Source of the DNA: Pseudobdellovibrionaceae bacterium
GTDB taxonomy: Bacteria > Bdellovibrionota > Bdellovibrionia > Bdellovibrionales > Bdellovibrionaceae
NCBI GenBank assembly: GCA_947449255.1
Contig: CANFQX010000005.1
Span: forward strand, 1-64,000
Direction of reading: 5' to 3'
DNA length: 64,000 nt
The position numbers were made by a program, and so were the translations under genes. The notes beneath the pieces were generated by a model that saw only the letters and a program-made list of their open reading frames with translations, was not told where the DNA came from and ran no database searches. How positions within the stretch are numbered: position 1 is the stretch's first letter; the number at the start of each line of letters is the position of its first letter. Below, one piece after another: positions 1 to 64,000 of this stretch.

Positions 1-143
1 ATCATCATGCCCATTGGCATTCCCATGCCGCCGCCCATGGGCATTCCCATGGCTCCGCCGCCCATCATGCTTCCCATTGGCATGCCCATAGCTCCGCCAC
101 CACTCATCATCATGCCCATTGGCATTCCCATGCCGCCGCCCAT
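1..143. repeat. 105-bp-period direct repeat in the Gly/Met-rich tail
   Basis: Bases 1-38 recur identically at 106-143, a period of 105 bases or 35 codons. The stretch between is made of shorter degenerate copies of the same GGHATGCCN-like unit. It encodes the Met/Gly/Pro repeats on the minus strand and probably continues past the left edge. Confidence 0.8.
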
Positions 144-1379
144 TGGCATCCCCATTCCCATGCCCATACCGTTACCGCCACCGAGTCCCCAAGGACCCGC
201 TGCGCCCCAAGGCCCCATTCCAGGATTATAAATTCCACCGCCGGCACCGCCCATGGGATTCATTCCACCCATCGCGTAGGGATTACCCCACATTCCATTT
301 CCATTCATGCCTCCATACGGACCTTGCATGCCGTAAGGACCACCATTATTGCCTGCGCAACCGAAACCACCAGCTCCGGTTCCTCCGCCAATTGCCCCAT
401 ACATTCCACCGCCACCACCACCAGAGGCTTGTTGAATTGCCGTTGAAAAGAACGGCAATCCGAAGCCCCATGAGGGATACGGATTAGAAGGATAGCCCAA
501 ATTAGAATTGGCATCGATAACATCTTGAGAGACTTTGTAGCCCATATAAGTTGCAGCACCACCTAATAAAACATTGCCAAGGACACTTCCCCAGTCCGTT
601 TCAGGTTTTTGGTAGGTGTAACCATTTCCAGACATCGCACAAGTTTCACAAATTCCGCCCTCAAGTCGATTTTGCATTTCATCACGACGAGCATCGATGG
701 CGTCTTGTTTGGCATCTTTTAACTGATCTTTCGCCATTTTTATTTGGCGTTCGAGTGCTTTTGATTTGTTTCTTAATTTATCAGCTTGAATTTTTTGTTT
801 TCGATATTCTGCGAGGCCTGTTCTGCAGTCCGCATCGACAAAGCCGGCTTTTTCTTCATTCTTATAACTTCGATTTGAACAGACAGCGCCAAGGACAGAG
901 CCTGGCTTGCTCGAATCACAATATCTAGCCCACTCTTCACCTTTGAAAGGGTCAGTGGCAACGGAATTGAGTGGACGTGTCTCAGCATCACTTGCCTCAA
1001 AGGGTGCTGTTGGTGGGCCCGAAAAACCTTTATACTCTTTGCAATCAATTTGCTCATCGATGTGCTTGATAACAAACTCAGAATATTCGGGACTTAAAAC
1101 ACCCTCAATGGCTTTTTTGGAGTCGCGCATTTCTCGAGTCTCTAGTCGACTGAGTTCGCGATCATTGTCTTTTTTTTGCTTAGTCAATTCAGCTATTGCA
1201 CTTTGAATTTCTCTGATTCCATCATTGTCGCTGGTTGCGCCAGGTGCTGCACCATATTGATAGGGACAAGATTGCATTCCACCCCACATGCCAGTGCCAT
1301 ATTGAGCTTGAGCCTGCAGTGCGAGAGACGTCACAACTGCAAAAGCGTAGGGAGTTCCAATGCGAATCCAAAATTTCAT
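1..1379 (-). CDS. Secreted Gly/Met-rich coiled-coil protein, 3' end beyond window
   Basis: The frame is open from an ATG at 1379, preceded by AGGAG about 7 bases upstream, to the window edge, so the C-terminus is missing. About 459 residues are visible. An N-terminal signal peptide (MKFWIRIG... to AQAQ, about 25 residues) suggests export. Residues about 50-240 are charged and coiled-coil-like with several Lys/Glu/Arg runs and scattered Cys, including a CETC pair. After that comes a Gly-, Met-, Pro- and Asn-rich low-complexity tail with GMGMPMGGG-type repeats. I do not recognise the family. The plus-strand frames opposite the tail are long only because of its composition. Function unknown; a surface or envelope role is a guess. 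Confidence 0.8.
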   Translation of the reverse strand, partial: MKFWIRIGTPYAFAVVTSLALQAQAQYGTGMWGGMQSCPYQYGAAPGATSDNDGIREIQSAIAELTKQKKDNDRELSRLETREMRDSKKAIEGVLSPEYSEFVIKHIDEQIDCKEYKGFSGPPTAPFEASDAETRPLNSVATDPFKGEEWARYCDSSKPGSVLGAVCSNRSYKNEEKAGFVDADCRTGLAEYRKQKIQADKLRNKSKALERQIKMAKDQLKDAKQDAIDARRDEMQNRLEGGICETCAMSGNGYTYQKPETDWGSVLGNVLLGGAATYMGYKVSQDVIDANSNLGYPSNPYPSWGFGLPFFSTAIQQASGGGGGGMYGAIGGGTGAGGFGCAGNNGGPYGMQGPYGGMNGNGMWGNPYAMGGMNPMGGAGGGIYNPGMGPWGAAGPWGLGGGNGMGMGMGMPMGGGMGMPMGMMMSGGGAMGMPMGSMMGGGAMGMPMGGGMGMPMGMM

Positions 1380-1563
1380 AACTAATCTCCTGAAGGGATT
1401 GCGTATATAATCAATAAGCTTATCGTCAGAGGGAGACCAGGACTTGACTCAAAATCAGTCAAATCTGTAAAGAATTTAAAAAACTGGACTCTTGAAATCT
1501 CAAAATCCACCTGTAAAAATCTTATGTCTTCCATGACAACAAGTATTTCATGTGCAAAATCAA

Positions 1564-1592
1564 TTGCACTGATCTGACTGTAATTCTACACT
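1564..1592 (+). promoter_or_regulatory. Sigma-70-type promoter, probably leaderless transcript
   Basis: A -35 box TTGCAC (1564-1569), a 17-base spacer and a -10 box TACACT (1587-1592) put the expected start of transcription at about 1599-1600, which is the ATG of the next gene. The -35 box is one arm of a small inverted repeat (GTGCAA 1552-1557 / TTGCAC 1564-1569), so a repressor could bind there. Confidence 0.5.
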
Positions 1593-1599
1593 AGCTTCT

Positions 1600-2703
1600 A
1601 TGGTGAAGCACACGATACTTTGCGTAGATGATGAAATAGACAATGTAGAAGCCCTTGAGAGGCTTTTTCGTCGGCAGTACACTGTACTAAAGGCCACCTC
1701 AGGGAAAGAAGCCTTAGCCATCCTGGATCAACATCGCGGACCGATTTCTTTAATTATTACAGACCAAAGAATGCCTGAAATCACTGGTGTTGAATTTTTA
1801 GAACGAACGCTGGTGACTCATCCTGATACTGTTCGAATACTGCTGACTGGATACACAGATCTAGAATCCGTTATTATGGCCGTGAATAAAGGTCAGATCT
1901 TTCGCTATATCACAAAACCTTGGGATCCGGTGGATTTAGTCAACACCGTTGATCGCGCCGTCGAACGTTTCGTGATCGGTGAAGAATTAAAACAAAAAAA
2001 CAAAGAGCTCTCAAAGGCCCTCGAAGAACTAAAAAGTCTTGATGTTGCAAAATCAAATTTTATGATTCTGATCAATCATGAACTCAAAACGCCACTGACT
2101 TCCATTTTAAGTTTTTCTTCTTTGCTAGCAGAATCGAGTTTACAAGATGAAGATAAGCTTATGGTTAATCGAATAAACAAAAGTGCTGAGCGCTTAAAAA
2201 ACCTTGTGGATGATGTTCTGCTTGTTGTTCGTGCTGAAACCAATCAACTTAAAATAGAGACCCAAGATGTTTCTTTTACTCAATTCGAAACATCAACGGC
2301 TGAACTTCAGACGATTTTAAATAAAAAGCAGCAAAATGTTGTGATTAGATTAGAGCCATTAAATGTCAGAGCTGACGTTAGATTAGTCAAACAAGTCCTC
2401 CACAGATTGGTTCACAATGCCTCGAAATTTGGGCTAGAAGGCACGGACATACACCTCGACAGCCTGAAAAGTGGAAACAAGCTCAGATTTATTGTTAGCA
2501 ATAAAGGTCCACAACTTCCGGCCTCGGTCATTGATAAGATCACCAAGCCTTTCTATATCGACGAAGACGTCATGCACCACTCAACAGGCACAGGACTAGG
2601 ACTAACAATTTGCCAGGCCATTTTGAAATTGCATCACTCTGCTCTACAATTCAAAAATACTGATCAGGGCGTGATGGTTTATTTTGAATTGCAGCTTTCC
2701 TGA
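1600..2703 (+). CDS. REC-histidine kinase with N-terminal receiver
   Basis: A soluble 367-residue signalling protein. Residues 1-120 form a receiver domain with acidic D10/D11, phospho-acceptor D55 (IITDQRMP), T83 and K106 in a YITKPW context. A short coiled linker leads to a HisKA domain with H160 (INHELKTP), then a HATPase domain with an N-box (HNASK, N273) and a clear G2 box (STGTGLGL, 328-335). The G1 box reads NKGPQLP, so the usual Asp that contacts adenine is Asn301; kinase activity may be altered. There is no membrane segment, so input must come through the receiver. No Shine-Dalgarno sequence is visible, which fits the leaderless promoter just upstream. The secretin and ATPase genes follow on the same strand. 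Confidence 0.85.
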   Translation: MVKHTILCVDDEIDNVEALERLFRRQYTVLKATSGKEALAILDQHRGPISLIITDQRMPEITGVEFLERTLVTHPDTVRILLTGYTDLESVIMAVNKGQIFRYITKPWDPVDLVNTVDRAVERFVIGEELKQKNKELSKALEELKSLDVAKSNFMILINHELKTPLTSILSFSSLLAESSLQDEDKLMVNRINKSAERLKNLVDDVLLVVRAETNQLKIETQDVSFTQFETSTAELQTILNKKQQNVVIRLEPLNVRADVRLVKQVLHRLVHNASKFGLEGTDIHLDSLKSGNKLRFIVSNKGPQLPASVIDKITKPFYIDEDVMHHSTGTGLGLTICQAILKLHHSALQFKNTDQGVMVYFELQLS

Positions 2704-2818
2704 GTATTTTCAGGTCTGGACCAATCTAAAATATATCCGAAAATCGACGTAAGAACTTAGCCGACAGGACTGAAGCCCTTGTCTCTTAATTGCAGAGCCC
2801 CTTTCTGGGAGGCCCTCT

Positions 2819-4114
2819 GTGCATAAATTTATAGTGATCTTATTTTTTTCATTTCTTGCACCTTTTGCTGATGCCAAAGATTTGGTTCTCTCGCTGGGCG
2901 AAACCTATCAATTAATGCTCAAGGGGCAACCCAACATTTGGATTCAAGATGGGAAAATCGTTCAGGCCGAACAAAATGGATCAAAAATCATTTTGAAAGC
3001 ACGGAAAGAGGGAATAACAGTTGTAAGAAACGGGCCTGAGTTGATCAAGATTCAGGTGTTGCATCCAGAAAAGCGTGAAATTTTTAAATCCCTCCAAGAA
3101 ACTTTAAAAAACATTATCGGCTTAAATCCTGAAATCAAAGATGGGGAACTTGCCGTTGTGGGCCAGCTCTATCGATTCGAAGATTGGCTCAGGCTTTCAG
3201 AGAAAATTCAACGGACATCCATCACCTATCAAATGCGTGCAAAAATGAATGAGTTTTTGCGACTAAAAAGCCAAAAATATTTTAGCGGCCTTTTTGAGCG
3301 AGCAAAGATTCCGCCACAATCGCTGATTTTAGAACCTATCCCAGAAATTCGTGTCAGTGGCAGTGAATCCTTAATAAAAAAATATCAAAACTTGCTTCGT
3401 CCATTTGGAATTCTTGTTGTTAAAGATGAGCAAAGCCTCGATGTCGCTCCTACCATCAAAGTTCAAATCACGGTGGCGGAGATCTCTCGGGATGTCCTTT
3501 TAAAATACGGAATTCCATGGCCTGGAGACTTCAAAGCCAGCATACTTCACTCAGCGGGAACTCTGGCCAGTAGTTTGGATTTAAATTTACAGGCCCTAGA
3601 GGGCCGAGGACAGGGAAAAATTCTGGCAAGTCCCAATCTGCTTTGTCGAAGCGGGAACGAAGCCGAGTTCCTGGCTGGTGGCGAGTTCCCCATTAAAGTT
3701 ATGAATTACCAAGTCCACGACATCATTTGGAAAAAATATGGAATTCTTTTGAAGGTGAAGCCCAAAGCCGATGCTTCGGGACGAATGAGTATTGCCATTG
3801 AAACAGAAATCTCAAGGGTTGATGACTCAAGAAAAGTTGATGACGTCCCTGCCATTTTAACAAATAGAGTTTCCAGTCACTTTGATCTGACCGGACCACA
3901 AACCATTGCGCTTTCGGGACTTTTAAAAGACGAGGATTCAAAACAATCCCAAGGACTGCCGGGATTATCTAATATACCCATCTTAGGAGCACTTTTTTCT
4001 AGCAAGAACTTTAAGGACAACAAAACAGAACTGATCATATTTGTTAGGCCCTCTATTATGGCTCAAGGCGATGAAACTTATTCAAATGAACACATTGGCC
4101 GTCTTGATTTTTAG
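2819..4114 (+). CDS. cpaC: CpaC/RcpA-type secretin of Tad/T2SS family
   Basis: A 431-residue outer-membrane secretin of the kind that forms the gated pore for Tad/Flp pili. It begins with a signal peptide ending about ADA (residue 19). A pilus-assembly N-domain follows (LGETYQLMLKGQPNIWIQDG). The C-terminal half carries the secretin core with SPNLLCRSGNEAEFLAGGEFP and the closing LSGLLKDE...IPILGALF...TELIIFVRP. The start is GTG at 2819, supported by GGGAGG at 2807-2812 with good spacing. The CpaF ATPase follows 32 bases later. No pilin, prepilin peptidase, TadB/TadC or TadZ gene is visible in the window, so the rest of the machine must be elsewhere or absent. Confidence 0.82.
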   Translation: MHKFIVILFFSFLAPFADAKDLVLSLGETYQLMLKGQPNIWIQDGKIVQAEQNGSKIILKARKEGITVVRNGPELIKIQVLHPEKREIFKSLQETLKNIIGLNPEIKDGELAVVGQLYRFEDWLRLSEKIQRTSITYQMRAKMNEFLRLKSQKYFSGLFERAKIPPQSLILEPIPEIRVSGSESLIKKYQNLLRPFGILVVKDEQSLDVAPTIKVQITVAEISRDVLLKYGIPWPGDFKASILHSAGTLASSLDLNLQALEGRGQGKILASPNLLCRSGNEAEFLAGGEFPIKVMNYQVHDIIWKKYGILLKVKPKADASGRMSIAIETEISRVDDSRKVDDVPAILTNRVSSHFDLTGPQTIALSGLLKDEDSKQSQGLPGLSNIPILGALFSSKNFKDNKTELIIFVRPSIMAQGDETYSNEHIGRLDF

Positions 4115-4146
4115 CTCAGAAAAAATATTTACTGCATTGGAGAATT

Positions 4147-5277
4147 ATGAAAACACAGACAGATCAAGCTCGTGAAATTTACGATGCCGTGCAGACTGAA
4201 ATTTCAGGATTGCCCATCAATGAATTTGTTTTCTCTGCTGATCAGGAAAACAACTTGCGCTCATTAAAAATCGAGCAGCTTATTCAAAAGAAAACGATGG
4301 GCCTCTCCACCGAACTAAAGAATCGCATTGAAGCCGAATTTGATTCCTGGGGGCCGCTCAACTCTCTCTTTGAAGATGAAGCTATCACTGAAATAATAGT
4401 CAATGGCCCTGACCATATCTGGTTTGAAAAGTCTGGAAAATTACACAAGCAGAGGGATGGTTTTTTTTCAGAGCTCAGCTATCGCAATTTCCTTGAGCGC
4501 CTTTGCCAAAAAGCGCAAGTTCATATCTCCATTGAACAGCCCAGTGCTGATGGAAAATTCCTCGATTTTCGATTAAGTCTGGTTGGTTCAGATCTTACAC
4601 ATTCAAGTCCACACCTTTGTTTACGTCGGCACCCAAAGAATCCCTGGAACTTTTCTAAGCTGGTTGATAGGGGTTGGTGTGATAAAGAGTGGCTGCCTTT
4701 CTTTGAAAAAATAACTCGCGAACGAAAAAACTGCTTAATTATTGGCGCAACTGGCTCAGGAAAAACTTCTATCTTAAATTCATTTTTAAATCTTCTGCCA
4801 CAAAGTGAGAGGGTCGTGATCATTGAAGATACTCCCGAAATAGCTTTGCCCAATGAGGCCAGCATGAAGTTACTCACTAGAGATGATCCCCATGGCATCT
4901 TGTCCACGATCGACCAAAGTCATTTAGTTAAAAAATCTTTGCGACTGCGACCGGATAGAATAGTGATGGGTGAGGTCAGGGGCCCTGAGGCCAAAGACTT
5001 TTTAATGGTGCTGGCCACTGGACATACCGGAAGTTTTGGCACTCTCCACGCCCAAGATGCCAATCAAGCACTCATACGACTGGAAATGCTGATTCAAATG
5101 GGAGCTCCTCAGTGGAGCTTAATTGCAATTCGCAGACTCATACAACTCTCTCTGGATTATATTATAATCACAGAAAGAGTTGCTGACGGTGATCGGCGAC
5201 TTAAAGGGGCATTTCGACTTTGTTCTCTGGAAGATCATGGCTTTCTAGTTGAACAGATGGGGCCATATCTGTCATAG
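4147..5277 (+). CDS. cpaF: CpaF/TadA-type secretion ATPase
   Basis: A 376-residue hexameric type II/IV secretion ATPase that would power Tad pilus assembly or export at the inner membrane. The N-terminal domain ends about residue 180. The RecA-like core has Walker A GATGSGKT (200-207), an Asp box (IIEDTPE), Walker B (MGEVRG) and the His box (GSFGTLHA). The ATG has GGAGAATT directly in front. It is shorter than many CpaF proteins (around 450 residues), mostly at the N-terminus. Its last 77 bases are overlapped by a convergent gene on the other strand. Pairing with the secretin supports a shared job. Confidence 0.85.
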   Translation: MKTQTDQAREIYDAVQTEISGLPINEFVFSADQENNLRSLKIEQLIQKKTMGLSTELKNRIEAEFDSWGPLNSLFEDEAITEIIVNGPDHIWFEKSGKLHKQRDGFFSELSYRNFLERLCQKAQVHISIEQPSADGKFLDFRLSLVGSDLTHSSPHLCLRRHPKNPWNFSKLVDRGWCDKEWLPFFEKITRERKNCLIIGATGSGKTSILNSFLNLLPQSERVVIIEDTPEIALPNEASMKLLTRDDPHGILSTIDQSHLVKKSLRLRPDRIVMGEVRGPEAKDFLMVLATGHTGSFGTLHAQDANQALIRLEMLIQMGAPQWSLIAIRRLIQLSLDYIIITERVADGDRRLKGAFRLCSLEDHGFLVEQMGPYLS

Positions 5278-5653
5278 GACATTCGTCTTCAATATTTTTT
5301 AATACTTGTTCAGATTTAGTCGCCTCCTCAGAAGGTCGGCCAAGGTTTCTGGTGTTGGTAAAAAACTTTCGATTTAAATCCTGAATAATTTTCACTTTTG
5401 CATTCTCAGAGGTGTTTTTATAGGTAGGAGTGGCTGAAATACTCACTTCAGAGGCATTGTCTGGACCATCCTCTGTAAGGCCTGCTTCCTTAATTCTCTC
5501 AACCTCTTTGCTAAGACTGATTCGATCACCGAGAGAGTTTTTTCCCTCAGGTCGGCCCGTCATAGGCGCACCAGGTCGTGCTGGTTGTGAATTGCTAATG
5601 TCCATTTTTGAAGTTCGAGGACTCGCTGAAAGAATTCCGCTGATTTTATCCAT
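5201..5653 (-). CDS. Hypothetical hydrophilic protein overlapping cpaF tail
   Basis: A 150-residue polar protein of unknown function. The ATG at 5653 has a near-ideal GGAGGTG Shine-Dalgarno sequence about 5 bases ahead, the main reason to accept it. It has no signal peptide or membrane segment. The N-terminal half is rich in Ser, Pro, Arg and Gly (PARPGAPMTGRPEGKNS), followed by a likely helix (SLSKEVERIKEAG) and a second Lys-rich helix (AKVKIIQDLNRKFF). Its last 77 bases lie antisense to the 3' end of the cpaF-like gene. I do not recognise a domain; a FlgM-like regulator crossed my mind but no signature supports it. Confidence 0.65.
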   Translation of the reverse strand: MDKISGILSASPRTSKMDISNSQPARPGAPMTGRPEGKNSLGDRISLSKEVERIKEAGLTEDGPDNASEVSISATPTYKNTSENAKVKIIQDLNRKFFTNTRNLGRPSEEATKSEQVLKNIEDECPMTDMAPSVQLESHDLPENKVEMPL

Positions 5654-5769
5654 CGCACACCTCCGTGTGTTTTTTGGTGAAGGCCATCCTAGTCTTCACA
5701 TACTCTGTATCGGTATGAAACGTTTTAACTTGAGACTGAAATTTGAGAACTAGACTTTAAATTATTTTT

Positions 5770-6540
5770 TTATTTTGTATCAAAAAATTGCCAAGGACTC
5801 AGCGGGTGACCCAAGAGGCGCTCACAGCATTTCTTAATATCTGGATCTTCGCCACCAATCCAAAAGGTGCGCCCAATAATAAAACTTAAGGCGAACTCAC
5901 GCCAGTCTTTAAACTTACCGAGAGTCAGTGGTGCCATCTTCAATATTTCTGACCAAGCCTCTGCTTCGGTTAAATAGCCGGCAATGTAAGACAAACGACT
6001 CAAATGCACAAAGCGAGCAGCATCCCAGGCCAGAATTCCGCAGGCTCCCACAAACCGGTCAGTTTTCTGAATCCAGCGAGCAAGCAGCCTGAACTCCTCA
6101 TCCGAAAGCTTCATCTCTGTTTCTTCAGAAAAATCAAAAGTAAAAATCTGTTTGAACTTTTCCATTGTCGCAGAACTGATAAGATCGCTGTCAGCCACAC
6201 AATTTTTGAGAAGATCAAATTTTATCCGATGCCCTTGCTTAAGAATATCCTCTAAATTTCTTAAGGAGGCCTCTCGGCTTCGAACTTCCCACAGATCATC
6301 AAGCATCCGTATACTTTCAGCTTGAGCACCTGGTCCCCAACCTAAGTCTAACCTAAAAAAGAAATCAGAAATTTCGGCAATAATTTGAGAATGCACTTCA
6401 GTGTCAGATTTTATTGTATCAACAACATCTTCACCGATGGACTCCAGCAGAACGTCAAGGATTTTATTCTCCTCAATAAATACTGCGGCCATACTCATCA
6501 TTTTTTTTTCCATCTCATTTTCCGGAAGAATGCGCTGCAC
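5770..6540 (-). CDS. DUF1266 domain protein
   Basis: A cytoplasmic protein of about 256 residues. The C-terminal 90 residues carry the DUF1266 pattern: AWDAARFVHLSRLSYIAGYL, then EAW, then FKDWREFALSFIIGRTFWIGG. The N-terminal part is helical and matches nothing I know. A longer frame starts at an ATG at 6558, but GAGGAG lies 5 bases before a GTG at 6540, so I place the start there. It is divergent from the next gene with a short shared upstream region. DUF1266 proteins have no established biochemical role. Confidence 0.75.
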   Translation of the reverse strand: MQRILPENEMEKKMMSMAAVFIEENKILDVLLESIGEDVVDTIKSDTEVHSQIIAEISDFFFRLDLGWGPGAQAESIRMLDDLWEVRSREASLRNLEDILKQGHRIKFDLLKNCVADSDLISSATMEKFKQIFTFDFSEETEMKLSDEEFRLLARWIQKTDRFVGACGILAWDAARFVHLSRLSYIAGYLTEAEAWSEILKMAPLTLGKFKDWREFALSFIIGRTFWIGGEDPDIKKCCERLLGHPLSPWQFFDTK

Positions 6541-6671
6541 AAGTACTCCTCGTTTCATATATTCAATTACGGCTTCGTGTATTTTACAAATCGTTAATGA
6601 AATTCTAGATCTATAAATTGAAGCTTTTCCGATGCTTGCTCTTCGCTGGTCCTGAAGGTAAGTTGATTCCC

Positions 6672-7325
6672 ATGATTAAAAAAATATTCCTAGCCTTTTT
6701 AGCAATCACCCTCGTATTGATTGGCACTGGCCTCATAATGATGGGTTATTTTTTTACTCATCCTAGTTCAATTTTTAATGCCATTGACTCCGTGACGACA
6801 AAATTGACAGAAGGCGAAGCTTACGAAGAAACTGAGGAATACTTTCTCCCGGGAATTAAATCTCTAGAATTCTTATCGGAACAAACAAATATTGAAGTTC
6901 TCCCCTATGATGAGCCTAATCTTAAAGTTCAAGTTTCTGGAAAAATCCCCCATTTTGAAAGAGGACCTTTTCTATTTCAAACTGGCGAAGGAAGCGCTTT
7001 ATCCCTGGAAATCAAAGAGCCCATCGCCAGCAATTGGGTTCATATAAACATCAATGGGCGCAATAGCCAACTCTCTTCAGACTCAAGGCTGACAGCAAAA
7101 ATTTATCTACCCAAAAGATACCTGGGAAATCTGACAATTGAGACGAATGAAGGTGAGGTTAAATTTTTCAGTTCAAAAGATAAGATGTACGAATTTGATT
7201 TGCAGTCATTGACCGGCTCGATCAAAAATCAAGAGCCAAGTATAGATCCAAAAATCTTGAACCCCGCAAATGTTAGCAAAGTCAAAATCACCACAAATTC
7301 TGGAAATATTTTAATTGAGAACTAG
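6672..7325 (+). CDS. Membrane-anchored DUF4097-like protein
   Basis: A 217-residue protein with one N-terminal membrane segment (about residues 4-26, FLAFLAITLVLIGTGLIMMG) and a periplasmic domain. The C-terminal half has the regular short beta pattern of DUF4097/adhesin-like beta-helix proteins: LTAKIYLPK, LGNLTIETNEGEVKFF, KVKITTNSGNILIEN. An upstream in-frame ATG at 6618 has no ribosome site; GAAGGTAAG precedes the ATG at 6672. Proteins of this type sometimes serve as anti-sigma-like or envelope-stress partners, but nothing here proves that. Confidence 0.65.
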   Translation: MIKKIFLAFLAITLVLIGTGLIMMGYFFTHPSSIFNAIDSVTTKLTEGEAYEETEEYFLPGIKSLEFLSEQTNIEVLPYDEPNLKVQVSGKIPHFERGPFLFQTGEGSALSLEIKEPIASNWVHININGRNSQLSSDSRLTAKIYLPKRYLGNLTIETNEGEVKFFSSKDKMYEFDLQSLTGSIKNQEPSIDPKILNPANVSKVKITTNSGNILIEN

Positions 7326-7334
7326 AGCAAAAAA

Positions 7335-7363
7335 AAGGGCGATCACTTTTAATGACCGCCCTT
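7335..7363 (-). terminator. Rho-independent terminator of aspS
   Basis: Inverted repeat AAGGGCGATCA (7335-7345) / TGACCGCCCTT (7353-7363) with one mismatch and a 7-base loop. Read on the minus strand the stem is followed by eight T residues (A-run 7329-7336), so it serves aspS. It could also slow plus-strand transcripts. Confidence 0.8.
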
Positions 7364-7409
7364 GGTATGAAAAAAATTATTCAAAAACAGAACCCATGAA
7401 GGAAATTTT

Positions 7410-9227
7410 TTAAGAATTCTTTTTTGAGTCTTCTAATGCTTTTTCTGCTAATGTGCTCAACCTAACTCCAACCTCGGCCAGCTGATCCCGATCCACTTCA
7501 CTTGGACAATCTGACATTAAGTCAGAAGCTTTTGCAGTTTTTGGGAAAGCGATCACTTCACGAATAGCTTCAGTTTCACACAACAGCATCACAAGTCGGT
7601 CAAGACCCCATGCAATTCCACCGTGCGGAGGAGTTCCGTATCTTAGCGCCTCAAGGAAAAATCCGAATTTATGTTTGGTTTCTTCATCGCTCATTCCCAA
7701 CAGTCTAAACATCGCCTGCTGAATCTCATTGCGGTAAATTCGGATGCTGCCTCCGCCAATTTCATAGCCGTTACAAACAAGGTCATAGGCTTTCGCTAGT
7801 ATTTTTCCATACCCAGCTTCGTTGTTTGTCATTAGATCGTCAAAGAACTCATCCTTTGGAGATGTGAAGGGATGATGCCTTGCCACCCATCTTTTTTGAT
7901 CTGGTGAATATTCAAGCAATGGAAAGTCAACAACCCACAAAAAGTTGTATTTAGAATGATCAATCAGATTTAGCTCTTTACCAAAATGATTTCTTAGTGT
8001 CGATAGTGCGGCACAAGCAATGTCAAAATCATCAGCGACAACCAGTGCGCAATCTCCAGGTTGAGCACCTGTTGCTTTAAAAATTTCACCCAATTTCTCT
8101 GGACTAAAAAATTTTGAAACTGGTGAGGTCAATGCCCCATCCGCTTCAGATTTAATCCAAACCAATCCTTTTGCTCCGGCACGCTTGGCTAGATCAGTGA
8201 TTTTATCAAATTGACCCCTTGTAAAGCTTCCACCTTTGGGAACGGCAAGTCCTCTAACAATTCCTCCGCGAGATAAAACATCATCAAAAACTTTAAAGCC
8301 CGAGCCTGTAACTGTTTCCTTTAATTCTTGAATCTCCATGCCAAATCGTCGATCTGGTTTATCATTTCCATAACGATCCATAGCTTCTTGGAATGTCATC
8401 CGAGGGATTGGCCCCACCTCAACACCTTTGATTTCTTTCCAAATAGTGCGAAGTAACTTTTCATTGAGCTCCATGATGTCTTCCTGATCAATGAAAGACA
8501 TCTCCATATCGATCTGCGAAAACTCTGGCTGTCTGTCCGCACGCAAATCTTCGTCACGGAAACAACGAGCAATTTGAAAATATCGATCATATCCGGAAAT
8601 CATCAAAAGTTGCTTCAAGGTCTGAGGAGACTGAGGCAATGCATAAAAAGTTCCCGGATTCACACGAGAGGGCACAAGATAATCTCTTGCCCCTTCTGGT
8701 GTCGATTTATAAAGAATCGGAGTTTCGACTTCCAAAAATCCATTTTCTGAAAGAACACGACGAACTAATTGCGCAACATTATGTCGAGTAACCAAGTGAT
8801 GGGTTAATCGTGGAGAGCGCAAATCAAGATAGCGGTATTTCAATCTCAGCATTTCGTTCACATTCTCATCATCCACTTGAAATGGTGGGACCGCTGATTC
8901 ATTGAGAACTTCACATCGGGTTGCCTCGATTTCAACTTCACCTGTCGCGATTTTTGCATTTTTCATTCCACTTGGTCGAGCACGAACAATGCCTTCAACG
9001 GCTAAGACAAACTCACTTCGTAAATTTTTTGCAGCTGAAGTTTCAGCTTTATTTGGATCGAGAACGACTTGAACGATTCCTTCACGATCACGTAGATCAA
9101 TAAAAACTAAACTTCCGTGATCTCGACGAACATTCACCCAACCCATTAAGACAACTTTTTGTCCAACCAATGAACTGTTAACTTTACCGCAATAGCCTGT
9201 TCTTTTAAGTTCTTTAACAAATTTCAT
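7410..9227 (-). CDS. aspS: Aspartyl-tRNA synthetase
   Basis: A class II synthetase that charges tRNA-Asp. From the ATG at 9227 it has about 605 residues, normal for the bacterial type. It begins with an OB-fold anticodon-binding domain (GWVNVRRDHGSLVFIDLRDREG). The class II core follows, with motif 2 (FRDEDLRADRQPEFSQIDMEMSF), and a bacterial GAD insertion between motifs 2 and 3. Motif 3 is at the end (GGIAWGLDRLVML). The frame extends ten codons further upstream, but AAGGTTGAG favours the internal ATG. Whether it also charges tRNA-Asn cannot be judged from sequence alone. It has its own promoter and terminator. Confidence 0.96.
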   Translation of the reverse strand: MKFVKELKRTGYCGKVNSSLVGQKVVLMGWVNVRRDHGSLVFIDLRDREGIVQVVLDPNKAETSAAKNLRSEFVLAVEGIVRARPSGMKNAKIATGEVEIEATRCEVLNESAVPPFQVDDENVNEMLRLKYRYLDLRSPRLTHHLVTRHNVAQLVRRVLSENGFLEVETPILYKSTPEGARDYLVPSRVNPGTFYALPQSPQTLKQLLMISGYDRYFQIARCFRDEDLRADRQPEFSQIDMEMSFIDQEDIMELNEKLLRTIWKEIKGVEVGPIPRMTFQEAMDRYGNDKPDRRFGMEIQELKETVTGSGFKVFDDVLSRGGIVRGLAVPKGGSFTRGQFDKITDLAKRAGAKGLVWIKSEADGALTSPVSKFFSPEKLGEIFKATGAQPGDCALVVADDFDIACAALSTLRNHFGKELNLIDHSKYNFLWVVDFPLLEYSPDQKRWVARHHPFTSPKDEFFDDLMTNNEAGYGKILAKAYDLVCNGYEIGGGSIRIYRNEIQQAMFRLLGMSDEETKHKFGFFLEALRYGTPPHGGIAWGLDRLVMLLCETEAIREVIAFPKTAKASDLMSDCPSEVDRDQLAEVGVRLSTLAEKALEDSKKNS

Positions 9228-9275
9228 TCTCAACCTTATTTTTGAAGGGATTTTCAATATCTTCGACCTGAGCAG

Positions 9276-9304
9276 ATATTCTCACTCATGATCGAAACAG
9301 TCAA
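9276..9304 (-). promoter_or_regulatory. aspS promoter
   Basis: On the minus strand, TTGACT (9304-9299), a 17-base spacer and GAATAT (9281-9276) form a good sigma-70-type promoter with an expected start about 40 bases ahead of the aspS ATG. Confidence 0.6.
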
Positions 9305-9361
9305 AAAACAATTTCTCTAGTTCATGAACGCACTTTATCAAAATGGATTGCTCATTTAAAA

Positions 9362-9491
9362 AAAAAAAATGGAACTCTTATGAGTGAAATTTAAGAGTTC
9401 CCTTTTTGTGGCAACCTACCAGACGTAAGGCTTACCGTGAGGTGGCCTTACGGCGGCTTTAATGGCATTCCTCTTTGTCTTCAGAGGCCTG
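9362..9491 (-). ncRNA. Probable structured small RNA, about 130 nt
   Basis: The gap between aspS and the PHA gene codes for no protein but holds a compact set of helices ending in a strong terminator on the minus strand. Hairpin 1: GGCA..CCTCT / AGAGG..TGCC. Hairpin 2: CGTAAGGC / GCCTTACG with a 13-base loop. After it comes GGTAGGTTGCC, then the terminator hairpin and nine T residues. A TATTGT box (9504-9499) on the minus strand would start transcription near 9492. The AAAGCC ... GGTAGGTTGCC pair recalls c-di-GMP-I (GEMM) RNAs, one of which is abundant in Bdellovibrio attack-phase cells, but the GCAAAC core and GNRA tetraloop are not evident. Class uncertain. Confidence 0.45.
9371..9401 (-). 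terminator. Terminator of the small RNA (bidirectional)
   Basis: Perfect 10-bp inverted repeat GGAACTCTTA (9371-9380) / TAAGAGTTCC (9392-9401). The minus-strand transcript runs into a long T stretch (RC of the A-run 9361-9369). On the plus strand five T residues follow. Confidence 0.85.
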
Positions 9492-9503
9492 CCAATGTAC
9501 AAT
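9475..9503 (+). promoter_or_regulatory. Promoter of the PHA-protein/rpoH pair
   Basis: TTGTCT (9475-9480), a 17-base spacer and TACAAT (9498-9503) on the plus strand, with an expected start about 30 bases before the next ATG. It overlaps the possible minus-strand -10 box of the small RNA, so the two promoters would be divergent and could compete. Confidence 0.55.
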
Positions 9504-9540
9504 AAACACTATTGAGAAAACATCGAAAGGAAATCCAGCG

Positions 9541-9855
9541 ATGCCGAAATTTAATGTTGAACACCAGAGTTCTCACAGTGCAAAAGATGCCTATTCTGCA
9601 ATAAAAAAATTTTTGGGTGACGACAAAGATCTAAAAAAGTTTGATGCAAAAATTGAGTTTAGCTTTGACGATAGCGCGATGAGTTGTAAAATGACTGGGA
9701 GCCAACTCAAGGCTCATCTGACGATTGCTGCCCCGAGCAATGGTGGTCAAGGCAGCACCGTCACTATCACTGTGGACCTTCCTCTGCTTTTGACCCCATT
9801 TAAAGGAAAAGTAACAGAGACTTTACAAAAGAAACTTGCTAAATACTTAGCCTAA
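9541..9855 (+). CDS. Polyhydroxyalkanoic acid system family protein
   Basis: A small 104-residue protein resembling the PHA_gran_rgn family (PF09650). The telling part is the C-terminal LPLLLTPFKGKVTETLQKKL, which matches the FLLxPFKGxIExxIxxxL signature, together with an N-terminal helix (HSAKDAYSAIKKFLG) and a central beta sheet. Family members are linked to PHA granules, but their biochemistry is unsettled, and no PHA synthase is visible here. The ATG at 9541 has AAAGGA upstream; an earlier in-frame ATG at 9475 falls inside the promoter. The sigma factor gene starts 6 bases after its stop, so the two are probably translated together. Confidence 0.7.
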   Translation: MPKFNVEHQSSHSAKDAYSAIKKFLGDDKDLKKFDAKIEFSFDDSAMSCKMTGSQLKAHLTIAAPSNGGQGSTVTITVDLPLLLTPFKGKVTETLQKKLAKYLA

Positions 9856-9860
9856 TACCT

Positions 9861-10901
9861 ATGGCAAAGATTAAGTCTAAAAAAAGTTCGGCAAATAAAA
9901 AGAATTTAAGTCATCCAACCAATGAAACGACTGAGGGTAAACCCGTTGTGGCTGAATTGGTTGATGAGCCTGAGCACTCCCCTCTAGATTCCCTCCCCTT
10001 TGAACCGCTTAAAGAAAATGAATTGCTGACTACGGTTGAGCAAAGCAGACAGCCCTTTCTGCCAGAATTAACGAAATCTATTACATCCACAGATCCCCTT
10101 GTTATCTATCTGAATGAAATACGTCGCTATAAAGTTCTATCAAAGGAAGAAGAAAGCGAACTTGCAAAAAAGTACTTTGAAAATAAAAATCCCGAGGTCG
10201 CTCAAGATCTAGTTAAGGCCAACCTTCGCTTTGTAGTGAAGATTGCTGCTGAGTATTCAAAGTTTGGTGCGAAAATGATTGATCTCATCCAAGAAGGCAA
10301 TGTGGGCCTTATGCATGCAGTACGTGAATTTAATCCTTACAAGGGTGCAAGGCTCATCACCTACGCCGTCTGGTGGATCAGGGGCTATATTCAAGAGTAC
10401 TTGATGCGACAATATTCATTGGTTCGTATAGGCACCACACAAAACCAAAGAAAACTTTTTTACCAACTGCAAAAAGAAAAAGACGCTTTAGATGCACTGG
10501 GGCTTGAGTCCAGCACAGCTCTGATCAGTCACCGCCTTGGAATTCCTGAGGACGAGGTCAGAGATATGGCCATGCGGATGACAAGCAGAGACATCAGCTT
10601 GGATAAACCCATGGATGACAGCTCAGGTTCTAGCTTCGGCGATTTACAACAAAACCAATCCGATGAACCTCTCGATGAAGTGCTCGCCAAGCACGAGCAA
10701 CTAGAAATTCTAAAACAAAAACTTGAGCAAATTCGCCCTGAATTATCAGAGCGTGAAAAAATTATTCTTGATGAACGCATTTTGAATGATGAGCCTTTGA
10801 CACTTCAAGAAATTGGCGAAAAGCACGGCATCACTAGAGAAGCCGTTCGCCAAATGGAAGCCCGAGTTCTTAAAAAAATTAAAGCGAAAATGTTAACCTA
10901 A
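9861..10901 (+). CDS. rpoH: RpoH-type sigma-70 family factor
   Basis: A 346-residue sigma factor. Region 2 reads DLVKANLRFVVKIA, then LIQEGNVGLMHAV and ITYAVWWIRGYIQEYLMRQ. Just after it is QRKLFYQLQ, the RpoH box typical of heat-shock sigma factors. Region 4 is at the end (TLQEIGEKHGITREAVRQME). An unusual 80-residue N-terminal extension precedes region 1.2; it is Lys-rich first and then acidic and Pro-rich, and makes the protein longer than the usual 280-300. It follows the PHA-system gene by 6 bases with no separate ribosome site, so translational coupling is likely. It probably directs a stress or life-cycle regulon. Confidence 0.88.
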   Translation: MAKIKSKKSSANKKNLSHPTNETTEGKPVVAELVDEPEHSPLDSLPFEPLKENELLTTVEQSRQPFLPELTKSITSTDPLVIYLNEIRRYKVLSKEEESELAKKYFENKNPEVAQDLVKANLRFVVKIAAEYSKFGAKMIDLIQEGNVGLMHAVREFNPYKGARLITYAVWWIRGYIQEYLMRQYSLVRIGTTQNQRKLFYQLQKEKDALDALGLESSTALISHRLGIPEDEVRDMAMRMTSRDISLDKPMDDSSGSSFGDLQQNQSDEPLDEVLAKHEQLEILKQKLEQIRPELSEREKIILDERILNDEPLTLQEIGEKHGITREAVRQMEARVLKKIKAKMLT

Positions 10902-10904
10902 ATT

Positions 10905-11282
10905 TTAGTTCCTTCTTGGAACATCAAAGGGATCGCCAACCTTGTAGGTTTCATTCTCTGGTCGATCTAGCAATTTCTTATCAATTCCTGGAATCGATTG
11001 ACATGTTCTTTTCTGAAACTGCAATCGAAAAATATCTCGAACCAACCGATTTGGAGGGTAGTAGCCGCAAGCATTAACGGGCGGTGCATTGTCGATGACT
11101 GGAATCCCTGCTCTGCCTTTCAGTGGAAAAACCAGAGATGGAGTTTCCTCTGCCTTCTGATCAGGGACTGGTGCCTTTGAAAGATGAGGGGTGCTGCCAG
11201 ATTCACCTTTGGAAATAGCAAAAGCATAATTTATAGGAAGTTTAATACTTAGTACCATCAAAACCATCAAAAAAAAGCCCAT
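10905..11282 (-). CDS. Small secreted protein downstream of fliA
   Basis: About 125 residues from an ATG at 11282 with GGAGG 7 bases ahead. The first 22 residues (MGFFLMVLMVLSIKLPINYA) form a signal peptide or anchor. The mature part is Pro-rich with two Cys residues (NACGYYPP and RTCQSIPG) that could form a disulfide. I do not recognise the family. It lies 76 bases after fliA on the same strand and stops 4 bases from the convergent rpoH gene. Position suggests co-expression with the motility operon, but no function can be assigned. Confidence 0.65.
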   Translation of the reverse strand: MGFFLMVLMVLSIKLPINYAFAISKGESGSTPHLSKAPVPDQKAEETPSLVFPLKGRAGIPVIDNAPPVNACGYYPPNRLVRDIFRLQFQKRTCQSIPGIDKKLLDRPENETYKVGDPFDVPRRN

Positions 11283-11293
11283 GACAGCCTCCA

Positions 11294-11319
11294 GCCTTCT
11301 GATTATTTTATCAGAAGGC
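11294..11319. repeat. 10-bp perfect inverted repeat ahead of small secreted gene
   Basis: GCCTTCTGAT (11294-11303) and ATCAGAAGGC (11310-11319) flank a 6-base loop. On the minus strand it stands immediately before the GGAGG of the next gene. No T-run follows, so an attenuating leader hairpin or an operator fits better than a terminator. Confidence 0.6.
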
Positions 11320-11358
11320 ACTAGTTTAGGTCATAGGCTCAATTTATGTATTTTGAAA

Positions 11359-12144
11359 CTAAGTGATCTCGAGCTCTCCAGCACCGATTGTTGCTGCTAA
11401 CTTAGCACGAAGTCGAATGACAGCCTGGGCGTGAAGTTGAGATACACGCGACTCAGTCACACGAAGCACTTCACCAATCTCTTTTAAATTCAAATCTTCA
11501 TAATAATAGAGTGATAAAACAAGGCGCTGCCGTTCTGGCAAGCCTTCTATTGCAGAAGCCACAACCTCTTTAATATTTTTAACATTCAATTGATTGAAAG
11601 GACTGTTGGTGCGTGAGCCTTCAAGCAAGTCCATGATTGATTTTTTATCAGTATTGCTGAAAGTTGCCGCATGATCGATTGGCAACAAACTTATCGGCCG
11701 AACTTGATTAACCAGATCATGGTATTCATCTATAGTCATACCTAGACTAACCGCCAGCTCTTCGTCAGAAGCTGGACGACCAAGATCAGATTCCAATTGA
11801 ACTATGGTCCGCTCAAGAAGCTTTGATTTGTCTCTGATCGAGCGGGGAACCCAATCTTGTGCTCGAAGTTCATCAAGCATTGCTCCACGAATTCTAAATT
11901 CAGCGTAGGTTTTAAATTTATTGTCTCTTGATGGATCATACTTATCAAATGCATCCATAAGTCCAATAACACCTGCAGAAATCAAATCATCTAACTCAAT
12001 ATTAGAAGGAAGTCTTACGGCAATCTTTTGTGCAATAAATTTGATGAGTGGTGCGTACTCTCTGACGAGCTCATCTTTTTTAGGAAGCTCAGCATGTCGC
12101 TGTTCATCCTTGTATCTTTTCAACAATGCCGTATTTTTCGTCAT
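11359..12144 (-). CDS. fliA: Flagellar sigma factor FliA (sigma-28)
   Basis: A 261-residue sigma factor for late flagellar and chemotaxis genes. Region 2 (YAPLIKFIAQKIAVRLP, DDLISAGVIGLMDAFDKYDP, YAEFRIRGAMLDELRAQDWVPRS) is diagnostic of the FliA/WhiG group. Region 3 (RPASDEELAVSLGM) and region 4 (LPERQRLVLSLYYYEDLNLK, RVTESRVSQLHAQA) follow. The ATG has AAGAGGAA just upstream. It lies about 100 bases after flhG on the same strand, the standard place in polar-flagellum clusters. I see no anti-sigma FlgM gene in the window. Confidence 0.95.
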   Translation of the reverse strand: MTKNTALLKRYKDEQRHAELPKKDELVREYAPLIKFIAQKIAVRLPSNIELDDLISAGVIGLMDAFDKYDPSRDNKFKTYAEFRIRGAMLDELRAQDWVPRSIRDKSKLLERTIVQLESDLGRPASDEELAVSLGMTIDEYHDLVNQVRPISLLPIDHAATFSNTDKKSIMDLLEGSRTNSPFNQLNVKNIKEVVASAIEGLPERQRLVLSLYYYEDLNLKEIGEVLRVTESRVSQLHAQAVIRLRAKLAATIGAGELEIT

Positions 12145-12241
12145 AGTTTTCCTCTTATTACCATGTTAACAAACAGGTGCGTCAGCTGAAAGTCCAAATC
12201 TTAAAAAAATCAATTTTAGTTCATCCTTGCCTTTGATCCAA

Positions 12242-13072
12242 CTATGCACATCCAATAACCTGATCCCAAAACAACTGCATTCCTCCGCCAGAATCAACAT
12301 GTCGCGAAGAGCTGTCAATTTGATCAGCCATTCGACGAATGGCCAATGCAGAGAGGGAGTTAGCGTCCTGTCTCAAAATAAGACGTTGCATTTGAGTTGC
12401 TTTTCTTAGGTTTTCATCTTGGGGAATTGCACCAAGATATTCGAGACCCACTAAAAGAAATTTATTAACAACATCATGAAAGCGCTTATAAAGAGAAAGC
12501 CCCTCCTCTTGATTACCCACTTGGTTACAAATGATAGAGAAGTGATTCACTTTGAATTTTAGTGACAATATTTTTATCAAGGCGTAGGCATCAGTAAAAC
12601 TGGCTGGGTCTGGAGTGATCACAACAGCCACCGTCTGCACAGCCGTATTTAAAAAAAGTACATTTTCATTTATGCCAGTAGCCGTATCAATAAGCAAATA
12701 GTCAAATCGCATAGGTAAGGCGCCCACAGCCTCTATCACGGCTCTTCTTTCGAAATGATTCATTTGATTTAACTTAACTACACCACTGCCGCCAGGAACC
12801 AAAAATACGTTCTCTGAGACCTGAATCAAAATCTCATGCATCTCCTTTGATCCAGAAATAATATCATGAACATTGCCTTGTGATTTTACGCCAAAAAAAA
12901 TATCGACATTTGCCATCCCAAGATCACCATCTAGGATTAAAACCTTCTTTCCCTTTTTTGCCAAACTTAGGGCTAGGTTTGCAATCACTGTCGTCTTTCC
13001 AACTCCACCTTTTCCAGATGTTACACTGATAGTGCGTGTGCGGTGCAATTCAAACGGTCTCATGTATTTCAT
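12242..13072 (-). CDS. flhG: FlhG/FleN MinD-like ATPase
   Basis: A 276-residue ParA/MinD-family ATPase that sets flagellar number and partners FlhF. The deviant Walker A is SGKGGVGKTT (19-28), followed by LILDGDLGMANVDIFFG and LLIDTATGI. Its start (ATGA) overlaps the flhF stop by 4 bases, so the two are translated together. The N-terminus before the P-loop is only about 18 residues (MKYMRPFELHRTRTISVT) and lacks the DQAxxLR motif that in other FlhG proteins stimulates FlhF GTPase. An in-frame stop just upstream rules out a longer start. Confidence 0.92.
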   Translation of the reverse strand: MKYMRPFELHRTRTISVTSGKGGVGKTTVIANLALSLAKKGKKVLILDGDLGMANVDIFFGVKSQGNVHDIISGSKEMHEILIQVSENVFLVPGGSGVVKLNQMNHFERRAVIEAVGALPMRFDYLLIDTATGINENVLFLNTAVQTVAVVITPDPASFTDAYALIKILSLKFKVNHFSIICNQVGNQEEGLSLYKRFHDVVNKFLLVGLEYLGAIPQDENLRKATQMQRLILRQDANSLSALAIRRMADQIDSSSRHVDSGGGMQLFWDQVIGCA

Positions 13073-14571
13073 AAATTTTGAAGATCCTGTTGGTTAACTC
13101 TCGTGATCTTAAAGATGAGATCCAGCAAGCGTTCCTTGGTAGCATACTCAAAATCCTCAGGCACTCTTGTCCCTACACCAAAGGAATGCAGTGGAATATC
13201 AAACCTTCTGATAAAATTATAAATAGCTCCATGTTGAGTCGATTCGTCAATACCCGTAAATATAGCGTCTTTGTAATTAAGCGAAGAATAACGCCTCCCT
13301 AGATCGGTGATGTCGGAATCTTTTGAGTTCGCAGAAAGCACCAAGTGTAGTGATGGATCCATGCTCACAGGTGGTAAGAGATTCTTCATCATGAAAACCT
13401 CTTCGCTGTTTCGCATAGCTAAGCCCGCACAATCAACCAACACACAATCGACATTTCCCAAATATTTTGATATTTGCATCCAATCATTCTGGTGACGAAC
13501 AATGGAAAATGGGACATTTAAAATCTGGGAATAAATCTTCATCTGATCCGCGGCCCCGACCTTGTAGGTGTCCGTTGTTATTAGGGCCACCTTCTTTTTT
13601 TCACGCACAACAAGATTGCTGGCCATTTTAATCAAGGTCGAAGTTTTTCCAGATCCAGCTGGACCTACAAAACAATGAATTTTCCCAGAAGAAGGATTAG
13701 ATACAATTTTGGTTGAGTCCAAGACATAACGAGCTACCCAGGCTTCAACTAAAGGTTTATTTTTGAGTTTGAGCACAGGCAGGGTCTCTTGGGCCTTAAC
13801 TAATATTTCTGCTGTTATTTCTGGTGCCATACCTGCATCCAGAAGCTTTTTATAAAGGAAGCTCATTTCATAATTGATTCCGAAATCGGATCCTGGGTGA
13901 GCCCCAAGAAAACTCTGCGGCATTTGCTGAAACTTATTTATCATAAGCTTCAGGCTTTCAATTTCATTTTTTAGGGTTTTAACAACCTCAGATTCCATTT
14001 GAGAAGGCATTCCCCTGGCGATCCTCTCGGGAACAGTCCTCTGATTTAAATCTCGAGGGTTCTGTACTGCCGGATTTTTTTGAATCGGAGAAGCTGGAAC
14101 CTGATTTCTTTTATCTTGCTGCTGAAAGGCATTGATAGCTCTTTGCGCGCTAGCTCCCAATCTTTGCTCTGGAAATTTATTTTGCTGTTGCGACTGCTTG
14201 CCGCTTGAATTAACGTAGTGCCGCTCATCTTCTTCAATATCAATATAGCGACGTTTGGTTATCGGCGGTGGCACTTGATTTTTCTGAACCTGTTTATCCA
14301 CTACCTTTGCAATGAAATCTTTTTGTTGCCTAGCTGGGCTCCGCAGAAATTTCTCTTTGTCTTGTTCTCTTAAACGAGACTCTGCAAACTTTTTCTTCTG
14401 TAATGTTTCATCAGACACAGCTGCAGTGATTTCAACACTTCCCTCGCCAACAAGCCCAAAACTCTTGTTATTGTCTCGAGCAGATAAAATAATGGCATCA
14501 GGTCCCAGTTGGGTTTTTACCATTTCGAGAGCTTCTTTCATTGTCCGAGCTTCAAACTTCTTAACTTGCAT
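13069..14571 (-). CDS. flhF: FlhF SRP-family GTPase
   Basis: A 500-residue protein that places the flagellum at the pole. The N-terminal B domain (KKFEARTMKEALEMVKTQLG) is followed by a long basic, Gln-rich linker (60-200). A helical N domain and the GTPase G domain (295-495) complete it. G1 is GPAGSGKTS (303-311) and the second motif is DTYKVGAADQ. G3 reads DCAGL (380-384) instead of DTAGR, and G4 reads TGID (439-442) instead of TKxD, so nucleotide binding or hydrolysis may differ from studied FlhF proteins. It overlaps flhA by 11 bases and flhG by 4. Confidence 0.92.
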   Translation of the reverse strand: MQVKKFEARTMKEALEMVKTQLGPDAIILSARDNNKSFGLVGEGSVEITAAVSDETLQKKKFAESRLREQDKEKFLRSPARQQKDFIAKVVDKQVQKNQVPPPITKRRYIDIEEDERHYVNSSGKQSQQQNKFPEQRLGASAQRAINAFQQQDKRNQVPASPIQKNPAVQNPRDLNQRTVPERIARGMPSQMESEVVKTLKNEIESLKLMINKFQQMPQSFLGAHPGSDFGINYEMSFLYKKLLDAGMAPEITAEILVKAQETLPVLKLKNKPLVEAWVARYVLDSTKIVSNPSSGKIHCFVGPAGSGKTSTLIKMASNLVVREKKKVALITTDTYKVGAADQMKIYSQILNVPFSIVRHQNDWMQISKYLGNVDCVLVDCAGLAMRNSEEVFMMKNLLPPVSMDPSLHLVLSANSKDSDITDLGRRYSSLNYKDAIFTGIDESTQHGAIYNFIRRFDIPLHSFGVGTRVPEDFEYATKERLLDLIFKITRVNQQDLQNL

Positions 14572-16660
14572 GGCTCAACTCCACTAGCGCTACTGATTGA
14601 ACATCCGCGTCCGAGGTCAACTCATTATGAGAAAGAACTACGAGCTGCGGAATAAATCTTGAAAGCAATTTGTATATATGTCGACGTGAGGTCGGGCTCG
14701 TCAGTAAAATCGGCTGACTGGCAATTTCTGGATGACCTTCAACTGTATGAGCTATCTCGTTGATCAAACGATGGGCCGTGGAAGGATCCATCACCAATTG
14801 CACTCCTTGTTCAGTTTGCAAGAGCGAATTAGCTATCAACTCTTCAACATGAGGATGCAAAGTCATCAAAGGAATATTGCCTTGTTCAGTTGTATATTTC
14901 GCAGTGATTCCTCGAGCCAGAGCACGTCGAACGGATTCGGTCAGAACTTCTAGATCTTTACTGCGTGGCGCTTCATCAGCTAAGGACTCAAATATGGTCA
15001 AAAGATTTCTGATAGAGACCTGCTCTTTAAGCAAAGATTGCAACACTCGAACAACAGAACCAAGCGGCAATAAATCTGGTATAAGCTCTTCGACCACTTT
15101 GGGATGCGACTTTTTAAAGTTTTCAATAATGCTTGAAGCTTCCTGCCGGCCAAACAATTCGTGCGCGTGAGAGCGAATAATTTCAGTGATGTGAGTTGCC
15201 ATAACCGTTGGAAGATCGACGACTGTATAACCTGCAATTTCAGCATCTTCTTTGCGGTTTGGAGAAATCCAGATCGCATCCAGGCCAAAAGCTGGCTCCT
15301 TGGTGGCAACCCCAGGAATGCGCTCACTGACATTTCCGGGATCCATTGCCAAGAGAGAGTCGGCTCGCAGCACACCACCACCAACTTTATTTCCCTTGAT
15401 CAGCATGCGGTATTCACCAGGAGCAAGTTGCAAATTATCCCTGATATGAATGCTTGGAACAACGATCCCAAGATCCAAAGCAAACTGCTTTCTGATACTG
15501 ACAATACGCTCAAGCAAATCGCCACTTTGATCTGATTCGACGACCTTGATCAAGCCATAGCCAACTTCAAGCTCCAGCATATCCACAGGAAGCATGCTTT
15601 CAATATTTTCTTTTTTGGGCATATTTAAAGTGTTGTCAGCTTTTTTCTTATCTGCTGCCACAGATTCAGCTTTATATTTTTTCAAGACCCAAGAAAGACC
15701 GCACATCAATCCACCCATAAATAAGAACGGAATTGTCGGCAGTCCAGGAATGATACCCATTAAAAGCATCACGCCACCAGAAATCATCAACGCACGAGGA
15801 TTGATCAAAAGTTGGCTTGTGATCTCGTCTCCCATGTCCTTTTCTGAGTTCGATGTCCGAGTAACGATAGTACCTGCAGCAGTCGAAATAATAAGAGCCG
15901 GAATCTGTGCCAACAAGCCATCCCCGATGGTCAGCATTGTGTACAACTTTGCAGCTGCACCAATATCAAGTCCCTTTTGAATCACACCGATACCCAAGCC
16001 ACCAATAATATTAATCATTGTGATGATTATACCTGCGATGGCATCACCGCGAACGAACTTCGAGGCACCATCCATGGCCCCGTAAAAGTCTGCCTCTTGC
16101 TCAATGGTTCTTCTGCGTTTTCTGGCCTCAACTTCAGTGATATGACCAGAATTGAGTTCCGCATCGATGGACATCTGCTTACCGGGCATTGCATCCAAAG
16201 TGAAGCGCGCTGCAACTTCGGCGACGCGCCCAGAACCCTTGGTGATAACCATAAAGTTGATGACTATTAAAATAGCAAACATAATGAAACCGATGACATA
16301 ATTGCCACCGACCACAAAGTTTGCAAATGAGGCGATCACTTCGCCAGCGGCTTTTTCGCCTTCATGACCATGAGTCAATATAAGTCGAGTGGTTGCCACA
16401 TTGAGCGACAACCTGAACAGCGTCGTCATCAACAACAGTGAAGGGAAAGATGTGAAGTCCAAGGCTCTTTTGGTATAAATACTGACAAGCAAGATCAAAA
16501 TTGCTATTGCCAATGAAAATGTTAAGGAAATATCCAACATTATCGGAGGCAAGGGAATAATCATCACTGCCAAGATGGCCAAAATACCAAAAGCAATAAA
16601 GAGATCCGTGTTCTTGGTGTATTTTTCAAACCTTTTTAAAAACTGAAACAGTTGTTCCAT
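14561..16660 (-). CDS. flhA: Flagellar export apparatus protein FlhA
   Basis: A 699-residue inner-membrane protein forming the nonameric ring that receives export cargo. About eight membrane segments fill the first 330 residues, with the conserved FHIPEP-like loop ARFTLDAMPGKQMSIDAELN and EARKRRRTIEQEADFYGAMDGASKFVRGDA. The C-terminal cytoplasmic domain (from about 360) has SIRKQFALDLGIVVPSIHIR and LEPELE-like export-gate features. The length matches the family. It overlaps flhB by one base (TAATG) and flhF by 11, so the block is one operon. Confidence 0.97.
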   Translation of the reverse strand: MEQLFQFLKRFEKYTKNTDLFIAFGILAILAVMIIPLPPIMLDISLTFSLAIAILILLVSIYTKRALDFTSFPSLLLMTTLFRLSLNVATTRLILTHGHEGEKAAGEVIASFANFVVGGNYVIGFIMFAILIVINFMVITKGSGRVAEVAARFTLDAMPGKQMSIDAELNSGHITEVEARKRRRTIEQEADFYGAMDGASKFVRGDAIAGIIITMINIIGGLGIGVIQKGLDIGAAAKLYTMLTIGDGLLAQIPALIISTAAGTIVTRTSNSEKDMGDEITSQLLINPRALMISGGVMLLMGIIPGLPTIPFLFMGGLMCGLSWVLKKYKAESVAADKKKADNTLNMPKKENIESMLPVDMLELEVGYGLIKVVESDQSGDLLERIVSIRKQFALDLGIVVPSIHIRDNLQLAPGEYRMLIKGNKVGGGVLRADSLLAMDPGNVSERIPGVATKEPAFGLDAIWISPNRKEDAEIAGYTVVDLPTVMATHITEIIRSHAHELFGRQEASSIIENFKKSHPKVVEELIPDLLPLGSVVRVLQSLLKEQVSIRNLLTIFESLADEAPRSKDLEVLTESVRRALARGITAKYTTEQGNIPLMTLHPHVEELIANSLLQTEQGVQLVMDPSTAHRLINEIAHTVEGHPEIASQPILLTSPTSRRHIYKLLSRFIPQLVVLSHNELTSDADVQSVALVELSHAS

Positions 16661-17721
16661 TATCTTTTCTTTCTACGTAAGCGATAAACATACGAAAGCA
16701 CTTCAGCTACAGCGACAAAAATATCTCGAGGAATCACTTGGCCAATTTTCATTGTCTTAAATATGGTGCGCGCCAGGGGTTTGTTTTCAACAATGGGGAT
16801 GTTGTGTTCACGCGCGAGTTTTTTGATATTTTCAGCAACGCTGTCAGCACCCATGGCGATCAACTGAGGTGCCGGCAAGTTGTCACTGTACTTTAAAACA
16901 ACAGCAATGTGAGTTGGATTTGTGATAACGACATCACCCTTGGGAACCTCTGACATCATCCGCTTACTCGCCATTTCTCTCTGAATACGACGAATGCGTG
17001 ACTTGATCATAGGATCCCCTTCACGCTGCTTGTGCTCTTCTTTGACTTCTTGCTTTGTCATCATCATTTTATTATTTAGGTCCCAGCGCTGATAAAGGTA
17101 ATCAACGATGGCTAACACAAGCATCACTGCGCCAACACCACTTAATAATTTCACGATGATTGCGCCTAAATAGGAGATAATTTGCTCGATGGAAAATCTC
17201 ATCATATAGGGGATTTGATGAACTTCACCCTTGATAAGGAAATACAGAACAACGCCAATGGTGCCCATTTTTAGAATGGATTTCAAAGCTTCAACGACAG
17301 CACGCAAGCTGAACACTCGTTTAAAACCAGCCAAGGGATTTAGTTTTTCGAAATCAGGTGTTAATGCATCTTCAACTTGCAAAAAACCCACCTGAACGAT
17401 TGAAGAAGCAGCACCTAACAAACCCGCAATACCCATGACTGGCGCAATCAAAATTGCAGCCTTTTCACCATTCACGCGAAGTGCTTCAGTGAAAAGCCCC
17501 TCACGAACAACACGAACCATTTCAAGACCAAAGGAATATTGAAATAAATCGTAGAAGTTCTTAAAAAAGAACCGTCCCATAGCATAGATGCCTCCCGCAG
17601 AAGCCAATAAAAGCACTGCAGAGGCTAATTCTTTGGTATGTGCGACGTTACCTTGTTTGCGAAACTCTTCCCGTCTCGCATCCGTCGCCTGTTCGGACTT
17701 TTCGCCGTTCTCTTCTGACAC
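16660..17721 (-). CDS. flhB: Flagellar export switch protein FlhB
   Basis: A 353-residue membrane protein that switches export from hook to filament subunits. It begins with the typical EKSEQATDARREEFRKQGNV segment, has four membrane segments, and carries the self-cleaving NPTH motif in VVITNPTHIAVVLKY. The C-terminal cytoplasmic domain ends in RRKKR. It starts 18 bases after the fliR stop. Nothing unusual seen. Confidence 0.97.
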   Translation of the reverse strand: MSEENGEKSEQATDARREEFRKQGNVAHTKELASAVLLLASAGGIYAMGRFFFKNFYDLFQYSFGLEMVRVVREGLFTEALRVNGEKAAILIAPVMGIAGLLGAASSIVQVGFLQVEDALTPDFEKLNPLAGFKRVFSLRAVVEALKSILKMGTIGVVLYFLIKGEVHQIPYMMRFSIEQIISYLGAIIVKLLSGVGAVMLVLAIVDYLYQRWDLNNKMMMTKQEVKEEHKQREGDPMIKSRIRRIQREMASKRMMSEVPKGDVVITNPTHIAVVLKYSDNLPAPQLIAMGADSVAENIKKLAREHNIPIVENKPLARTIFKTMKIGQVIPRDIFVAVAEVLSYVYRLRRKKR

Positions 17722-17739
17722 TTTGGTTCCTTCCTAGAA

Positions 17740-18519
17740 CTAAAGACTTTTCATCACAGAAAAAAGTCTCTCCGCAGTCAACTCCATCAATCCATTCATT
17801 TCCAGGGTCATCAATGGCAAACATAAGAAAAGCACAGTCATGCCAATCATTATTGTCACTGGCATACTTGTGACCAACACATTTATTTGAGGTACCGCTC
17901 GGCCCAAAATTCCCATACCCAGGTTCACAAGCAGAATCGTTGCTATCACTGGAGCACACATCTTAACGGTTAGCATAAGAGCCGTTTGTCCAAAAAGTGC
18001 CATCTCTGCGAAAGGTCCAATATTTAATTTCAGCGAACTGACTGGAACCAATTTATAGCTTTCAGCAATGGCATTAATAAGCATATGGTGACCATTGACC
18101 GATAAAAATACCAAAGTACCCATTGTACTATAAAAGGTATCCAAGACATTTCCATTCGTGCCCATCAATGGATTGAACATTTGAGAAGCACTCAAACCAA
18201 TGACCATGGAAACGAGGTCCCCCACCATGGTGACAACCATGAAAAACAATCTGGTTAAAAAACCAAGCGACAATCCAATAATGAGCTCGCGAATAACCAG
18301 TCCAATAATTTCATTCGATATGACTAGATAATCTACATTTCCAATACGGACGACGGGATAGATGACCAGGCTTAACATGATAGAGAGCAAAACCTTAATT
18401 GAAACATTAATTGAGGACGCGCCATAGAATGCCGATGAGACAACAAAAGAGATCATTCTCATCAGAATCAATGCAAAAAGCAAAATTTGCGCTTCGGTCA
18501 TTGCTCCCCAATTAATCAC
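17740..18519 (-). CDS. fliR: Flagellar export protein FliR
   Basis: A 259-residue integral membrane component of the export core, with about six hydrophobic segments. FliR signatures include LILMRMISFVVSSAFYG near the start and the internal LVSMVIGLSASQMFNPLMG. It follows fliQ by 5 bases and precedes flhB by 18. Length and order are normal. Confidence 0.95.
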   Translation of the reverse strand: MINWGAMTEAQILLFALILMRMISFVVSSAFYGASSINVSIKVLLSIMLSLVIYPVVRIGNVDYLVISNEIIGLVIRELIIGLSLGFLTRLFFMVVTMVGDLVSMVIGLSASQMFNPLMGTNGNVLDTFYSTMGTLVFLSVNGHHMLINAIAESYKLVPVSSLKLNIGPFAEMALFGQTALMLTVKMCAPVIATILLVNLGMGILGRAVPQINVLVTSMPVTIMIGMTVLFLCLPLMTLEMNGLMELTAERLFSVMKSL

Positions 18520-18524
18520 CTGAT

Positions 18525-18797
18525 CTACTCCCTCACCATGACTGAAATATTATCAAATAGATTCACAGTGTAAGTACTCATCACATCCATCATCCATGGA
18601 CCAGCGAGTACAAAAACGAGAGCGACCACAATCATTTTTGGAATAAAAGTTAATGTCGCTTCATTAATTTGCGTCAGCGCCTGAAATATACTGACAGCCA
18701 ACCCAACCACCAAGGTGCTAAGCAGCAAAGGTGCTGAGAGCATAGCTGTTGTTCTTAGTGCATCCTGTCCCAATTTTATTATCAATTCTTCTGTCAT
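18525..18797 (-). CDS. fliQ: Flagellar export protein FliQ
   Basis: A 90-residue protein with two membrane segments and the family core PLLLSTLVVGLAVSIFQALT followed by QINEATLTFIPKM. Four copies assemble with FliP and FliR in the export gate. It lies 8 bases after the fliP stop. Confidence 0.96.
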   Translation of the reverse strand: MTEELIIKLGQDALRTTAMLSAPLLLSTLVVGLAVSIFQALTQINEATLTFIPKMIVVALVFVLAGPWMMDVMSTYTVNLFDNISVMVRE

Positions 18798-18805
18798 ATT
18801 TTACC

Positions 18806-19564
18806 TCAACCGAAACTTTTGACCATAGACCCAATGAGCAATCCCCAACCATCAACAAGTACGAAAAGCATAATTTTAAAAGGCAAAGAAATAACAACCG
18901 GCGGAAGCATCATCATACCCATCGCCATCAATACACTGGCCGCTACGATATCTATGACCAAAAAGGGAAGAAAAATAATAAACCCGATTTGAAATGCCGT
19001 TTTTAGTTCAGAGACCACAAAGGCTGGAACCAAAACCATCGTTGGTACTTCAGCGCGTGTCTTTGGTTTCCCAATTTTTGAAAGCTTGATGAACAATGTC
19101 AAATCTGAGTCTCTTGTTTGACCAAACATAAACTTTCTTAAAGGTCCCAGAGTGTTTTCCACTGCGACCTCCTGGGAAATTTTACCCGCCATATAGGGCT
19201 GAATGCCCTTCGTGTTCATTTCATTAAATGCCGGCTGCATAACAAAGAAGGTGATAAATAAAGACAATCCCACCAGTAGTTGATTGGGAGGCATTTGTTG
19301 AACGCCCATAGCTTGTCTCAAGAAAGAAAGGACAATAATTATTCGCGTGAAACCAGTCATCATGATCAAAATAGCCGGCGCAAGAGTCAACACCGTCATA
19401 ACCAAAATCAATTTAACGGCATTAACAACTTCCGAAGGATTGTCCGTCGTTTTGAAACCCAGATTCATCGTAGGAAGTGTCACCTGAGCCAAAGCTTGGG
19501 AACTGATAAGGATCAGCATCGGCAAAAAAAGAAGCCCTAAAAAAGCCCATGTGTATTTTCTCAC
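18806..19564 (-). CDS. fliP: Flagellar export protein FliP
   Basis: A 252-residue export-gate protein with an N-terminal signal sequence (to about residue 26). It then shows the conserved blocks [57 protein letters not shown] and [19 protein letters not shown]. It overlaps fliO by one base. All features are standard for FliP. Confidence 0.97.
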
Positions 19565-20325
19565 TAGAAAGTCCTCATTCCAAGAAGACGCTTTGAAACG
19601 ATATCTTTAATGCCCTTTATTGCAAATTGCTCCGTAGCTGCTGTTTCAAGTGCATCAAATTGCTCTTGGTCATTAAAGGCGGTCTGATCAGAATCCCTTG
19701 AGGATTTTGAGTTCTCATTGAATGACATACTTTCCATGTTCAAGCCCTTTTTAAGAACTTTATTAAAACTGTCAGCACTTTCTTCGGGCACATCTTCATC
19801 CAGCAGAGAAAGTGATTTAATCATAGAGATATTATGGTCCGTGATACCAATCAGAATCGATTCCCCAGCCACTCGGACTATGGCAAGGCTCTTTTTTGGT
19901 CCAAGAAAGTGTTGCTGTAAAACTTTAATTTGTGTCTGATGTTTGCGGTCTTTAGGAACCGAATATTTACGAATAAATACAAAAGCTCCAGTGCCTACAA
20001 TACCCAAGATCGACAGAGTTAACAAAATACGAAAAACGCCAACGCCGTCATTTGCTGATTTTTTACTAGCTTCTAAATTCAATGGGATTTCAGATTCTAC
20101 TCTATTATCAACTTTGAGTTTATCTATGGGTTTAGCAGCCAAATCTGCTTCCCGGCCAAGCTGAACAATTTCATTTTTATTCTTGGCTGCTGTTTGATCG
20201 TTGGACTCCTCTGAATTTTGCGACAAGGATTGTACAGAGGACTCAGAGGATTGTTGATCCTTATCCAGTTCAGCAGCACTTACATTAAATGTTGCAAAAA
20301 AAATTAAAGCCAATATCCAACGCAT
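19564..20325 (-). CDS. fliO: FliO-like flagellar assembly protein
   Basis: A 253-residue protein that helps FliP assemble. It has a signal peptide (about 17 residues), a long polar Ser/Gln/Glu-rich periplasmic stretch, one membrane segment (about 97-117, [20 protein letters not shown]) and a FliO domain ([25 protein letters not shown]). The periplasmic segment and the C-terminal tail make it longer than enteric FliO. The assignment rests on the FliO core and on its place between fliN and fliP. Confidence 0.88.
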
Positions 20326-20354
20326 TTAAAACTCCCCCTCAAAATTAAAAAATT

Positions 20355-20693
20355 CTATCGCAACTGCTCAACACGCTCTGCCGGAGAAATGACATCCGTC
20401 AATCGCACGCCGAATTTTTCATTGATAACAACGGCTTCGCCTCGAGCAATCATCTTGTCATTGACATAAACTTCCATAGGCTCTCCAGCCAGTTTATTCA
20501 ACTCTATGACGCTCCCTTGAGTTAAATTCAGAAGTTCATTGACTGGCATTTTTGTTCTTCCAAGCTCTACGGTGACCCGTAAAGGAATGTCTAAAATCAA
20601 ATTTAAATTTCTGTCTTTTTCTGGGCTGCCAGTCATGGATTTCTTCTCGTTTAAACCAAGTTCACCAAGATTTTCATTTTTTTCATACGTCAT
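20355..20693 (-). CDS. fliN: Flagellar motor switch protein FliN
   Basis: A 112-residue C-ring protein. After a 30-residue polar lead it has the SpoA/FliN domain: LDIPLRVTVELGRTKMPVNE, LLNLTQGSVIELNKLAGEPM and VYVNDKMIARGEAVVINEKF, ending in GVRLTDVISPAER. It lies 8 bases after the fliM stop. Standard in length and sequence. Confidence 0.97.
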   Translation of the reverse strand: MTYEKNENLGELGLNEKKSMTGSPEKDRNLNLILDIPLRVTVELGRTKMPVNELLNLTQGSVIELNKLAGEPMEVYVNDKMIARGEAVVINEKFGVRLTDVISPAERVEQLR

Positions 20694-20701
20694 AAAATCA
20701 C

Positions 20702-21700
20702 CTATTTTTCAATTGGACGAGTCACTTGGACCGCCACTGTTCCATGATGGATTCCATAATAACCCTTAAATTTCTTAATGCCTTCGACTTCGATGGCAAA
20801 TTCACCTGTCGCATCTTGATCCAGGGGAATGACATCCCCTTCTTTCATGCTCATCAGGTCTCTCAGTTTAATCTCGGTTTCACCAAGATTGACCTTGATT
20901 TCAAGCTGAGTTTCCAAAAGTTGCTCTTGAATAATGGATGTCCAAAGTCTCTTGTCTGTTTGATCGGACTCAACCTGAAATCCAGTGGAAAGTTTTTGTT
21001 TGATGGGCTCAATGGTCGCGTAGGGCACTACAATCGAAACAGAGCCTGATGCATTTTCAAGCTCAACGTCAAAGCTTGAAGCAATGACAACATCTGTTGG
21101 CGGCACAATCCCCACGAATTGTGGATTGACTTCAGTCCTGACAAAAGAGCATCCAATCTTTTCAATAGAAGCCCAGGCAGCTTCTAGATCGATGATTGCA
21201 AGATTCACAACTTTTTGAACTATTTGAAGTTCGATGGGCGTAAAGTCCTTGCCATCAACCTTAGTATAGGGCCGATCAGCCCCACCAAAGAAACTGTCAA
21301 CCAATGCATAGGCCAGCTTACTCTCAATCACGAAAAGCGCTGATCCTCGCAAGTTTCCGAAACGCAAAACACTCATACATGTTGGCATAGGCAAGGTGTT
21401 AATAAACTCCCCAAATTTGAGGAACTCTGTGCCCGTCAAAGTGATCGATGCAATTTTACGCAATGAGCCTGACAATGAAACCCTGAAGGCTCTCATAAAT
21501 TTTTCATAAATGACTTCGAGCTGAGGCAATCGACCACGGATGATACGATCCTGACTGGTCAGATCGTAAGAGGTGACGTTAATGGTCTCCCCATCTGCTC
21601 CCTTGTCTTTATTGTCTGACGCTGATGGGCCGCCAATATCACCGTCTGATACCGCTGCCAATAATGCATCTACTTCACTCTGCGATAGTACCTGATTCAT
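20702..21700 (-). CDS. fliM: Flagellar motor switch protein FliM
   Basis: A 332-residue C-ring protein that binds CheY-P. The N-terminal LSQSEVDALLAA is the CheY-binding peptide. The middle CheC-like domain has YDLTSQDRIIRGRLPQLEVI and FGGADRPYTKVDGKDFTPIE, and the C-terminal FliN-like domain has LGETEIKLRDLMSMKEGDVI. It sits between fliL and fliN. Nothing unusual. Confidence 0.97.
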   Translation of the reverse strand: MNQVLSQSEVDALLAAVSDGDIGGPSASDNKDKGADGETINVTSYDLTSQDRIIRGRLPQLEVIYEKFMRAFRVSLSGSLRKIASITLTGTEFLKFGEFINTLPMPTCMSVLRFGNLRGSALFVIESKLAYALVDSFFGGADRPYTKVDGKDFTPIELQIVQKVVNLAIIDLEAAWASIEKIGCSFVRTEVNPQFVGIVPPTDVVIASSFDVELENASGSVSIVVPYATIEPIKQKLSTGFQVESDQTDKRLWTSIIQEQLLETQLEIKVNLGETEIKLRDLMSMKEGDVIPLDQDATGEFAIEVEGIKKFKGYYGIHHGTVAVQVTRPIEK

Positions 21701-21715
21701 TGTTCAACCTTGTTT

Positions 21716-22261
21716 TTAGTTATAAATAAACTCTGTGAAGAACACGCCTGAAATTTTACCTTGCACAAGAAAAGAATTGATTGTGTCTTTAATTTCATTG
21801 CGCAAATTATTTTTACCATCTCTGGTTGAAACTTCCTCATAGGTCTTACTTGAAAGCAGAATTATAATGATATCGCGAATCTGCGCTTTTCTTTTCTCAA
21901 TTTCCTCTGCGGCATGGTCACCTTGAAGTTCCAGCTCCATGTTGACCTTAGCGACCTTGTGGCCTTTAGCTCCAGCTAAATTCACAATAAAAGTTTCAAG
22001 AGGAACAATTTTTCCGGCCGACTCTGGCTCAACCGCATGTTCATTTTCTTTTGCTTGAGCCTCTGCTTCGCCTTTAATAACGTGTTCAATTTTAGGCTCT
22101 GCCGCTTCTTTTTGTCGCCCTTTGTAAAGCATAAATCCAACGCCAGCAACAATGAGCATATTAACCACTGCTAGGGCTATGAGAAGTATGGGCTTTTGTC
22201 CACCGCCCCCGCTTGGGGCCTCAGCTGTTGATGCTGCATTTTGTTCAGCCACTCTGTTCAT
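21716..22261 (-). CDS. fliL: Flagellar stator-associated protein FliL
   Basis: A membrane protein of about 180 residues and first gene of the export operon. It has a single membrane segment (about 25-47, PILLIALAVVNMLIVAGVGF) and a periplasmic stomatin-like domain with VPLETFIVNLAGAKGHKVAK and ending FFTEFIYN. The ATG at 22261 abuts GGAGG with no spacing; a GTG three codons later (22252) has a 9-base spacing and may be the true start. A sigma-54 promoter lies about 70 bases upstream. Confidence 0.92.
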   Translation of the reverse strand: MNRVAEQNAASTAEAPSGGGGQKPILLIALAVVNMLIVAGVGFMLYKGRQKEAAEPKIEHVIKGEAEAQAKENEHAVEPESAGKIVPLETFIVNLAGAKGHKVAKVNMELELQGDHAAEEIEKRKAQIRDIIIILLSSKTYEEVSTRDGKNNLRNEIKDTINSFLVQGKISGVFFTEFIYN

Positions 22262-22330
22262 CCTCCATGATGAAAGATCACTTAATCTTTGAGATCAAAA
22301 AAAAACATTACAATCTCAATGATTTTATAA

Positions 22331-22345
22331 GCAACGTCAGTGCCA
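22331..22345 (-). promoter_or_regulatory. Sigma-54 promoter of the fliL-fliA operon
   Basis: On the minus strand TGGCAC (22345-22340), five bases and TTGC (22334-22331) followed by T match the sigma-54 consensus TGGCAC-N5-TTGCW without a mismatch, with GG and GC exactly 10 bases apart. It lies 70-85 bases before fliL in a gap with no other gene. A sigma-54 activator is therefore required; one candidate is encoded at 43801-45357. Confidence 0.78.
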
Positions 22346-22473
22346 ACAGGACATGGGTCTAGTGCAGCGTGATGTGATCCAACACATTTGATTTCAGGCA
22401 TTTTTTTCCGCCAAGGAAAATGTTTCCACCAAAAAAACTCTGACATCAGTCAATTTTTTGGCATATGCGGAAC

Positions 22474-22501
22474 AAAAAAAAGTGGAATCAGATGATTCCA
22501 C
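22474..22501 (-). terminator. Terminator of suhB
   Basis: GTGGAATCA (22482-22490) and TGATTCCAC (22493-22501) form a 9-bp stem. On the minus strand it is followed by eight T residues. It isolates the flagellar operon from suhB. Confidence 0.8.
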
Positions 22502-22544
22502 CAATTTAATAAATCATTCTATTAATAGCGTCAAAGTTGGCTAA

Positions 22545-23384
22545 TTAATTTGTTCCTTCAGATATAAAGCCTGAGATCTCCACTTGCAGATGTTGAGAAA
22601 TCTGTGGATTACCCGCTATGATTGAATTTTTATAGGGGTCATACTTTTCGCCACGATAAGTTGTGATGACACCACCAGCTTCCTCGACTAACAATATGCC
22701 AGCCGCTGCATCCCAAGGCTGAATATTTCTTTCCCAGTAGCCATCAAAAACTCCTCTTGCCACTTGGCAAAGATCATAAGCTGCGGCTCCTGGTCGTCGA
22801 ACACCTCTACATTTACGAACTATAGAGTCAAAGATCTTAAGTTGCTCAGAAATAATATACTCATGCTCTGCTACAAATCCAGTCGCTAAAAGCGCTTTCC
22901 TAAATTCTGTAGTTTTGCTGACGCTCATTTTTTTTCCATTTACAAAGGCACCTTGGCCACGAATAGCGGTGTATGTTTCTTTTAAAATTGGAACGTCAAT
23001 AATTGCTATCTGAATCAAACCATCAACCTCTAAGGCAAGACTGATGCAAAAAATTGGAAAACGATGAACATAATTTGTTGTCCCATCTAAGGGGTCGAGT
23101 ATCCAGCGCCCCTTTGGTCCTGCAGTTTGCCACTGGACTTTTGCACCAGCAGCATAGGACTCCTCGCCTAAAAATTCGATTTCAGAAAAATGTTTCTTTA
23201 AATGCTCAGCAATTACTTTTTCAGATTCTTTATCCGCTTCGCTCACCAGTCCAGCTTGAAATTTTTCTTCAACATTTTCTAAGTTGCCGAAATAATTAAG
23301 GAGAACTTCTCGACCAAGTGTAACGGCCTTCATTGCAACAGTAAAAACATGCTCCATATTCAATCCATTTCCGCTCGTACTCAT
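22545..23384 (-). CDS. suhB: Inositol monophosphatase family protein
   Basis: A 279-residue Mg-dependent phosphatase of the SuhB/IMPase family. Metal-site motifs are FLGEES (Glu), DPLDGTTNYVHRFP (two Asp) and the closing PWDAAAGILLVEEAGG. The ATG has AAAGGAATATGC in front. Substrate may be inositol-1-phosphate or a related sugar phosphate; SuhB also acts in rRNA transcription in enterics, which cannot be inferred here. It is a single-gene unit with its own terminator. Confidence 0.92.
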   Translation of the reverse strand: MSTSGNGLNMEHVFTVAMKAVTLGREVLLNYFGNLENVEEKFQAGLVSEADKESEKVIAEHLKKHFSEIEFLGEESYAAGAKVQWQTAGPKGRWILDPLDGTTNYVHRFPIFCISLALEVDGLIQIAIIDVPILKETYTAIRGQGAFVNGKKMSVSKTTEFRKALLATGFVAEHEYIISEQLKIFDSIVRKCRGVRRPGAAAYDLCQVARGVFDGYWERNIQPWDAAAGILLVEEAGGVITTYRGEKYDPYKNSIIAGNPQISQHLQVEISGFISEGTN

Positions 23385-23458
23385 GCATATTCCTTTTTTT
23401 TATTTTAGACCCAGACTCTCACTTTAGTCTGAACCCTTGACGAAAGGTCCTCAGTTCA

Positions 23459-23488
23459 TTGACCAGTCGAGAGAATTAACGCTAACAT
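23459..23488 (+). promoter_or_regulatory. Promoter of the SPOR protein gene
   Basis: TTGACC (23459-23464), an 18-base spacer and TAACAT (23483-23488), about 70 bases before the ATG at 23560. Confidence 0.45.
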
Positions 23489-23559
23489 AATATCAAGGCC
23501 AATGGAAGGGCCCGAAACTTAAGCATTCAAGCAAGTTTTAACTTATGAGGATTCAAACA

Positions 23560-24348
23560 ATGGCCCCAAAGACAGATGTCGTCGTTAAATTAGTATTGGT
23601 GTTCTTTATTTCTTTGCTTTCATTTTCTATAGGAACCTTCATTGGCAAAAAGTACAGTGACAATCAACATCAACTCTCACAATTAGAGCCTCAGAAAAAT
23701 CAGAAGAGCGAGAGAACCGTAGCTTCGACTCAAGAAGAAGGCACCGAGAAAAAATCAGGCGCCATGTCTGACGAAGAGATAGCAAAGCTTGCTGAAGAAT
23801 TTGTTGCTGATGACACCAAACCCGCCAATGAGGCTTCTAACAAGGCTGAGGGCGAACACACTTCTGAACAGGTTGCCGAACATGCTCCTCAACATGGAGC
23901 AGAGCACGCTGCTTCTCACACTTCCGCGGTTGCAGAAACAAAGGGTGAAGCTCATTCTGGCGCAGCGGAACACAAACCAGCGCACGAAGAAAAAGCTGCA
24001 GCAAATGTAAAGCATGAAACTGTTGGAGCTGCTCCACATGGCGAGGCTCGAGTTCAAGAGTCAAGAATTCCAACATCATTGCCTAAAGATGTTGCCCATT
24101 TCGCCGTAGGAAAGTTCACTGTGCAAATTGCTTCTTTTGCGGATGAATCTGAGGCACAAAAAACAGCTTCTGATCTTAAAGAAAAAGGCTACAGCGCATT
24201 CTATGTTCCAGCAAATATCAAAGGCAAAACATGGTATAGAGTGAGTGTTGGACAATTCGCTACGGTCAAAGAAGCAACTACATACCGCGCAGATTTGATC
24301 AGCAAAGCAAAAGTGAACTCAGCAATCGTTCAAAAAATTACTGAGTAA
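23560..24348 (+). CDS. SPOR-domain membrane protein
   Basis: A 262-residue bitopic protein. A membrane segment (VVKLVLVFFISLLSFSIGTF) lies near the N-terminus, followed by about 130 residues of Glu/Ala/His-rich low complexity with many AEH and HGAEH units. A C-terminal SPOR domain follows (FTVQIASFADESEAQKTASD, then GKTWYRVSVGQFATVKEATT), which binds denuded glycan at the septum. An earlier ATG at 23545 holds the sequence ATGAGGATT, whose GAGG serves the ATG at 23560. The His-rich linker could bind metal ions. A strong terminator follows. Confidence 0.85.
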   Translation: MAPKTDVVVKLVLVFFISLLSFSIGTFIGKKYSDNQHQLSQLEPQKNQKSERTVASTQEEGTEKKSGAMSDEEIAKLAEEFVADDTKPANEASNKAEGEHTSEQVAEHAPQHGAEHAASHTSAVAETKGEAHSGAAEHKPAHEEKAAANVKHETVGAAPHGEARVQESRIPTSLPKDVAHFAVGKFTVQIASFADESEAQKTASDLKEKGYSAFYVPANIKGKTWYRVSVGQFATVKEATTYRADLISKAKVNSAIVQKITE

Positions 24349-24361
24349 GGTTCCTTCCTGA

Positions 24362-24390
24362 AAAAGCTCCTCCGAAAGTGAGGAGCTTTT
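24362..24390. terminator. Bidirectional terminator
   Basis: AAAAGCTCCTC (24362-24372) pairs with GAGGAGCTTTT (24380-24390) around CGAAAGT. T-runs flank it on both strands, so it ends the SPOR gene and the convergent outer-membrane gene. Confidence 0.9.
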
Positions 24391-24421
24391 TTTTGAAGAT
24401 TTCATTATTTTCCTAAGACCA

Positions 24422-25027
24422 TTAAAAACGATATTGAATTCCAAGCCTAAAGGCTTCATCTAAGGCAGGATTAGGATCTATCTCTTTTGATCCAAAGACT
24501 CTCACCTCAAGAGCTGCAGCCAAGGCCCAATTCATGGTGAAGAAATAAGATCCATCCCACCCCAGAGACAATCCCGATATAAATAGATTATCGGTTTTGT
24601 CAGCGCGAGTTGTTCCTAAAAGATTTGTTTTAATTTCTTCTTGAAATGTTCCGAGCCCTATTCCCGCAAACAGAGAGCATTGGTAAACATCGGCATCTTC
24701 ATTATAAAAATGATAACGAGCCCACCCGACCCACTCCTGATGAAGACGTGTCATGTTGCTAGAAAAGTTTCCAGAGCTTTCTGAAATATTGGAATTTTCC
24801 AACAGTCCTGACCAATTTTTTAAGCGATAGCTGAGAGATACATTGCTATAATCGTTTCCGCTAATTTCTTGAGCAGCATTTCGTTCACTGCGACTGAATA
24901 ATCCAGTAAAATAAAAGTTCAAATTGGAACCTACCCCATTGCCTTCACTAAAAAATCCAGAGTCAGCCTTTGCGTTGAGGCTTATTGAAAGCATTGTTGA
25001 GATCAAAAAAAATAGAAAAATCTTCAT
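24422..25027 (-). CDS. Small outer-membrane beta-barrel protein
   Basis: A 201-residue protein with a signal peptide (about 21 residues, ending AKADS). The mature chain has alternating polar/hydrophobic strands (SNVSLSYRLKNWSGLL, EWVGWARYHFYN, CSLFAGIGLGTF, LSLGWDGSYFFTM, NWALAAALEVRVFG). It ends in a C-terminal Phe (FRLGIQYRF), the BAM recognition signature. Size suggests 8 strands, OmpA/OmpW-like. AAAGGA precedes the ATG. It lies just after the zincin lipoprotein gene, 34 bases away on the same strand. Ligand unknown. Confidence 0.72.
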   Translation of the reverse strand: MKIFLFFLISTMLSISLNAKADSGFFSEGNGVGSNLNFYFTGLFSRSERNAAQEISGNDYSNVSLSYRLKNWSGLLENSNISESSGNFSSNMTRLHQEWVGWARYHFYNEDADVYQCSLFAGIGLGTFQEEIKTNLLGTTRADKTDNLFISGLSLGWDGSYFFTMNWALAAALEVRVFGSKEIDPNPALDEAFRLGIQYRF

Positions 25028-25061
25028 AGAGTCCTTTTCGTTCAGTAATCTTGATAAAAAT

Positions 25062-26474
25062 TTACTCAGAAATCATCTTCCAAACAGCATCTTGCGTCTT
25101 ACAACTTTTTCGATGTTCAGACAAAAAGGAATTATTCCAAACATCTGATAAAAAAAGACATTCTTTTTCTTTCAGATCCGGGATGGAATCAATAAATGAA
25201 TTTAAGAATATGGAGGGATGGTAGTAGGCGTCCAAGGCAAGCTTTGATAATTCCAAATTTATCTTTGGCAGAGTTTTGATCAACAACTTTGCAACTTGCT
25301 TGCGAGCCACAAGATTGGAAACTCCTCGGGCTTGAGCGGTCACATCTGTAAACTTCTTCATCGCACGAGCAAACTGAGTCCCAATAAGGTAGGCATTGCT
25401 TTTCAGATAGTCTTTTATATCTAAAGATTCGTAAGACTCACCAGTTCTAACTATTCTTTTTAAATTGCTTTGATCTGGCAGAATAGCACGGCTCGATTCA
25501 CCTTTGATTGATAATGTGCGAGTGGCTTTTTCAGTGGGAATAGAGTGCGCAATAAAATCAGGATCGCCACTGTACACCCAGGCCCAGAAATCAGCCAGAC
25601 CTTCATTCATTCCACTTAAAAGTAGATAATGATAATCTTGGTAAAACTGTGAGTCTTCTTTTCCACTGTCATCGGGATTTTCGAGTTTAGTTTTATCGAT
25701 TTTGCTATCAAACTTCGGAATCTCTGGGGTACCTGGTGGCCCACGGCGGTTCAACATTTCGAATCGACTTTTATCATCAACTTCATTAGCTTCATCAACG
25801 CCCCCTGCAATAGACATGAAACTTCGCCGATCGTGAAGGGACGACTTTCCCTTCTGACCATTGAAGACCATTTTTGAAAATAATGAATGGAAATGTTCAT
25901 GAGCAATGATGCCCCCATTCACAGCAATGGGAAGCCCCTTCCAGGTGTAGGGTACAAAATAAAGAGCATCGGTTTTGGGATCATAAAAGGCATTGTTTTC
26001 AGATCCATCTTTGATGGACACCCCAATGCCGACAGCCTGAGGCCCAACATTAATTCCGGATGCACCCACTTCTTTATCAAAATTAGCTAAATTTTGCAGA
26101 TGAACATAGATCGCCACCATTTGTTGGGTTATCTCGTTAGCGGGTATATAGGCTCCGCTGCTGCTCTTGATAAATCTCGCTTTTGGAGCCTCTCCATCAA
26201 TATGATTATTTTTAATTCGTGGACTAAAGACAAAGTGAGCGAAATCCCCTTTTACTTCTTGGAGATTTGAAATTCCTAAAAGTTCAATCAGTTGTAGACT
26301 GTAGCTTCCCGAGCTGCCCTCACTCTTATCCATCATGGGAACCAGAACTTGAACTTTATCAGAGGAGTTGACTGATTCATCCTTGGAAGAGCACGAGCAC
26401 AAAATGCCCATAGAAACTACAGCTGCGAAGAGGTGGCAGCCCCGTCGAACATGATTAAAAAAAAGTCTCTTCAC
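25062..26474 (-). CDS. Putative zincin metalloprotease lipoprotein
   Basis: A 470-residue secreted protein starting at GTG with GAGGGG 5 bases before. The N-terminus has a basic stretch, a hydrophobic core and LCSC as a possible lipobox (C28). Residues 192-196 read HEHFH in GGIIAHEHFHSLF, a HExxH zinc-protease site. The segment MNEGLADFWAW (E291) could give the third metal ligand, as in gluzincins. The rest is unlike any family I can name. Predatory bacteria secrete many proteases, so prey or envelope degradation is plausible but unproven. The barrel gene follows 34 bases later. Confidence 0.68.
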   Translation of the reverse strand: MKRLFFNHVRRGCHLFAAVVSMGILCSCSSKDESVNSSDKVQVLVPMMDKSEGSSGSYSLQLIELLGISNLQEVKGDFAHFVFSPRIKNNHIDGEAPKARFIKSSSGAYIPANEITQQMVAIYVHLQNLANFDKEVGASGINVGPQAVGIGVSIKDGSENNAFYDPKTDALYFVPYTWKGLPIAVNGGIIAHEHFHSLFSKMVFNGQKGKSSLHDRRSFMSIAGGVDEANEVDDKSRFEMLNRRGPPGTPEIPKFDSKIDKTKLENPDDSGKEDSQFYQDYHYLLLSGMNEGLADFWAWVYSGDPDFIAHSIPTEKATRTLSIKGESSRAILPDQSNLKRIVRTGESYESLDIKDYLKSNAYLIGTQFARAMKKFTDVTAQARGVSNLVARKQVAKLLIKTLPKINLELSKLALDAYYHPSIFLNSFIDSIPDLKEKECLFLSDVWNNSFLSEHRKSCKTQDAVWKMISE

Positions 26475-26771
26475 AAATTCCCCTCTTGGCCCTATAACCG
26501 GATTGAAATGATGGTCTCTTGACTTAATGCGTTATGGTTATAGTTGAGGTTGAAGTTCTTTTCAATAGAAACCTCCCTGCTGTTTAAAATAAAGTTAACA
26601 ATTATAAAGTGTTAGATAGAAAAAACAGACAATTTTTGGCACTTTTGTTATAAGTTGGACAGCTGATTTTCTTTCGGACCTCAAACTCAGGGCTCGCATT
26701 AGTGATTTTGATAGCAATATTGCTGTCAATGGAGTCTAAACATCGCAAACATCAGGCAATAGGAAATTTCC

Positions 26772-29072
26772 ATGGATATCATCGAATTTGTTACGAAAAA
26801 CATGAATCCTCCGCAAAAAGATGCCATTGAAACCATGACGGGTCCCTTATTGATTTTGGCTGGAGCTGGCTCTGGAAAAACGCGGGTTCTCACCCACCGG
26901 ATGGCCAATATTATAGGACAAGGAGCTGCGGCTCCAGACGGCGTCCTTTGCGTTACTTTTACAAATAAAGCAGCCAAGGAGATGGAGCACAGGATTTACA
27001 AGATCCTTGCCGACATGGGAGTCATGATCCGAGAACAACTGTGGATCAATACCTTTCACAGCTTTTGCGTGCGGGTTCTGCGAAGTCATATCACGCTGCT
27101 TGATTACAAACCCTTTTTTACAATTTATGATTCCTCAGATCAGTTAAGCCAAATCAAAAAGGTCATGACGGCCTTGTCGATCAATGACAAAATGTATCCG
27201 GCCAAAAACTTTCAATCTCGTATTAGTCACGCAAAAATGCTGGGACTGTCACCGGAAGCTTTTGGAAAAAGCTCTCAGCGTCTGATGGATCAAAAAACTT
27301 TTGAAGTCTATAAGGCCTATGAAGTCGAAATGAAAAGAGCCAACAGCCTAGATTTTGATGACCTGCTCATGAAAACCTACGACCTCTTTAGAATGTACCC
27401 TGACATCTTAAAAATGTATCAGGAGAAATTTCAATTCATTATGGTGGATGAGTATCAAGACACCAATCACATTCAATATCTCTTGGTGCAGATGTTAGCC
27501 AAAGCTCATCGAAACCTGTGCGTTGTCGGCGATGAGGATCAGTCCATCTACAGCTGGCGCGGTGCTGATATTAAAAACATCTTAAATTTTGAAAAAGATT
27601 TTCCTGAAGCGAAAGTTGTCAAACTCGAAGAAAATTATCGCTCTTCTGCGAACATTGTGAATGCCGCGACTTCAGTGATTAAAAACAATTCGCAGAGAAA
27701 AGACAAAACTCTTTTCACTTCAAATCCAGAAGGTGATTTGATCAACGCCCGAGAAGAGCGCAATGAATATGACGAAGCCAAATTCGTAGCCAAGACCATT
27801 CAAACGATGACAAATGAGGGCGAGGGCTCTTTCAATGACTATGCTGTGTTTTATCGCACCAATGCCCAATCTCGCGTCCTTGAAGAACAACTACGCACAT
27901 TAGCTATACCTTACCGCCTCGTGGGCGGAGTTCGCTTCTATGAGCGCATGGAAATTAAAGACATGCTGTCGTTCATGAAACTGTCGATCAACCCAGCTGA
28001 CGATATTGCTTTAAAAAGAATTATCAATGTTCCAGCTCGCGGAATCGGCAAGACCACCGTAGATAAAATTGAAGAGCTTTCAGCACAGAATTCACTAACC
28101 ATGTTCAATGGCGCACAAAAAGCCATTCAAGATAAAATTTTTAACGCGGGCACCACGGGCAAGCTTCGTCGATTTGTCGATATGATGGAAGAATTGCAAA
28201 ATTCTGCCCTGACTTTTAGACTGACCGACTTCTATCACATTGTTTTAGATCGCACGGAATACTTAGCCGCACTGAAAAAAGATGAATCTCCTGAAGCTCA
28301 AGCACGAATAGAAAATTTAGAAGAACTCGATAATGCCATTGCCCAATTCGCCAAAGAGCGCGGCGAAGAATCCACTCTAACAAGTTTCCTTGAAGAAATG
28401 GCTTTGGTCAGTGATGTTGATTCTTTGGATCAAGAGCAAAACTCAGTCACACTGATGACTTTACATATTTCCAAAGGTCTAGAATATCCTTATGTTTTCA
28501 TCGTTGGCGTAGAGGAAAACCTTTTCCCCAGTGGCCGCGCCTCTGAAAGTGACAACCCCGAAGATGTCGAAGAAGAGCGCCGACTGGCCTATGTCGGCAT
28601 GACAAGGGCTCGCAAAAAACTGTGGCTCACTTACACAAAAATGCGCCGAGTTTGGGGACAAGAGCAATTCAATGCTCCTTCGCGATTTATTTCTGAAATC
28701 CCACAAAACTTAGTCTCTTATAAATCTGCGGCGGAGGCTCCTCGATTTGTATCTCGCTATGGCGACAGCTCGGGTGCAGACTCCTCAAGCAATTGGGGCC
28801 AGACCTCTGCAGGCTTCAACAGAAACAAGGCCCGTGAAGATCAAGACTTTGATTTTCAATCCTTCCCTGATGACGAGGATGGTTTTTCTGACACCGCCTC
28901 TGGCGGTGGAACTGGATACAACAAAGGAATGCGCGTTCGCCATCCCACCTTCGGTGTGGGAACCGTCTATGCCATGGAAGGAACTGGTGACAACCTCAAG
29001 GTCAGCATCATGTTTACAGACAATACTATTAAGAAGTTCGTAGCGAAATACGCTCGCCTTGAGCGGGTTTAA
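26772..29072 (+). CDS. pcrA: UvrD/PcrA-type DNA helicase
   Basis: A 766-residue superfamily 1A 3'-5' helicase. Walker A is GAGSGKT (31-37). Then come CVTFTNKAAKEMEHRI (Ia), FIMVDEYQDTNHIQ (II), VVGDEDQSIYSWRGA (III), VKLEENYRS (IV), VTLMTLHISKGLEYPYVFIV (V) and AYVGMTRARKKLWLTY (VI). A Ser/Gly-rich linker leads to a C-terminal KOW/Tudor-like module (HPTFGVGTVYAMEGTGDNLK) that in PcrA binds RNA polymerase. It acts in repair or conflict resolution. UvrD and PcrA cannot be separated here with certainty. Confidence 0.95.
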   Translation: MDIIEFVTKNMNPPQKDAIETMTGPLLILAGAGSGKTRVLTHRMANIIGQGAAAPDGVLCVTFTNKAAKEMEHRIYKILADMGVMIREQLWINTFHSFCVRVLRSHITLLDYKPFFTIYDSSDQLSQIKKVMTALSINDKMYPAKNFQSRISHAKMLGLSPEAFGKSSQRLMDQKTFEVYKAYEVEMKRANSLDFDDLLMKTYDLFRMYPDILKMYQEKFQFIMVDEYQDTNHIQYLLVQMLAKAHRNLCVVGDEDQSIYSWRGADIKNILNFEKDFPEAKVVKLEENYRSSANIVNAATSVIKNNSQRKDKTLFTSNPEGDLINAREERNEYDEAKFVAKTIQTMTNEGEGSFNDYAVFYRTNAQSRVLEEQLRTLAIPYRLVGGVRFYERMEIKDMLSFMKLSINPADDIALKRIINVPARGIGKTTVDKIEELSAQNSLTMFNGAQKAIQDKIFNAGTTGKLRRFVDMMEELQNSALTFRLTDFYHIVLDRTEYLAALKKDESPEAQARIENLEELDNAIAQFAKERGEESTLTSFLEEMALVSDVDSLDQEQNSVTLMTLHISKGLEYPYVFIVGVEENLFPSGRASESDNPEDVEEERRLAYVGMTRARKKLWLTYTKMRRVWGQEQFNAPSRFISEIPQNLVSYKSAAEAPRFVSRYGDSSGADSSSNWGQTSAGFNRNKAREDQDFDFQSFPDDEDGFSDTASGGGTGYNKGMRVRHPTFGVGTVYAMEGTGDNLKVSIMFTDNTIKKFVAKYARLERV

Positions 29073-29141
29073 CTGCAATCATGATAAAGAGCGTGACCAG
29101 TTTGGTCGCGTAAGCTTTTAAAAACATGAGAGACCGATACA

Positions 29142-30494
29142 ATGAACTTATTAATTCAAGTCCGGCAGGAAGCTATCCCTGCCTCATCTGAAGTCCGAAG
29201 AAAATTGTGGACCGTTCCTTTTATCAAGTCTTATCTCGTCGTGTTTGTTGGCTATCTCTCGATGTATCTCATTCGCAAAAACTTCAATGTCTCGCAAAAT
29301 GAGCTGATCGAACAGTACCATTTAACGAAAACAGATCTTGGTCAGATTGGTTTTTGGTTTGCTGTAACCTATGGAATTGGCAAAAGTGCCGTGGGCTATC
29401 TCGGTGATGGCAAAAACACAAAAAACTTTGTCTGCTTGTTATTGGTATTAGCGGCACTGGCTATGTTCGCCTTTGGCTCAGTCACAGGATCCTTGAATGG
29501 AATGATTTTCTTTTTTGCCTTGAATGGACTTTTTCAAAGTGCCGGTGGACCTTTAAGTTATTCAACGATCACAAAATGGACTGCGCAAAAAAACAGAGGG
29601 CGCTTTTTAGGGCTTTGGAATATTTCACACAACTTGGGCGGAGCCTTAGCTGCTGTGATCGCAACCTATGGTGCTGAAAAATTATTTCATGGTGATGTGC
29701 GAGGAATGTTTTTCTTCCCCGCGAGCATCGCACTGTGTGTTGGTATTTTGGGCTTTTACATTGGATCGGATTCCCCAGAAGCTTATGGACTTGGAAAGTC
29801 AGAGGATATTTTTGAAGAAAAAATTTCCGCACAAGATCTCGAAGTTCAAAAAGAATCCCTTAATAAATGGAACACCTTTAAAAAATATATTCTAAAAAAT
29901 CCATTTATTTGGGGTCTGTGCTTTGCCAATGTCTTTGTCTATATTGTTCGAATCGGCATTGATCAGTGGGGAATTGTTTATGCCAAGGAAGTCTTGGGAC
30001 TTTCCAAAGAAGTCGCAAAATCTGGTTTTACCATGTTTGAAATGGGTGCCCTCTCTGGAGCTTTAATTTGGGGTTTTTTATCTGATGTAACCAAAGGCCG
30101 CAGCTCCTTGATGTCGATGATTGCGATGTCCTTGATCCTTGGGGTCCTAGGAATATATCAACACGCCCATGATGCAGAAACCTACCGCTGGTCGATGTTT
30201 GCGTTGGGGTTTCTAGTTTTTGGCCCGCAACTTTTGATCGGAGTTTCAGGAGTATTCTTTGTCCCCAAGAACGCCGTCAGCATCGCTGATGGCTTTAGAG
30301 GAACCTTCGGCTATCTGCTGGGTGATTCATTCGCAAAGCTGGGCATGGGAATGATGGCCGACAATAAAATTGTTTTTGGAATGACCGGCTGGGGCGGAAC
30401 GTTCACGGCCATGTACGGCGCCACAATCATTGGACTGATTTTTTTAGCTTTTGTTGCTTTCGGAGAAGAAAAGAAAATTCGGAGTTTGAAATAA
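29142..30494 (+). CDS. Organophosphate:phosphate antiporter (GlpT/UhpT family)
   Basis: A 450-residue MFS transporter with twelve membrane segments. The first has MYLIRKNFNVSQNE, typical of the OPA branch that exchanges glycerol-3-phosphate or hexose phosphates for Pi. RFLGLWNISHNLGGALAAVI and GMFFFPASIALCVGILGF further match GlpT/UhpT. It starts 69 bases after the helicase gene. Substrate cannot be told apart from sequence. In a predator, uptake of phosphorylated compounds from digested prey would make sense, but this is inference. Confidence 0.85.
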   Translation: MNLLIQVRQEAIPASSEVRRKLWTVPFIKSYLVVFVGYLSMYLIRKNFNVSQNELIEQYHLTKTDLGQIGFWFAVTYGIGKSAVGYLGDGKNTKNFVCLLLVLAALAMFAFGSVTGSLNGMIFFFALNGLFQSAGGPLSYSTITKWTAQKNRGRFLGLWNISHNLGGALAAVIATYGAEKLFHGDVRGMFFFPASIALCVGILGFYIGSDSPEAYGLGKSEDIFEEKISAQDLEVQKESLNKWNTFKKYILKNPFIWGLCFANVFVYIVRIGIDQWGIVYAKEVLGLSKEVAKSGFTMFEMGALSGALIWGFLSDVTKGRSSLMSMIAMSLILGVLGIYQHAHDAETYRWSMFALGFLVFGPQLLIGVSGVFFVPKNAVSIADGFRGTFGYLLGDSFAKLGMGMMADNKIVFGMTGWGGTFTAMYGATIIGLIFLAFVAFGEEKKIRSLK

Positions 30495-30540
30495 AAAATC
30501 CTACGTGCTTTCAATTTTATGAATAAAATGAATTTAATTT

Positions 30541-30575
30541 ATAAGTGCAAAATATTGTTTATATTTTGCACTTAT
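30541..30575. repeat. 15-bp perfect inverted repeat between transporter and lipoprotein
   Basis: ATAAGTGCAAAATAT (30541-30555) and ATATTTTGCACTTAT (30561-30575) with a TGTTT loop. No T-run follows on either strand, so a protein-binding site or a structured leader is as likely as termination of the transporter transcript. The lipoprotein start is 143 bases downstream. Confidence 0.7.
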
Positions 30576-30718
30576 CCTTGATGAATTTCGACTTTGGTAT
30601 TTAGATCCTTGGTCTAGATCATTCTCTGAGGACTTCGTTTTCTTGAAAAAATTCATTTTCAAGGGGAACGTAAATGTGATGAATTTTTTAAAATAACATC
30701 CTATTAGGAGGAAAATAT

Positions 30719-31501
30719 ATGAATCCAAAACTAATACAAAAAAATTCCGGCCTTGGCACCTTAGTCCTTGCTGGACTTCTTGCACTTGCTGGCTGCAAGA
30801 CAACAACAGGTTCGAATACGAAATCTGAATTCATCAATCACATTAAGATTGAAAAAGGCGAGGCCTCTTTTAACTATGTGACCACACTAGCCCCAAATCT
30901 TGAAGTCAATATGGAAGGTCAATTTCCAATAACCAAATATGGTTCTGTAATTTTCTACAATGATGCCAAAGGCCAGATGAACATTGCAATGTCAGCTCAA
31001 TTCAGCTTATGGGATGATCTCAATCTAAAGGAAGCTAAGGGGCTTCCAAATGGTTCAAAATTTCCAATGATCGTGACTGGCACAATGTATACACTTCAAA
31101 TTGATAAAAATATTTGGGCTTACATTCAACGAGATGCCGCCGGCACGAGCACGCAGGCCCTTGCTGGAGTAGCACTCCAATTAGATGGCATCGACAATAA
31201 CTTTCCTAATATGGAAATTTCACAAAGCTTTTGGAATGGATCAGTTCGGTATTCAACTTTTACTATCTACGGGCCAAAAAAACAAAATGGCATTCAAGTG
31301 CCTGGAGGAATCTTCTTCGTGGGTGACACTGCTCAAGCTATTGATGCGGCGACTGGTCTTACTTCAAATAACATTGATCGCGTAGAAACAACTATAACTG
31401 GACCAGATTCAAGTGTTTACAATAATCCAGTAGCTTTAAACAAACTGATGCTGCAAGTGAAAAAATCATTAGCACTGAGTGGAATTATTTTAAAAGATTA
31501 G
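30719..31501 (+). CDS. Predicted lipoprotein of unknown function
   Basis: A 260-residue protein. An ideal TTAGGAGG lies 7 bases before the ATG. The signal sequence ends in LALAGC, a classical lipobox with Cys at about residue 26. The mature part is mostly beta (FNYVTTLAPNLEVNMEGQFP, NIAMSAQFSLWDDL, TGTMYTLQIDKNIWAYIQ) without a domain I recognise. The residue after Cys is Lys, so outer-membrane retention is expected. It overlaps the 3' end of the convergent kamA-like gene by 4 bases. Confidence 0.75.
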   Translation: MNPKLIQKNSGLGTLVLAGLLALAGCKTTTGSNTKSEFINHIKIEKGEASFNYVTTLAPNLEVNMEGQFPITKYGSVIFYNDAKGQMNIAMSAQFSLWDDLNLKEAKGLPNGSKFPMIVTGTMYTLQIDKNIWAYIQRDAAGTSTQALAGVALQLDGIDNNFPNMEISQSFWNGSVRYSTFTIYGPKKQNGIQVPGGIFFVGDTAQAIDAATGLTSNNIDRVETTITGPDSSVYNNPVALNKLMLQVKKSLALSGIILKD

Positions 31502-32691
31502 TTTGTTAAAAATTTCCCATTCTTAAGCTCGGACCACTCTTCTTGATAGGGACCCAGCAATGGCTTTTTGATTTTTTCTGGCAGAGGGCTGATGTATTGG
31601 GCTTCGACTCCATCCCAGCCGGTGTATTTTCGTGTTTGTCCTTCGTGGGCCGTTTGGAAATTGGGGACTAAATAGGCTTTGCCTCCACCATCTGGAATAT
31701 CCAAAGACAGGGTGGGCATGGCAAGGCCTGATAAATGCCCCCAGAGCTCGCGTTGAATCTCTAATGAATCTTCAATGGAGGTGCGCATATGATCTGTCCC
31801 TATGGAAGGATCACACTGAAACATGTAATAAGGCTTTACTCTTAAATACAACAGGCGGCGACTGAGCGCTTGAACTATGGCCGGGTGATTGTTCACCCCA
31901 TTGAGCAATACCATCTGGTTCATCACGGGCACACCATTATCGACAAGCAACTCTAAGGCCTGCACGGCCTCTGTGGTTATTTCATTAGGATGATTGAAAT
32001 GTGACATCAAGAAAATAGGCTTATGTTTTTTAAAGATTTTCACTAGGTCTTCAGTGACACGCATGGGACACACCACTGGCATGCGAGTGCCGATGCGTAT
32101 GATCTCGACATGATCAATTGAACGAAGTTCGCCCAATACTCGATCTAAATGTGCATCACTGACGGTGAGCGGATCACCGCCTGATAAAATAACTTCCCTG
32201 ATGCCCCTGTGATTTTTGATATAAGCCAAAGCCGACTTGAATTCTTCGTCTCGGATGAAGGCTTGCTCTTGACCGGTGAAATGCTTGCGAGTGCAGAAGC
32301 GGCAATAGACGCTGCAGATATCCGTGATAAGAAACAACACTCGATCAGAATAGCGATGAATCAAGCGAGGAGCCGGGTTGTTTTTTTTCTCTCCTAAAGG
32401 ATCCAGCATTTGCTGAGCGCCCTCTGCAATTTCAGTCTTTTGAGGCATCAGGATTTGCCGAATGGAATCCCCCACTCCAACATTTGCTAAGCTTGCGTAA
32501 TAGGGTGTTGTTCGAATGTTGAACAGCTCCTTGCCCTCAGAAAATGCGGCTTTTTCTTCAGCAGTCAGTTCAAAATATTTTTCAAAATCGGTTTGAGACT
32601 TCAAGGATGAACGTAGCTGCCAGGTCCAATTGTTCCAATCGGACTCTTGAATATGCGCTGGTCTTGGGCTCTTTGAAAAATTAAACTTCAT
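31498..32691 (-). CDS. Lysine 2,3-aminomutase family radical SAM protein
   Basis: A 397-residue PLP- and SAM-dependent enzyme of the KamA/EpmB family that moves an alpha-amino group to the beta position. The cluster motif is CSVYCRFCTRK (CxxxCxxC), followed by REVILSGGDPL and later SLDIPDGGGKAYL with the conserved PLP-side segment. EpmB partners EpmA to modify EF-P; no efp or epmA gene is in view, so a free-lysine role (beta-lysine) is equally open. It is single, starting near a possible small upstream frame. Confidence 0.85.
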   Translation of the reverse strand: MKFNFSKSPRPAHIQESDWNNWTWQLRSSLKSQTDFEKYFELTAEEKAAFSEGKELFNIRTTPYYASLANVGVGDSIRQILMPQKTEIAEGAQQMLDPLGEKKNNPAPRLIHRYSDRVLFLITDICSVYCRFCTRKHFTGQEQAFIRDEEFKSALAYIKNHRGIREVILSGGDPLTVSDAHLDRVLGELRSIDHVEIIRIGTRMPVVCPMRVTEDLVKIFKKHKPIFLMSHFNHPNEITTEAVQALELLVDNGVPVMNQMVLLNGVNNHPAIVQALSRRLLYLRVKPYYMFQCDPSIGTDHMRTSIEDSLEIQRELWGHLSGLAMPTLSLDIPDGGGKAYLVPNFQTAHEGQTRKYTGWDGVEAQYISPLPEKIKKPLLGPYQEEWSELKNGKFLTN

Positions 32692-33037
32692 TGTTCGGTG
32701 TTATCCACCAATTTCCACCCCAGAGGCAAGCTCTGATCCGCATAAAACTCGATTAATATGCAGGTAAATTAAGGCCCAAAAAAGGCTTTCCTTGAAATTT
32801 GCTTGAGCGGTCTTGCACAAGGCTAAGCACTTGAAATTATTTATAAAATATTTTTTATCACTATGAGACTCTAAAAGTTCTACACCAGCGCACAAAAAGT
32901 CCTTTAAAACCAAAGTCATTATTCATAGATAATTCAATCACTTAGGACGAAAAATTACCTTTTCACAAAATTGGCCCAACTCTAGCTCTATATAAATATG
33001 AATAAATACATTTTTTGCCCCCTCAAAGGAGGAACCA
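32692..33037. other. Intergenic region, 346 bp, between divergent genes
   Basis: This region holds the upstream sequences of the kamA-like gene (minus) and the secreted coiled-coil gene (plus). AT-rich boxes (TATAAATATG near 32990) could be promoters but no -35 fits well. AAAGGAGGAACC right before 33038 is the ribosome site of the plus gene. A 72-codon open frame at 32919-32701 on the minus strand has no Shine-Dalgarno sequence and is not called as a gene. Confidence 0.5.
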
Positions 33038-34501
33038 ATGATCGCCATTTCTTACAACCAAAAAAAATGGGCCTTAGCCTCTGCACTTTTAGCTGTCTTA
33101 GGATTTAATGCCTCCTTCAAAACCCAAACCAAGAGTTTCGGCTCCTCTGACCTCTCTTCAACAACTGAAGCAAAAAAAACGCCCGAACTTGATGGAAAAA
33201 TTACGACCTCTATTGGGGAAGCAAATGTGCATTATGTAAAAAATGGCGAAAATGAAATTCTGGCCTTAGTCCCAAACGTCAACACGGAAGGAACTGCTTA
33301 CTGCGAAACCTGTGGGATCAAAGTTTATACCCTTGATTTGGCTTTCGAAAAGAATCAAGGAGATATTCAAAAACTAAACATAGCCCTTCTTAAGAAAATT
33401 GAAGCAGACACTCATCAGGACTCTCAAAAGTCAGCAATGCGCAGTAAAGATTCAGAAGTAGAAGAAACTCTGGATGACAAACTCGATGCTGAAATCGAAA
33501 AGCGTAAAACTCAAACCGAAAAGCGACTGGCTGTCTTAGAAAGAAAATGCAAAGGCGAACTCGAGGAAAGATCTAAATGCCTCTCAGAAGGGTTGACGGA
33601 CCTGCTTTCGCCTCCAAGTGCTGAAAAAAAATATGACAAGCAAATGATCCAAGCCTTTGTTAAGGGCAATATCATTCCGCAAATTAAAAATGACCTGAAT
33701 TCAACACTGAGAGGCTCAATTCTAGCCTTAAAAATTCAGTCTGCAGTCATGACAAACAGCTCTCCAGACATGGGCACAATCCAAGAATTTCAAAACATGG
33801 GTGGGCAAGAAGCTTTGAATCAAGCTTTCGCTAAAAGAAATTCAACCATGGATGTGATGTCACGATTTATCGAGACTGTTCCTGCACCTTTTGAAAACAC
33901 TCGCGGAGAGTTTATTGCCGGCCAAAAAGCGATTCTTCAGGATGAAGCGAATGGTATTCAGCAGATGCAAACTTACGCCACGATGAATCCAGGTCAACCT
34001 TCACAAATGAGCTCTGAAGCTTTAGCCAGAAATATTTTACTTGAAGACCTTAAATTAAAAATGGGCAGAAATGATCTGAATTCAATCAACTTGGCCGCCA
34101 GCAACCAAATGATAGGACACGATTTAGTCACTCAATACATTCAGTACATCAATAGGAATATCTTAGCCCCAACGGAAACTCCATCTGGGACAGTTGTTGG
34201 TGGTCAAAATCAAATTGGTTTAACTCCAAGCCAAGCCGTTTCAATGAATCCCTCAGGCGCCATCACAAACAACCAAGGTGTGCTAACAAATGGAATTTCC
34301 AATGAAGCCTTACTGGCGAGACTCAATGGCGGCCGAGGAGTCGTCGTTGGTCAACAGCCTCCTATGAACTTTCAACCCGCAACGATGTTTCAACCTGTAA
34401 ATTCCACGATGCCACAATCCATGTATGCACCCAATAATATGTCTAATAATGTGCCTTACGAAATCCCTGTAGGCCGTATTGACGGATCCAGAGGAAATTA
34501 A
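33038..34501 (+). CDS. Secreted coiled-coil protein of unknown function
   Basis: A 487-residue protein starting at an ATG preceded by AAAGGAGG. A signal peptide (about 24 residues, ALASALLAVLGFNA) leads to a mature chain with a short Cys pair (YCETCGIKVYT, about 89-93). Then come about 80 residues of Lys/Glu/Arg-rich coiled coil (LDAEIEKRKTQTEKRLAVLE) and a helical centre. The C-terminal 100 residues are rich in Asn, Gln, Pro, Met and Gly. The layout and CETC pair resemble the Gly/Met-rich protein at the left edge. I do not recognise a family. Confidence 0.7.
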   Translation: MIAISYNQKKWALASALLAVLGFNASFKTQTKSFGSSDLSSTTEAKKTPELDGKITTSIGEANVHYVKNGENEILALVPNVNTEGTAYCETCGIKVYTLDLAFEKNQGDIQKLNIALLKKIEADTHQDSQKSAMRSKDSEVEETLDDKLDAEIEKRKTQTEKRLAVLERKCKGELEERSKCLSEGLTDLLSPPSAEKKYDKQMIQAFVKGNIIPQIKNDLNSTLRGSILALKIQSAVMTNSSPDMGTIQEFQNMGGQEALNQAFAKRNSTMDVMSRFIETVPAPFENTRGEFIAGQKAILQDEANGIQQMQTYATMNPGQPSQMSSEALARNILLEDLKLKMGRNDLNSINLAASNQMIGHDLVTQYIQYINRNILAPTETPSGTVVGGQNQIGLTPSQAVSMNPSGAITNNQGVLTNGISNEALLARLNGGRGVVVGQQPPMNFQPATMFQPVNSTMPQSMYAPNNMSNNVPYEIPVGRIDGSRGN

Positions 34502-34507
34502 AAAAAA

Positions 34508-34535
34508 CGGGGCACAACATCTCTGCTGTGCCCCG
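34508..34535 (-). terminator. Terminator of the outer-membrane gene
   Basis: CGGGGCACA (34508-34516) and TGTGCCCCG (34527-34535) form a stem that on the minus strand is followed by seven T residues. It lies 70 bases after the stop of the barrel gene at 34609. Confidence 0.82.
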
Positions 34536-34608
34536 GAAGCAACTGACCACCAAAAAAAGTACTTAAATTAAGAAATCAAGCTGTCGTACAAAATGCTTCA
34601 AGTTGTAT

Positions 34609-36027
34609 TCAAAAGCTGATGGCGGCTTTACTTTCTAACCCATATGTAAATTCATTATTCAAATTGCCATTCGCTGAAGAATCAGTGCCATTTTTCCAAG
34701 CGGCACCCGGCATAAACAATCCAATTTGATTCACCCATTGAATGCGTTCACTTGGTTTATAGATAAGTTCTATGTCCCACTCAAAACCCAAATCTTTTTT
34801 TGCATCAATTGAATTTTTTTGAACATTCAATAACTGTGCATAAACCACAGTGTTTCTTAAATCCAATTTATCGCCAACACGATAGTTTGCTGATGGGGCT
34901 AGATAGACCGCATTGCTTAAACTTTCATCGTCGACTGAGTTTCCTGTATTTAAATTAGCTGTGTCTTTATTTACATTGGTCTGAAGAAAATCTGCTTTGC
35001 CCAAGCGATGATTGAACATCAACATGGCCACATTGTAGTTTCGATCAAAAGAAAAGCCACCATAACCAGATGAATTTGGATCATCACCTGATGCAAAACC
35101 CAATTTAAAATTCCAATCCCACTTAGATTGGGATTTTGGCAAATTCACCTCAGCGGCCAGTCCAAAACCATTCAGATTTACGTTTTCCCCTGCGCTAGTA
35201 ACAACACCGGTCTCACCCTGCAGAAAGTTGGCTTCAAATTTAAATTCAAAAGAATCAAAGCCTCGACCCAAAACGAAACTTGTCGTGGTCTCACTCAGAT
35301 TAGAACTGACAGTAGCACCGGCGCCTCCAAAGGCTGTAATCTGACTTGCTGAATAATCAAGTGCCGATGCAGATCCTTTTTTTTGCTCCATGAAAAAACC
35401 GATCAAAGATTTATTTTCATCGTTTTCATATTGGAACTGAAAGCCTGTTGTGCTGATCGTATTGCCTTGACCAAAATCTTGGGTGCGCTGCCGTCCAATC
35501 ATTGGAGTCATAAACCAATCACCCATAATAATTTTATAGGCAATCATTTCACGTGAATTGTACCAATGGTCGAATTGACCCTTTCCAGAATTGAACAATG
35601 CTCCAATTCCAAATTCCCAAGGCATGCGCCCGATCATCAACGAACCGTACTCTTGATTGAAAGTCAGATACAACTGGCTCACACCAAGAGCTAAGGGGCC
35701 TTGATTTTTTGAAACTACCGCAGAGGAATTGCTGTTAAATCCCCAAAAATCACCCAACTGAGAATTCACATAAGATGGGTTGTTGTAGTTTATGATATCA
35801 AAGCGAGTGGTTATATTCATACCATCTGCTGCTATGATTTTAGGACTTAAATATAAAAACTGCAGGCCGTAGGCTTTTCTATCTGCTGGAGTTCCTAAAG
35901 AAGGTCTATCCACCTCTGTCCACTCGGCACGATACAAACCAGTCCAATCAATTGACATGGCGCTTGCCGATGAAGATATCATCAGTAAAGCAAGTCCCAA
36001 AATTTGAATCCATTTAGCATTCATCAT
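34609..36027 (-). CDS. Outer-membrane beta-barrel protein (porin-like)
   Basis: A 472-residue protein with a signal peptide (ALLMISSSASAM). The mature chain consists of repeated amphipathic strands with aromatic girdles (SIDWTGLYRAEWTEV, LQFLYLSPKII, SQLYLTFNQEYGSLMIGRMP, WDWNFKLGFASGD) and ends in Phe (SKAAISF), the BAM signal. The pattern is like alginate-type or carbohydrate-type barrels, but substrate is unknown. It lies 10 bases downstream of the GroES-fusion gene on the same strand, so the two are probably co-transcribed. Its terminator follows. Confidence 0.75.
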   Translation of the reverse strand: MMNAKWIQILGLALLMISSSASAMSIDWTGLYRAEWTEVDRPSLGTPADRKAYGLQFLYLSPKIIAADGMNITTRFDIINYNNPSYVNSQLGDFWGFNSNSSAVVSKNQGPLALGVSQLYLTFNQEYGSLMIGRMPWEFGIGALFNSGKGQFDHWYNSREMIAYKIIMGDWFMTPMIGRQRTQDFGQGNTISTTGFQFQYENDENKSLIGFFMEQKKGSASALDYSASQITAFGGAGATVSSNLSETTTSFVLGRGFDSFEFKFEANFLQGETGVVTSAGENVNLNGFGLAAEVNLPKSQSKWDWNFKLGFASGDDPNSSGYGGFSFDRNYNVAMLMFNHRLGKADFLQTNVNKDTANLNTGNSVDDESLSNAVYLAPSANYRVGDKLDLRNTVVYAQLLNVQKNSIDAKKDLGFEWDIELIYKPSERIQWVNQIGLFMPGAAWKNGTDSSANGNLNNEFTYGLESKAAISF

Positions 36028-36037
36028 TCGCTATCCT

Positions 36038-36718
36038 TTATTTTGAGACAACGCCCATGACATCGCTTTCGCGAAGAATCACAAGGTCTTCATTTTGAAT
36101 TTTAATTTTTGAACCTGCGTACTCAGGAAAAACGATTTTATCGCCAACTTTAACATCCATGGGGCGTAAATGTCCCTTTTTAGTAAAGTGGCCTCGTCCA
36201 ACAGCTACAACCATCCCCTGCAAATTGCCCGAAGATTCAGTCACTGTATCTGGAATATAAAGTCCACCCGGCGTCATTTTTTCTGCACTCGACACTTGCA
36301 CAATCAAGCGATCATCAAGTGGAGTTGCAATTTTAGTGAGGTCTAATTTTTTGGCATCAGGTGTTTGTTTCAAAAGATGCTGCGGAACAACTGGCAATTT
36401 ATTTTTAGCTGGCATCTGTTTTTTTGCCATTGGCTTTTTAATTGAAGCTGTTTTTGCAGATTTATTTTTTTTTGATGAGCTAGCAACTGCTGCTTTTTTA
36501 ATAGTTTTTGGTGCTACAGCTTTTTTTGAAGTCTGTGACTGCTTTTTCTGGCTCACTTTAGAAGTTTTCTTTAACGGAGCCTTCGTAGCAACCTTTGCTG
36601 TCACTTTTTTAGGAGCTGCCTTTTTTGAATTTACTTTTTTTGAAGTTGTCGCCTTTTTTACGGCTTTCGATGGAGAATTTTTTTTGGTTTGCTTTGTAGA
36701 AGTTTTCTTCTTTGCCAC
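36038..36718 (-). CDS. Lys-rich histone-like tail fused to a GroES domain
   Basis: A 226-residue two-part protein starting at GTG with GGAAAGGAAA upstream. Residues 1-106 are almost only Lys, Ala, Ser, Thr, Pro and Val, with KKAAPKKVTAK-type repeats as in histone H1-like or AlgP tails. Residues 131-225 are a full Cpn10 fold: ATPLDDRLIVQVSSAEKM, TPGGLYIPDTVTESSG (mobile loop, LYI as the hydrophobic GroEL-contact triplet), a roof loop GRGHFTKKGHLRP and VKVGDKIVFPEYAGSKIKI, ending in LRESDVMGV. A normal GroES has about 95 residues. No groEL gene lies nearby. It is divergent from the PBP gene and precedes the porin-like gene by 10 bases. Role unknown; DNA or RNA binding by the tail is inferred. 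Confidence 0.82.
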   Translation of the reverse strand: MAKKKTSTKQTKKNSPSKAVKKATTSKKVNSKKAAPKKVTAKVATKAPLKKTSKVSQKKQSQTSKKAVAPKTIKKAAVASSSKKNKSAKTASIKKPMAKKQMPAKNKLPVVPQHLLKQTPDAKKLDLTKIATPLDDRLIVQVSSAEKMTPGGLYIPDTVTESSGNLQGMVVAVGRGHFTKKGHLRPMDVKVGDKIVFPEYAGSKIKIQNEDLVILRESDVMGVVSK

Positions 36719-36765
36719 AAAGTTTCCTTTCCGTGAAATGATTTATTTAATCTAGCGATGCTAAT

Positions 36766-36794
36766 TTGCTAAAGACAGAATTTCGTACTATTGT
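36766..36794 (+). promoter_or_regulatory. Promoter of the PBP gene, probably leaderless
   Basis: TTGCTA (36766-36771), a 17-base spacer and TATTGT (36789-36794). The expected transcription start falls at about 36801-36802, the position of an in-frame ATG. A longer frame would begin at the TTG that is the -35 box, which argues against it. Confidence 0.45.
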
Positions 36795-36801
36795 ACTATT
36801 C

Positions 36802-39153
36802 ATGTTGCGACCACGATTAAAGACTATTTTATTTTGTTTTACAATCTTTCTGACGCTTGTGATCATCACGGGCTTCGGATTAGTAGCCTCATCTTATTTT
36901 TCATTAGAAAAAGAGATGACACAAAAAATTGAATCTAAAAAATTTCTTATCCCTACGGAATACTATGCAGCCCCTGCAAGCTATTCCCTAAGAATGGTTG
37001 TCAATATTGCGGAGCTCGAAGGTCAATTTTTAAAACAATCCTACCGACGGCGCACTTCGGACCAAAGATTACTCCCCGGGGATTATTTCATAGGCAACCA
37101 CGATGAATGCATCTCTCGATTACAAATCAAATTATCTGATGATCAGGGATTTTGTTTTGGCTGGATCAATAAAGATGTTGAGTCCTTAGCCGCCGACAGC
37201 GCCATTCAAGTTGTTGTATTTCAGAACGCACAGCAAGGCCCATTGCAAGACAGCAACAAATTAAGTTCCAACAATCGACTCATCACAATGATTTTAAAAG
37301 GCGCCCCTTTTCATGAAGTGCCTGAAGCAGTAGGAGACGCCCCACTGATTGCCCAATTTATAGGCAATGAGCCGCTAATGCAAAAAACTGTTTCCTTGGG
37401 TGATATACCACCGGTTTGTTCAAATGCAATTATGTCCATCGAAGATGCCCAGTTCCTTAAGCACGGCGGTGTCAGCTACAAAGGGATTTTTAGGGCCCTG
37501 ATAAAAAATCTAACTCATGGAAAATCAGCGCAAGGCGGCAGCACGATCACTCAGCAATTGGTGAAAAATTATTTTTTGACCAGTGAAAAGACCTTGAAAC
37601 GAAAATACAATGAATTTGTGATGTCGCTTTTGCTTGAATCCCGTTTTAGTAAAGACGAAATCCTAGAGACCTATTTGAATATTATTTATATGGGACAAAG
37701 TGGAGCTTTCCAAGTCCGCGGCTACGGCGCGGCTTCCCAGTATTATTTTAATAAGGATTTACAATCCCTGAAACTCAGTGAGTGTGCCCTTTTGGCCGCC
37801 ATTGTAAACAGCCCTGGCCTCTACAATCCCTTTAAAAAGCCCATCAACGCAAGAAATCGACGGCATTTGGTTCTCGAAAAAATGCAAGAACTGCAATTCA
37901 TAACCAAAGACCAAGCGATGCTTGCGAACCAAGATCCCTTACCTAGTGCTCCGACACTGATGGCTGTCGAAACCTCGCCCTACTATCTTGATGCAGTTAG
38001 AAAACAGCTGGGCTCTTTGAATATTTCTCCGGAGGGACTCAAAATTTATACGGCACTTGATTTGCAATCACAGCAGTTCGCTCAAGAGGCCTTGAAAAAT
38101 CATCTTGAGAATCTGGAAGAAAACAATAAGCATATAAAGAGTCTTAAATCGAAGGGTCAAACACTGGAGGGCAGCGTTCTCTTAGGGGATAATAGAACCG
38201 GTCTGATCAGCGTCGCAGTTGGAGGACGCAATTATCGAATGACTCAATTCAATCGTGCCATTGATGGACATCGCCAGATTGGCTCAATCATGAAACCCTT
38301 TGTCTATTTGGCAGCATTAAAATCTCAGACCCCAGAGGGAAAACCCTACCTTCCGACCACCTTACTGAAAGACATCAAATTCACAATTAAGTACGAAGGT
38401 CAGTCGTGGACCCCAGATAATTATGGAAATCAATACTTTGGAACGGTCCCCATGTTCTTTGCTTTAAAAAACTCTTTGAATGCAGCGACGGCGAGCCTTG
38501 GCCTTGCTGTAGGATTGCAAAAAATCGCCGATACGGCCCACAATCTAGGACTCGAATCTGAATTGAAACCCTTGCCTTCGCTGACTTTGGGAGCTTTCGA
38601 AATGTACCCCAAGGAAGTCTTGCAAAGCTATATGAGCCTTGCTTCTTTTGGATTAAAAAAGAAAAATTCATTCATCAGAAAAGTGACAAATTTAAATAAC
38701 GATGTGATTTTCCAGCACCAGCTAAACCCAGAACAAAGCGAAGATCCTGCCCTGATAGCAAGCCTTGTCAGCATGATGAAACAAACAGTCCTCTCGGGCA
38801 CGGCAAGGTCCATTCAACAGAGTGGATTCTTAAACCCTGCCGCAGGAAAAACCGGAACAACAAGTGACAATAAAGACGCCTGGTTTGCTGGCTTTACTCC
38901 TTATTTAACGGCCGTTGTTTGGGTTGGATATGACAATAATCTTTCACATCATTTAACTGGCGCCAATGGACCACTTCCCATCTGGATCAACCTTATGAAA
39001 AAGGTAGGCAACCAATATCCAGCAGATGATTTTTCGTGGCCTGAAAATACTGAAAAAATAACCCTGGATGAATCTGCCCTACAAGCTCTTGGAGCCATCA
39101 GAGGACCTCAAGATCCAAAATCTGTTGAGCTGGTGATCAAGAAAAATCATTGA
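36802..39153 (+). CDS. Class A penicillin-binding protein (PBP1b-like)
   Basis: A bifunctional peptidoglycan synthase of about 783 residues from the ATG at 36802. One membrane segment (LFCFTIFLTLVIITGFGL) is followed by a region resembling UB2H. The glycosyltransferase (GT51) domain has SIEDAQFLKHGGVSYKGIFR and GGSTITQQLVKNYFL. The transpeptidase has SxxK (GSIMKPFVYL), SxN (KNSLNAATASLG) and KTG (AAGKTGTTSDNKDAWFAGF). All catalytic motifs are intact. No lipoprotein activator is seen nearby. The alternative TTG start would add 12 residues. Confidence 0.9.
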   Translation: MLRPRLKTILFCFTIFLTLVIITGFGLVASSYFSLEKEMTQKIESKKFLIPTEYYAAPASYSLRMVVNIAELEGQFLKQSYRRRTSDQRLLPGDYFIGNHDECISRLQIKLSDDQGFCFGWINKDVESLAADSAIQVVVFQNAQQGPLQDSNKLSSNNRLITMILKGAPFHEVPEAVGDAPLIAQFIGNEPLMQKTVSLGDIPPVCSNAIMSIEDAQFLKHGGVSYKGIFRALIKNLTHGKSAQGGSTITQQLVKNYFLTSEKTLKRKYNEFVMSLLLESRFSKDEILETYLNIIYMGQSGAFQVRGYGAASQYYFNKDLQSLKLSECALLAAIVNSPGLYNPFKKPINARNRRHLVLEKMQELQFITKDQAMLANQDPLPSAPTLMAVETSPYYLDAVRKQLGSLNISPEGLKIYTALDLQSQQFAQEALKNHLENLEENNKHIKSLKSKGQTLEGSVLLGDNRTGLISVAVGGRNYRMTQFNRAIDGHRQIGSIMKPFVYLAALKSQTPEGKPYLPTTLLKDIKFTIKYEGQSWTPDNYGNQYFGTVPMFFALKNSLNAATASLGLAVGLQKIADTAHNLGLESELKPLPSLTLGAFEMYPKEVLQSYMSLASFGLKKKNSFIRKVTNLNNDVIFQHQLNPEQSEDPALIASLVSMMKQTVLSGTARSIQQSGFLNPAAGKTGTTSDNKDAWFAGFTPYLTAVVWVGYDNNLSHHLTGANGPLPIWINLMKKVGNQYPADDFSWPENTEKITLDESALQALGAIRGPQDPKSVELVIKKNH

Positions 39154-39165
39154 CTGGAAAAAAAA

Positions 39166-40161
39166 TTAGAGTTTAATCTCAAGGCCTTCGCGGGCAAAAG
39201 ACCATTGAAGATGGTCTGAGTGTTGGCTCTCGGTATTTGGCGTGCAGTCCGCTGAATCTTTTTTCAAGGCTTCAAAATATTCAGCCGTCTGCCGCTGCAG
39301 ATCCATCAAATTCTCGATGCGAGCGCCCGGATCGTGATGGGTGAAAATAATATTTTTAATTTTTTCTCGCAACGCGATCTCTAGCCCTACTTGGGCGGCA
39401 CTGTGCCCCCAGTTCGCTTTTTCTGCAAGCTCAGGTAAAGTGTATTGAGCATCAAAATACATCAGGTCAACATTTTGATAGAGCGGCAGATCCTCACCCA
39501 TCTCCTCGGGTGAAACCCGGGTAGCCTCGGTATCCACGCAGTGGGCATAGGCTTTGCCATTGGCCTCGATTTTATATCCCCAGCAAGCATCGGGATGATC
39601 TAAAAGATAAGGTGTCACAGTGAAATCGTTAATCACAAATGCTTTGCGTGGCTCCAAAACATGAAAATGTATGTGTGACTTTAATTCTTCAAAAGGCACT
39701 GGAAAATAGGGCTTAGAAAAAATACCGCGTATTAATTTTTCTAAATCCTTTTGAACTGCATAGTAATGAATTTCAACTCCTGGAATAAAATGGGGAGTAA
39801 AAAATGGCAATCCAATGACGTGATCCCAATGAAAATGAGTCATTAATATATGAAAGGGCCCTTTAACACGTCCAGAGGTCCCCATCATAATAGATTCGCT
39901 CAGATTTCGAATACCGCTTCCACCATCAATTATTATTTGCGATTTCCCGCTCTTCACTTCAACACAAGTTGTTGCTGTTCCGAAACCACCAATTGTTGAC
40001 TCATCGACGGTGGCCATAAATTTGGAAAATTGTGAGGGTTCACGATACCCCGACGCGAAGAAGTTTCGAATAACTCCTTCGATATGATAGATCCATTCAT
40101 TTGGTGTTGGGGCTGATGGAAGAGAACCTCTCACCCCCCAAAACTTGACTGTAAATGACAT
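39166..40161 (-). CDS. Metallo-beta-lactamase-fold hydrolase
   Basis: About 331 residues. After VKFWGVRGSLP comes the metal motif THFHWDHVIG (HxHxDH), then LLDHPDAC, DLMYFDAQYT and IFTHHDPG, the usual order of zinc ligands. The start with VKFWGVRGS resembles RNase Z-like and phosphodiesterase-type members rather than beta-lactamases. A longer start nine codons upstream exists, but MSFTVKFWG fits family alignments and lies near an AGGG. It is convergent with the PBP gene. Substrate unknown: a cyclic nucleotide or an RNA are options. Confidence 0.75.
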   Translation of the reverse strand: MSFTVKFWGVRGSLPSAPTPNEWIYHIEGVIRNFFASGYREPSQFSKFMATVDESTIGGFGTATTCVEVKSGKSQIIIDGGSGIRNLSESIMMGTSGRVKGPFHILMTHFHWDHVIGLPFFTPHFIPGVEIHYYAVQKDLEKLIRGIFSKPYFPVPFEELKSHIHFHVLEPRKAFVINDFTVTPYLLDHPDACWGYKIEANGKAYAHCVDTEATRVSPEEMGEDLPLYQNVDLMYFDAQYTLPELAEKANWGHSAAQVGLEIALREKIKNIIFTHHDPGARIENLMDLQRQTAEYFEALKKDSADCTPNTESQHSDHLQWSFAREGLEIKL

Positions 40162-40434
40162 ATAAAAAGGGTTCCCTAAGTCTTCCATCGAGGCAAATTA
40201 ATATTGCCCAGTCCTCATGAATCTGGACAGATATCGGGACAGATATCTTGACCAACATCTTGATTTTAGCAGCACAAAAGCCCCACCCCATTCAGTCCCC
40301 TTCGAAGTGCTATCTTTTTGACAATCTGGAATTAGTTTCAATATGGCCCCGAAAAGCGCACAAAGGAAGTTGTTTTTAATTACATAACTGTATGATTATT
40401 AGAGGTTTTTATAAAACAATAAATATCTCTAGTT

Positions 40435-41832
40435 GTGGTATACCAATTGCACTTAACAAGTCTGGTGGAAATAAAGAGACAAAATGACATCATAGGATTC
40501 AAGTGGGGGCAGCAAGCTCCAGTGGCTTTCCATTGCCGAAACTTAGAAGTTGCTGAAATTTCAGAAGACCTCTGGAATGAACTTGGCAACTCAAGCTCTG
40601 AAATTCAGTCTGTCACGAATTCAGAGGCGCTGACATCACTCAATGAGTGGAATAATGAAATCAATTCTGAGGTTCAGTCTGGTCACCTCAATTTTGGCAT
40701 TCGCACACTAACAATCAATGTGACTCAAATATGCAACCTAATGTGCACTTATTGCGCAGCTGGAGGGGATGGGACTTATGGAGCTCCCGAAGTCAAAATT
40801 TCAGTTGAAAAGACCCTTCCACAACTCAAATACTTTTTGGACCAAGCGCCTTCAAATCAAAGTTTCAAAATTATTTTCCTAGGTGGAGAGCCTCTGCTTT
40901 ATCCTGAGGGAATTCGAGCCCTAGGGAATTATGTTCGTTCCTATTTATTAACTTCTGCTGCTGCAAAAAACATCACTCCCCTGTTTGGCATCGTCACCAA
41001 TGGGACCTTGCTGAATGATGAAAATATCGAACTTTTAAAATCGCTCAAATGCCACGTTACCGTCAGTCTTGATGGCCCTCCGGAAATAAATGATGTGGCT
41101 CGCCCTCTCAAGAATGGCAAGGGCAGCACAACACTAGCCCTTCAGGGAATTAGAAAGCTTTTTGAGAACAAAGCAGACCTGGGTTCTATTGTTCTTCATG
41201 GTGTTTTTAATTCAGACAATATGAATCAGTTAGCCACCTACGAGTTCTATCGTCAATTTCCCGCGGATAAATTTGAATTCACTTACAGTGTTATGGATCA
41301 AAGTGATCTGCCAGATAAATTGGGCGATCAAAGCAGTCAAAATTTTTCCGATCAAATGCATTCACTTGCTGAAAAAGCATACTCGGAGTCTGGCGAGTCA
41401 GGTCTTCGGCAGATTGGTTTTTTTGACAACATATTTTCTGCCCTGGATGAACAGCGTAGAACAGAAAACTTTTGTGGTGCAGGAAAGTCCTTCCTTGTTG
41501 TGGATGCAAAAAATAAAATTTTCACGTGCCCTTGGGACGTTGGCCAGAAGGAGGAACAGATTGGAAATAACATTTTCGAAAATCCTCAAGAAGCTCTAAA
41601 AAACTATTCAAAACCCTTGTTAGAATTGAACAATTGCCAAACCTGTTGGGCCCGATATCTGTGTGGTGGGGGTTGTATGTTCATTCATAAAAAAGCCACA
41701 GGATCTAAAAACACTAAAAGTCCCGAATTCTGTCAGCGCATGCAAAGCTTACTGATGACAAGCATCCTTTTTTATAAAAAATGTAGAACTCAAGATGAAA
41801 GGACCTACCATGAAGAATCAAAAGCACATTAA
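40435..41832 (+). CDS. Radical SAM/SPASM peptide-modifying enzyme
   Basis: A 465-residue enzyme. An N-terminal segment of about 90 residues (VAFHCRNLEVAEISEDLWNE) resembles the PqqD-like region of RiPP maturases. The radical SAM core has C100-C104-C107 (QICNLMCTYCA) and a SAM motif GGEP (150-153). The C-terminus is a full SPASM domain with C347, C365, C401, C404, C410, C414 and C433 (CQTCWARYLCGGGC), which binds two more clusters. The start is a GTG without a good ribosome site; TATGAT at 40391-40396 could be a -10 box. Its 3' end overlaps a 32-codon peptide gene by 23 bases. The closest known groups are anaerobic sulfatase maturases and QhpD/ranthipeptide-type enzymes; which one cannot be settled by eye. 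Confidence 0.82.
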   Translation: MVYQLHLTSLVEIKRQNDIIGFKWGQQAPVAFHCRNLEVAEISEDLWNELGNSSSEIQSVTNSEALTSLNEWNNEINSEVQSGHLNFGIRTLTINVTQICNLMCTYCAAGGDGTYGAPEVKISVEKTLPQLKYFLDQAPSNQSFKIIFLGGEPLLYPEGIRALGNYVRSYLLTSAAAKNITPLFGIVTNGTLLNDENIELLKSLKCHVTVSLDGPPEINDVARPLKNGKGSTTLALQGIRKLFENKADLGSIVLHGVFNSDNMNQLATYEFYRQFPADKFEFTYSVMDQSDLPDKLGDQSSQNFSDQMHSLAEKAYSESGESGLRQIGFFDNIFSALDEQRRTENFCGAGKSFLVVDAKNKIFTCPWDVGQKEEQIGNNIFENPQEALKNYSKPLLELNNCQTCWARYLCGGGCMFIHKKATGSKNTKSPEFCQRMQSLLMTSILFYKKCRTQDERTYHEESKAH

Positions 41833-41908
41833 AAAAGTCAAACCTTTGAAAGCGAGCAAACCTCTCGAAGAGCGCCCTAGCGCTAACGAATGTGTCCCGA
41901 TGAAATAG
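41810..41908 (+). CDS. 32-residue basic peptide, candidate RiPP precursor
   Basis: ATG at 41810 to TAG at 41908, with AAAGGA 7 bases ahead. It begins inside the last codons of the radical SAM gene and ends 16 bases before the sensor kinase ATG. The peptide has seven Lys in its first 17 residues and ends ANECVPMK with one Cys (C28). The tail C-V-P-M-K resembles the C-x-P-x-R motif in which anaerobic sulfatase maturases oxidise Cys to formylglycine, with Lys in place of Arg. No signal peptide and no adjacent exporter are seen. It is short, so it could be a chance frame; tight packing and ribosome site argue for it. Confidence 0.6.
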   Translation: MKNQKHIKKVKPLKASKPLEERPSANECVPMK

Positions 41909-41924
41909 TTCTTAAAAGGATTTT

Positions 41925-43808
41925 ATGAATTTTGAAACCTCGTCAGAGGGTAAAAATCGATTGTATCGCTATAGGTTGCAATTTAGGCCACTGGGTCTGC
42001 GGCTTATTTTTGCCTTTGCCGTTGCGTTTCTGATCTCTCAGTTGAACCTCGAATATATTGATTCTTGGTTTTTTGACCTTCGCATTCGTGCGCGCATATT
42101 CCAGAAAAATACTGAAAACATCCAGCTCATTTACATTACACCTTCGACAATTCAGAAACTCAATGGAATGCCTAATTCTGAATATCAAAATACTCTTTTA
42201 AAAAAACTTGTCAGCTCTGGAGCGAAGGCCATTGTTTACGACATTCCCATCAGTGAAACTCCGGGTTCCCTACTGGCAAAAAAGACATGGGCAACGACGA
42301 TTGCAAATAACCCTCAAGTTTATGTGGCCTCAAAGGAAACAACTTTAAAAGGGGAAGAAAAAAATCTCTATTTGTCATTTCCATTTGAGAATTTAAAGGC
42401 CACACCTGCACCAAAAACCTCTGACACTTTGAACTTTGCCAAAGACAGTGTGACCAGAAGAATGATTTTAACTTATCAAGATTTACCCATACTGCAGCTG
42501 CAATTGGCCAGACTGTATAATCCTGAGCTTGTTGATCCAAAGAATGTTCGGGGACATTTTCTTTTTTATAATACTTTACAGACTTACATCGATTATCTGA
42601 GACCTAAAGCCTTTAAATCTTTTTTTATTGAAGATCTTGGATCTAACAAAATCGACTTTTCACAATTTAAAAACAAGATCCTTATTATTGGAACAGACTT
42701 GAATTTGAATGAGGCTGAGTATATTCGCACACCTCACAGCTCCAGCCCGACGGCCATGACTCGCGTAGAAATGTTGGCCCATTCCATCGACACCCTGATT
42801 AGAAACTCAAGCCCTTTGAAATTACCCTTGTATGTTAATTGGATATTGCTGGGATTAATCAGCGCTATTACTATTCAAATAGTCCTATCAATGAAACCTG
42901 CACAAGGGCTTTTGACCATCCTGGGTATCCTTGCCGGATTTACGCTTTTTTGTTTTGGATTGTCCTCTTTCTTTGGAATTTGGGTTACCATGGCCCATCC
43001 TCTTTTGGCTGGTTTTTTATGCTATTATTTCTTTATTCCCTATCGCCTGATTATCGAAAACAGACGAAGCTGGGAATATTACCAAAAAAATAAAATTCTA
43101 AGCCAAGTCGAAGAACTTAAAACAAACTTTATTTCTATGATGTCCCATGATCTAAAAACTCCCCTCGCCAGAATTCAGGGCATGACAGATGTCATTCTGG
43201 CGGATTCAAATTCAGTCAGCTCTCAGCAAAGAGAAGCGATTGATACTATTAAATTTTCAGCAGAAGATTTGTTAAAATTCGTCAATGCGATTTTGAATTA
43301 TGGGCGCGTGGAAAGCCAAGGCTTTCAGTTGAACATTCAAAGCAAGGACATCAACAATCTGCTGACTGAAGTTGTTCGAAAGCATGAGTTTCTTGCTAAA
43401 TTTAAGCACATTCAGATTGTGATGGAGCTAGAACCCATGTTCCCCGTGCCTGTCGATCCGGACCTCATCAAACAGGTCTTTTCAAATCTTGTTGAAAATG
43501 CAATTAAGTATTCAAATGATCATACCAAAATTCTTATCTGCAACGAAGAACAGGACGGAAAAGTCATGGTCCAAATTACCGATCAGGGTCCTGGCATTCC
43601 CGCGGATGAGTTGCCTCATATTTTTATGAAGTTCTTTCGCAGTAAAAACGCCAAAAGCTCACCTATCAAAGGTTCTGGCTTAGGACTCTACCTAGCTAAA
43701 TATTTTACAGAGCTGCATGGTGGAAAAATCGTCGTGGAATCTATTTGTGGCAATGGCTCAACATTTACTGTAGAACTGCCAATGAATCAAGGGGGCTCAA
43801 ATGCTTAA
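41925..43808 (+). CDS. CHASE2 sensor histidine kinase
   Basis: A 627-residue membrane kinase. A first membrane segment (about 27-42) leads to a CHASE2 periplasmic domain (IDSWFFDLRIRARIFQ, AIVYDIPISE, KILIIGTDLN, EYIRTPHSSS). Three closely spaced membrane segments follow (about 305-372), typical of CHASE2 proteins. HisKA carries H408 (SMMSHDLKTPLARI); HATPase has N525 (NLVENAIKYS), DQGPGIP and GSGLGLYLAKYF. Catalytic motifs are complete. AAAGGA precedes the ATG by 5 bases. It overlaps the response-regulator gene by 8 bases. Confidence 0.9.
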   Translation: MNFETSSEGKNRLYRYRLQFRPLGLRLIFAFAVAFLISQLNLEYIDSWFFDLRIRARIFQKNTENIQLIYITPSTIQKLNGMPNSEYQNTLLKKLVSSGAKAIVYDIPISETPGSLLAKKTWATTIANNPQVYVASKETTLKGEEKNLYLSFPFENLKATPAPKTSDTLNFAKDSVTRRMILTYQDLPILQLQLARLYNPELVDPKNVRGHFLFYNTLQTYIDYLRPKAFKSFFIEDLGSNKIDFSQFKNKILIIGTDLNLNEAEYIRTPHSSSPTAMTRVEMLAHSIDTLIRNSSPLKLPLYVNWILLGLISAITIQIVLSMKPAQGLLTILGILAGFTLFCFGLSSFFGIWVTMAHPLLAGFLCYYFFIPYRLIIENRRSWEYYQKNKILSQVEELKTNFISMMSHDLKTPLARIQGMTDVILADSNSVSSQQREAIDTIKFSAEDLLKFVNAILNYGRVESQGFQLNIQSKDINNLLTEVVRKHEFLAKFKHIQIVMELEPMFPVPVDPDLIKQVFSNLVENAIKYSNDHTKILICNEEQDGKVMVQITDQGPGIPADELPHIFMKFFRSKNAKSSPIKGSGLGLYLAKYFTELHGGKIVVESICGNGSTFTVELPMNQGGSNA

Positions 43809-45357
43809 AGTTTTGGTTGTTGATGATGATTCGGGGCTTAGACTTTCTGTTAAATCGGCTCTAGCAGTGACAAAAAGATTTGAAGTTGATGAGGCCTTTG
43901 ATGGCGTCAATGCACTTGAGAAAGTGAAATCGAGTCCTCAAAATTATGATCTAGTGATCCTTGATGTTGATATGCCCCGCATGAATGGACTTGAAGCCCT
44001 TCGGCAAATTAAAGAATTCAATCCAGGTATCATCGTTATTATAATGACGGCTTATGCAACACTCACTGATGCTATTCAAGCGGTTAAAGATGGCGCTTAC
44101 AACTATCTAGCAAAACCCGTCGCAAGCGAAGATCTTCTTCATCTTATCGACAAAGCGGTGAATGCCCATAATCTTATTGCAAATATAGCAGCGTCAGCTC
44201 CAGTGATGGTCGAAGAGGGTCGCAAAATTATCGGCCATACTTCTCAAATGCAGAAAGTATTTAATATTATTCATCGGCTGGCAAAGGTGGACACTCCAGT
44301 TCTTATTCGAGGAGCCTCCGGCACGGGAAAGGAATTGGTCGCCAAGGCTATTCATTTTAATTCTGCTCGTAAAGACGAAAAATTTGTGGCCATCAATTGC
44401 TCGGCAATTCCTGAAAATCTTTTTGAATCTGAATTGTTTGGACATGAAAAAGGGGCCTTCACAGGTGCTGATCAGCGCAAAATTGGTAAGTTTCAATTCT
44501 CAGAAGGCGGCACTTTATTTCTCGATGAAGTGGGCGACATGCCTCAACAAATGCAGGTAAAAATCCTGCGAGTGCTCCAGGAAAAGACATTCACGCCAGT
44601 GGGTTCAAACAGAGAGTTTCCTGCAAATGTCAGGATTGTAGCTGCCACCAACAGACCGCTCGAAGATATGATTAAGGCCGGAACTTTCCGAGAGGATTTG
44701 TTTTATCGTTTGAATGTAGTGCCTATATTCTTGCCTTCCCTGGCTGAGCGAAAAGACGATATGGAACATATGGTTCATATCTTTATTAAAAAATTCAACC
44801 AAAGCCACGCTCATCGAATCAATGGTATCACTCCAGACGCGATGAGTGTCTTGAAGAAACACTCCTGGCCAGGAAATATTCGTGAGCTCGAAAATGTTAT
44901 TGAGCATGCCTTTGTTTTAGAAACGACAAATATTATCACTCTTGTTTCATTACCCGAATCGCTGCTTGTCGCCACGGGTACGAACCTGATTGAGGTTGCT
45001 CACGCTGGACTTTCAATGGCAGCAAATAATTCTATAAATCTCTTAAATCAACACGATTCATTCAACGACAGCTCATCATTGAACATTGTTGAAGCAGAAG
45101 GTCTCAATAATTCTGAGAATCTTGATATTGATCTTGAGGATGGAGATGACGAAATCCTAGGAGCACCCATTCAGAATGCAGCCCTTGATTTTAATGTACA
45201 AAAGGAAGCCTTCGAGAAAGAATTTATTATTAAAGCACTCAAGACTTTTCGCGGCCGCATCAACCAAACGGCTCTCCATGCCAATATCCCGAAAAAAACG
45301 CTTCTTCGTAAAATTGAAAAATATGGAATTGTGGCAAAAGATTATAGTGTTCAATAG
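43801..45357 (+). CDS. Sigma-54-dependent response regulator (NtrC family)
   Basis: A 518-residue activator. The receiver has D55 (LVILDVDMP) and K105. The AAA+ domain has Walker A GASGTGKE (171-178) and the sigma-54 contact loop GAFTGA (218-223), then LFLDEVGDMPQQMQ, so it can open sigma-54 promoters. The C-terminal Fis-type helix-turn-helix is GRINQTALHANIPKKTLLRK. About 70 extra acidic, Ser/Asn-rich residues lie between AAA+ and HTH (LDIDLEDGDDE); most relatives have a short linker. It is the cognate partner of the CHASE2 kinase. Confidence 0.93.
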   Translation: MLKVLVVDDDSGLRLSVKSALAVTKRFEVDEAFDGVNALEKVKSSPQNYDLVILDVDMPRMNGLEALRQIKEFNPGIIVIIMTAYATLTDAIQAVKDGAYNYLAKPVASEDLLHLIDKAVNAHNLIANIAASAPVMVEEGRKIIGHTSQMQKVFNIIHRLAKVDTPVLIRGASGTGKELVAKAIHFNSARKDEKFVAINCSAIPENLFESELFGHEKGAFTGADQRKIGKFQFSEGGTLFLDEVGDMPQQMQVKILRVLQEKTFTPVGSNREFPANVRIVAATNRPLEDMIKAGTFREDLFYRLNVVPIFLPSLAERKDDMEHMVHIFIKKFNQSHAHRINGITPDAMSVLKKHSWPGNIRELENVIEHAFVLETTNIITLVSLPESLLVATGTNLIEVAHAGLSMAANNSINLLNQHDSFNDSSSLNIVEAEGLNNSENLDIDLEDGDDEILGAPIQNAALDFNVQKEAFEKEFIIKALKTFRGRINQTALHANIPKKTLLRKIEKYGIVAKDYSVQ

Positions 45358-45451
45358 GATGCTCTTTTTGATAGAAAAAAGGAGCCTTCGGTGATTTCGT
45401 CCGATTGATGCGCCGAATCTAGTTGTCTGACAGACTCCCTCACCCACACCT

Positions 45452-45478
45452 AGTGGTGCCTAAAGAATAGACACCACT
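45452..45478 (+). terminator. Possible terminator after the kinase-regulator operon
   Basis: AGTGGTG (45452-45458) and CACCACT (45472-45478) form a 7-bp stem with a 13-base loop, followed by TACTTTTGATTTT. The stem is short and the T-run broken, so this is tentative. Confidence 0.35.
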
Positions 45479-45563
45479 TACTTTTGATTTTGCTCAGTCT
45501 TCACATTGACTCGGCTTAGCAAGGTCTGTAGTTTCTCGCTTCGCGCGCGGAGAAAATCGATAG

Positions 45564-46259
45564 ATGACTTTGAATCCCTTGCCCCCACAGGCTTACACTA
45601 AAGATATTCTGCTCAAAGCCTATCAGTGGCTGATGAGTCAGAATTCAAATATCAAGGAGATTGCAACCACTCCTGACTCATTGGTGAGCCTTTATTTAAA
45701 AGCTATTCGTGATGGGGATTCATCTCTTGATCGCCCCAGTATTCAAAACTTTAAAAATGAACTGCGAAGCCTTGCTGGAATGATGGGCGAACTTGATAAA
45801 TCCCCCGCAGCGACGCTTCAGTCTCCGACGGTGAAAGATTATATAAATCCACCCAAGTACAATCAAACAAATCCAAATACGAACTCCTCTCCAATAAATC
45901 CTTACTCAAGCCCACAGACTCATCCGATGAATCCAAGTTATCCGTCGATGACTCACCAAATTCCGCAGGCTAACAATCAAAATGTCGCATTAAGCCCTGT
46001 GCAAAATTTTGGTATAAATGCCGTTCCAGCTTCCCTTCAAAACTCTATGCCGAGCTTGGCCGAGGCCTCATTCGCTGAAACTCCAAAAGCAATGACTCTG
46101 ACTGCTCCTAGCGCTGAACTCATCATGGAATCCTTCGACAAGGGAACTTTCGCGATGATTCAGGAAGTCAAACAAGAGTTTAATTTAAGTTCTGATATGG
46201 AAACCGTCCGAATGCTCATTAAATTTGGCTACATCAAATCAAAAGATATGCTGAAATAG
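45564..46259 (+). CDS. Hypothetical Pro/Asn-rich protein
   Basis: A 231-residue cytoplasmic protein. The first 90 residues form helices (TKDILLKAYQWLMSQ, SIQNFKNELRSLAGMMGEL). The middle is about 100 residues of Pro, Asn, Ser and Gln low complexity. The last 40 form a helical domain (MIQEVKQEFNLSSDMETVRM, LIKFGYIKSKDML) that looks like a short DNA- or protein-binding element. No family is recognised. GGAG lies about 11 bases before the ATG. It is upstream of ileS by 67 bases. Confidence 0.65.
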   Translation: MTLNPLPPQAYTKDILLKAYQWLMSQNSNIKEIATTPDSLVSLYLKAIRDGDSSLDRPSIQNFKNELRSLAGMMGELDKSPAATLQSPTVKDYINPPKYNQTNPNTNSSPINPYSSPQTHPMNPSYPSMTHQIPQANNQNVALSPVQNFGINAVPASLQNSMPSLAEASFAETPKAMTLTAPSAELIMESFDKGTFAMIQEVKQEFNLSSDMETVRMLIKFGYIKSKDMLK

Positions 46260-46326
46260 CTTAATTCCTTAGGAAATTAAAGCTATAGTGAGGGTCTTAA
46301 TTTTCCTGCAGCAAGGATCTTTTATT

Positions 46327-49134
46327 ATGACCTCAAATCCTGACAACACATCTGAAAATAAAATTGATTATAAAAATACCATTCGTCTGCCTCAGACTGA
46401 TTTTCCAATGAAGGGTGATCTACCAATCAAGGAACCAAAAATCATTGAGGGTTGGAAGAGCCATTCCATTTACCAAAAAATGAGCACAAAAAATGCGGGT
46501 AAAAAGAAATTCATTTTGCCCGATGGCCCCCCTTATGCAAATGGAGCGATTCATCTGGGGCATGCTCTCAATAAAACTCTTAAAGACATCATCATAAAAT
46601 ATAAAAACATGCGCGGATTCCAAGCTGTGTTTATTCCAGGCTGGGATTGCCATGGCCTTCCGATCGAACACAAAGTTCTTAAAGATCTTCAAGCCAAAAA
46701 AATCACAAAGAACGACCAAGAAATTCTGACCCTTTGTCGCGAAGAGGCCCAAAAATGGGTCAATGTGCAAAGAGAAGATTTCAAGCGACTTGGCATCTTG
46801 GCGGACTGGGATCACCCTTATTTAACAATGCAGCCAGAATATGAAGCCGAAGAAGTTCGGGAGCTGGCTCGATCATTTAAAAAAGGCTTAGTCTACCGGG
46901 GAGTTCGCCCCGTCTATTGGAATTGGGTTCTAAAAACGGCCTTGGCAGATGCTGAGATAGAACATCACAATCACAAAAGTCCTTCGATCTATGTTAAATT
47001 TCCGATTTTAGATCCGGAAACTTTAACCAAGTTGAACAGTCCAAAAAAACCCACCTCAATAGTGATATGGACAACAACTCCTTGGACTTTGCCCGCGAAC
47101 ACGGGGATTGCCTTGCATCCTGAGTTTGAATATTCAGTCTATGATGCTGGCCAAGAAAATTTTGTGATCGCTAAGGGGCTAAAAGAGTCCTTTGAAAAAG
47201 AAACTGGACTACAACTGACCGAAGGTTTTGTCTTTAAGGGTGAACAACTTGATTTAGGTAAAGCACGTCATCCATGGATTGATCGCGATTCCACCATCGT
47301 TTTAGGATTGCATGTCATTCTTGATGCTGGAACTGGTGCTGTGCACACAGCTCCTGGTCATGGTGCCGACGACTTCAAAGTGGGTTTAAAATATAAGTTA
47401 GCCGTTATCAATCCAGTCGACGACGCGGGTTCATTCACCGATGAAGTTCCCGAGTTTAAGGGCATCAATATCTTTAAAGCCAATCCTCTGATAGTTCAAA
47501 AGCTTCAAGAGAGTGGACATATATTGGCCTTTAAGGAAATTGAACACAGCTATCCACATTGCTGGCGTTCAAAAGTTCCTTTAATTTTCCGTACAACTCC
47601 GCAGTGGTTTATCGGAATTGACCTTGAAGATTCCCAGATACGTCAAAAAACACTGAAGGCCATTGATTCTATTAAATTTGTCCCTCAATGGGGTGAAACT
47701 CGCTTTCGCGCCATGATTGAAGGTCGTCCTGACTGGTGCATCAGCCGTCAAAGACTTTGGGGTGTACCCATTCCTGTTTTCACTTGTATTGCAACGGGTG
47801 AAACGTTGGCTGATTACGATGTGATGATGAAAGTGGCAGATGTCATCGAAACCGAAGGTGGCATCAATTCATTCAGCGCCAACGATCCACAAAAATTTAT
47901 TACTGCAGCATCTGTAGAAAAAGCTCGCAAAGACATTGGCAATGCCGACTTTGGCACCCAAGGTTTCAAACATGGTCGTGATATTTTGGACGTTTGGTAT
48001 GATTCTGGAATTTGTCACGCTGCTGTTCAGAAAAAACGCGAAGGCATGGGCTTTCCTGCAGACCTTTACCTTGAGGGCAGTGATCAGCATCGAGGCTGGT
48101 TTAACACTTCATTGCTTTCTTCAATGTGCACAAATGGGGAAACTCCATTCAAAGCCTTGTTGACCCACGGAATGACGCTCGATTCTTCAGGTCGCAAGAT
48201 GAGCAAATCTTTGGGCAATGTTATTGAGCCGCAAGAAGTGTCTTCAAAAAGTGGCGCTGAGATCATTCGACTTTGGACTGCCTATGGTGACTATGGCAAA
48301 GATATGTCTTGTGGAAAAAACGAACTTGATCGCGTGACTGAAACCTATCGTCGTATTCGCAACTCTATGAGATATCTTTTGGGTGCGACCAGTGACTTTA
48401 ATATTGCAACGGATGCCATTCCTTATAGTTCTTTAACATGGATCGATAAGTGGGCCTTAGCTCGATTAGCGGTTCTACACAAAGAAGTGACTGAAGCCTA
48501 TGATAATTATGAGTTCTACAAAATCTATCATGCTATCAACATCTTCTTCACGGTCGATCTATCCTCCGTGTACATGGATGTATTGAAAGACCGCCTGTAC
48601 ACATGGAAAGCCGACGGGATGGCCCGTCGTGGTTCACAAACTGTTCTGCATTATATGGCCGACAATTTAATTCGAATGATGGCTCCAATTTTGAGTTTTT
48701 TAGCCGAAGAAAGTTATGGCTATTTAAAAGTAGATAAAAAAGCCGACTCTGTTTTCTTACTAGATTATCCGGAAATACCCGCAGAGTGGGTCAACCATGA
48801 CCTTGCCACTCGCTTCGTTGAATATCTGAAGGTGCGAAGTGATGTTCAAAAAGTTCTTGAAGGCCTGCGCGCTGAAAAAACTATTGGCGCAAGCTTAGAG
48901 GCGAAAGTCACTCTACACGCTGAAGGTGAATTGCTAAAAAACCTGCAAGATTACGCTGACCTTCGAGAATTCCTGATCGTTTCTGCAGTTGAGATTAAAT
49001 CTGGCGCCTATAAAATTGAAGCCGCTAAAGCTGATGGTCAAAAGTGCGTTCGTTGCTGGGTTTATTCAAATGAAATAGGTCAAAACTCAAAGCATCCTGA
49101 GATCTGTCCAAAATGCATTGAGGCACTAACATGA
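46327..49134 (+). CDS. ileS: Isoleucyl-tRNA synthetase
   Basis: A class I synthetase of about 935 residues from the ATG at 46327 (AAGGA 9 bases ahead; a GTG frame starts at 46288 without a ribosome site). HIGH region: GPPYANGAIHLGHALN. CP1 editing domain: VIWTTTPWTLPANTGIAL and DAGTGAVHTAPGHGADDF. KMSKS region: SGRKMSKSLGNV. The C-terminal zinc domain has CVRCW and CPKC. Length and motifs match the bacterial type. Its stop overlaps an upstream-frame start of lspA, so the two are linked as in many bacteria. Confidence 0.97.
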   Translation: MTSNPDNTSENKIDYKNTIRLPQTDFPMKGDLPIKEPKIIEGWKSHSIYQKMSTKNAGKKKFILPDGPPYANGAIHLGHALNKTLKDIIIKYKNMRGFQAVFIPGWDCHGLPIEHKVLKDLQAKKITKNDQEILTLCREEAQKWVNVQREDFKRLGILADWDHPYLTMQPEYEAEEVRELARSFKKGLVYRGVRPVYWNWVLKTALADAEIEHHNHKSPSIYVKFPILDPETLTKLNSPKKPTSIVIWTTTPWTLPANTGIALHPEFEYSVYDAGQENFVIAKGLKESFEKETGLQLTEGFVFKGEQLDLGKARHPWIDRDSTIVLGLHVILDAGTGAVHTAPGHGADDFKVGLKYKLAVINPVDDAGSFTDEVPEFKGINIFKANPLIVQKLQESGHILAFKEIEHSYPHCWRSKVPLIFRTTPQWFIGIDLEDSQIRQKTLKAIDSIKFVPQWGETRFRAMIEGRPDWCISRQRLWGVPIPVFTCIATGETLADYDVMMKVADVIETEGGINSFSANDPQKFITAASVEKARKDIGNADFGTQGFKHGRDILDVWYDSGICHAAVQKKREGMGFPADLYLEGSDQHRGWFNTSLLSSMCTNGETPFKALLTHGMTLDSSGRKMSKSLGNVIEPQEVSSKSGAEIIRLWTAYGDYGKDMSCGKNELDRVTETYRRIRNSMRYLLGATSDFNIATDAIPYSSLTWIDKWALARLAVLHKEVTEAYDNYEFYKIYHAINIFFTVDLSSVYMDVLKDRLYTWKADGMARRGSQTVLHYMADNLIRMMAPILSFLAEESYGYLKVDKKADSVFLLDYPEIPAEWVNHDLATRFVEYLKVRSDVQKVLEGLRAEKTIGASLEAKVTLHAEGELLKNLQDYADLREFLIVSAVEIKSGAYKIEAAKADGQKCVRCWVYSNEIGQNSKHPEICPKCIEALT

Positions 49135-49160
49135 ATGAGCAAGGCTTGAAAGGTCTCGTT

Positions 49161-49664
49161 ATGAATAAAAAATATCTTTGGTTGCTGGCTATTTCTGGCT
49201 TTTTAATTTCATTTGATCAAATCATCAAAATGTATGTGCACACTCATTTCACCTTGGGTGAGTCCTACACCGTCATTAATAATTTCTTTAACCTCACCTA
49301 TGTTAGAAATTTTGGTGCCGCTTTTGGATTTTTAGCAGAAAGCCACCCTTCTTTTCGGGAAATATTTTTTCTAACTATGCCTCCTATTGCCCTGGGTATC
49401 ATTTTGACAATTCTTCGCGGAGTTAAGAATGACGACACAAAGCAAATCATAGCCTTGTCTAGTATTTTTGGTGGTGCGATTGGAAACTATATTGATCGTC
49501 TCCGCTTTAGATATGTCATTGATTTTCTTGATTTTCATCTTTACGGAAAATGGAGCTGGCCTGCATTTAATATCGCGGATATGGCCATTGTCGGTGGGGT
49601 CGGACTATTATTATTTTTGATGTTTATGGAAAATAAAAACAAAGAATCTGAAGTTAAAAGTTAA
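49161..49664 (+). CDS. lspA: Lipoprotein signal peptidase II
   Basis: A membrane aspartyl protease of about 167 residues that cleaves prolipoproteins after diacylglycerol addition by Lgt. Four membrane segments are visible. Conserved parts are DQIIKMYV, NLTYVRNFGAAFGF, GGAIGNYIDRLRF (catalytic Asp) and FNIADMAI (second Asp). The ATG at 49161 has AAAGG in front; an earlier ATG at 49131 overlaps the ileS stop. It follows ileS and is convergent with the CNB gene. Confidence 0.93.
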   Translation: MNKKYLWLLAISGFLISFDQIIKMYVHTHFTLGESYTVINNFFNLTYVRNFGAAFGFLAESHPSFREIFFLTMPPIALGIILTILRGVKNDDTKQIIALSSIFGGAIGNYIDRLRFRYVIDFLDFHLYGKWSWPAFNIADMAIVGGVGLLLFLMFMENKNKESEVKS

Positions 49665-49679
49665 GGCTCCGGTTAAATA

Positions 49680-51110
49680 TCAAGAGAAGAAATAATGGAA
49701 GGAAGGCAACGATTCACGTTTCTTTCCGTCTGTATTAAATAAGCTTATAATTTCACTACAGACGCCTTTTTTAACATTGAAGACTGTGAGATCTGAATTT
49801 TCGATCGTCTGATAAAGGCCCCATCCAGCTCCACCCTTGTCAGCATTCAAGCTGCCGCCCTGGCCTTCACTGCAAGTCCTGAGGTAATCGATCACCACAT
49901 CTTTTGTCAAAGCTCCAAAAGGGTCCGCCACAGAAATGACAATAAACCTGCCATCACTGGCATAGTTAAATTTGGCATATTGATTTGGCTCTAAAACAAC
50001 TTCATTTTTACGAGATAAATGATTAAAAAGAGACACTCCTTGCAAATCCACAGGCGCATCATAGATAGCATTCATTAGCATCTCTTCAGCAACTAAATTA
50101 GCTTGATCTAAAATTGTACTTCGAATTCCCATCTTTCTGAAATATTGGAGCATCTCATCTCTGAGTTCTTTTCTGTGAGCGGAGCCTTGAACCGTCTTTG
50201 TTTGAATTTCTACTCCTGGTTGCAGATACTTATCTATGCCAAACCTATCATTATTAATCAGTTTACCAAGTGATGACAGGACATAACGTGTAGTGCCCGC
50301 CTGATCATCGGCCTCGCGAGAGATCAAGTGACTGACGAACCTGTTTTTGTCTAGAACCTGTAATACTTTGTGGATATTTCTACCGGTCAACAGGACCGGA
50401 CAGACTCCAGGATGTTTCTGTTGAACTTCCCTAAGAAATTCAACACAGCTTTCAGCCGCAAGGACTAAATTATATTTATTACTTTGAAGGAATTTTCGTC
50501 CAAAATCAACATTCCGAACGACATCTAGCTTTACATTAGTTCCACCGAGAGCCATCAGAATTGGAATCTGTTGTTTCTTATTGGGTTCAACCAAAAGAAC
50601 TCGAACGCCATAACTCATTTTTAGTGATTTTTGGGCTTCATACAGCTCACCATTCTGAATCTCAAACAATTGCGCTTTTTCTAATTTACTTTCAAAGCGG
50701 ATCAACAAAATATAGCAGTATTCCTGCAATAAAAGACAACGAAGGTGCTCTTTCTTAACGCTCTGAAATTTTGAAAAATCGTCCGTTTGGATTGCAAAAA
50801 AATTTGAATCCGAAAGTGACTTTATGGTCACCAGTGAAAGGCTGGACTGGATGGCACTTATTTCGCCAAACACTTCACCTGTTTGGCTACATTCATTTAG
50901 AAATTCACCATCTTGCGAGATCTCAACACTTCCTTGGCGTAAGTAATAACGCGACTTATTTTCTAATCCTTCGACGACTAAACATTCACCCGCCTTAAAT
51001 TCCACCAAACGCATCATTGAACAAATATCCAACAGTAAATCTCTACTAAAAGATTTAAAAAAAATCTGATCTTTAATTTCTTCAGCAATTTCTTCTGTTG
51101 TCATAACCAT
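49680..51110 (-). CDS. CNB-receiver-like-HATPase regulatory protein
   Basis: A 476-residue soluble protein with an unusual domain order. Residues about 10-130 form a cyclic-nucleotide-binding domain (FKAGECLVVEGLENKSRYYL, GEVFGEISAIQSS). About 168-280 look like a receiver without the phospho-acceptor (VRVLLVEPNKKQQIPILM, YNLVLAAESCVEFL). About 330-470 form an anti-sigma/RsbW-type HATPase (QANLVAEEMLMNAIYDAP with the N-box Asn, GGAGWGLYQTIENS). There is no HisKA domain, so it is probably not a histidine kinase. It may relay a cAMP or cGMP signal to a partner-switching module; no partner gene is adjacent. The pairing is inference. Confidence 0.72.
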   Translation of the reverse strand: MVMTTEEIAEEIKDQIFFKSFSRDLLLDICSMMRLVEFKAGECLVVEGLENKSRYYLRQGSVEISQDGEFLNECSQTGEVFGEISAIQSSLSLVTIKSLSDSNFFAIQTDDFSKFQSVKKEHLRCLLLQEYCYILLIRFESKLEKAQLFEIQNGELYEAQKSLKMSYGVRVLLVEPNKKQQIPILMALGGTNVKLDVVRNVDFGRKFLQSNKYNLVLAAESCVEFLREVQQKHPGVCPVLLTGRNIHKVLQVLDKNRFVSHLISREADDQAGTTRYVLSSLGKLINNDRFGIDKYLQPGVEIQTKTVQGSAHRKELRDEMLQYFRKMGIRSTILDQANLVAEEMLMNAIYDAPVDLQGVSLFNHLSRKNEVVLEPNQYAKFNYASDGRFIVISVADPFGALTKDVVIDYLRTCSEGQGGSLNADKGGAGWGLYQTIENSDLTVFNVKKGVCSEIISLFNTDGKKRESLPSFHYFFS

Positions 51111-51214
51111 ACTGGCTTTATTATGCTACTTGAAGTTGGTGGCTGGGTAGAACACAATGAATATGCCCAGTCATATTCACATAAATTAAGTCCATCGTCT
51201 ATGTAGAGGTTTTT

Positions 51215-51982
51215 TTGTTTTCACTCATTCATGTCTCTGAATCCTTGGAAATTCCGACCTACTACCTCATCATCAGTCTAGTGATTGTGTTTTGTTTATT
51301 TTGGATTTTTATACGCACTAAAAATAAAAAATTGTCGCGCGAATTAAGTCTGGACCTCAGTCTTATCATCATGATCAGTGGTTTCATCGGCGCACGACTC
51401 CTGCACGTTGGCTATGAAAACTTAGACTATTACCTTCATGACCCTATAAAAATATTATTTTTTTGGGATGGTGGGTTTGTTTTTTTTGGTGGGGCAATTC
51501 TTGCTGCTGCTTTTAGTTTAATATTTCTTAAATTAAAATCCCCGCGGCTCACGACAACTTATCTGGATCTTTTTGCTCCGGTCTTGAGTTTTTCTTATTC
51601 TGCTGGCAGGCTTGCTTGCCTAATGGCTGGTTGCTGTTATGGGCGTTACTGCAATTTACCTTGGTCAGTGGCAGGACGACATCCAACGCAAATCTATGCT
51701 TCGCTGTGGGAGCTTGGCGTATTATGTATTTTATTAAGGATTGACTCCATACCACCCAAAGAACGGCGACTCGTTTTTCTAAAAAGAACAGGTGTTGTAT
51801 TTTACCTCTGGATGGTTTTACACAGCTCCGGGAGACTGGTGATGGAGTCTTTTAGAGATGATTTTCGTGGTCCTTCGTGGGGACTGTCGATCTCGAGCTG
51901 GATGAGTCTCTTGCTGATTTTCATAGGGCTTATTTTAATTTATAAAGCACAAGAGACTAAGCCAAAAGTGTCCGCAAGCTAA
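51215..51982 (+). CDS. lgt: Prolipoprotein diacylglyceryl transferase (Lgt-like)
   Basis: A 255-residue membrane enzyme, seven hydrophobic segments, adding diacylglycerol to lipoprotein precursors. Key parts are FWDGGFVFFGG, YSAGRLACLMAGCCYGRYC, HPTQIYAS and the late MESFRDDFRGP, which match HGG, GR-x-GNF and HPTQLYE motifs in outline. The start is a TTG at 51215 with GAGGT 4 bases before. It follows the classic link with lspA, separated here by one minus-strand gene. The family has divergent Lgt-like members, so activity is likely rather than certain. Confidence 0.8.
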   Translation: MFSLIHVSESLEIPTYYLIISLVIVFCLFWIFIRTKNKKLSRELSLDLSLIIMISGFIGARLLHVGYENLDYYLHDPIKILFFWDGGFVFFGGAILAAAFSLIFLKLKSPRLTTTYLDLFAPVLSFSYSAGRLACLMAGCCYGRYCNLPWSVAGRHPTQIYASLWELGVLCILLRIDSIPPKERRLVFLKRTGVVFYLWMVLHSSGRLVMESFRDDFRGPSWGLSISSWMSLLLIFIGLILIYKAQETKPKVSAS

Positions 51983-52158
51983 TGGCAAAAATGGTCATCT
52001 CAAAATGAGACAGGGACAAAAATTGCACCCACAAATGGGCACTTTGACAGTTCTGTATGAGCCAAACCCCCTATATTTAGTCTAACACTCACAACAGGCT
52101 GGCATATATCGTGAAGATCTATTTCTTTGAAGATCCCAATCAAGAAAAAGAGGTCGGT

Positions 52159-52887
52159 ATGAAAAAAACAATTTTATCTCTTATAGGAATCGCCTCCACA
52201 GCCCTATTTATCGGATGCGGAAGCAACAATCAGGGAAATAATTCTATAAATCCTGGATACCCACCACCATCGAACTGCAATTTGGTCAATAATGCATTTG
52301 GAAACTCGTGCTTAAATGGAATCGGTACTGGCACGCCCACTACAATTCAGTATTTTGACTACAAGTTCTATTTTTCTTTCGCGTCTGGACAATACAATCC
52401 CGCAGCCACTGGCGGATTGGTTATTGTAAATTCGGCGGCTTATAAACAGTTCCTCAAAGAAGCTATGAATGTTTGTGATTTTTCAAGTTATAGCTGGGGC
52501 GGATCGACATGTGACACCTGGCTACAAGGCTCTCTCCAGGTTGCATTTAGCGTTGATGCTTCGATGAAGCCAATCCTTGAATTCAGAGCAGTTCCTGGAC
52601 AGTCCTGGATTTCTGGAAACTTTGGGCTGTTTTCTGGTGGTGCTACACTCAATCCTTTACTCTTATCGGGCAATACTACCTTTAATTTAATCGCAAATAG
52701 CCAAGGCTTTGAAATCCGGGCTAATGGCTCTGCTTGGAATGGTGGGGGCTTGAATCTAATTCAAATTCAAGTCGACAAGGGGACACTTGGTGAGGCTTCA
52801 TTCACTTACAAATTGATTTATCCTTATGGCGCTGCTCCAAATAAAGTGGCTACAACCTTTGCGACAGGTACTTTCAGACGTTATTAA
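52159..52887 (+). CDS. Predicted lipoprotein
   Basis: A 242-residue protein from the ATG at 52159 (AGAGGT ahead; a longer frame starts at 52111). The signal sequence ends LFIGC, a lipobox with Cys about residue 20. The mature part starts with Asn/Gly/Pro-rich sequence (GSNNQGNNSINPGYPPPS) and continues mainly beta, with paired Cys (NVCDFSSYSWGGSTCDTW) that may form a disulfide. No known domain recognised. Confidence 0.7.
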   Translation: MKKTILSLIGIASTALFIGCGSNNQGNNSINPGYPPPSNCNLVNNAFGNSCLNGIGTGTPTTIQYFDYKFYFSFASGQYNPAATGGLVIVNSAAYKQFLKEAMNVCDFSSYSWGGSTCDTWLQGSLQVAFSVDASMKPILEFRAVPGQSWISGNFGLFSGGATLNPLLLSGNTTFNLIANSQGFEIRANGSAWNGGGLNLIQIQVDKGTLGEASFTYKLIYPYGAAPNKVATTFATGTFRRY

Positions 52888-52953
52888 GAAGCACTTGCTA
52901 GCGCGAAGCTTCAAGTCTTGCGCTAGTGAGCGGAGTTTGTAAATATTCAAAGA

Positions 52954-53199
52954 ATGCCAGATTCAAACAGTCAGTCTCCCCCATCTCCAAAAATGGTTAA
53001 ATGCCCGCAATGTAGAAAACTTATCGTCTACTCCATTGAAAATCCCTTCAGACCCTTCTGCTCTGAACGCTGCCGCCTGATTGATCTTGGCGAATGGGCC
53101 AGCGAAGGCTACAGAATACCGACACAGGGAAATCCAGAAAGTAATAATTCCATTTATCAGGACGAGGAGTCGGATGATGATGGAGATCCCGTCCAATAA
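52954..53199 (+). CDS. yacG: YacG-type zinc protein
   Basis: An 81-residue protein with the diagnostic zinc ribbon: [10 protein letters not shown] and [20 protein letters not shown], then YRIP. E. coli YacG binds GyrB and inhibits gyrase. The C-terminal 25 residues are acidic (DEESDDDGD). It lies between a lipoprotein gene and the HU gene. Confidence 0.9.
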
Positions 53200-53220
53200 A
53201 CTCTTTTTCATAAATTGATA

Positions 53221-53250
53221 TTGACCATTTGTGAAAAATCACTGCATATT
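53221..53250 (+). promoter_or_regulatory. Promoter of the HU gene
   Basis: TTGACC (53221-53226), an 18-base spacer and CATATT (53245-53250). The expected leader is about 80 bases and includes the hairpin at 53305-53320. Confidence 0.5.
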
Positions 53251-53304
53251 TAAGACTGTCAGCGGATGACAATTTAAATTTATCTCGAATTAACAACAAA
53301 ATTT

Positions 53305-53320
53305 GACACACAAATGTGTC
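53305..53320 (+). repeat. Leader hairpin ahead of the HU start
   Basis: GACACA (53305-53310), a CAAA loop and TGTGTC (53315-53320), immediately before AAGAGGAG. It could shield the ribosome site or act as an autoregulatory site; this is only suggested by position. Confidence 0.4.
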
Positions 53321-53336
53321 GATAAGAGGAGTTCAA

Positions 53337-53609
53337 ATGAACAAAGCACAACTCATTGAAAAAATCGCTTCTGAAACTAACGTTTCTAAAACTCAAGCTG
53401 AAGCTATTTTAGATTGCACTGTAGATATCATCAAAAAAACAGTTAAAAAAGGTGATGATGTTAAGCTTGTTGGCTTTGGTACTTTCACTAAAGCAAAACG
53501 TAAAGCACGCACTGGTCGTAACCCACAAACTGGCAAAGCAATCAAAATTCCAGCTGCTTGGACTCCAAAATTCCGTGCAGGTTCTGAATTCAAAACTATG
53601 GTTAAATAA
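53337..53609 (+). CDS. HU/IHF family DNA-binding protein
   Basis: A 90-residue nucleoid protein. Helical N-terminus (MNKAQLIEKIASETNVSKTQ) and the beta-arm signature (VGFGTFTKAKRKARTGRNPQ) with the proline-bearing loop (NPQTGKAIKIPAAWTPKF) are typical of HU. GAGGAG lies 6 bases before the ATG at 53337; an upstream frame extension is unlikely. It has its own promoter and a strong terminator. It packages DNA and may be abundant. Confidence 0.95.
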   Translation: MNKAQLIEKIASETNVSKTQAEAILDCTVDIIKKTVKKGDDVKLVGFGTFTKAKRKARTGRNPQTGKAIKIPAAWTPKFRAGSEFKTMVK

Positions 53610-53637
53610 TTTAATCAAAATTATAAGTTTTATTGAA

Positions 53638-53662
53638 AAAGCGTTCTGAAAAGAACGCTTTT
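53638..53662 (+). terminator. Terminator of the HU gene
   Basis: AGCGTTCT (53640-53647) and AGAACGCT (53652-53659) around a GAAA tetraloop, with nine T residues after it. The A-run before it may let it work in both directions. Confidence 0.93.
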
Positions 53663-53700
53663 TTTTTGCCTTCAAGACGACAAGGCAGTAGGATTTTTTG

Positions 53701-54690
53701 ATGGCAAACTTTGATAAAAAAATAAAAAGAATCGGTGTCTATACGAGTGGTGGTGATGCTCCTGGAATGAATGCGGCTATACGCGCGGTTGTTCGGGTAG
53801 GAATTGCCCAAGGACTTGAAGTCTATGGAATCCACGCTGGATATATAGGAATGATTGATAATCAAATTCATCCACTCCAACTTGGTGATATGGCAAATAT
53901 CATTCAACGGGGCGGCACTATCCTAAAAACAGGAAGATCTCTTGAATTTACTAAACCCGAGGGGCGCCAAAAAGCTGTCAACAATTTGCTTGCCTCAAAA
54001 ATAGATGCTTTAGTTTGTATTGGCGGAGACGGCTCTTTCAGAGGTGCACACGCTCTGTGGGAAGAATTTAAAATTCCTGTCGTGGGAGTTCCTGGAACCA
54101 TCGACAATGATATCTATGGCAGCGACAAAACAATTGGCTTTGATACTGCAGTAAATACCGCACTTGAAGCCATCGATCGAATTCGCGATACCGCGGCCTC
54201 ACATGATCGCTTATTTATTGTCGAAGTGATGGGTCGCAATTCAGGTTTTATTGCTTCTCATGTTGGACTTGCTGGAGGTGCTGAAGAGATTTTTACACCT
54301 GACGGCAATACAACCGTTGATAAAGCAATTGACCACATCAAAGAAGGTATTGCCCGAGGCAAATCCAGCAGCATTTTGATAACAGCTGAAGGACAAAAAC
54401 CGGGTCGAGCTTATGACCTGGCTGACTCTATTCGCAAAAAAACTGGTATGGATGCCAAAGTCAGCATTTTGGGACATCAGCAAAGAGGTGGATCTCCAAC
54501 TGCTGCAGATCGAATCTTGGCAAGTCGTATGGGTGCAGCAGCTGTAGATGCTCTGCAAAAAGGATATTGCGATATTATGATTGGCACTGAGGGTGAGCGC
54601 CTTATTCAAGTCCCTTTAGATATTGTGACTAAGAATGAAAAAAAGACGCAGATGGATCTTATTTCGCTTGCTAATCTGTTGGCGACGTAA
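53701..54690 (+). CDS. pfkA: ATP-type 6-phosphofructokinase
   Basis: About 329 residues; group A PFK that commits fructose-6-phosphate to glycolysis. Motifs: YTSGGDAPGMNAAIRA (ATP/PPi loop), IGGDGSFRGAHAL, VGVPGTIDNDIYGSDKTIGF (catalytic Asp) and LGHQQRGGSPTAADR. Gly after GGD supports ATP use. TAGGA precedes the ATG by about 8 bases; a TTG one codon earlier also exists. It directly follows the HU terminator with no clear promoter of its own in between. Confidence 0.94.
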   Translation: MANFDKKIKRIGVYTSGGDAPGMNAAIRAVVRVGIAQGLEVYGIHAGYIGMIDNQIHPLQLGDMANIIQRGGTILKTGRSLEFTKPEGRQKAVNNLLASKIDALVCIGGDGSFRGAHALWEEFKIPVVGVPGTIDNDIYGSDKTIGFDTAVNTALEAIDRIRDTAASHDRLFIVEVMGRNSGFIASHVGLAGGAEEIFTPDGNTTVDKAIDHIKEGIARGKSSSILITAEGQKPGRAYDLADSIRKKTGMDAKVSILGHQQRGGSPTAADRILASRMGAAAVDALQKGYCDIMIGTEGERLIQVPLDIVTKNEKKTQMDLISLANLLAT

Positions 54691-54755
54691 AAATCAAATA
54701 CTTTATTACAGCTGCTCTCGGGCATTAAATATTTCTGGCCATCCTGAGCGGCCTT

Positions 54756-54780
54756 CCTGAAGCGCATCGTGCGCTTCAGG
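54756..54780. repeat. GC-rich 11-bp perfect hairpin between pfkA and livK
   Basis: CCTGAAGCGCA (54756-54766), TCG and TGCGCTTCAGG (54770-54780), with a flanking CTTC/GAAG that extends the stem. It is much richer in GC than the AT-rich surroundings and has no T-run, so it does not look like a simple terminator. It could be a dispersed repeat. Confidence 0.6.
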
Positions 54781-54872
54781 GCGAAGTCCTTTGGTTTATA
54801 CTGTTCTTTTGTATGATTCTTAGAAGTGATTTACTTAGGCTCTGTGTTGATTTTGACTTGACCTCTTAGGGC

Positions 54873-54902
54873 TTGGACTCATTAATAGATGATCTATATA
54901 AT
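54873..54902 (+). promoter_or_regulatory. Promoter of the liv operon
   Basis: TTGGAC (54873-54878), an 18-base spacer and a perfect TATAAT (54897-54902), with a short leader ending in CCGGAG before the livK ATG. Confidence 0.7.
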
Positions 54903-54926
54903 TATGAAACTATTGCCGGAGTCTAA

Positions 54927-56048
54927 ATGAAAAATCTATTTCTTTCACTCATATTAACATTGCCGCTGCTTGCTGGTTGCACCAAAAATAACAATGAAAT
55001 TGCTATTGGTGAATTTGATTCCATGACTGGAAGCGATGCTACCTTTGGTTTAAGTTCAAATAAAGGTGTTCGTTTAGCTATCGATGAAATCAATGCGGCT
55101 GGCGGAGTAAAAGGAAAGAAATTGGCACTGACTGCCATGGATGACCAGGGGAAAAACGAAGAGGCCGTTTCTGCGGTGACTCGTCTCGTGACTCAAACTA
55201 AGGTGGTTGCCATTATTGGTGGCGTGGCCAGTGGACGATCGAAAGCCTCTGCTCCAGTTGCACAATCCCATCAGATTCCTTTTGTATCACCGGCTTCGAC
55301 GAATCCAGATGTTACAAAAGTTGGGGATTACGTCTTTCGGATTTGTTTCATTGATCCATTTCAAGGCCTCGTGATGGCAAAATTTGCCAGTGAAAATATG
55401 AAAATGAAAAAGGTGGCTATTCTTCGCGATGTAAAAAATGATTACAGTGTTGGACTTGCTGACGTTTTTGCTCAAGAGTTCAAAAAACGCGGTGGTGAAA
55501 TTGTCTCTGATCTAAGTTACCAAGCTGGTGATATTGACTTTAAAGCCCAACTAACACAAATCCGTTCTAAAAATCCTGACACACTTTATATTCCAGGTTA
55601 TTACACTGAAGTTGGCTTGATTGCTCAGCAGGCCAGACAATTAGGCATTAAAGTTCCCTTGATGGGCGGCGACGGATGGGATAGCGAAAAGCTTTCTGAG
55701 ATTGGCAAAGAAGCCATCAATGGAAATTACTTCTCAAACCATTACACAACTGAATCTACTGATCCAGCGGTTTCTGACTTTATTAAAAAATTTAAAGCCA
55801 AATACAATGAAACGCCTGATGCTTTGGCCGCTTTGGGTTACGATGCTGCTAAAATCCTTGCTGCTGCAATTGAAAGAGCACCAAATCTTTCAGGCCCTGC
55901 TATTCGTGATGAAATCGCCAAAACAAAAGACTTCGGTGGCGTCACTGGGAAAATAACACTCAATGCTAATCGCGATGCCGTAAAAAGTGCCGTTGTGATT
56001 CAAGTTGATGGTAAAAATAGGAAATTTATTACGACGATTTCACCATAG
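54927..56048 (+). CDS. livK: Branched-chain amino acid ABC substrate-binding lipoprotein
   Basis: A 373-residue periplasmic binding protein of the Leu/Ile/Val family. It has a signal with LLAGC lipobox (Cys about 19). The fold is type 1 (EFDSMTGSDATFGLSSNKGV, IIGGVASGRSKASAPVAQ, VPLMGGDGWDSEKL). First gene of the liv operon, followed by two permeases and two ATPases. It is likely lipid-anchored. Substrate specificity is family-level only. Confidence 0.93.
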   Translation: MKNLFLSLILTLPLLAGCTKNNNEIAIGEFDSMTGSDATFGLSSNKGVRLAIDEINAAGGVKGKKLALTAMDDQGKNEEAVSAVTRLVTQTKVVAIIGGVASGRSKASAPVAQSHQIPFVSPASTNPDVTKVGDYVFRICFIDPFQGLVMAKFASENMKMKKVAILRDVKNDYSVGLADVFAQEFKKRGGEIVSDLSYQAGDIDFKAQLTQIRSKNPDTLYIPGYYTEVGLIAQQARQLGIKVPLMGGDGWDSEKLSEIGKEAINGNYFSNHYTTESTDPAVSDFIKKFKAKYNETPDALAALGYDAAKILAAAIERAPNLSGPAIRDEIAKTKDFGGVTGKITLNANRDAVKSAVVIQVDGKNRKFITTISP

Positions 56049-56056
56049 GAATTTGC

Positions 56057-56959
56057 ATGCAAGATTTCGTTCAGCATCTCATTAACGGCATAAGCTTAGG
56101 GTCTATTTATGCATTGATTGCCCTTGGCTATACAATGGTTTATGGAATCCTTAAAATGATTAACTTTGCCCACTCCGATGTCTATATGGTGGGGGCCTTT
56201 GCCTCCTACTATGTGGCAAGGTGGCTGGGGATCGATTCAAATCCAAGTATTGGCACCTTAATCATTTTGCTTTTAACATCCATGTTTTTCTGCAGCCTTT
56301 TGGGCTTGTTGATTGAACGACTTGCTTATCGTCCGTTAAGAAATTCTCCTAAATTAAATATTTTGATCACTGCTATTGGTGTGAGCTTATTCTTAGAATA
56401 TGGCGGCCAAGTGGTTTTTGGAGCTGACCCCAAAGTCTTTCCTGATGTTATGAAAGACTTTGTTCTATTTTCAGGAGCTGGGATAGAGCTGACCTCTTTC
56501 GATATCACAGTGCTTATCGTGAGTATCTTGGCGATGTTTGCTCTTGATTTCCTGATTTACAAAACTAAATTAGGCAAAGCTATGCGAGCTGTTAGCAGCA
56601 ATCCTTCCGTGGCAAGCTTGATGGGAGTCAATCCTGATCGAATCATTTCATTTACCTTCATAGTTGGATCAGCTCTCGCTGGAGTTGGAAGTGTCCTTGT
56701 AGGTATGAAATATCCAAAAATTGATCCCCTGATGGGAATGATGATTGGATTAAAGGCCTTTGTTGCCGCTGTACTTGGCGGCATCGGAAGTATCAGCGGT
56801 GCCGTGCTTGGGGCTTTAATCATGGGGTTGTCTGAAGAAATGGTCGTGGCCTATTTGTCGAGCACCTATCGGGATGCTCTGGCCTTTGGGATTTTGATCG
56901 TCATTTTGATCTTCAAGCCCGCCGGCATTCTGGGAAAATATTCAGTGGAGAAAGTTTAA
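56057..56959 (+). CDS. livH: Branched-chain amino acid permease LivH
   Basis: A 300-residue inner-membrane permease with about eight segments. Signature: INGISLGSIYALIALGYTMV at the start and GSALAGVGSVLVGMKYPKID later. It starts 8 bases after livK and overlaps livM by one base. Confidence 0.95.
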   Translation: MQDFVQHLINGISLGSIYALIALGYTMVYGILKMINFAHSDVYMVGAFASYYVARWLGIDSNPSIGTLIILLLTSMFFCSLLGLLIERLAYRPLRNSPKLNILITAIGVSLFLEYGGQVVFGADPKVFPDVMKDFVLFSGAGIELTSFDITVLIVSILAMFALDFLIYKTKLGKAMRAVSSNPSVASLMGVNPDRIISFTFIVGSALAGVGSVLVGMKYPKIDPLMGMMIGLKAFVAAVLGGIGSISGAVLGALIMGLSEEMVVAYLSSTYRDALAFGILIVILIFKPAGILGKYSVEKV

Positions 56960-57933
56960 TGTTCAAAGCATTTAAAAATCCAACATTGGCTTTAATCGGA
57001 CTTGCGATATTTGGCTTAGGGATCAATTTCGGTTTTAATGATTACATTCAACTGACAGTTTTATTTATCATGGTTAATTGCATTTTAGCGATGAGTTTAA
57101 ACTTAGTGAATGGCTATACTGGTCAATTTTCCCTAGGTCATGCTGGCTTTATGGCCATTGGATCCTATTTTACCGCCTACTCGTCAACCCATTGGAATAT
57201 TTTCCCTGCAAATCTCCAATTTATCAGTGCATTCCTCTTTATCGTGGGTGGTGGCTTACTTGCTGCAATTGCAGGTTTTATTGTTGGCTTACCCTCGCTA
57301 AGACTTAAAGGCGACTACCTGGCCATTGTGACTTTGGGTTTTGGCGAAATTATCAGAGTGGCCTTACTGAATATGGATTTTTTAGGAGGCCCTCGGGGCT
57401 ATGCAAACATTCCTAGCCTTGGATCTTTTTTAAGCTCCTATCTCTTTGCAAGCCTTTGGATTTTGATTTGTTTATTTACGATCTGGCGAGTGATGCAGTC
57501 TAGCTATGGACGTGGTTTTTTAAGCGTTCGAGAAGATGAAATTGCGGCTGAATCGATGGGCGTTGACACTACAAAAATGAAAGTTCGTGCTTTTGTGATG
57601 TCGAGTTTTTTTGCTGGCATTGCCGGCTCACTTTTTGCTCACTTCACGAGCTTTATCAATCCCTCGTCCTTCACGTATTTGCAAAGCATCAATGCTGTCA
57701 TCATGGTTGTGCTGGGTGGAATGGGCTCACTGTCTGGATCGATTGTCGCTGCGATTTTCATAACTGCCTTCCCAGAAATATTGCGTCCTTTGCAAGAACT
57801 TACACACGTTGATTTGCGTATGGTGATTTATTCACTGACCTTGATCTTAATGATGATTCTTCGTCCCAAAGGAATATTCGGCGAACTTGAAATCACAGAT
57901 GTTTGGAGAAAATATGTCCGACGTTCTGCTTGA
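56959..57933 (+). CDS. livM: Branched-chain amino acid permease LivM
   Basis: A 324-residue inner-membrane permease. LivM features are SLNLVNGYTGQFSLGHAGFM and the C-terminal VMVVLGGMGSLSGSIVAAIF. It overlaps livH by one base and livG by 20, so it is translated as a block. Confidence 0.95.
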   Translation: MFKAFKNPTLALIGLAIFGLGINFGFNDYIQLTVLFIMVNCILAMSLNLVNGYTGQFSLGHAGFMAIGSYFTAYSSTHWNIFPANLQFISAFLFIVGGGLLAAIAGFIVGLPSLRLKGDYLAIVTLGFGEIIRVALLNMDFLGGPRGYANIPSLGSFLSSYLFASLWILICLFTIWRVMQSSYGRGFLSVREDEIAAESMGVDTTKMKVRAFVMSSFFAGIAGSLFAHFTSFINPSSFTYLQSINAVIMVVLGGMGSLSGSIVAAIFITAFPEILRPLQELTHVDLRMVIYSLTLILMMILRPKGIFGELEITDVWRKYVRRSA

Positions 57934-58687
57934 AGCCAAAAATATAACCATGCAGTTTGGCGGCTTAAAAGCCGTTGATTCCCTAGCTTTTAAAATCCAC
58001 AAAGGACAATTAGCGGGCCTCATTGGCCCGAATGGGGCTGGCAAAACGACAGTCTTTAATATGCTGACTGGTGTTTATCAGCCCACTGAGGGCGAAGTTA
58101 TCCTGGAAGGACAATCGATCAAAGGATTGAAACCCTTCCAAATTTCTCAAAGGGGAATTGCACGAACCTTTCAAAACATTCGCCTTTTCAAAAAATTGTC
58201 TGTTTTAGATAATGTACTTATTGCCACTCACCAGCATGTTAAATACAGCCTGCTAAATTCTTTGCTCTTAACAAAGTCTTTTACTGAGTCAGAAAAAAAT
58301 CAAAAAGAAAAAGCCATGGACCTTCTTAAGATTTTTTCACTTGAATCAAAAGCCAATGAACTGTCCTCATCTCTGCCTTATGGACAGCAAAGAAAACTTG
58401 AGATTGTCCGAGCATTAGCTACTGATCCAAAAATTATTTTATTGGATGAGCCCGCAGCAGGAATGAACCACTCAGAAACACACCAATTGATGGACACTAT
58501 CGCAAAAATTCGTGAGGATTTTAAGCTGACAGTTTTATTGATTGAACATGATATGAAACTGGTCATGGGGATCTGTGAAAATATTTTTGTCCTTGATCAC
58601 GGCATGAAGATAGAGGAAGGCCAGCCTGCAAAAATTCAAAATTCAAAAAAAGTGATTGAAGCCTATCTTGGCATCGAGGAAGCCTAA
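57914..58687 (+). CDS. livG: Branched-chain amino acid ATP-binding protein LivG
   Basis: A 257-residue ABC ATPase from the ATG at 57914 (GGAG ahead, inside livM). Walker A GPNGAGKTT, signature LPYGQQRKLEIVRAL, Walker B IILLDEPAAGM. The long insertion after the Q-loop (ARTFQNIRLFKKLSVLDNVL) is LivG-typical. It overlaps livM by 20 bases and livF by one. Confidence 0.95.
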   Translation: MSDVLLEAKNITMQFGGLKAVDSLAFKIHKGQLAGLIGPNGAGKTTVFNMLTGVYQPTEGEVILEGQSIKGLKPFQISQRGIARTFQNIRLFKKLSVLDNVLIATHQHVKYSLLNSLLLTKSFTESEKNQKEKAMDLLKIFSLESKANELSSSLPYGQQRKLEIVRALATDPKIILLDEPAAGMNHSETHQLMDTIAKIREDFKLTVLLIEHDMKLVMGICENIFVLDHGMKIEEGQPAKIQNSKKVIEAYLGIEEA

Positions 58688-59400
58688 TGAGTTCAGCAAT
58701 GATAACTACTGAAAATTTAAATGTTCATTATGGTTCAATTCATGCCCTGAAGGGCCTTAATTTTGAAGTCCATCAAGGTGAAATAGTAAGCCTCATTGGT
58801 GCCAATGGAGCCGGCAAGACCACCACATTAAGAGCGATCTCAGGCCTAGTTCCCGTCACAGGATCTCTCCAATTTGAAGGCCACGACATAACCAAAGTTC
58901 CCGTTTACAAAAGAGTCGAGCTAGGAATTGCGCAGTCTCCAGAAGGCCGGGGCGTCTTTCCGCTCATGTCCGTACAAGAAAACCTTGAGATGGGGGCATA
59001 TTCTCGAAAAGACAAAGCAGGTATTAAAAAAGATTACGAAATGTGTCTGGACCTTTTTCCTCGGCTGAAAGAGCGGCTATGGCAAATGGCTGGAACAATG
59101 TCTGGTGGAGAGCAGCAAATGCTCGCCATCAGCAGAGCCTTGATGTCCAAACCAAAAATATTGCTTTTGGATGAGCCTTCACTGGGTCTGGCTCCCTTGA
59201 TCGTGGCCCAAATTTTTGAAATCATAAAAAAATTAAATCAAGATGGAATGACTATTTTATTGGTAGAGCAAAATGCACGCATGGCACTGAAAATTTCCCA
59301 TCGCGCCTATGTCTTAGAAACTGGGAAAATTGTTATGCAAGATTCTGCGGCTAATCTTTTAAACAATGATGAAGTTCGCAAGGCCTATTTAGGTGTCTAG
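58687..59400 (+). CDS. livF: Branched-chain amino acid ATP-binding protein LivF
   Basis: A 237-residue ABC ATPase. Walker A GANGAGKTT, signature MSGGEQQMLAISRAL, Walker B ILLLDEPSLGL. IAQSPEGRGVFPLMSVQENL is LivF-typical. Last gene of the operon; it is convergent with the kinase gene that begins its 3' end 20 bases later. Confidence 0.95.
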   Translation: MSSAMITTENLNVHYGSIHALKGLNFEVHQGEIVSLIGANGAGKTTTLRAISGLVPVTGSLQFEGHDITKVPVYKRVELGIAQSPEGRGVFPLMSVQENLEMGAYSRKDKAGIKKDYEMCLDLFPRLKERLWQMAGTMSGGEQQMLAISRALMSKPKILLLDEPSLGLAPLIVAQIFEIIKKLNQDGMTILLVEQNARMALKISHRAYVLETGKIVMQDSAANLLNNDEVRKAYLGV

Positions 59401-59419
59401 AAAATCACTCATCTAAGCC

Positions 59420-60580
59420 TTAGGCCATTTTTTGCAATGTCACGGTGAATTGAGTTCCATGACCTTCTTTAACTGGGCTGTGGACTGCCACTTTTCCTTC
59501 ATGGGCTTCAACAATCGCCTTCACAAAGGTAAGTCCCAAGCCCAGGCCATCCGCGCTCCTGGCTTTATCACTGCGATATAATTTTTGCCAAATCAAGCCG
59601 TGTTCTTCGAAAGAAATGCCGGAGCCCGTGTCGGTGACTTTTAAATCAACAGACTCTGTATTATTGATGGTCTCAATCGTGACAGTTCCACCTTCTGGAG
59701 TATACTTTAGTGCGTTATCTAAGAGGTTTGCAATCACCCGGCTCATTAGCCGAGAATCCACCATAGCCCAATCCCGGACTCCAAGATTCTTGACCACTTC
59801 AATCTTTTTATCTTCAAAGGCCATTTCATAGAGACCCATCATTTCTTGAACAATGTCACCGATAAAACGTTTTTCGAGTTTTAGCTTTTTACTGCGATTT
59901 TCTGCTTCGGTGATATCCGTCAACACCTGCAAAAAAACCAAAATTCTGTCAGAGTTTTCAAAACAACTCTGCAGGGCCTCTCTATAGGAATCAACATCGC
60001 CTTCACTATTCAGGGCGATCTCTGCGCGCCCCCTTAATCTTGTGACCGGCGTTCGAATATCGTGCGCCAAATGATCAAAAGCTTCTTTTAATCCACTCAC
60101 CAAATTTTCAATTTTATCAAGCATTCGGTTGAACAAGAATTTAAGTTCTTCAAGCTCATCATTATTTTTACCTAAGGGGACCCTCGTAGAGAAATTTCCC
60201 GTCTCGATTTTTTTTAAAGAATTAATAACATCTCGAACAGGACTCAATGTTGAATTTGAAAGAAAAAATCCGCCCAAAAGGCCGATCAACATGAGGGGCA
60301 ATAAAGATCCCCAAAAAATATTCTGCAAGTGCTGCAAATTCGCCTTGTGATTGAAACTTGGCATGGGCGCAAGGTTCTCAGATTTCTCTATATTTTGCCT
60401 AGCTAAATTTAATTGTTCAAACTGCTGCTCTTGCTCTTTAAAAGACTCAGAAATTTGAAGATAAACATAGCTAAACATCAAAACAGTACTCAGAATAAAC
60501 ACCAAAGAGTAAGCCAGAGTCAATTTGGTGCTTATCCTTAAAAGAGAAGGCCTAAGACGACTTAAGCACATACCCCACAC
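59420..60580 (-). CDS. Membrane sensor histidine kinase (OmpR-type system)
   Basis: A 386-residue kinase. Two membrane segments (about 17-42 and 94-112) flank a short periplasmic part (LQISESFKEQEQQFEQLNLA). HAMP (LSPVRDVINSLKKIETGNFS) is followed by HisKA with AFDHLAHDIRTPVTRL and by HATPase (NLLDNALKYTPEGG, DTGSGISF, GLGLGLTFVKAIVEAHEG). The start overlaps the response-regulator stop by about 29 bases, and MWGM has no ribosome site, so the real start could be a few codons later (for example the TTG near LTLAYSLVF, preceded by AAGGATA). Signal unknown. Confidence 0.88.
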   Translation of the reverse strand: MWGMCLSRLRPSLLRISTKLTLAYSLVFILSTVLMFSYVYLQISESFKEQEQQFEQLNLARQNIEKSENLAPMPSFNHKANLQHLQNIFWGSLLPLMLIGLLGGFFLSNSTLSPVRDVINSLKKIETGNFSTRVPLGKNNDELEELKFLFNRMLDKIENLVSGLKEAFDHLAHDIRTPVTRLRGRAEIALNSEGDVDSYREALQSCFENSDRILVFLQVLTDITEAENRSKKLKLEKRFIGDIVQEMMGLYEMAFEDKKIEVVKNLGVRDWAMVDSRLMSRVIANLLDNALKYTPEGGTVTIETINNTESVDLKVTDTGSGISFEEHGLIWQKLYRSDKARSADGLGLGLTFVKAIVEAHEGKVAVHSPVKEGHGTQFTVTLQKMA

Positions 60581-61226
60581 CTCTCACTGTATAAATCAGC
60601 CTGGTGGGAAAATCTTTTTCTAATTTGTTTCTTAGTCTGCATACCAAAACGTCTACCACATTTGTTTGGGGATCAAAATCATAATTCCAAACTTCTTTAA
60701 GAATAGTTTGTTTTCCGATAATTTTATTTGGGTTGCTCATGAACAAATCCAAAAGAACAAATTCTCTTTCTTGAAGATCCAGACTGCGTCCTGCCCTTAC
60801 GACATCTCTGTTTAATCTGTTCAGTTTAAGATCCTGAAAAGTTAATTGCGTGGCTTCAGAAGATTTCTGAGCTCTCTTCAATAAATTTTTAACACGAATT
60901 TGCAATTCAGCCATGGCAAATGGTTTTGTTAGGTAGTCATCACCACCCATGGTTAAACCTTTTAGACGATCATCTAACTCTCGTAGTGCGCTTAAAATTA
61001 ATATTGGTGTGTTCACTTCTTTTTCACGCAATGATCGTGCAAAGGTAAATCCATCCATTTCTGGAAGCATCAGATCCAAAACAATAATGTCATAATTATT
61101 GGTAAGGGCTGTTTCAAAGGCCCTACGACCATTGGACTCAACATCCACTTCGCCTTGCAAATCATTTAGGCCTTGTTTTACTATATTCGAAATTTCACTG
61201 TCATCTTCTACAACTAAACATCTCAT
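60552..61226 (-). CDS. OmpR/PhoB-family response regulator
   Basis: A 224-residue transcription factor. Receiver domain with DDS at 8-10, D51 (DIIVLDLMLPEMDG) and K101 (TKPFAMAEL). The winged-helix DNA-binding domain (VVRAGRSLDLQEREFVLLDL, KQTILKEVWNYDFDPQTNVV) ends GVGYVLKSS. It is the cognate partner of the overlapping kinase. Its promoter must lie in the 250-base gap before flgE; I see no clear boxes. Confidence 0.93.
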   Translation of the reverse strand: MRCLVVEDDSEISNIVKQGLNDLQGEVDVESNGRRAFETALTNNYDIIVLDLMLPEMDGFTFARSLREKEVNTPILILSALRELDDRLKGLTMGGDDYLTKPFAMAELQIRVKNLLKRAQKSSEATQLTFQDLKLNRLNRDVVRAGRSLDLQEREFVLLDLFMSNPNKIIGKQTILKEVWNYDFDPQTNVVDVLVCRLRNKLEKDFPTRLIYTVRGVGYVLKSS

Positions 61227-61418
61227 CCTGGATACCCCCTCTTATATTTTTAAATTCTGAAACTTACTTAAATCTAAATTACAATCGATCGATCTGGATG
61301 AAACTTATAACAGGTTTGTTTCTAAACAAAGTCAGAAGTTTAATGTAAAGTCTTCAAAAGGTCTTTATTACACACATTTAATTACAAAGCCCGCAATCAT
61401 TGCCCGAATGCAACGGAA

Positions 61419-61439
61419 AACGGCCCCAAAAGGGCCGTT
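61419..61439 (-). terminator. Terminator of flgE
   Basis: AACGGCCC (61419-61426) and GGGCCGTT (61432-61439) with a 5-base loop; the minus-strand reading continues TTTTCC. It separates the hook operon from the two-component pair. Confidence 0.7.
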
Positions 61440-61476
61440 CATTGCTTTTTCTTAATTTATCTAAGGAATTGATCTA

Positions 61477-62760
61477 TTAACGTTTCAGCTGTATCACTTC
61501 GTTCAAAAGCTCATCCGTCGTTGTGATAGTCTTTGAATTGGCCTGAAAACCACGCTGATTTTGAATCATATTTACGAACTCAGTAGCCAAATCCACTGTG
61601 GATCTTTCCAATGATTTTGCAAATAATTTTCCACGACCGGCTGTCCCCGGGTTGCCCACGTAAGCGCTTCCAGAGTCTCTGGATTCTTTTAAACGATTAT
61701 TTCCTACCTTGAATAAGGCTTCAGGATTTTCAAACTTAGCCAGTGCAATCTGTGATAGATCTGCAGCTTGTCCATTTGAATAAACTGCTGTCAATACACC
61801 TTCATCATTAAATGACAAACTGTTGATGGTTCCAGCCGCTGCGCCATCTTGATTCCAAGATATCAAATCAGAATTTTTTCCATATTGTTTGGTTCCTTCA
61901 AGACCTTTACCACCGTCTCTGATCGCATCACCAAAATTCATTTTAATTTCTTGGTCTTGGAGTGCTCCACCCTTAAAATTAAATTTCGAAGAAGTAATTT
62001 TTTGGCTGTCTAACTTACCATCAACTGTAAATTCCAGTTTCCCAGCAAGGACTTCTGACATTTGACCTTCAGCTCCGCCTGTGATTTCTTTGCCATCACA
62101 AACGCCTCTGTACTCCCACTGTCTGTCTGCCACTTTATTGAAAAACATACTCATCAAATGTTTATTCCCCTGAGAGTCATACATTTCAACGCCAGTAGAA
62201 TAATGAGAAGTAGAGTAAGGGTCTTTGATATTGAACTTTTTATTAGGCTCCATGCGAGAATCTAAATTGAGATCCAGCTTGATATCTTTCGTAGCCTTAG
62301 CTGGGATCATCGCTCGGGGGAATTTGATGTCTGCCAATTTATTTAAGATATTGCCTTTTTCATCAGCTGCAAATCCTTGAACTCTTTGATTGTCATTGGT
62401 AACAAGGAAACCTTCACGGTCAAAATGGAAAGAACCATCTCGTGTGAAAGAGTCACCATCAGAGCCTTTGACTTTGAAATATCCATCACCAGAAATAGCC
62501 AAATCCGTCGACTTGTCAGTAGCATCCACATTACCTTGTGAAAGGATTGGATTCACAGCGCTCATTTTCACACCACGACCAATTTGGTTACCGCCAAGTA
62601 TTCCTTTTAAATTTTTAGAAATAATATCCTGGAATTCAGCGCGGCTGGCTTTAAAGCCGATCGTGTTGGCGTTCGCGATATTATCGCCGATTACACCCAA
62701 AGCTTCGCCTTGAGCAGTCATACCTGACACACCTGTGTAAAGAGATGAAAGAATACCCAT
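61477..62760 (-). CDS. flgE: Flagellar hook protein FlgE
   Basis: A 427-residue hook subunit. The N-terminal heptad segment (SSLYTGVSGMTAQGEALGVI, GDNIANANTIGFKASRAEFQ) and C-terminal SLERSTVDLATEFVNMIQNQ, RGFQANSKTITTTDELLNEV are standard for rod/hook proteins. The central D1 region shows SFTRDGSFHFDREGFLVTND. GGAGGTCAC lies just before the ATG. Third gene of the visible flgD operon, 135 bases after the TIGR02530 gene. That gap has no sigma-54 box I can see. Confidence 0.95.
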   Translation of the reverse strand: MGILSSLYTGVSGMTAQGEALGVIGDNIANANTIGFKASRAEFQDIISKNLKGILGGNQIGRGVKMSAVNPILSQGNVDATDKSTDLAISGDGYFKVKGSDGDSFTRDGSFHFDREGFLVTNDNQRVQGFAADEKGNILNKLADIKFPRAMIPAKATKDIKLDLNLDSRMEPNKKFNIKDPYSTSHYSTGVEMYDSQGNKHLMSMFFNKVADRQWEYRGVCDGKEITGGAEGQMSEVLAGKLEFTVDGKLDSQKITSSKFNFKGGALQDQEIKMNFGDAIRDGGKGLEGTKQYGKNSDLISWNQDGAAAGTINSLSFNDEGVLTAVYSNGQAADLSQIALAKFENPEALFKVGNNRLKESRDSGSAYVGNPGTAGRGKLFAKSLERSTVDLATEFVNMIQNQRGFQANSKTITTTDELLNEVIQLKR

Positions 62761-62895
62761 GTGACCTCCATGTCGTTGACGGCTTCATTCGGAATCCGTC
62801 GTTTGGAGGGCCTCCTCTATGAGGACCAGCCCTAATATTTAGTTTTTAATTCGATCCAGCCTCTGCATCCTGCAGAAACTAGAATTATTTTCTTT

Positions 62896-63309
62896 CTACA
62901 AAACTACTGTGCTGTCGATGTTCGTAAATACATTTTCTTTCAATGCATTTTTGTCCATCACCGTCACAACAGTGTTATTTTTTACGCTTACAATCAGTGC
63001 CGAGTCGTTCATTAAAATCAATGAATCCTTGGAACCTTTTGCAGCGGCTCTCGAAACAGCATCAGAGATTTTTGTGATTTCCTCGGGGCTATAACTTACT
63101 CCCCGGGTTCGCATTCTCTCAATGGCATGATTCGAAAACTTAATACCTTCATTTCCGGGCTTTGAAAATCCTGGCGACTTGTTAATCCCCAAAGAATCTA
63201 AAGTGTCCTTGAACGAAGGCCCCATCTTTCCCAGATCCGGTTGATTCACCTTTCTTGGTTGCGATGGAATAAGTTGATCCAGTGTCTGTATCTTTTTTAA
63301 ATCAACCAT
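62896..63309 (-). CDS. Flagellar operon protein (TIGR02530 family)
   Basis: A 137-residue protein of the family often found between flgD and flgE. Key parts are IKFSNHAIERMRTRGVSYSP, KGSKDSLILMNDSALIVSVK and LKENVFTNIDSTVVL. Its exact role is unknown. It follows flgD by one base and its gene order here matches other bacteria. Confidence 0.9.
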   Translation of the reverse strand: MVDLKKIQTLDQLIPSQPRKVNQPDLGKMGPSFKDTLDSLGINKSPGFSKPGNEGIKFSNHAIERMRTRGVSYSPEEITKISDAVSRAAAKGSKDSLILMNDSALIVSVKNNTVVTVMDKNALKENVFTNIDSTVVL

Positions 63310-63310
63310 T

Positions 63311-64000
63311 TTACTTCAGCGTCTCCTTCGCGATCTTATCGATCATTTCGCGAGACAAACCTACAGTATCCAATATCTTGGATTTACCTGCAGGGGCTGG
63401 AGCAGGGGCTGTCTTAGCTGACACTGAATTCTCCTCTTTTTTATTCTGTGCCGCGGCATCATCTTTTTTCAAGTCTAGGTTTGTAACATCGTTAACATTC
63501 TGGCCATTGTTCATAAGACGTGGGTCTGTAATCATCTGCACATCTCTAAATTTAATAGCCTGTTTGCCCACATTCAGGATCGGACCATCGGGAGAATAGC
63601 TCACTCCGGTGATCATTCCTTGAAAATCCGTCTTGATGGCAATCTTCTTTCCGTCACCAGTTTTAGCTTCTGCTGCAAATTTATATTCACCGGCAGCAGC
63701 TTTCATTCCCCGTTCGTCTTCACCATTCCATGAGAGCTTATTATCGCCCTGTTTGAGGCTGCGCAGGTTGTAGGTGCGCACTAAGTTGCCATCTGCATCA
63801 CTCACCTTGACTGCGACTTCAGAGGCATCCATAGGCAAAGAGAAACGGAAATCATGCTCCTTGTCTGTTGCACCTCGTAGCACTTTCGAAGAGTCACCTG
63901 AAACAGCTTTACCAATCAGATTCAATGCTTGAAAATTTTCTGTGGGCTTTTGTCCGTTTTTAAGTTCGTCCAGCGTTTTATTCATGTTTTGCATCTGCTC
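63311..64000 (-). CDS. flgD: Flagellar hook cap protein FlgD, 5' end beyond window
   Basis: At least 229 residues are visible; the reading frame continues through the right edge (EQMQNMNKTLDEL, the middle of the FlgD N-terminal motif), so the true start and about 60-100 residues lie outside. The visible part has the FlgD Ig-like/TUDOR domains (NLRSLKQGDNKLSWNGEDER, GMKAAAGEYKFAAEA). A Lys/Ala/Pro-rich tail and a final helix (GLSREMIDKIAKETLK) extend the C-terminus compared with short FlgD proteins. Confidence 0.9.
   Translation of the reverse strand, partial: EQMQNMNKTLDELKNGQKPTENFQALNLIGKAVSGDSSKVLRGATDKEHDFRFSLPMDASEVAVKVSDADGNLVRTYNLRSLKQGDNKLSWNGEDERGMKAAAGEYKFAAEAKTGDGKKIAIKTDFQGMITGVSYSPDGPILNVGKQAIKFRDVQMITDPRLMNNGQNVNDVTNLDLKKDDAAAQNKKEENSVSAKTAPAPAPAGKSKILDTVGLSREMIDKIAKETLK

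Follow-up and report, generated by a model that had tools for sequence, protein, structure and literature searches.

The gene at positions 36038–36718 on the minus strand of the window (the whole stretch of 64,000 nucleotides of DNA analysed here) encodes a second GroES, denoted GroES2, in which a Cpn10 domain is preceded by a long, lysine-rich tail. From the comparison of homologous sequences we conclude that this tail belongs to the GroES2 protein, is conserved and does not stem from faulty annotation; it probably anchors the protein-folding machine of the cell to a negatively charged partner (DNA, RNA or membrane).

The coding sequence of groES2, delineated by its open frame and by the branch of homologues described below, starts with GTG, encodes 226 aa and contains no internal stop codon; an in-frame stop is located 9 codons upstream of the GTG, and a Shine-Dalgarno-like motif, GGAAAGGA (36725–36732, minus strand), lies 6 nt 5′ of it. 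The Pfam profile PF00166 (Cpn10) covers residues 132–224 (36047–36325, minus strand) with an E-value of 8.6e-28 and a score of 96.7 bits, the curated cut-off being 21.1, and all Foldseek matches of the GroES2 model with an E-value below 0.001, including GroES/Cpn10 structures, belong to the Cpn10/GroES family. The mobile loop carries the GroEL-binding hydrophobic triplet L153-Y154-I155 (36254–36262, minus strand), aligned with I25-V26-L27 of E. coli, and residues 175–187 (RGHFTKKGHLRPM; 36158–36196, minus strand), with a net charge of +4, form the basic hairpin that corresponds to residues 45–57 of E. coli GroES. The tail and a short linker occupy residues 1–130 (36329–36718, minus strand), are rich in Lys, Ala, Ser and Pro, with Lys strongly prevailing up to about residue 110, and are defined by the sequence itself, the 101 homologues, coding constraint and predicted coil. 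The first ~124 residues (13.3 kDa) consist of Lys, Ala, Ser, Thr, Val and Pro with acidic residues nearly absent, for a net charge of about +40; the computed pI is 10.5 for the whole protein and 6.9 for the Cpn10 domain alone. In the AlphaFold model, the tail, which is probably disordered, is coil with pLDDT of ~50–60, and the Cpn10 beta-barrel has pLDDT mostly above 90 except for the mobile loop. The earlier note had read this gene as a full Cpn10 fold fused to a tail resembling histone H1 or AlgP. The fold is borne out by the Pfam match, and the coordinates, strand and fusion by the unbroken 226-aa frame; the Lys/Ala tail is indeed present at the N-terminus and is slightly longer (residues ~1–124) than the 106 residues given there. 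A Phe-rich open frame of 139 aa on the opposite strand (36336–36755, plus strand), antisense to the tail, is the mirror of its Lys/Ala codons and thus is no evidence of a gene.

GroES2 shares with the canonical GroES/Cpn10 of E. coli the whole Cpn10 domain, the mobile loop with its hydrophobic triplet and the conserved glycines, but differs in its size (226 aa versus ~97), the 124-residue basic tail, a roof that is basic rather than acidic, and a location outside the groEL operon. A canonical GroES has 95–105 aa and is encoded beside groEL; here the protein has 226 aa and groEL is on another contig. The NCBIfam GroES models (PRK00364 type) all score GroES2 below their cut-offs (95.6 bits versus 120 for the best match and 91.3 versus 96 for the other model), and the histone H1-like model NF038053 yields 12.1 bits versus a cut-off of 80 (E-value 0.17). 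The tail alone gives no match to any Pfam or NCBIfam domain. Judged by its sequence, GroES2 is a Cpn10 protein by domain and loop, yet it falls below the cut-offs of the canonical GroES models; within this family, the window protein belongs to the GroES2 branch and carries both the basic N-terminal tail and the basic roof. In HspA of Helicobacter pylori, too, a GroES is extended by a low-complexity segment that binds a ligand. Its tail, however, is short, C-terminal, His-rich and metal-binding, and belongs to the only groES of that organism; nickel scavenging and C-terminal histidines are mentioned in PMC8779794 and PMC5116745. Phage T4 gp31 is comparable as an alternative lid for host GroEL, but the structural match is weak (Foldseek E-value 2e-3, 14% identity) and gp31 has no such tail. 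A phage-type gp31 lid was rejected as the identity of GroES2 on account of this weak structural match.

The source genome (3.21 Mb, 34 contigs) contains one further Cpn10 gene, a normal groES with a 105-aa open frame on contig 26, where it adjoins the sole groEL; groES2 is on a different contig. Thus, the earlier note's question of whether a normal groES exists elsewhere in the genome is answered, and with one groEL, a normal groES and groES2, two lids are available for one GroEL. Similarity searches identified no further copies of the groES2 tail in the source genome, and a scan for the Lys-codon pattern, which has a high background of chance matches, pointed to a few other Lys-rich proteins. 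In the same genome, ribosomal protein L21 (L265, 1337–1978, plus strand, contig C2) bears a Lys/Ala tail at its C-terminus (KKVAKKKVAKKAVKKTVKKVTKK...). In most sampled members of the order, the frames of L21 span 175–268 aa; frames of ~180 aa are found outside the order as well, so that long L21 frames need not all be Lys tails. Given the tail on L21, RNA-binding proteins of these bacteria bear such extensions, which fits RNA as well as DNA as a partner. On the same contig, near position 279,700 on the minus strand (L266), there is an unannotated, H1-like Lys/Ala protein of ~40 aa (MAKKAAKKATKKAVKKTTTKKVAKK...).

In an order-wide survey of 140–141 sampled genomes of the Bdellovibrio order, the tailed GroES2 fusion is present in at least 104 of 140; most of the surveyed genomes encode two GroES, with long frames for those second copies that were listed. 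The complete tailed GroES2 read from the loci (n=101) start with GTG (72) or ATG (29), with a Shine-Dalgarno-like motif in 97 of the 101, and their tails comprise 41–210 aa (median 98) with a net charge of +17 to +99 (median +34) and Asp plus Glu accounting for 0.56% of the residues. Three further GroES2 are incomplete, namely one with a shorter tail (L119), one with the tail cut by a contig end (L209) and one with a single internal TAA (L120); in L271, GroES2 is cut off at the Cpn10 domain itself. The TAA of L120 (2700–3330), which is in frame within the tail and comes from a 61% complete MAG, represents either a sequencing error or a decaying copy. Several distant members (L091, L122, L206, L269, L270, L272 and L273) possess much longer tails with near-regular KKKATKKK-type repeats and a net charge of +72 to +99 per subunit, compared with which the tails of the window family are more mixed. 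No untailed second GroES was seen in the order wherever the contig allowed a view, and in the phylum outside the order all listed GroES have ordinary frames of 97–132 aa. Most of the matches listed in a scan of named genomes are ordinary proteobacterial GroES. Within the order, G031, G042, G071–G073, G090 and the small genomes of family f9 are near-complete and lack GroES2, a single ordinary GroES being encoded in each.

The Cpn10 domains of the 101 GroES2 and of 75 other GroES, drawn from the order, from the rest of the phylum and from further phyla, were placed in a tree (a quick search on 103 columns with many forks unresolved). In this quick tree, one branch with an SH-aLRT support of 99 separates all 101 GroES2 from the 75 other GroES. 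The simplest reading is that GroES2 had a single origin near the ancestor of the order, followed by losses. The earlier note had allowed that the fusion might be kept in no other species, or that a frameshift or an assembly error had joined two genes. Its recurrence in at least 104 of the 140 sampled genomes is contrary to the former, and tail and fold stay together in 101 full-length, in-frame homologues on one branch; given that the fusion recurs across the order, a frameshift or an assembly join is excluded.

The groES2 gene itself is already known. It is Bd3349 of B. bacteriovorus HD100, described in 2012 as a second groES apart from groEL (PMC3464611), where the tail was dismissed as repetitive sequence and the start was moved to an internal methionine, leaving a published form of 117 aa without the tail. 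Among the homologues, L047 has a 224-aa frame from a GTG with an ATG at bp 322, exactly as PMC3464611 describes for Bd3349, so the methionine required for translation of the domain alone is present in an HD100-like frame, and the composition of the tail is repetitive, as that proposal holds. However, of the 24 members of the genus only 10 have an ATG near the domain, at varying places, and of all 101 homologues 30 do, with a Shine-Dalgarno motif in 3, whereas the start of the tail is conserved throughout and its ribosome site is likewise conserved. Furthermore, the tail evolves under purifying selection at the codon level: pooled over 25 close pairs, which overlap and are not independent, dN is 0.181 and dS is 0.974 for the tail, with 0.046 and 0.662, respectively, for the Cpn10 domain in the same kind of pooled sample, and single pairs agree with the pooled values (e.g., dN 0.027 and dS 0.321 for the tails of L047 and L049). 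Given that the internal methionine is not conserved, that the start and Shine-Dalgarno motif of the tail are, and that the tail is constrained, the re-annotation of Bd3349 appears to be wrong and the tail to be in the protein; an untranslated repeat with an internal start is exceedingly improbable and was discarded. No other Bdellovibrio paper naming Bd3349 or groES2, and no paper on a Lys-rich GroES tail or nucleoid-bound GroES, was found in the open-access literature searched. The reality of the tail, its order-wide conservation, the basic roof and the insertion slot of the gene appear to be new.

Comparison of the Cpn10 domains of 97 distinct GroES2 with those of 70 untailed GroES, in E. 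coli GroES numbering, reveals one feature that is kept and one that has changed. The GroEL-binding triplet (positions 25–27; LYI in the window protein) is hydrophobic in 97/97 and 70/70, respectively. The hairpin at positions 45–57, the dome roof of GroES, has reversed its charge: position 50 is acidic in 65 of the 70 untailed GroES and in none of the 97 GroES2, and positions 50 and 51 form a Lys/Arg pair, or Lys/Arg followed by His, in 84 of the 97 versus 0 of the 70. The median net charge of the roof is +4 in GroES2 compared with +0.5 in untailed GroES, and the corresponding values in the source genome are +4 for GroES2 and +1 for its own GroES1. To judge from the alignments, the basic tail and the basic roof have been retained while the GroES2 domain diverged to ~40% identity. 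Tail and roof that are both basic in the same clade reflect one shared ancestry, not many independent events.

The genomic context of groES2 is strongly conserved. As the earlier note had it, no groEL is nearby and the neighbour is a beta-barrel gene: an outer-membrane barrel (PF13372, with a weak match to TIGR04551; 34609–36027, minus strand) is encoded 10 nt 3′ of groES2, and a gene for a PBP1b-like transglycosylase/transpeptidase (36766–39153, plus strand) is divergent from it. In each of the 100 loci where this could be tested, groES2 is followed by the barrel gene in the same orientation, with a median gap of 16 nt, and the divergent PBP1b-like gene is upstream in 97 of 97. Outside the genus of the window, most loci also include a DUF507 gene, the end of which overlaps the groES2 start by 8–17 nt; DUF507 is upstream of groES2 in 65 of 101 loci, and a protein query over ten genomes detected it in 4 but in none of the five that belong to the genus of the window. 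Fourteen genomes without GroES2, including two that represent a different order within the class, were read at this site; in 13, a DUF507 gene directly precedes the barrel gene and no Cpn10 gene intervenes, and in 12 the divergent PBP1b can be seen as well. In the loci L300–L313, which lack groES2, the interval from the divergent PBP1b to the barrel is occupied by two DUF507-like genes in tandem. By gene order, the slot occupied by groES2 is an old envelope-associated cluster. Given that the DUF507-barrel cluster is intact without a Cpn10 gene, groES2 entered, and in places left, a pre-existing cluster that does not need it.

The best explanation for these observations, which we offer tentatively and with somewhat less than even confidence, is that GroES2 rings serve as an alternative lid on the single GroEL of the cell and that the tails and the basic roof hold the GroEL–GroES2 complex on a polyanion, most likely nucleic acid. 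The rings would cap GroEL, seven tails with a total of about +280 charges would project from the lid, and tails and roof together would bind a polyanionic surface, either nucleoid DNA or RNA/ribosomes. The earlier note had suggested that the tail tethers the co-chaperonin to nucleic acid or polyphosphate, or changes GroEL targeting; such a role is still the likeliest, and it gains in plausibility from the roof loop, which became basic in the clade that has the tail. The GroEL cavity accommodates ~60 kDa of substrate. Given that the computed mass of the seven tails, 93 kDa for the window protein and as much as 163 kDa for other species, is more than the cavity could take along with a substrate, they should lie outside. 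A functional parallel may be AlgP/PhaF of Pseudomonas (PMC9239181), which also combine a globular part with a long disordered Lys/Ala/Pro tail like that of histone H1; these tails, similar in make-up, bind DNA and position granules, and GroES2 could, by analogy, fix a particle to the nucleoid in the same manner. There is no homology between the two, and in AlgP/PhaF the tail is C-terminal with regular KPAA repeats and the body is not a chaperonin lid, whereas the window GroES2 tail has no KPAA repeat array and the body is Cpn10. Folding might be concentrated at the polyanion late in the predatory cycle, as progeny septate and mature; in HD100, groES2 is not expressed early but is induced at 2–4 h of predation (PMC3464611). 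A more specific version, possible but held with somewhat less confidence, is spatial targeting of the only chaperonin by lid swap, whereby GroES2 would bring GroEL-mediated folding to the nucleoid, or to nascent RNA, as the predatory cycle ends.

Some facts weigh against a nucleic-acid tether. The envelope genes that adjoin groES2 point to the membrane rather than DNA, and some complete genomes of the order that lack GroES2 keep these neighbouring genes. GroES is absent from the main text of a paper on nucleoid proteomics of HD100, although that paper concerns attack-phase cells and Lys-rich tails are poorly seen after trypsin digestion.

Nucleic acid is the first choice of partner; its main rival, in view of the adjoining envelope genes, is the membrane. 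The cationic tail could bind anionic membrane lipid, as poly-lysine does, or the secretion machinery, and bring GroEL to the inner membrane for the holding or folding of envelope precursors such as the products of the adjacent barrel and PBP genes. The invariable arrangement of groES2 before the outer-membrane barrel gene and facing the PBP1b gene, together with late expression at the time of septation in HD100 (PMC3464611), is compatible with this possibility. Nevertheless, it appears unlikely: the barrel–PBP1b cluster persists intact in genomes without GroES2, even in a different order within the class, which shows that the barrel can do without GroES2, and the tail has no hydrophobic anchor.

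To a similar degree, it seems improbable that GroES2 no longer serves GroEL and that its Cpn10 ring is a seven-armed platform condensing DNA, RNA or polyphosphate. Such a role would agree with a tail that is longer than the domain and carries up to +99 charges per subunit, with the basic roof and with the separation of groES2 from groEL, but the triplet and mobile loop that contact GroEL, found in 97/97 distinct GroES2, would be superfluous in a simple scaffold, and the domain is strongly constrained (pooled dN 0.046, dS 0.66). A translational role of the Lys-rich coding sequence as a slow, charged leader limiting expression, or a lid on another ring such as ClpP, as suggested by matches in sequence and fold to the algal Cpn11/20/23 of the ClpP complex (7ekq), is highly improbable, given that slowing requires neither 41–210 residues nor a basic roof, and that the 7ekq matches reflect the shared Cpn10 fold, with GroEL-bound GroES structures ranking higher by fold.

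For work on Bdellovibrio, the conserved tail corrects the published re-annotation of Bd3349, under which experimenters would clone a protein lacking half of its sequence. The usual view of GroEL/GroES is that of a machine that diffuses freely and has a single type of lid. If a tethered alternative lid is indeed what GroES2 provides across the order, a bacterium would, through a change of lid, choose the place at which its only chaperonin works.
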